18,697 bases of DNA from an uncultured Anaerolineaceae bacterium (GTDB lineage Bacteria > Chloroflexota > Anaerolineae > Promineifilales > Promineifilaceae), in NCBI GenBank assembly GCA_937967805.1, contig CALBTC010000151.1:1-18697 (forward strand), read 5' to 3'. Below the pieces are notes generated by a model. It had not been told where the DNA came from and made no database searches. It saw only the letters and a program-made list of their open reading frames with translations. Positions 1 to 18,697 of this stretch are shown in pieces. Made by a program: the position numbers and the translations under genes. How positions within the stretch are numbered: the first letter of the stretch is position 1; each line of letters begins with the position of its first letter.

Positions 1-62
1 AAGAAGCCGGTAAACAAAACCGCAATCAGTAAAAACCAGAGTGTGTTTAAATCAATTGACAT
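1..62 (-). CDS. cydB: cytochrome bd oxidase subunit II, N-terminal fragment (cut by window edge)
   Basis: Only the first 20 or so codons are present. The ATG is at 62-60 and the gene runs off the left edge. The translation begins MSIDLNTLWFLLIAVLFTGF, the typical opening of CydB: a short polar start followed by the first transmembrane helix. A GGAG ribosome binding site lies at 70-73, about 10 nt before the ATG. The gene starts 11 bp after the cydA stop (74-76), the usual cydAB operon order. CydB is the second membrane subunit of the quinol-oxidising, oxygen-reducing bd terminal oxidase. Identity rests on this short N-terminus plus position after cydA. Confidence 0.88.
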   Translation of the reverse strand, partial: MSIDLNTLWFLLIAVLFTGF

Positions 63-73
63 CGTCTCGTCTC

Positions 74-1495
74 CTAGTAGGCAACTTCTAACCCGGCATC
101 ATCTTCATCCGGCTGGGGCAACGGTAGCAGTTCGTCGCCACCTGTGCCGCGGGTGGCATATTTCCACAGCAGGTAGAAATCGGCCACCATCAGCACGCCA
201 TACACAACCGTGAATCCGATCAGCGAAATCCACAAATCCGCCACGGTGAGGTTGGGCGAGAGGCCTTCTTCGGTGCGCATCACCCCTTGCACAATCCACG
301 GCTGCCGCCCCAGCTCGCTGAGCATCCAGCCGGTGGAATTGGCGACATAGGGCAAGATGATGGTAAACGGCAGGAGCCTCAAGAACCATTTGGTCTGGGC
401 CAGTCGGCCACGCCACCAAAGGTAAATACCCACAATGGCAATCAAACTCATCAGGCCGCCAAAGCCAACCATGGCCCGGAAGCTCCAGTAGGTCATCCAG
501 ATCATGGGCGGCACGTAGTCGGCGTCGGGTCCGTAAACCTCGGCGTATTGCTGTTGGTAAAAGGCGTTGAGGTCGTTGATGCCAGGCACCATGCCTTCGA
601 ACTGGTCATAGGTCATCAAGCTCAACAACGAGGGAATGCGAATGTTGACGATGGAAGAACGGGCTTCCTCATCGCCAATCTGGAAAAAGGAAAGTGACGC
701 GGGTGATTCGGATTCCCACAATCCCTCAGCGGCGGCCAGCTTCATCGGCTGCTTTTCCACCATGAATTGGCCGGCCAGATGGCCGACAACCATCGTGACT
801 AAAACGGCCGCCAGGCCGAAGATCAACCCGATGCGCATGGAGCGTTCAAACATGAGCTGCTCATCGGCCGTTTTCTGGCGCAGGAGCCGGTAACCGCTGA
901 TGGCCACGATGAAAAATCCGGCCGTGGTGAAGGCCCCAAAAACGACGTGGGGAAATTGCAGGTAGACGTTGGGATTGGTGACGATAGCGCCGAAGTCGAT
1001 CATTTGGGCACGGCCGTTCACAATCTCGTAGCCCACCGGATTCTGCATCCAGCTGTTGGCAATCAAAATCCACAGGCTGGAGAGCGTGGTCCCGGCGGCA
1101 ACCATCCAGATGGTGACGAGATGGAGCTTTTTAGGCAGCTTGTCCCAGCCGAAAATCCACAGACCGATAAAGGTGCTTTCGACAAAAAAGGCCATGAGGG
1201 CTTCAATGGCCAGCGGCGCGCCAAAAATATCACCGACAAAGCGGGAATATTCTGACCAGCCCATGCCAAACTGAAACTCCTGCACAATGCCGGTGACAAC
1301 ACCCATGGCAAAGTTAATAAGAAACAGCTTGCCCCAGAACTTGGTCATCCGCTTGTAGCTTTCGTCGCCGGTGCGCACGTACAATGTTTGCATAATGGCT
1401 ACGATGAGCGAAAGGCCAATGGTTAGCGGGACAAAAATGAAATGATACAGCGTGGTAACGGCAAACTGCAGCCGAGCAAGACCGATTACCTCCAT
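74..1495 (-). CDS. cydA: cytochrome bd ubiquinol oxidase subunit I
   Basis: This is the haem-carrying membrane subunit of the bd-type terminal oxidase, which oxidises quinol and reduces oxygen to water at high affinity. The 473-residue product has many hydrophobic helices. The known haem ligands are visible: H18 (b595), H183 and M391 (b558), along with E98 and E106. K252 and E257 of the quinol site fall in EKQPMKLAAAE, and the GRQPW signature is at 396-400. The protein is shorter than the E. coli subunit (about 520 aa), which suggests the short Q-loop type. I chose the ATG at 1495-1493 because a GGAGG ribosome binding site sits 9 nt upstream. A TTG 24 nt further upstream in frame has no such site. 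cydB follows after 11 bp. A probable CRP/FNR-type promoter lies upstream. Confidence 0.96.
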   Translation of the reverse strand: MEVIGLARLQFAVTTLYHFIFVPLTIGLSLIVAIMQTLYVRTGDESYKRMTKFWGKLFLINFAMGVVTGIVQEFQFGMGWSEYSRFVGDIFGAPLAIEALMAFFVESTFIGLWIFGWDKLPKKLHLVTIWMVAAGTTLSSLWILIANSWMQNPVGYEIVNGRAQMIDFGAIVTNPNVYLQFPHVVFGAFTTAGFFIVAISGYRLLRQKTADEQLMFERSMRIGLIFGLAAVLVTMVVGHLAGQFMVEKQPMKLAAAEGLWESESPASLSFFQIGDEEARSSIVNIRIPSLLSLMTYDQFEGMVPGINDLNAFYQQQYAEVYGPDADYVPPMIWMTYWSFRAMVGFGGLMSLIAIVGIYLWWRGRLAQTKWFLRLLPFTIILPYVANSTGWMLSELGRQPWIVQGVMRTEEGLSPNLTVADLWISLIGFTVVYGVLMVADFYLLWKYATRGTGGDELLPLPQPDEDDAGLEVAY

Positions 1496-1957
1496 GTTTG
1501 GGTTCCTCCAATGTTCCAATGGGTTACAATGACACAGATCGCCGGTAGACTTTAGCGATCTGATGAACGTATTTGCAAAACAAGATTGGTGAACAAACGA
1601 AGTTTGCTCACCCCACAGGAAGTAATTGTATTCCCTTCAGACAAGCCACTTAGTGACATTTGTCACAATGGCCGGCGACATGTTCCACTTTTGCGGCTGT
1701 ACTATAGTAAGGAGACCCCGATTTTCGTGAGGCTTTACGATTCTCATACGGAGTTTAAGTGTCGTTTATTCTTTTTTTACAACTTTGTGCCATAATCCAC
1801 AATCATTTGTAAAAGCCAAAAAGATTTTTGAAATAAGATTAGCTCAACTTTGGTTTTTACTTGAGCAAATCACAGAGAAATCCCCATTCGGTTTTAAGAG
1901 AACTTTCTGTGGTTTGCTTAACAACAAATCCGCCATTGAGCTTTGGAGGTTCATCCC
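1496..1957. other. divergent intergenic region cydA / HtrA-like protease
   Basis: This gap of about 460 bp separates two divergent genes. It holds the cydA promoter and operator described separately. The right half (about 1740-1920) is AT-rich and should hold the protease promoter. A TATAGT at 1703-1708 and a CATAAT at 1791-1796 are possible plus-strand -10 boxes, but neither has a convincing -35 partner. A 69-codon open frame at 1586-1795 has no ribosome binding site and no recognisable product, so it is not called. Confidence 0.5.
1618..1667 (-). promoter_or_regulatory. predicted cydAB promoter with CRP/FNR-type operator
   Basis: The dyad AGTGACATTTGTCACA at 1652-1667 fits the CRP-family pattern TGTGA-N6-TCACA in nine of ten half-site bases. 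On the minus strand a -10 hexamer TACAAT lies at 1630-1625, giving a predicted start near 1618. From that start the dyad centre (between 1659 and 1660) is at -41.5, the position of class II CRP/FNR-activated promoters. There is no good -35 hexamer, as expected for an activator-dependent promoter. The predicted leader to the cydA ATG is about 123 nt. Which family member binds (CRP, FNR or another) cannot be told from the site. The site could also affect the divergent protease gene. Confidence 0.5.
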
Positions 1958-3292
1958 GTGAAAAGAACAACACGTTTGCTAACACTGTTGACCCTGATTA
2001 GCCTGCTGCTGGCAGCCTGCAACAACGCCGCAGCCAATCCAACGACGGATACGGCCGTTTCTCCCCAAACCACAAACGAAACCACCACCGAAGACGGCAT
2101 CGTGCAAACCTCAGCCCAAACCGATGTTGCCGCACAGGATGCACCCGTCACCGAGGAAATTGTCACCACCCAAACCTACATCGACCTATACAACCGTCTC
2201 AACGATTCCGTCGTCAACATCCAGGTTGTCAGCGAGGTTTCTCAAGCAAATCTTGAGCAGTTTATTATTCCGTTTGACCCGGATGATCCCGATGCCCCAG
2301 AACTGCCTGAGGGCTTCCCCGATTTGCCTGACGACCATCCGGGCCTGGAACCCTTTACGCAGCAATCACAGGGCTCCGGCTTTGTGTATGACAAAGAGGG
2401 ACACATTATCACCAACAACCATGTTGTGGCTGATGCGATCCGCATCATCGTCATCTTCTCCGATGACACCGAAGCTGAAGCCGAAATCGTGGGCACGGAT
2501 CCAGGTTCTGACCTGGCCGTGATTAAAGTGGATGTTGAGCCGGAGCGTCTCCATCCTGTGACCATTGGCGATTCTGACAGCTTGCAAGTGGGCCAGCTTG
2601 TGGCCACTATCGGCAACCCGTTTGGACTTTCAGGCTCCATGTCCACCGGCATCATTTCCGGTTTGGGACGGCTGCTGGAGGCCGGTGCGGTAGCTCCCGG
2701 CGGGGGACGTTTCAACATCCCGGAAATTATTCAGACGGATGCGGCCGTCAACCCCGGCAACTCTGGTGGTCCGCTGCTCAACCTAAGTGGTGAGGTGATC
2801 GGCGTCAACACCGCCATTCAAACCAACGGCAATCTCGGCTTTGGCGCCACGCCCACCTTTGGCGGCATCAGCTACGTGGTGCCGTCCAACATTGTGACCC
2901 AGGTTGTGCCCCAGCTCATCGAAAACGGCGAAATTACCTATCCCTGGCTGGGCATTTCTGGCACCACCCTCACCGACGATCTGGCCCAGGCAATGGACCT
3001 GCCAATTGGGCAAAACGGCGTGCTTATCTACGAAGTGATTGAAGAAAGTCCGGCTGCGGAAGCAGACCTGCGCGGCAGCGAAGAGCAGATCACTATTGAT
3101 GGTATTCCTGCTTTCATCGGCGGTGATGTCATCGTGCAGATGAACGACGAACCGATCAACGATTTTGACGATCTGCTGGCCTACATTGTGCGGCGCACCA
3201 GCGTAGGGCAAGACGTCACGCTGCAAATTTTGCGTGACGGGGAGTTGGAGACCGTAGAAGTAACCCTCCAGGCACGGCCTGAATCTGAGTAA
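1958..3292 (+). CDS. HtrA/DegP-family serine protease, lipoprotein, with PDZ domain
   Basis: This is a trypsin-fold protease of the HtrA/DegP type (S1C), expected on the outer face of the membrane, where it degrades or refolds damaged proteins. The GTG at 1958 is chosen because GGAGG (1945-1949) lies 8 nt upstream; the product has 444 residues. Residues 1-21 form a lipoprotein signal ending in the lipobox LAAC (C21). A Thr/Asn-rich linker follows. The catalytic triad is visible as H155 (ITNNHVV), D185 (GSDLAVIKVD) and S269 (NPGNSGGPLLN). A single PDZ domain covers about 330-440, beginning at PWLGISG. An acidic Asp/Pro-rich loop at about 105-130 lies between the first strands and the catalytic His, a region that varies in HtrA proteins. 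Lipid anchoring replaces the uncleaved signal anchor of many HtrA relatives. A hairpin follows the stop, and the next gene starts 151 bp downstream. Confidence 0.95.
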   Translation: MKRTTRLLTLLTLISLLLAACNNAAANPTTDTAVSPQTTNETTTEDGIVQTSAQTDVAAQDAPVTEEIVTTQTYIDLYNRLNDSVVNIQVVSEVSQANLEQFIIPFDPDDPDAPELPEGFPDLPDDHPGLEPFTQQSQGSGFVYDKEGHIITNNHVVADAIRIIVIFSDDTEAEAEIVGTDPGSDLAVIKVDVEPERLHPVTIGDSDSLQVGQLVATIGNPFGLSGSMSTGIISGLGRLLEAGAVAPGGGRFNIPEIIQTDAAVNPGNSGGPLLNLSGEVIGVNTAIQTNGNLGFGATPTFGGISYVVPSNIVTQVVPQLIENGEITYPWLGISGTTLTDDLAQAMDLPIGQNGVLIYEVIEESPAAEADLRGSEEQITIDGIPAFIGGDVIVQMNDEPINDFDDLLAYIVRRTSVGQDVTLQILRDGELETVEVTLQARPESE

Positions 3293-3308
3293 GAAAGTGG
3301 CAGGTATC

Positions 3309-3355
3309 AAGTGGCAAGTGGCGGGTTCGTTGCCTGAATCTGCCACTTGCCACTT
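3309..3355 (+). repeat. perfect 14-bp inverted repeat, possible terminator
   Basis: The arms AAGTGGCAAGTGGC (3309-3322) and GCCACTTGCCACTT (3342-3355) are perfectly complementary around a 19-nt loop. Each arm is a tandem copy of AAGTGGC. Related AAGTGGC words flank the element on both sides (3295-3302, then degenerate CACTTTT words to about 3380). T-rich sequence follows, so it may end transcription of the protease gene, but the tandem-word structure looks like an intergenic repeat family. Confidence 0.6.
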
Positions 3356-3443
3356 TTCACTTCTCACTTTTTACTTTTCACTCTCTGTCCCATTCAACCC
3401 CTTCATGTTAAAATGAACCCAAGACCATTTGTGAGGTTAAATC

Positions 3444-4268
3444 GTGGAAAATATTATTGATGTAACCGAAGAGACATTTATTGAGGAGGTACTGGAGCGG
3501 TCCGAGGAGCTGCCAGTCATTGTTGATTTTTGGGCACCCTGGTGCGGGCCTTGCCGCATGTTGAGTCCCATTTTAGAACGATTGGCCGCTGACCCCAGCC
3601 TGAACTTCATTCTGGCCAAAGTTAACGTAGACAACAACCCAAATTTGTCGATGCAGTACCGGGTACAAAGTATTCCGGCCGTTTTGGCATTTGTGGATGG
3701 CGAGGTGGCCGATGATTTTATCGGGGTGCAGCCGGAACCCAAGATTCGCCAGTTTATCCAAAAACTCATTCCCACCGAATTGGATGAAGCGCTGAACGAC
3801 GCACAGAGCTTACTGGGCACCCGCCATTGGGTTAAAGCGGAGCAAATGTTGCGCGATCTTCAGGAGGAACATCCCAACCGGGCAGACGTTGTGCTGAATC
3901 TGGCCAAGGCGCTGCTGGCTCAGGGTGAAGGGTGCGAGGCCCGCGATTTGTTAAAAGCGATAAAGGACGGCCCTGAACTGGTTGAGGCCGAAAAATTACT
4001 GCCTTTGGCCAACTATCTATGTCTCATTGCTGAAGACCTCACGGAGGATGAGGATTTATCTGAACTGGAGATTCAGTATCGTCAGGCGGCGCGCTTGATT
4101 AGCCGGGGCAATCTGGCGGCGGCAATGGACGGCTTGTTGGACGTGCTGCGCCAGGACAGGCGATACGGTGAGGCACGGCAAGTGATGGTGGCCATGTTTG
4201 CTCTGCTGGGCGACGATGACGACCTGACGCAAACCTACCGCACCGAACTGGCCTCTGTGCTATTTTAA
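3444..4268 (+). CDS. thioredoxin-domain protein with TPR-like C-terminus (CnoX/YbbN-like)
   Basis: The 274-residue product has an N-terminal thioredoxin fold (1-110) with the active site WCGPC (C34, C37) and the cis-proline loop SIPAVL (P78). About 160 residues of helical, Ala/Leu-rich, TPR-like sequence follow. This matches the CnoX/YbbN (trxA-like co-chaperone) arrangement, in which a thioredoxin domain is joined to TPR repeats that hold unfolded clients. Unlike E. coli YbbN, the CxxC pair is canonical, so real dithiol-disulfide activity is likely. There is no signal peptide, so it is cytoplasmic. The GTG at 3444 is supported by GAGGT at 3433-3437, 6 nt upstream. It is followed by a strong terminator-like structure. 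Confidence 0.92.
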   Translation: MENIIDVTEETFIEEVLERSEELPVIVDFWAPWCGPCRMLSPILERLAADPSLNFILAKVNVDNNPNLSMQYRVQSIPAVLAFVDGEVADDFIGVQPEPKIRQFIQKLIPTELDEALNDAQSLLGTRHWVKAEQMLRDLQEEHPNRADVVLNLAKALLAQGEGCEARDLLKAIKDGPELVEAEKLLPLANYLCLIAEDLTEDEDLSELEIQYRQAARLISRGNLAAAMDGLLDVLRQDRRYGEARQVMVAMFALLGDDDDLTQTYRTELASVLF

Positions 4269-4276
4269 AAGCAATG

Positions 4277-4355
4277 GGACGCTGATTACCCTGATTTACC
4301 TGATATTTTGGATTAGTAAAATCAGGGCAATCATGAAACTCAGCGTCCTATTTTT
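4277..4355 (+). terminator. double-stem hairpin with T-run after the CnoX-like gene
   Basis: The outer arms GGACGCTGA (4277-4285) and TCAGCGTCC (4340-4348) enclose inner arms CCCTGATTT (4289-4297) and AAATCAGGG (4319-4327), all perfectly paired. A T-rich tail (TATTTTTTATT, from 4349) follows directly. This fits an intrinsic terminator, although the nested paired words also resemble an intergenic repeat. Confidence 0.75.
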
Positions 4356-4396
4356 TATTCTTGTCGGTGTGTTTTATATCATTTTGCCTCACTAAT

Positions 4397-4424
4397 GCCC
4401 GAACTGCTCGGGCGTTTTGTTTCT
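4397..4424 (+). terminator. short GC-rich hairpin with T-rich tail, just 5' of the RluA-family gene
   Basis: GCCCGA (4397-4402) and TCGGGC (4408-4413) pair around a 5-nt loop and are followed by GTTTTGTTTCTT. It has intrinsic-terminator form but ends 2 bp before the ATG at 4426, where a ribosome binding site would be expected. It could be an attenuator in the leader of that gene or a back-up terminator for the gene before it. Confidence 0.55.
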
Positions 4425-4425
4425 T

Positions 4426-5403
4426 ATGATTGTTTCGTCGAAGGTTACGGCCGTATTCCACCAAAAACCACTGCTCGACTACCTGGCAGGCCGCTTCACC
4501 TACCAGACGCGGGAAACGTGGCGGGCCCGCATTGCAGCGGGTGATGTCACCTGTAACGGCCGGGCCGCCACGCCAGACCAACTCGTGCGCCAGGGAGACA
4601 TGATCGCCTGTGAGCTGCCCGATCCCCCTCTGCCGGACGTGAATCTGGACTACAAAATTGTGTACGAAGATGAGTGGTTACTGGGGGTGAACAAACCGGG
4701 GAATTTGAAGGTGCATGGATACGGCCGTTTTGTGCAGGCCAACCTCATCTATCAACTGCGCCACAAACACACGCCGCCCTACCCGGAAGCCACGCTCATC
4801 AACCGGTTGGATAGAGATACCTCCGGCGTCGTGCTGCTGGCGCGGGACAGCGGCACCTTGCGCGAAGTCCAGGCCCAGTTTGCTGCCCACACGGTAGAAA
4901 AAACGTATTTCGCCGTGGTGCACGGTATCCCTGATCCCACCGTGCAGGAAATTGACCTGCCAATTGGCCGCCTGCCCAGCGCCGAAGGCGTTTACCGCTT
5001 TGGCGTGATTGAAGCGGGCAAACCGGCGCAAACAAGGATGGAGGTAATCCGAACCTTTTGGCCGGCCCAGGGGCTATCCCATCCTAACTATGCTCTCGTC
5101 CGCCTCACCCCCAAAACCGGCCGCACCCACCAGCTGCGTGTTCATCTGGCGGCGTTGGGGCACCCCATCGTGGGTGACAGCCTGTACACCATGAGCGATG
5201 CCGAATTTTTGGCCCAGTTTGAAGATGACGGCGAAGAGTTGTCACCACTGCCTCGCCACGCGCTGCACTGCGTCCAAACCATTATCTGGCACCCGCATCA
5301 GAAACGGCCGCTCACCATCACCGCGCCCCTCGCCAGCGACATTCTTATCTTCTTGCAAACCCTCGATCCACAATTTCAAGGTGACCGTCACTTTTGGAAG
5401 TGA
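4426..5403 (+). CDS. RluA-family pseudouridine synthase with S4 domain
   Basis: The enzyme isomerises specific uridines in rRNA or tRNA to pseudouridine. The 325-residue product has an N-terminal S4-type RNA-binding stretch (about 10-65). The catalytic domain carries the family signature INRLDRDTSG, with catalytic Asp at 129; Asn replaces the more usual His before RLD. The later motifs TGRTHQLRVHLAALGHPIVGD are also present. The ATG at 4426 is taken from the homologous length. It has no ribosome binding site; a terminator-like hairpin occupies that place, so the start or its regulation is unusual. The last eight or so codons are encoded by the left arm of a 21-bp inverted repeat, which means the C-terminal tail may have been acquired from a repeat. 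Substrate position is not predictable. Confidence 0.92.
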   Translation: MIVSSKVTAVFHQKPLLDYLAGRFTYQTRETWRARIAAGDVTCNGRAATPDQLVRQGDMIACELPDPPLPDVNLDYKIVYEDEWLLGVNKPGNLKVHGYGRFVQANLIYQLRHKHTPPYPEATLINRLDRDTSGVVLLARDSGTLREVQAQFAAHTVEKTYFAVVHGIPDPTVQEIDLPIGRLPSAEGVYRFGVIEAGKPAQTRMEVIRTFWPAQGLSHPNYALVRLTPKTGRTHQLRVHLAALGHPIVGDSLYTMSDAEFLAQFEDDGEELSPLPRHALHCVQTIIWHPHQKRPLTITAPLASDILIFLQTLDPQFQGDRHFWK

Positions 5404-5418
5404 CGGTCACCTTGAAAT
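5373..5418 (+). repeat. perfect 21-bp inverted repeat spanning the RluA-family stop codon
   Basis: The left arm 5373-5393 and right arm 5398-5418 are perfectly complementary (21 of 21) around the loop TTGG. Each arm contains the word GGTGAC or its complement twice in overlapping form. The left arm encodes the last residues of the pseudouridine synthase, and the TGA (5401-5403) lies in the right arm. A T-rich stretch (5431-5441) follows 12 bp later. It may act as a terminator or mRNA end-stabiliser, or be a palindromic repeat that landed on the gene end. Confidence 0.9.
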
Positions 5419-5515
5419 GTGCATACTATGTCTCTCTTTTTCCAGCATGATGGAAAACGGCCGTATACTGTTGGCACAATTAAACAAACCAAACCGCAAA
5501 GCAAGAATTAAGAAT

Positions 5516-5541
5516 CTTTGCGCTCTCTGCGCTCTTTGCGG
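5516..5541 (+). repeat. CTCTGCG-type leader repeat before the BtrH_N gene
   Basis: Three tandem degenerate units of the form CTYTGCGC lie in sense orientation and end 21 nt before the ATG at 5563, directly upstream of the GGAGG site. Related copies occur before three other genes in the window (13187-13213, 15173-15198, 16764-16781) and, in opposite orientation, at 9499-9524. Confidence 0.6.
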
Positions 5542-5562
5542 TGAAAAATTACGGAGGTTTCC

Positions 5563-6768
5563 ATGCCAATTTTAGAGGATTACCAACAGTTTAACGGCCG
5601 TCATTGGGAAACCGGCACCGTTTGTAACTTTTTGGCTTACACCGGGGTAAAAGCGCCGCACACGGGACGGCCGTACAGCGAAGCTCTGCTAATGGGCGTC
5701 AGCGGCGGGGCAGCGATGGGCTACTTTTCTTTTGCGTACGAAGGGTATGATCCCCAGGCACGCATTCTCACCCGCAATACGTTTGATCCACTAGATACAA
5801 TGCTCTCGCGCCTGGGGATTGTGCAGAATCGAAGACACACCACGAGCCCGCAAAAGGGTATTGAGAATTTGGTTGAAACGTTGGAAAACGGCGAACCGGC
5901 CATCGTCTGGGCCGATCATTTTACGCTGCCGTACACTGCCCTGCCCCACGATGCGGGGATGTGGGCCATGTTTCCTATTTTGGTCTACGGCTACGACGAA
6001 ACGGCCGAAATTGCCCATATAGCCGACCGTGCTTATGTGCCGCTCATCGTTAACATAGAAACGCTGCATGAGGCTCGCGCCCGCGTCAAAAAAGACAAAT
6101 TCCGCGTGCTCACACTGGAACCGCCCGTGCCCGACAAGCTGCCCGGCGCGGTGCAGGCCGGCATTTGGGACTGCATTAAGCTGTATACCGAAAAACCGCC
6201 GAAAGGCTCCAAAAACAACTTTGGCCTGGCGGCCTACAGGCATTTCAGCAAGCTACTAACCAAACCCAAAACCCGCCTCAGTTGGGAGCGTGAATTCCCC
6301 GCCGGACGCAAGATGCTGGCCGGCCTTAAGGAACTGTTTAACGATATCAACTGTTTTGGCAAGGTGGGGTACGCGGAACGCGATATTTTTGCCGATTTTT
6401 TGGATGAAGCCAGCATCATTTTAGAAAAGCCAGCCTTGCAGGCGGTCGCAGAACAGTTTCGCCACAGCGCCCAGGCGTGGGATTTGTTTGGCAAAACTTT
6501 ACTGCCCGCCGCTGTGCCGCTGCTCGGCGATATGCAGCGCAACTTGCTCCAGCAGCGCGATCTGTTTCTGCAACAAGGGAGCGAGGCAACGGCAGCAATT
6601 TCTCAGCTAAAAAGTGAGGAAAAGGCGCTTCTGACTCGAGCCGAAACCGCTTTTCCACTGGCTGAGGCTGGCGTTGTGGCGCTGCGTGAAAAGATGGCAG
6701 AACAACTGATGAAGATACACGATTTGGAGGAAACGGCCGTCGCCCAACTAAAAGAAGCGATGCTGTAA
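5563..6768 (+). CDS. BtrH_N / DUF4872 domain protein
   Basis: The 401-residue product resembles proteins with a butirosin biosynthesis protein H N-terminal domain followed by DUF4872. Recognisable parts are the opening HWETGTVCNFLAYTG (14-28), then SEALLMGVSGGAAMGYF (39-55). A middle region has WADHFTLPY and later FRVLTLEPP. The helical C-terminal half (about 190-401) ends in a Gln/Glu/Leu-rich coiled-coil-like stretch. In BtrH the N-terminal domain transfers an acyl group; the role of the stand-alone relatives is unknown, so no reaction is claimed. The usual family motif, as I recall it, is HCET at residues 14-17; here it is HWET, and a Cys occurs instead at 21. GGAGG at 5553-5557 supports the start. 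It is followed by a convergent gene after 12 bp. Confidence 0.75.
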   Translation: MPILEDYQQFNGRHWETGTVCNFLAYTGVKAPHTGRPYSEALLMGVSGGAAMGYFSFAYEGYDPQARILTRNTFDPLDTMLSRLGIVQNRRHTTSPQKGIENLVETLENGEPAIVWADHFTLPYTALPHDAGMWAMFPILVYGYDETAEIAHIADRAYVPLIVNIETLHEARARVKKDKFRVLTLEPPVPDKLPGAVQAGIWDCIKLYTEKPPKGSKNNFGLAAYRHFSKLLTKPKTRLSWEREFPAGRKMLAGLKELFNDINCFGKVGYAERDIFADFLDEASIILEKPALQAVAEQFRHSAQAWDLFGKTLLPAAVPLLGDMQRNLLQQRDLFLQQGSEATAAISQLKSEEKALLTRAETAFPLAEAGVVALREKMAEQLMKIHDLEETAVAQLKEAML

Positions 6769-6780
6769 CCGGTCAACTGC

Positions 6781-7236
6781 TTACGATTTGATCTTTTTTG
6801 TCTCCCAATTGGCGTGTACGTCTAAATAGCGTAACCAGGCACCCAGCGTCAACATGCCGTATTGGTTGTGCCTGACTTTCATAAACTGATCAACCTGGTT
6901 GTCGTCTAAAGCCTGGGCCAGGGCCACGGTTTTTTTGCGCGTCATGCGGAACTCAGCCTTCAACTGTTCCCAGCTGCGGCTACGCGGGGGTCGATAACTG
7001 TTGTACTCAACCTCTTGAAATGGCTCCCCCAGACCCACACGCAGACGACTCTGCCCCCACTGCTCAATGCCAATGATGTGGCTTAAAACCTGCCTGTTCC
7101 GCTCGCTATCGGGCGATTTGTCGAGTTGTTGGCCAAGTGCCTCCCCGCTGGCAGCCAATTTTTCACCCCAGCGGGCCATGGTCCATTTTTGGCCGGGTCG
7201 CTCCAAAAGTATCGCGCGGAGAAATTTTTGAATCAT
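6781..7236 (-). CDS. DinB-like (DinB/YfiT superfamily) protein
   Basis: The 151-residue product has the four-helix pattern of DinB-like proteins: helix 1 with LLERPGQKW, the His-containing helix LSHIIGIEQWGQSRL, then a helix with W..L..EFRMTRKKTVALAQAL, and a final stretch GAWLRYLDVHANWE. Members of this superfamily bind a metal through three His and include thiol-dependent transferases. Here only His in SHIIGIE and in DVHANWE are evident, so the metal site is uncertain. It starts 18 nt after the stop of the SH3b lipoprotein and is probably translated from the same mRNA. The ribosome binding site is weak. Function is otherwise unknown. Confidence 0.7.
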   Translation of the reverse strand: MIQKFLRAILLERPGQKWTMARWGEKLAASGEALGQQLDKSPDSERNRQVLSHIIGIEQWGQSRLRVGLGEPFQEVEYNSYRPPRSRSWEQLKAEFRMTRKKTVALAQALDDNQVDQFMKVRHNQYGMLTLGAWLRYLDVHANWETKKIKS

Positions 7237-7254
7237 GATTTACACCAACCCTGT

Positions 7255-8283
7255 CTATGGTTCCCACTGAAAATGAACCAGCGTGCCGAGATAATATTGC
7301 CCTTGCCACCGCTCCAGGCCAATCACCCAGCTCCCCCAATTCAACTCGGCAAACTCTTCCGTTCCGGGGCGATAAAACGAGTAGTAGTTGATGGGTGCGT
7401 AGCCATCGGGTAAAACGACGAAGCCGGCGGTGCCGCCGTGCAAAATCTCGTTGCAGGCCGATTCTGTTGCCGGCAAAAAGTCTGTTTGCAGGCGGGGCAG
7501 CAGAATTTCTGCCGGCGTGCCGATGATGGCTTCGCCGCTGCCGGCGGCGGCGCCCCAATTGTAGCTGGTTGCGTCACTGAACAAACCCTGATTATCCAAA
7601 CGCGTTTCCGCCTCGTGCCAGAGCAGGCGCACGCGCAGGCCGCGCTCTGGGTGGATAAGCTGGGACATGAGGGCGTCGTCCCGGTTGGTTACGGCCGTTT
7701 CCAACCGATCCAGCAGTTGCAAAACGGCCGTATCCCCACAAAATACATCCTCCGGCACAAACTGGGTCAAAAAGCGGCTGTTTACCCAGCCGGCCAGCCC
7801 GCCACGCTGAATAGGAACCCAGGTGGAGCCGGCCACCAATTGGCCGCTGCCGGTAATTTGAATGTCGGCGGCGTCGGGCGGCAGCTCACCGACAATGCCA
7901 AAACTCACACCAGGGCCGGAACGCACGTTGAGCACGTCGTTTGGCTCCACAAAAACGACGGCGTAGCTGGCTTGTTGATCGCTGCTGTTGGCAATGGGGG
8001 TGTTGGTGGCGGGAACGGCCTGCCCTGAGCCTGTCGAAGGGGCCGTTGCTGTGGGCGCATCAGTCGGGGTTGTGGTGGAAGCATGGGTAGCGGTGCTGGT
8101 GGGAACGGCCGTTGGTTCTGGCGAAGCCGTTTCAGTCGCCACAGCTTCTAACGCCGCTGGCTCCGTGGGCAGTGCCAGCGTCGGTGCCGGTGTAGGCACC
8201 TCGGCACCGCCACAGGCCGCTGCCAGCAAAAGCAAACTTAGGCCAAACCAATGCCCCATGTTTATAGATGATTTAAAACGCAT
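7255..8283 (-). CDS. lipoprotein with Pro/Thr/Ala linker and SH3b domain
   Basis: The 342-residue product starts (ATG 8283-8281, with GGAG close upstream) with a basic N-terminus, a hydrophobic run GLSLLLLAAAC and a lipobox-like Cys. A Thr/Pro/Ala-rich linker of about 80 residues follows, then a bacterial SH3 domain of about 65 residues (VLNVRSGPGVSFGIVGELP ... GWVNSRFL), which usually binds cell-wall peptide or other peptidoglycan features. The last 150 or so residues match nothing I recognise. An in-frame alternative ATG at 8304 lacks a ribosome binding site. The linker contains a 19-bp dispersed-repeat word (8023-8041) read in frame as PSTGSGQ. It lies 37 bp after ychF and 18 bp before the DinB-like gene. 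Confidence 0.8.
   Translation of the reverse strand: MRFKSSINMGHWFGLSLLLLAAACGGAEVPTPAPTLALPTEPAALEAVATETASPEPTAVPTSTATHASTTTPTDAPTATAPSTGSGQAVPATNTPIANSSDQQASYAVVFVEPNDVLNVRSGPGVSFGIVGELPPDAADIQITGSGQLVAGSTWVPIQRGGLAGWVNSRFLTQFVPEDVFCGDTAVLQLLDRLETAVTNRDDALMSQLIHPERGLRVRLLWHEAETRLDNQGLFSDATSYNWGAAAGSGEAIIGTPAEILLPRLQTDFLPATESACNEILHGGTAGFVVLPDGYAPINYYSFYRPGTEEFAELNWGSWVIGLERWQGQYYLGTLVHFQWEP
8023..8041 (-). repeat. dispersed repeat word inside the lipoprotein linker
   Basis: The minus strand reads CCCTTCGACAGGCTCAGGG, an imperfect palindrome (CCCT...AGGG ends, interior TCGA and GCTC) that I recognise as a widespread dispersed repeat word in several bacterial phyla. It lies in frame within the Pro/Thr-rich linker of the SH3b lipoprotein and encodes STGSGQ, a sequence unlike the surrounding PTAT-type linker. 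Confidence 0.65.
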
Positions 8284-8340
8284 TCTCTCCGGCCAATGAT
8301 GCATGACAGAGTGGCATCACGTTTCACGCATCACTAAAAA

Positions 8341-9429
8341 CTAAATGTTAAACTTTATGTTAATCACATCGCCGTCCTGCACGATGTAGGTTTTGCCTTC
8401 CTGGCGCAGCTTGCCGGCGCTGCGCGCCTGGGCCAGGCTGCCCAATGCTACCAGATCATCGTAGGCCACCGTTTCGGCGCGGATAAACCCTTTGGCCAGA
8501 TCGGTGTGGATGGCGGCGGCAGCCTCTACGGCCGTTGCCCCCCGCTTTATTGTCCAGGCCCGCACTTCATCCTCACCCACGGTGAAAAACGAATGCAGCC
8601 CCATCAAATCATAGCTCAAGCCAATGACGCGATCCAGACTGAGTTCGGTGACGCCGTACTCTTCCATGAACATTTCCAGCGATTCGGTGTCACCGGCGGC
8701 GCTGAGCTGCGCCAGCTCCATCTCCAGCTTGCCGCGCAAATTGGCCACCACGGTCTTGGGATGATCGTAGTCGAGGCTTACTTCTTCCTGGTCATCGCCA
8801 ATGTTGATGAGCACAACGACCGGTTTGAGGGTAAGCAGGCTGTAGCCGCGCAGCATTTTCTCCTGCTCATCCGTGAGATCGAGGCTGCGTAACGGCCGTT
8901 CCTCGCTTAGCGTTTCATTCAGTTTCTGGAACAGCGCCAGCTCTGCCTGCGCCGCCCCTTTGTCTTTGGTGGCCCCTTTGCGCAGGCCATCTTCAATCTT
9001 CTCGATGCGCCGCTCGACCACACCCAAATCATTCAGCAAAAATTCGGTGTCCAAAATTTCCAGGTCACGCACCGGGTCTACGCTGCCATCGGGATGCGGC
9101 ACCAGGTCCGACGCAAAAGCGCGCACCACGTGGACAAAGCCATCCAGTCCGGACAGATGGTTGAGCAGCTCGCCGCTCATGCCGCCGCCTTCGTTGGCCC
9201 CCTTTTTGATGCCGGCGATGTCGGTATAGGTGATTTTGGCGTAGGTAACTTTCTTGGGGTTAAACATCCTGGTTAAGACGTCCACCCGTTCATCGTATAC
9301 ATCGACAACGGCCGTTTGCACATCAAAACGGCCGCCCACGCTCTGCCCGGTGGGGGCATCCCCTTTGGTCAGCGCGTTGAAAATGGTGGTCTTGCCACTG
9401 CCGGGCAGCCCAATAATCCCTAGTTTCAT
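8341..9429 (-). CDS. ychF: YchF/OLA1-family P-loop GTPase/ATPase (divergent)
   Basis: The 362-residue length equals that of YchF, a ribosome-associated Obg-class NTPase linked to oxidative stress. Motifs are the P-loop GLPGSGKTT (7-15), switch II DIAGIKKGANEGGG (70-83), the family stretch VDPVRDLEILDTEFLLNDLGVVERR (about 117-141, cited by its ends), N-I-G-D-D at 209-213 where G4 is expected, and a C-terminal TGS domain ending in DGDVINIKFN. The P-loop differs from the classical NVGKST and the G4 from the NxxE of YchF, so this is a divergent branch and nucleotide preference is open. An AGGA site lies 6 nt before the ATG. It follows the jelly-roll lipoprotein on the same strand after 112 bp. 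Confidence 0.85.
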   Translation of the reverse strand: MKLGIIGLPGSGKTTIFNALTKGDAPTGQSVGGRFDVQTAVVDVYDERVDVLTRMFNPKKVTYAKITYTDIAGIKKGANEGGGMSGELLNHLSGLDGFVHVVRAFASDLVPHPDGSVDPVRDLEILDTEFLLNDLGVVERRIEKIEDGLRKGATKDKGAAQAELALFQKLNETLSEERPLRSLDLTDEQEKMLRGYSLLTLKPVVVLINIGDDQEEVSLDYDHPKTVVANLRGKLEMELAQLSAAGDTESLEMFMEEYGVTELSLDRVIGLSYDLMGLHSFFTVGEDEVRAWTIKRGATAVEAAAAIHTDLAKGFIRAETVAYDDLVALGSLAQARSAGKLRQEGKTYIVQDGDVINIKFNI

Positions 9430-9498
9430 AACCTATCCTGGATGAGCCGAAACGTAAGAGGTTTTTATCAGCAGATTACGCAGAAATTTCCTCGAATT

Positions 9499-9524
9499 TC
9501 TCTGCGCCTCCGCATCTCTGCGTT
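9499..9524 (+). repeat. CTCTGCG-type repeat, copy in antisense orientation to neighbours
   Basis: This 26-bp stretch differs at a single base from the reverse complement of 15173-15198. It lies in the gap between the lipoprotein stop (9542) and the ychF start (9429), about 70 nt from the latter, and reads on the plus strand while both neighbours are on the minus strand. A flanking ATTACGCAG word (about 9475-9483) is another common companion word. Confidence 0.6.
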
Positions 9525-9541
9525 GGCTTTTTTCAATAGAT

Positions 9542-10543
9542 TCAATTCTCGATTCGCTGCAAAGACCAATCGTCAAGGAAGAAACCGTTGCTGGCCAGGG
9601 CATAGCGTCCACGAATGCCTACACCTATGCGTACCGTCTGCGCGGTATCAATGGTGAAACTATGTTGGAAGGTGCCCCACACGCCGAAGCGGGCAAAGGT
9701 CAGCCAGCCGGTGCCTCCGCCGGGCGTAATAAAGCGTACTTCACCGGCGTTCGGGTCGCCAGAAAACTGCTTGCCGCCTTCATAACTGGTTACCAGGTCC
9801 GGAAAGATGTACACAGTAAAAACATAAGTGCCCGGTTCTAAGGCAATATCCTGCAGCAGCCTCATGCTGATGGGGCCATTCCCCTTAAACGCTTTAATCG
9901 TGTAATCTCCGTGCCGGATAAACAAGTCGCGCTCATTTTCGGGGAGCTGGAAGTAGGGCAAAACGCGCGTCTCTGGTGGAAACCAGATGTCCCATTCTTC
10001 CCCGCCAAATCCGGTGGGGCCGGTATCGTATTCCATGGTCCAGCCGTTGGGCAGCTGGAATTCCGGTGCACCAAACATATTGTACCAACCCCCTTCAAAG
10101 GAACCGTTGACCAACAGGTTACCGCTCAAAACCGGCTCGGCCGGCGTGGTGGGCGGCGGTGGTGGTTGGGTGTTTACCGGGGCGGCGGTGGCCGGTACCT
10201 GGGTGGGAGCGGCCGTTTCCGTTGGCGGTGCTGTTTCTGTGGGAATGGGCGTGCTGGTTGGCGGGGGTGTGCTCGTTGGCGGGGGCGGCGCTGTAGGGGC
10301 CACAGTGGCCGTTTCTATAGTCTCGGTAGGCGTCGGCGGCAGTGTCGGTTCTGCGGTAGCTTGGGCAACTTCCACGGCGGCGGTGATGGGGGCCTGGGCG
10401 GTGACGGTGAGGGAGACGGCCGTGTCCACCGTGGCCTGTACGTCTACTGTCGGCGTCTCCGGTTCGCTTTGGCAAGCTACCAATCCTAGCAACAGCGTAA
10501 TTAGCAACAGCCATTGGCTGTAAATCAATTGTTTTCCCTTCAC
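9542..10543 (-). CDS. lipoprotein with Pro/Thr linker and carbohydrate-binding-like C-terminus
   Basis: The 333-residue product starts at GTG 10543-10541, with a GGAGG site at 10550-10554, 6 nt upstream. A TTG at 10636 has no such support. A signal with the lipobox LVAC (C24) is followed by about 110 residues rich in Pro, Thr and Ala. The C-terminal domain of about 190 residues begins NLLVNGSFEGGWYN and contains LPNGWTMEYD. Openings of the form NGsFE...P.GW are typical of jelly-roll carbohydrate-binding modules (CBM4/9-like), and the end LASNGFFLDDWSL fits a final beta strand. The ligand is unknown. It is probably an exposed surface protein. Confidence 0.75.
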   Translation of the reverse strand: MKGKQLIYSQWLLLITLLLGLVACQSEPETPTVDVQATVDTAVSLTVTAQAPITAAVEVAQATAEPTLPPTPTETIETATVAPTAPPPPTSTPPPTSTPIPTETAPPTETAAPTQVPATAAPVNTQPPPPPTTPAEPVLSGNLLVNGSFEGGWYNMFGAPEFQLPNGWTMEYDTGPTGFGGEEWDIWFPPETRVLPYFQLPENERDLFIRHGDYTIKAFKGNGPISMRLLQDIALEPGTYVFTVYIFPDLVTSYEGGKQFSGDPNAGEVRFITPGGGTGWLTFARFGVWGTFQHSFTIDTAQTVRIGVGIRGRYALASNGFFLDDWSLQRIEN

Positions 10544-10587
10544 GACAATCCTCCAGTTCAATCCGGTTACACGCTTAACAAAGAATA

Positions 10588-10637
10588 ATGGGTAACACGC
10601 TGCCCTGTTGGACCCAGTTACCCATCTGTGTAACACA
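10588..10637. repeat. dyads in the divergent lipoprotein / R2lox control region
   Basis: ATGGGTAAC (10588-10596) and GTTACCCAT (10617-10625) form a perfect 9-bp inverted repeat with a 20-nt spacer. Two bases later comes the 11-bp palindrome TGTGTAACACA (10627-10637). The word GTAACAC or GTTACAC occurs three times between 10565 and 10637. On the minus strand the larger dyad would form a hairpin in the leader of the lipoprotein mRNA. It could be an operator cluster or an RNA element; no known regulator is assigned. Confidence 0.5.
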
Positions 10638-10765
10638 TCTTTTAATGGAATGAACGGTGCGAATTGTATGCAGGTGAGTTTGAATTAGCAAATTGAGGGG
10701 GAGAAAATTTTTTGCATTGGGCAACAACAGGATAAACTTGACCTACAACTTCAAAGGAGCTAATG

Positions 10766-11665
10766 ATGACCCACCAACAATTTCTCACCACCAGCAGTGG
10801 CTTACAGCGGCACATTCCACCGATGCGTCTTTATGAAAAAGCAAAGCGGCTGGGGATTTGGAACCCCAGCGACATTGACCTGGCGCAAGACAAGGCAGAC
10901 TGGCAGCGGCTTGAACCACAAGAGCAAGATTTACTGTTGCGCCTGACGGCCATGTTCCAGGCGGGCGAAGAAGCGGTGACGCTGGATCTGCTGCCGCTCA
11001 TCCTGGCTATTGCCCAGGAAGGCCGCCTGGAAGAGGAGATGTTCCTTACCACATTTTTATTTGAAGAGGCCAAGCATACCGACTTCTTCAACCGCTTTTT
11101 GGTAGAAGTGGTGCAGGCTGACCCCGATTTAAGCCATTACCACACCGAAAATTACCATGCCGTCTTTTACCAGGCATTGCCCCAGGCGCTGCGCGCTCTG
11201 CAAGCCGACGCTTCCCCTGCCGCCCAGGTGCGCGCCTCCGTCACCTACAACATGATCGTGGAAGGCGTTTTGGCCGAAACGGGCTACCACGCTTACTTCA
11301 CCGTGATGCAGCAAAACAACATCCTGCCCGGCGTGCGGCAAGGCATCCGGCTCCTCCAGCAAGATGAATCGCGCCACATCGCCTACGGCATCTTCCTGCT
11401 CTCACGGCTCGTCGCCGCCGATGATGGGCTGTGGGAAGTGCTGGAAGAAACAATGAATGAGCTGCTTCCGCCAGCCTTGGGCGTGGTCGGAGACGCTTTT
11501 GCTTGCTACGAGGTAATGCCTTTTGGCCTGGAGGAATCGGTTTTCACCGACTATGCACTGAACCAGTTCCAGAAACGGGTGGAGCGGCTGGAAAAGGCGC
11601 GCGGTGCATCGCTAGACGAGATTTACCGCGTGACACAGCGGGCTATTGATGAGAATGACAGTTAG
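10766..11665 (+). CDS. R2-like ligand-binding oxidase (R2lox), Mn/Fe ferritin-like
   Basis: This is a ferritin-fold oxidase related to class I ribonucleotide reductase R2 but without reductase function. R2lox proteins assemble a Mn/Fe cluster, bind a long-chain fatty acid and form a Val-Tyr ether crosslink. The 299-residue product keeps the metal ligands in AGEEAVTLDLLP, EEAKHTDFF, VEGVLAETGY and DESRHIAYG. The crosslink residues are also present: Val in EEAVT (71) and Tyr in TYNMIVEG (161). The physiological substrate is unknown. Two adjacent ATGs occur (10763, 10766); AGGAG at 10755-10759 is 6 nt from the second, which I chose. The gene is divergent from the lipoprotein. A hairpin follows the stop. 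Confidence 0.93.
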   Translation: MTHQQFLTTSSGLQRHIPPMRLYEKAKRLGIWNPSDIDLAQDKADWQRLEPQEQDLLLRLTAMFQAGEEAVTLDLLPLILAIAQEGRLEEEMFLTTFLFEEAKHTDFFNRFLVEVVQADPDLSHYHTENYHAVFYQALPQALRALQADASPAAQVRASVTYNMIVEGVLAETGYHAYFTVMQQNNILPGVRQGIRLLQQDESRHIAYGIFLLSRLVAADDGLWEVLEETMNELLPPALGVVGDAFACYEVMPFGLEESVFTDYALNQFQKRVERLEKARGASLDEIYRVTQRAIDENDS

Positions 11666-11674
11666 ATCTACCAG

Positions 11675-11703
11675 GTGCAACGCACTTTGGAAGCGCGTCG
11701 CAC
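11675..11703 (+). repeat. imperfect inverted repeat after R2lox
   Basis: GTGCAACGCACTT (11675-11687) and AAGCGCGTCGCAC (11691-11703) pair at 11 of 13 positions, the two exceptions being A-C oppositions, around a 3-nt loop. It begins 9 bp after the R2lox stop. There is no T-run, so it is a weak terminator candidate. The GTGCGACGCACTT-like word looks like a dispersed palindromic repeat. Confidence 0.5.
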
Positions 11704-11744
11704 TTAAGATAGATGCAATTGCAACAAATTTTAAGGTTGGATTG

Positions 11745-11774
11745 TTGACGGCCGTTCCCCCAATTTTCTATAAT
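11745..11774 (+). promoter_or_regulatory. strong sigma70-type promoter of the structured RNA
   Basis: TTGACG (11745-11750) and a consensus TATAAT (11769-11774) are separated by 18 bp. This is the best sigma70-type promoter in the window. The -35 box overlaps a copy of the ACGGCCGT palindrome (11748-11755). The predicted start is near A11781. No protein gene on this strand follows before convergent genes; the structured RNA begins here. Confidence 0.75.
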
Positions 11775-11780
11775 GCAACC

Positions 11781-11989
11781 ATACTGAAGCCATATCACCC
11801 CGGATGACACCGTAGACTGGCCAGGGAATAGGCACTTTTGAAATCTCCACTCGTGAGCCTGCTTGCTTCCGCAGCAGTTACCACCCAGGAAGCCAACACC
11901 TGTCATTGGCCACGATGAGATTCACCAACATAAGGCTGCTGAAACTTGTGCTATTCCAGGTCTACCGTCCCTCTCCGGGGTTTCTTTTT
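11781..11989 (+). ncRNA. free-standing structured RNA, 6S-RNA-like architecture
   Basis: The predicted transcript runs from the promoter start to the T-run TTTCTTTTT (11981-11989), about 209 nt. By hand it folds into one long interrupted hairpin. CCCCGGA (11798-11804) pairs with TCCGGGG (11974-11980), GTAGAC (11812-11817) with GTCTAC (11960-11965), and GGAATA plus GCAC (11825-11835, one bulged G) with GTGCTATTCC (11948-11957). Then AATCTC (11842-11847) pairs with GAGATT (11917-11922), CGTG-A-GCC (11852-11859) with GGCCACG (11908-11914), and GCTTCC (11865-11870) with GGAAGC (11888-11893). The last pairing closes a 17-nt apical loop. The asymmetric central bubble (6 nt against 25 nt), the closing stem on a terminator and the size resemble 6S RNA. 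No 6S sequence signature is claimed. tmRNA, RNase P and SRP RNA signatures are absent. The next gene is convergent, so it is not a leader. Confidence 0.72.
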
Positions 11990-12007
11990 GCCAACTGCAC
12001 AACTGTC

Positions 12008-12027
12008 ATTCCCGCGAAGGCGGGAAT
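12008..12027. repeat. ATTCCCGC hairpin repeat (dRS3-like)
   Basis: ATTCCCGC (12008-12015) and GCGGGAAT (12020-12027) are perfect 8-bp arms around GAAG. The form is like the ATTCCC-N-GGGAAT dispersed repeat known from Neisseria (dRS3) and seen in other genomes. It lies between the structured RNA and the convergent peptidase gene. Confidence 0.65.
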
Positions 12028-12057
12028 CCACGACGCCCGACAAAGAATCCTCATGGT

Positions 12058-13164
12058 TCAACGATTGTACCCGCGCATCACCTTAACCACCTCCTCTGCC
12101 GGTAAGCCAAAACACGTATTGCCATCTCGCCCCACTACCGTGTGGGCCATCAGCAAGCTGTTGTAGATGGCTTCTTCTACCGCTTCGATGACGGCCAGAG
12201 AAAAAAGGCTCATGATGGGTTGCTCGTAAACGGCCGTTTGCCCCACCACCAACTTCTCCGGCCGGTCCGGTACCCGATTAGCCGTGCTAAAAGCAATGAC
12301 AAAATCCCCGCTGCCACCGTGGCCGGTGCTGCCCGTCCGCGCCAGACCAAATGCCACGCGCCGGCACAAGCGCCCCAACTGTCGCGCATCCAGCGGTGCA
12401 TCCGTGGCCAAAACGATCATGATCGAGCCGTCTTCCGGGCGCTCAGGCGTAGGCGGCTGAAGATGCAATCCCACCGGCACCCCGGCAATCGTCAGCTCCT
12501 CGGGACGGCCGAAATTGCTCTGCACCAACACCCCAACCGTGAAGTTTTGGCCGCGCTCCGGCAGCACCCGGCTCGCCGTGCCGATGCCCCCTTTCCAACC
12601 ATAGCAGCTCGTTCCCGTGCCGGCGCCAACCACACCTTCGGCTACCGGGCCGGTAGAAGCATCGGCCAGGGCCATCCGCACTTCCGGCAGGCCGATGGGC
12701 CGCGCCTGCATGTCGCTCAAAAAGCCGTCGCTGGTTTCGCCCACCAGTGGATTGACGCTGGCATACCCCTGCCGTCCCGTCGCAGCAAAGCCCAGGCCAA
12801 CGTGCGGGTTTTGCTCAATGGCGATGGTCATCAGCGCGTCGGCGACGCGGGGCACGTTCAGGGTGCCGGTAAGGGCAATCGGCGTTTCGATGTTGCCCAG
12901 CTCGCGGACCTGTTCAAAGCCGGCCACCTTGCCGAAACCGTTGATGGTGTGAACGGCCGCAACCACCTTCTCTTCATACAAATTGCCCTGGTGCGGCAAA
13001 ATCACCGTCACGCCAGTGCGAAACGGCCCGCTGCCCGTCCACTCTCCCTCCCCCTCAATTAGCGTAAAGTGACCCACCGCCACTCCGGCCACATCGGTGA
13101 TGCCATTGTGCGGCCCGGTGGGGAGTTGGCTCTGGTAAATGTCTAGTTCGCGTATTCTGGGCAT
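12058..13164 (-). CDS. P1-family (S58, DmpA-like) aminopeptidase
   Basis: The 368-residue product belongs to the DmpA/S58 family of N-terminal nucleophile peptidases, which mature by self-cleavage between Gly and Ser and release N-terminal D- or L-amino acids from small peptides. The conserved GITDVAGVAVGH (about 21-32), GAGTGTSCYGWKGGIGTASR (about 180-199) and GSIMIVLATDAPL are visible. The Gly-Ser in the last motif (about 246-247) is the likely cleavage point, with Ser as nucleophile. The ATG at 13164-13162 is chosen because AGGAG lies 6 nt upstream. A TTG 21 nt further upstream is less likely. It follows the racemase-family gene after 96 bp containing a leader repeat. The two neighbours suggest a possible link to D-amino acid metabolism, which is inference only. 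Confidence 0.9.
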   Translation of the reverse strand: MPRIRELDIYQSQLPTGPHNGITDVAGVAVGHFTLIEGEGEWTGSGPFRTGVTVILPHQGNLYEEKVVAAVHTINGFGKVAGFEQVRELGNIETPIALTGTLNVPRVADALMTIAIEQNPHVGLGFAATGRQGYASVNPLVGETSDGFLSDMQARPIGLPEVRMALADASTGPVAEGVVGAGTGTSCYGWKGGIGTASRVLPERGQNFTVGVLVQSNFGRPEELTIAGVPVGLHLQPPTPERPEDGSIMIVLATDAPLDARQLGRLCRRVAFGLARTGSTGHGGSGDFVIAFSTANRVPDRPEKLVVGQTAVYEQPIMSLFSLAVIEAVEEAIYNSLLMAHTVVGRDGNTCFGLPAEEVVKVMRGYNR

Positions 13165-13186
13165 AGGTTTCTCCTCTAAAAACAAA

Positions 13187-13213
13187 CCGCGGAGAACGCG
13201 GAGAACGCAGAGG
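13187..13213 (-). repeat. CTCTGCG-type leader repeat before the S58 peptidase gene
   Basis: Three tandem degenerate units (CTCTGCG, TCTCCGCG, TCTCCGCGG on the minus strand) end about 22 nt before the peptidase ATG, just upstream of its AGGAG site. Companion words of the form ATCTGYGNAATCTGCG occur at about 13228-13254, extending the repeat to nearly the whole gap. Confidence 0.6.
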
Positions 13214-13260
13214 AAAAGAGAAAAATAATCTGTGTAATCTGCGAAATCTGCGGATAAAAA

Positions 13261-14019
13261 TCACATTGGCTTTAGTTTGTTGGGATTGGCTTCACGGATG
13301 AGGGCACGAGCCAGGATGAGCGTGGGATCGATGAGAGGAAGGCCGGCGACAGCTAAATCATTGTAGGCCAGCGGCAGTTCGGTGCAGCCCAGAATGATCG
13401 CTTCAGCCCCGGCGTTTTTGAGCGTGTTGACGCCCAGCAGCAAATCTTCCTGCACCTGCTCGGTAACGAGACCGCGCGCTTTGAGACCGTAAATTGGATC
13501 GTAGATGGCCGGGTGGATTTTTTCAGTTTGCAAAGTGAGTGGGGGAAGAACGGCCGTAAATCCCAAAGGCTGCAACACATCGGCATACACGCCGGCCCGG
13601 TACGTTCCCGTTGTGGAAAGGACGCCGATTTTCCTCACGTCGGGCAGATTGCTGTGCAAAAAACGGCCGACTTCCTCAATCATGTGCAGCAGCAAAATAT
13701 CACAACTCGCAGCCGCCAGTTCCGCCCGGATCTGGTTAAAAATCCGCGGCGCGTGGGCCGTGTTGCAGGGGATGCCAACTACACCGGCCCCCATTTTGGC
13801 TAACTGCTTCACCTGCGCCGCCAGAGCAATCGCCGGATTTTGCGCCACCTGCCCCAGCAAAAACTCCGTACGGTCCACAATTTGATCCGGCTGCGACCAG
13901 TTTAGCACCGTCAGGTGGTCCTGATCCTTGTCCGCCACCGTTTGCGCCGCAATCTTGTTGAGCAAATCGATCCCGGCAAAAGGGCCTACGCCACCCACGA
14001 CGCCAATCCATTTTTCCAT
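13261..14019 (-). CDS. aspartate/glutamate racemase family protein
   Basis: The 252-residue product opens with EKWIGVVGGVGPFAG, the typical start of the Asp/Glu racemase family. It carries the two cysteines that act as acid and base in cofactor-independent racemases: C85 in GIPCNTAH and C212 in LGCTELPLA. The substrate could be aspartate, glutamate or a hydantoin-like compound; the GGVGP opening favours the aspartate racemase branch. The ATG at 14019-14017 is chosen from family length, since no ribosome binding site is evident before it. The upstream gap of 53 nt after fba is mostly a 13-bp inverted repeat, so the gene may be translated from the fba mRNA under some structural constraint. Confidence 0.85.
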   Translation of the reverse strand: MEKWIGVVGGVGPFAGIDLLNKIAAQTVADKDQDHLTVLNWSQPDQIVDRTEFLLGQVAQNPAIALAAQVKQLAKMGAGVVGIPCNTAHAPRIFNQIRAELAAASCDILLLHMIEEVGRFLHSNLPDVRKIGVLSTTGTYRAGVYADVLQPLGFTAVLPPLTLQTEKIHPAIYDPIYGLKARGLVTEQVQEDLLLGVNTLKNAGAEAIILGCTELPLAYNDLAVAGLPLIDPTLILARALIREANPNKLKPM

Positions 14020-14031
14020 ACGGCTGATGAA

Positions 14032-14066
14032 GAGACTGGAGATTTGAGACTCCAATCTCCAGTCTC
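14032..14066 (-). repeat. 13-bp perfect inverted repeat between fba and the racemase gene
   Basis: GAGACTGGAGATT (14032-14044) and AATCTCCAGTCTC (14054-14066) pair perfectly around a 9-nt loop. The word GAGACT or its complement also occurs inside the loop. It starts 13 nt before the racemase ATG and ends 6 nt from the fba stop, so it could weaken read-through or occlude translation initiation. Confidence 0.7.
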
Positions 14067-14072
14067 CAATCT

Positions 14073-15149
14073 CTACGCCAAACGGTTAACGTTGTTCAGC
14101 TCTTCAAACGCGCGCTTCAGGCGGTCGCGGAACGAATCCTCGGCTACGCGCAGCCATTTGCGCGGATCGTAATATTTCTTGTTGGGCACGTCGTCCCCAT
14201 CCGGGTTGCCGATCTGGCCTTGCAGATAGTCATGGTACTTCTGATCGTATTGGCGCACGCCGTCCCAGAAAGCCCACTGCAAGTCGGTGTCGATGTTCAT
14301 CTTGATAGCCCCGTAAGAGATCGCTTCGGCAATTTCTTCCGGGCTGGAGCCAGAGCCACCGTGGAACACAAAATCGATTGGTTTCTCTTTAGTGCCAAAT
14401 TTTTCTTGTACATACACCTGGGAGTTGTGCAAAATAATCGGCCGTAGCTGCACGTTGCCTGGCTTGTACACACCGTGCACGTTGCCAAAGGCAGCGGCGA
14501 CGGTGAACTTGTCGCTCACTTTCATGAGCTGTTCGTAAGCGTAGGCCACTTCTTCCGGCTGGGTGTAGAGGCGAGAGCTGTCTACGTCGGTGTTGTCCAC
14601 GCCGTCTTCCTCGCCGCCGGTAATGCCCAGCTCAATTTCCAGCGTCATCCCCATTTTGCTCATGCGCTCCAGGTAACGCTGGCAAATCTCAACGTTTTCC
14701 TCAATCGGCTCTTCAGACAGGTCCAGCATGTGGGAGCTGTAGAGCGGGATGCCGTGTACCTTGTAGAATGCCTCCCCGGCGTCCAACATACCATCGACCC
14801 AGGGCAGCAGCTTTTTGGCGGCGTGGTCGGTGTGTAAAATAACGCGGGTACCGTAGAGGGCAGCCACCTGGTGTACATGATGCGCCCCAGAAACCGCGCC
14901 GGCAACGGCCGCTTTTTGTCCCTCATTATTCATCCCCTTACCGGCAAAAAAGTGGGCACCTCCGTTGGAAAATTGCAAAATGACGGGAGAATTCAAATCG
15001 CGGGCCGTCTCCAACACGGCATTGACGCTGTTGCTGCCCACCACGTTGGCGGCGGGCAGCGCATACTGGTTGGCTTTGGCGTGAGCAAAAACTTCCTGAA
15101 CCTGATCGCCCGTGACGACACCGGCAGGCAAATGGCTTAATCCTGACAT
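14073..15149 (-). CDS. fbaA: class II fructose-bisphosphate aldolase
   Basis: This zinc enzyme interconverts fructose 1,6-bisphosphate with dihydroxyacetone phosphate and glyceraldehyde 3-phosphate in glycolysis and gluconeogenesis. The 358-residue length matches the E. coli type (class IIA). Visible active-site residues are D108 (catalytic) and H109 in HTDHAAKK, H225 in GNVHGVY, and H263 in FHGGSGS, the His residues being zinc ligands. The phosphate-binding NIDTDLQWAFWDGVR is also present. An AGGAG site precedes the ATG by about 9 nt, and a CTCTGCG-type repeat lies directly upstream of it. It is the first gene of a likely minus-strand run with the racemase and S58 peptidase. Confidence 0.96.
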   Translation of the reverse strand: MSGLSHLPAGVVTGDQVQEVFAHAKANQYALPAANVVGSNSVNAVLETARDLNSPVILQFSNGGAHFFAGKGMNNEGQKAAVAGAVSGAHHVHQVAALYGTRVILHTDHAAKKLLPWVDGMLDAGEAFYKVHGIPLYSSHMLDLSEEPIEENVEICQRYLERMSKMGMTLEIELGITGGEEDGVDNTDVDSSRLYTQPEEVAYAYEQLMKVSDKFTVAAAFGNVHGVYKPGNVQLRPIILHNSQVYVQEKFGTKEKPIDFVFHGGSGSSPEEIAEAISYGAIKMNIDTDLQWAFWDGVRQYDQKYHDYLQGQIGNPDGDDVPNKKYYDPRKWLRVAEDSFRDRLKRAFEELNNVNRLA

Positions 15150-15172
15150 AAAATACTCTCCTAGAATAATTT

Positions 15173-15198
15173 AACGCAGAGATACGGAGGCGCAGAGA
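15173..15198 (-). repeat. CTCTGCG-type leader repeat before fbaA
   Basis: This 26-bp stretch is in sense orientation on the minus strand and ends 23 nt before the fbaA ATG, upstream of its AGGAG site. It matches 9499-9524 (other strand) at 25 of 26 positions, so the two are copies of one element rather than chance low complexity. Confidence 0.65.
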
Positions 15199-15514
15199 GA
15201 AGAATTTTTGAATGCGCCACAGTAATCTGCATCTTAATTTCATTTGTGGCACAGGCCACAGGCATGAAATCTGCTTAATGAGACAAGTGACTTGTAGGTC
15301 TCTATAAGTATGCAAAGGTTTGGTTTAAAAAACCACCTTATTTGCCGATGGGCGTAATCGCTCGCGTAAGAAATTGTCATTACCGTTTAAAAGAAGCAAT
15401 GTGGCGAAAACAAGGAAAATCAGGATAAATAGCAAAATGGAAACGGCCGAATTAAACCTAAAGCCGCGCGCTGTCACCAAACAACGCCAAAAGCGGCAGC
15501 CAAACAGGAGCGTT
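15199..15514. other. divergent intergenic region fbaA / proB with two dyads
   Basis: This gap of about 315 bp must hold promoters for both divergent genes, but I see no strong -35/-10 pair; TTGTCA at 15374-15379 is a weak candidate for proB. Two dyads stand out. TGTGGCACAGGCCACA (15245-15260) has the half-site spacing of CRP-family operators (TGTGR-N6-YCACA) and shares 10 of 16 bases with the cydA site at 1652-1667. ACAAGTGACTTGT (15283-15295) is a perfect 6-1-6 palindrome. The in-frame stretch before the proB ATG (15374-15514) is open but has no ribosome binding site and is not like ProB. Confidence 0.45.
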
Positions 15515-16615
15515 ATGTATCAGCGAATTGTGGTTAAGTTGGGAACCAGCGTGCTGACGGGCGGCTCGCCCCAGCTGGATCACCCTCACATGGTCGAACT
15601 GGTGCGTCAATGTGCCAAACTGTATCGCCAGGGCAAGGACATTATCATTTGCACCTCTGGGGCCATTGCCGTGGGGCGGCACCGGCTGGGCTTCCCCAAC
15701 ATCCCAAACACCGTAACCAACAAACAGATGTTTGCCGCCGTGGGCCAAAGCCGTCTGATGCAGATGTGGGAACGGTATTTTGAGATTTACGGCATTCACG
15801 TCGGGCAAATCTTGCTGACGCGGGCAGACGTCACCAACCGGCGGCGCTACCTCAATGCCCGCGATACGCTGCATACTCTGCTGGACAATCGCATTGTGCC
15901 CGTCGTCAATGAAAATGACGCCGTGGCCACCGAAGAGATCAAGGTAGGCGATAACGACAACCTCTCGGCGCTTGTTTCTACCCTGGCCGAGGCCGATTTA
16001 TTGCTGCTGCTAACCGACCAGCCCGGCCTGTTCACGGCCGATCCCCGCACCAATCCCGATGCCCAGCTCATTCCTGAAGTGAATAAAATTGATGAGACGT
16101 TGAAAGCATTGGCCGGGGCCAGCGTCAGCGGATTGGGCGTGGGCGGCATGACCACCAAATTGCAGGCAGCCGATGTGGCCCGCCGCGCCGGTGCCGATGT
16201 GGTGATTGCCGCCGGCAGCGCGCCCAACGTCATCAGCCGCATCGTCAGCGGCGAATCGGTTGGCACCCGCTTCCCCGCATTAGAAAATCCGCTGGAAAAC
16301 CGCAAGCGCTGGATTTTTGCCGGGCGCAAGCCAAAAGGGTGCGTGGTGATTGATGAGGGGGCGGCAAAGGCTTTGCTGGAAAACGGCCGTTCCCTCCTCC
16401 CCGCCGGCATCACCGCCATCACCGGCACGTTTTACCGCGGGGACACCATTTGCATCGAGGGGCCAGATAAGCAAGAATTGGCCCGCGGCATTGCCCGCTA
16501 CGCCAGCAGCGATCTGCACCAGATTGCCGGGCTGCACTCCGACCAGATTGAAACCCGTTTAGGCTATGCTTACGGCCCGGTCGTCGTGCACCGTAACGAT
16601 TTGATTTTGTTATAA
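15515..16615 (+). CDS. proB: glutamate 5-kinase
   Basis: The enzyme phosphorylates the gamma-carboxylate of glutamate, the first and usually proline-inhibited step of proline synthesis. The 366-residue product has the amino-acid kinase domain (about 1-260), with [14 protein letters not shown] at the start, the central [22 protein letters not shown] and [14 protein letters not shown]-terminal PUA domain (about 275-366) is as in E. coli ProB (367 aa). The ATG at 15515 is chosen because AGGAG lies 4 nt upstream and the protein then starts exactly as the family does; the open frame upstream adds 47 Lys/Arg-rich residues with no counterpart. proA follows on the same strand after 183 bp. Confidence 0.96.
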
Positions 16616-16673
16616 CATATAGCCCCAAAGAACACAGACAGAGACTTTAGAGTTTTTCTTTTGTAACTTCAGG

Positions 16674-16729
16674 AGATTGGGCCAATTTTTAAGAGTGAAT
16701 TGCCTATCCAGAGAAAATTGGCCCAATCT
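16674..16729 (+). repeat. perfect 16-bp inverted repeat in the proB-proA gap
   Basis: AGATTGGGCCAATTTT (16674-16689) and AAAATTGGCCCAATCT (16714-16729) pair perfectly around a 24-nt loop. T-rich sequence (AGCTTTTTTC) appears about 20 bp later. It may terminate or attenuate transcription between proB and proA. If so, proA would need its own promoter in the remaining 60 bp, where none is obvious. Confidence 0.75.
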
Positions 16730-16763
16730 TGGCCAACTAGCTTTATAGCTTTTTTCTCTTTTT

Positions 16764-16781
16764 CCTCTGTGTTCTCTGTGG
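16764..16781 (+). repeat. CTCTGTG-type leader repeat before proA
   Basis: Two degenerate units (CCTCTGTG, TTCTCTGTGG) in sense orientation end 14 to 17 nt before the proA start codons, just upstream of the GGAG site. An inverted, degenerate counterpart (AACACAGACAGAGA) lies at about 16631-16644 near the proB stop. Confidence 0.5.
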
Positions 16782-16798
16782 CAAATTCGGAGAAAATG

Positions 16799-18061
16799 AT
16801 GACTGATTTAGTAGCGATGGGGAAAGCGGCCAAAGCTTCAGGACGAATTTTGGCCACGCTCACGACGGATGAGAAAAACCGGGCACTGCTGGCCATTGCC
16901 GATGAACTGGAAGCGCAGACGGAGACGGTGCTGGCTCAGAATGCGCTGGATATTGAAGACGGCCGTAAAAAAGGCCTCAGCGAAGGGTTGCTGGACCGGC
17001 TGCTGCTGACCGAAGCGCGCATGGCCGGCCTGGCCGCCGATACACGCAACGTGGTTGGCCTGCCCGATCCGGTCGGCAGTGAATTTGACAGCCGGGTGCT
17101 GCCCAACGGCCTGCGCCTGAGCCGCCGCCGCATTCCGGTAGGCGTGCTGGGCGTCATTTACGAGGCGCGCCCTAACGTCACCATTGACATCGCCACGCTT
17201 TGTCTGAAAACGGGTAACGCCGCCATCCTGCGTGGCGGCAGCGAGACTTTACGCAGTAATCTGGCGCTGGTCAACGTCATTCAGGCGGCGCTAGAAAAGG
17301 TGGGGCTGCCACAAACGGCCGTGCAGTACATCGACAATCCCGACCGGGCCCTGGTGGCCGAAATGATGCGGCTGGACAAATATATCGACATGCTCATTCC
17401 CCGCGGCGGGGCCGGGCTGCACCGCCTCTGCCGCGAGCAGGCCACCATTCCGGTTATCACCGGCGGCATTGGCATCTGCCACGTTTTTGTTGATGAGAGC
17501 GCCGATCAAGACAAAGCTGTAGACATTATTGAGAATGCCAAGGTGCAGCGCCCCAGCGTCTGCAACGCGCTGGACACCGTTTTGGTCCATCCGGCCATCG
17601 CCGATGAATTTTTGCCCAAGATGGCCGAACGGATGGCGCAAAACAAGGTGGAGCTGCGTCCCGCCGGCCGCGCCCTGGAAATTTTGAGCCGGAACGGGCA
17701 CGGCGCTAAGGTTATACCTGCCGGACCGGACGATTTCAGCACGGAGTGGATGAGCCTGATTTTAGGTGTGAAAGTCATGGGGCTGGACGAAGCCATCGAC
17801 CACATTGACGCCCACAGCATGGACCACAGCGACAGCATCGTGACCAACAATTGGCACAACGCCACGAAATTCGTGAATGAGGTCAATAGTTCGGCCGTAT
17901 TCGTCAATGCCAGCACCCGCTTCAACGACGGCGGGCAGTTTGGCCTGGGGGCCGAGGTGGCGGTGAGCACACAAAAGCTGCACGCTCGCGGCCCGATGGG
18001 GTTGGAGGAATTAACAACCTACAAGTGGGTATGTATTGGGGAGGGGCATATACGGCCGTAA
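16799..18061 (+). CDS. proA: gamma-glutamyl phosphate reductase
   Basis: This NADPH-dependent enzyme reduces gamma-glutamyl phosphate to glutamate semialdehyde, which cyclises toward proline. The 420-residue product is full length and has the aldehyde-dehydrogenase fold. [11 protein letters not shown] (about 118-128) and [12 protein letters not shown] are visible, as is the catalytic Cys at about 255 in [10 protein letters not shown]. The C-terminal run [19 protein letters not shown] is also present. Two adjacent ATGs occur (16796, 16799); GGAG at 16789-16792 is 6 nt from the second, which I chose. The open frame extends 33 codons upstream through the leader repeat, but that part is not ProA-like. 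The last codons and stop are formed by a copy of ACGGCCGT (18052-18059). ProC is not in the window. Confidence 0.96.
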
Positions 18062-18208
18062 ATCCTAAATACTTTGTTGAAAAATTAAAGCGCATGGTTG
18101 AACGGCAGGGAGATTGATGGTGGCACCAAAGCCAGCCTGCCCGTGCCGCCGGTAAATCCAGCAAGAACTCAGCCCGTGGCGGTTGGCCGGCGCGTAGTCG
18201 TGAAACAG

Positions 18209-18225
18209 GAAACTGCGTCAGTTTC
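18209..18225 (+). repeat. small hairpin between proA and the MaoC fragment
   Basis: GAAACTG (18209-18215) and CAGTTTC (18219-18225) are perfect 7-bp arms around CGT. It lies in the convergent gap after proA, followed by ATGATTTTCT, and might end transcription from either side. The rest of the gap 18062-18239 shows nothing recognisable. Confidence 0.45.
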
Positions 18226-18239
18226 ATGATTTTCTCTGG

Positions 18240-18533
18240 TTATCGAATTGGCATTGTATAGCAAACGGCCGTCCCATCCAACACCACACGGCCGTCTGAA
18301 AACATCAACCGGGTATCCAACCCGGTAATCGGTTTATCTTCCCGCACCTTCGTGACCACCACTTCACCAATGATGGTATCGCCTGGTCGAACAGGAGCCT
18401 TGAAGCCCCAGTTTACCTGCAAGAAGACGGTGCCAGGTCCCGGTAGAACTTCCGCTACAACCGCATTCAAAATGGCGCTGGTGACGCTGCCCTGGACCAC
18501 AATATTCACGCTTTCCACACGCCAACAGTTCAA
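18240..18533 (-). pseudogene. MaoC-like hydratase, C-terminal half only
   Basis: The readable 97 residues match the second half of a MaoC/(R)-specific enoyl-CoA hydratase hot-dog domain: LPGPGTVFLQVNWGFKAPV, then RPGDTIIGEVVVTKVRED and DGRVVLDGTAVCY. Family members are about 130-150 residues and carry the catalytic Asp and His in the N-terminal half (D-x4-N-x-x-H). That half is missing. The frame closes with a stop at 18560-18558 and the other minus-strand frames upstream do not supply it. The usual His-Gly before the second helix is Gln-Gly here. The only starts are a TTG at 18533 and a GTG near 18507, with no good ribosome binding site. I infer a truncated, probably inactive gene; a short functional hot-dog protein is the alternative. 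Confidence 0.6.
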
Positions 18534-18697
18534 ACCGATACCTTCATCCCATTGAGTTTAGAGCGCGAAAATCGTACATTTGCAGTAGGTTTTGGGGGAA
18601 GAATGAGCTAGAAGAAAGCAACAAAGAAATTAACAAAGCGCGGTCATTGATGAAAACTCTTTTTTCTGGCATTGGTTCAAAAATTGTATTTCCATAT

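What the first reader, a model, noticed from the sequence alone, without database searches (positions are those of the whole stretch)
11745..11989. Unannotated structured RNA gene with own promoter and terminator, 6S-like fold
A near-consensus promoter (TTGACG, 18 bp, TATAAT) precedes about 200 nt that form a single long hairpin made of seven separate complementary blocks in nested order. The hairpin closes with CCCCGGA/TCCGGGG directly before TTTCTTTTT. Nested complementarity on this scale is very unlikely by chance. The following gene is convergent, so this is not a leader or riboswitch. Length, terminal stem and asymmetric central bubble resemble 6S RNA, which mimics an open promoter and binds RNA polymerase. 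Without sequence signatures this could equally be a new RNA class of the lineage.
Basis: partly seen in the sequence, partly recalled or inferred. Interest (0 to 1): 0.8.

Follow-up and report, generated by a model that had tools for sequence, protein, structure and literature searches.

The report
New structured RNA family, not 6S
A stretch between two genes in a Chloroflexota bacterium encodes a small RNA that folds into one long hairpin, is found in about half the sampled genomes of its order, and matches no known RNA family; it is not the 6S RNA it was taken for, because its relatives carry a normal 6S RNA elsewhere.

Summary
The window sequence alone folds only modestly better than chance (10 of 200 shuffles do as well). 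But the RNA occurs once each in 29 of 56 genomes of one Chloroflexota order, with seven nested helices supported by compensatory changes: 35 inferred events against 1-4 in slid controls. All 30 copies, window included, have a near-consensus sigma-70-type promoter, 29 with an 18-nt spacer, and a closing helix followed by a U-rich tail. Flanking genes vary, so this is a standalone RNA gene, not a leader.

No Rfam family overlaps this RNA at E<=10 (17 of 29 relatives), and a model of it finds nothing at 15 of those 6S loci. SRP RNA is also elsewhere (17 of 18).

I conclude it is a new, order-restricted family of trans-acting structured RNA. My mechanistic guess, inferred only, is a protein-binding RNA docking through its conserved apical core. 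RNA-polymerase binding in addition to 6S is a weaker rival.

The parts
11726..11736 (+). Conserved upstream element AAATTTTAAGG, just upstream of the -35 box
   Evidence: TTTAAG stands upstream of the promoter in 26 of 30 copies (missing in L096, L097, L102, L103); the pattern TTTAAG + promoter gave 14 matches in 12 genomes, 12 of them at this RNA, 0 for the reversed control
11745..11750 (+). -35 box TTGACG (overlaps the octamer ACGGCCGT, 11748-11755)
11769..11774 (+). -10 box TATAAT
   Evidence: best promoter has 11 (24 copies) or 12 (6 copies) of 12 matches, spacer 18 nt in 29 of 30 (best site in 130 nt, no shuffle control)
11781..11989 (+). Structured RNA gene, about 209 nt; the start is inferred as about 7 nt after the -10 box, the end is the U-rich tail
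   Evidence: no transcript data
11797..11804 (+). P1 5' arm (pairs with 11974-11981), closing helix that probably also serves as terminator stem
   Evidence: 97.1% of cells paired in 30 sequences, two-sided change in 7 of 8 pairs
11974..11981 (+). P1 3' arm
   Evidence: P1 duplex -8.9 to -16.6 kcal/mol in 30 copies, local 30-nt fold -0.5 to -7.1 (the two are not strictly comparable)
11810..11817 (+). P2 5' arm (pairs with 11960-11967)
   Evidence: two-sided changes in 8 of 8 pairs (its helices 2 and 3)
11960..11967 (+). P2 3' arm
11819..11825 (+). P3 5' arm (pairs with 11945-11951); imperfect in the window itself
   Evidence: two-sided changes in 7 of 7 pairs across the family; window pairs
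11945..11951 (+). P3 3' arm
11831..11835 (+). P3b 5' arm (pairs with 11936-11940), the weakest helix
   Evidence: 77.0% of cells paired, 2 of 5 pairs with two-sided change; its last pair is not formed in 19 of 29
11936..11940 (+). P3b 3' arm
11841..11847 (+). P4 5' arm (pairs with 11917-11923)
   Evidence: 90.0% of cells paired, 4 of 7 pairs with two-sided change; its first pair is not formed in 18 of 30
11917..11923 (+). P4 3' arm
11853..11859 (+). P5 5' arm (pairs with 11908-11913; 11856 bulged)
   Evidence: 99.4% of cells paired; 3 of 6 pairs never vary, 2 have two-sided change
11908..11913 (+). P5 3' arm
11865..11873 (+). P6 5' arm (pairs with 11886-11893), distal pairs variable
   Evidence: 87.2% of cells paired, 6 of 8 pairs with two-sided change; the three distal pairs are not formed in the window
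11886..11893 (+). P6 3' arm
11894..11907 (+). Conserved unpaired strand CAACACCUGUCAUU between P6 and P5, candidate binding site
   Evidence: 7 of 14 positions identical in at least 27 of 30 sequences
11982..11989 (+). U-rich tail TTCTTTTT of the terminator
   Evidence: 4-8 T in the first 8 bases of the tail in all 30 copies

Best explanation
A new family of standalone, trans-acting structured RNA, roughly 200-250 nt, in one order of Chloroflexota. It is transcribed from its own near-consensus housekeeping-type promoter and folds into one long rod of seven helices. It ends where the closing helix P1 meets a U-rich tail, so the closing helix doubles as the terminator stem. Most likely it works as a protein-binding RNA: the covarying lower helices (P1-P3) act as a structural handle, and the sequence-conserved apical core (P4-P6 with the CAACA-CUGUCA strand) is the docking site that sequesters or scaffolds a protein. 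Shown: family, helices, promoter, distribution, single copy, non-identity with 6S and SRP in relatives. Inferred: transcription and transcript ends, abundance, long-range termination, protein binding. Unknown: the partner.
For: One copy in each of 29 of 56 genomes of the order with two models. Covariation: 89.4% of cells paired against 29.8-46.2% in slid controls and 23 of 49 pairs with two-sided change on an alignment not fitted to structure; 35 compensatory events in 17 pairs against 1-4 in slid controls. Promoter in 30 of 30, its pattern near-unique in the 12 genomes searched. U-rich tail after P1 in 30 of 30. Next gene convergent in 17 of 30 and codirectional in 13 of 30, with varied genes (L141, L145 and L150 ambiguous). 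Longest internal ORF 0-51 codons. Conservation concentrates in P4-P6 and one unpaired strand, the pattern expected of a binding site (inference).
Against: No expression or binding data exist here. Conserved unpaired nucleotides would equally fit a ligand pocket, a ribozyme or an RNA-RNA contact. 27 of 56 order genomes gave no match, and G003 lacks it at the syntenic site (L003), so it is dispensable, or missed in incomplete assemblies. On A1 the number of pair types is not above shuffles (175 of 500 reach it).
Confidence: 0.5

Rival explanations
1. A second RNA-polymerase-binding RNA that works like 6S, Ms1 or CoRP without being homologous to them, used beside the canonical 6S.
For: Rod shape, closing helix, near-consensus promoter and single-copy intergenic gene. 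Lineage-specific polymerase-binding RNAs unlike 6S exist, and B. subtilis has two 6S RNAs (PMC11077062: abstract and section 33 read).
Against: A canonical 6S is present in 26 of 29 carriers. The same paper proposes one type of abundant polymerase-associating RNA per species. No single large central bubble in the consensus. No match between models in either direction: Rfam including RF00013 on this RNA (17 of 29 relative loci), R2 on 15 6S loci.
Confidence: 0.15
2. An antisense regulator whose conserved unpaired strand (CAACA-CUGUCA) base-pairs with mRNAs.
For: Unpaired conserved strand. The complementary pattern occurs 21 times outside the RNA in 15 genomes against 10 for the reversed control.
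Against: In the 17 of those 21 places that were examined, no overlapping ORF was shared between genomes, and the sites lie mostly well inside ORFs rather than near starts (ORFs mechanical). The excess is small.
Confidence: 0.12
3. A ligand-binding or catalytic RNA: the conserved apical core is an aptamer or active site.
For: Invariant nucleotides in asymmetric internal loops flanked by invariant or nearly invariant pairs.
Against: No conserved downstream gene as for riboswitches, and transcription is predicted to end after P1 with no expression platform seen. No Rfam aptamer or ribozyme match.
Confidence: 0.12
4. Chance complementarity or a decayed element, not a functional RNA.
For: Single-sequence folding is only z = -1.77.
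Against: Covariation in 29 related genomes and promoter conservation in 30 of 30.
Confidence: 0.01

Closest known systems
6S RNA (ssrS, Rfam RF00013)
   Same: Length near 200 nt, rod-like fold with closing helix, standalone single-copy gene.
   Different: No RF00013 match; a separate RF00013 6S lies elsewhere in 26 of 29 carriers; several small asymmetric loops instead of one large central bubble; sequence conservation lies mainly in the apical half.
Ms1 and CoRP, actinobacterial polymerase-binding RNAs (PMC4191392 and PMC9130861 seen as search listing only; PMC11077062 abstract and section 33 read)
   Same: Lineage-specific structured RNAs outside the 6S family; possible analogy of mechanism.
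   Different: Polymerase binding untested here; the Ms1 species studied had no 6S detected, whereas these genomes have 6S.
Bacterial SRP RNA (RF00169)
   Same: Rod with a conserved apical part (recalled).
   Different: A separate SRP RNA gene above cut-off in 17 of 18 carriers.
Candidate structured RNAs from comparative genomics such as Chloroflexi-1 (RF01698; PMC2864571, passages read)
   Same: Class of object: a covarying RNA of unknown function.
   Different: No Rfam family overlaps this RNA at E<=10; Chloroflexi-1 is listed there under Chloroflexus aggregans.

Membership tests
6S RNA (RF00013) | Scores above the RF00013 gathering threshold | tested here: not met
   No match in the window at gathering or in 11740-12000 at E<=10; none over this RNA in the 17 of 29 relative loci scanned at E<=10
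6S RNA (RF00013) | It is the genome's 6S, with no clear 6S elsewhere | tested here: not met
   15 of 18 carriers and 26 of 29 carriers have a separate 6S; missing in G012, G021, G043; the window's own genome is not held
6S RNA (RF00013) | Rod with closing stem | tested here: met
   Seven nested helices, no branch point in the model
6S RNA (RF00013) | One large, open-promoter-like central bubble | tested here: not met
   Consensus internal loops in window numbering are 5/6, 1/8, 5/4, 5/12, 5/3 and 5/14 nt; 8 of 49 consensus pairs are non-standard in the window, so its loops may be larger, and nothing was probed
6S RNA (RF00013) | Binds RNA polymerase holoenzyme and templates pRNA | not testable with these tools
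   Needs immunoprecipitation and pRNA assay
Ms1 / CoRP | Binds RNA polymerase core (Ms1) or core and holoenzyme (CoRP) | not testable with these tools
   Needs RIP-seq; no Ms1 or CoRP model was run beyond whatever Rfam holds
SRP RNA (RF00169) | Is the genome's SRP RNA | tested here: not met
   SRP RNA elsewhere in 17 of 18 carriers searched
Riboswitch / cis leader | Conserved codirectional gene downstream | tested here: not met
   17 of 30 convergent, 13 of 30 codirectional with varied genes (L141, L145, L150 ambiguous)
Small protein gene | Conserved reading frame | tested here: not met
   Longest internal ORF 0-51 codons across 30 copies; by eye, single-base indels between copies break any frame

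The most novel reading that the evidence does not exclude
A second global regulatory RNA, acting on RNA polymerase or another central machine, unrelated to 6S in sequence, that works beside 6S in one bacterial order, with a closing helix that is at once fold base and long-range terminator and a promoter pattern nearly unique in the 12 genomes checked. If it binds RNA polymerase, it would be a counter-example to the proposal of one abundant polymerase-associating RNA type per species (PMC11077062).
Probability: 0.15. Interest if true: 0.85.

Novelty: categorically new. Interest (0 to 1): 0.6.

Why it matters
It is an RNA family with strong covariation support that matched none of 4227 Rfam families in the copies scanned, in a phylum where I found few papers on RNAs. 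Its promoter is near-consensus, so it may be abundant and easy to see in existing RNA-seq or metatranscriptomes. In relatives it coexists with 6S and SRP RNA, so it is not a disguised form of those; it points to an RNA-based process confined, as far as sampled, to one order. 'Categorically new' is meant at the level of RNA family: the broad kind of object, a standalone structured RNA of unknown function, is known, and the mechanism may turn out to be a known one.

Tried and rejected
6S: rejected as membership. SRP: rejected. Leader or riboswitch: rejected by context. Small protein: rejected. Antisense through the conserved strand: no recurrent target in 17 of 21 places. A pseudoknot between the P1-P2 loop (UGACA) and the conserved strand (UGUCA), judged by eye on A1/A2, pairs in the window and some kin but not across the family; dropped. 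Wider spread: phylum draw 1 of 400 at E<=0.1, the centre genome itself. Class draws: 19 of 396 with R1 at E<=0.01 and 20 of 396 with R2 at E<=1; 19 of these are all in the order list. The 20th, G348 at E = 0.014, is a 57-nt partial match in a stretch that looks, by eye, like coding sequence without the promoter and was treated as chance. Viral contigs 0 (one exact pattern), plasmids 0, phages 0 (blastn with the window's copy). Dropped before alignment A1: the G070 row (30-nt match), not confirmed by R1; second short matches and the short matches were not used. Literature: in the listed rows (titles and abstract starts; long hit lists were capped) of searches I saw no paper describing this RNA; the library lacks most subscription journals.

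Full report
What is there. The window is Chloroflexota DNA: its R2-like gene (10763-11665, Pfam Ribonuc_red_sm) is 97% identical in protein to that of an Anaerolineaceae MAG (L001). Between that gene and a convergent S58-peptidase gene lies the reported feature. Folded alone, 11780-11995 gives -63.3 kcal/mol, z = -1.77, with 10 of 200 shuffles as good. The single sequence therefore does not prove structure.

Relatives. BLAST of 11740-12000 against 118 relatives of genome G008 gave matches in 19 genomes at E<=0.001. I dropped G070 (30 nt) and aligned the other 18 with the window (A1). On this MAFFT alignment, which was not fitted to a structure, I wrote down 49 pairs in seven nested helices, starting from the RNAalifold consensus and extending it by inspection, so the pair choice was informed by the same data. 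89.4% of cells pair (shuffled mean 81.0; slid controls 29.8-46.2%), and 23 pairs have two-sided changes (0 of 500 shuffles reach that; slid controls 2-9). Further pair types are not above shuffles on A1 (175 of 500 reach the value), and two pairs that I added fail in most sequences (57-169 in 17 of 19, 63-156 in 13 of 19). Parsimony on a FastTree tree gives 35 compensatory events in 17 pairs, against 1-4 in slid controls.

A covariance model R1 found the RNA in 29 of 56 genomes of the order, one copy each. A second, shorter model R2 gave 29 of 56 again. Outside the order nothing credible appeared: class draw 19 of 396 with R1, all in the order; 20 of 396 with R2 at E<=1, the extra one judged chance; phylum draw 1 of 400, the centre itself. 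These draws used stricter filters that lose weak matches, and the two class draws sample the same class. On the 30-sequence alignment A2, which is fitted to R1 and so leans towards it, 36 of 49 pairs have two-sided changes and 90.8% of cells pair. In the window's own sequence 8 of the 49 pairs are non-standard.

Anatomy. Best promoter in the 130 nt upstream of P1: 11 or 12 of 12 matches in 30 of 30 copies, 18-nt spacer in 29 of 30 (no shuffle control). TTTAAG, as part of an AAATTTTAAGG-like element, stands just upstream of the -35 box in 26 of 30. In 12 genomes the element-plus-promoter pattern matched 14 places, 12 of them this RNA, and the reversed control matched none. The distance from the -10 box to P1 varies from 12 to 50 nt. 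P1 is followed by a U-rich tail in 30 of 30 copies, and P1 duplex energies (-8.9 to -16.6 kcal/mol) exceed in each copy what the last 30 nt form locally (-0.5 to -7.1), though the two measures are not strictly comparable. I infer that the closing helix is the terminator stem, with the whole RNA as its loop. Conservation concentrates in P4-P6 and in the unpaired strand 11894-11907. The longest internal ORF is 0-51 codons.

Context. By mechanical ORFs of at least 100 aa, leaving out ORFs that overlap the RNA, the next gene is convergent in 17 of 30 loci and codirectional in 13 of 30 (L141, L145 and L150 are ambiguous because of overlapping ORFs). Neighbours recur only partly: S58-peptidase and OsmC-like clusters in 9 of the 30 fetched loci each, R2-like in 8. 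In G003 the R2-like and S58 genes are adjacent without the RNA (L003, by eye), and no copy was found elsewhere in that genome. This looks like a standalone, movable, dispensable RNA gene.

6S test. RF00013 finds 6S above its cut-off at another place in 15 of 18 carriers. Over the whole order it finds 51 of 56 at E<=0.001, 50 above cut-off. Combining, 26 of 29 carriers have a separate 6S above cut-off (missing in G012, G021, G043), and so do 24 of 27 non-carriers (G042 just below cut-off, G019 and G052 none). R2 finds nothing at E<=10 in 15 6S loci. Rfam finds nothing on this RNA at E<=10 (window region; 17 of the 29 relative loci, where the five reported matches lie beside it). SRP RNA is elsewhere in 17 of 18 carriers. 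So it is neither 6S nor SRP RNA. The window's own genome is not held, so for the window itself this is inference from relatives.

How it may work. Shown: a conserved RNA gene candidate with a conserved fold and promoter. Inferred: since no gene is fixed downstream, it acts in trans; since the apical core keeps sequence while the lower helices keep mainly pairing, the core is the contact surface; a protein partner is a common reason for such a pattern (general knowledge, not tested). I give protein docking 0.5. Polymerase binding beside 6S gets 0.15: lineage-specific polymerase-binding RNAs exist, but Hausnerova et al. propose one abundant type per species (PMC11077062, abstract and section 33). 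Antisense gets 0.12: the complement of the conserved strand occurs 21 times outside the RNA against 10 for a reversed control in 15 genomes, but the 17 places examined share no gene and mostly lie inside ORFs. A ligand or catalytic role gets 0.12.

Limits. The genomes searched are unnamed, and the named contigs behind the Chloroflexota loci are MAGs, so absence in 27 of 56 may partly reflect gaps. The order's name was not given by the tools; I recall Promineifilales as plausible but did not test it. No transcript evidence was available. The reading that it is a new family rests on Rfam 15 and on the listed rows of literature searches in an open-licence library.

Noticed in passing
window, 24 sites (e.g. 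1010, 4447, 11748, 18288); L001-L008: The palindrome ACGGCCGT occurs 24 times in 18.7 kb against 0.39 expected from dinucleotides, and 10-24 times in each of L001-L008, but 0-1 times in L009-L011. It looks like a lineage-specific highly iterated palindrome and overlaps the -35 box of this RNA in 20 of 30 copies. One paper search listed three papers, none of which appeared from title and abstract start to treat it as an iterated element.
   Followed up: partly
L003 (JADLAX010000090.1), just after 5900: Close relative in which the R2-like and S58-peptidase genes are adjacent with no RNA between them (by eye) and no copy found elsewhere: apparent loss or absence.
   Followed up: partly
window 9542-10636 (-): 364-aa protein with a lipoprotein-like start (by eye) and a Pro/Thr-rich stretch, no Pfam match; related ORFs lie within about 3 kb upstream of the RNA in 6 of 30 loci (window, L137, L147, L148, L152, L154; cluster c3).
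   Followed up: no
L060-L074: The canonical 6S RNAs of these genomes show, by eye, a variable apical insertion and promoters further from consensus than those of the RNA reported here.
   Followed up: no
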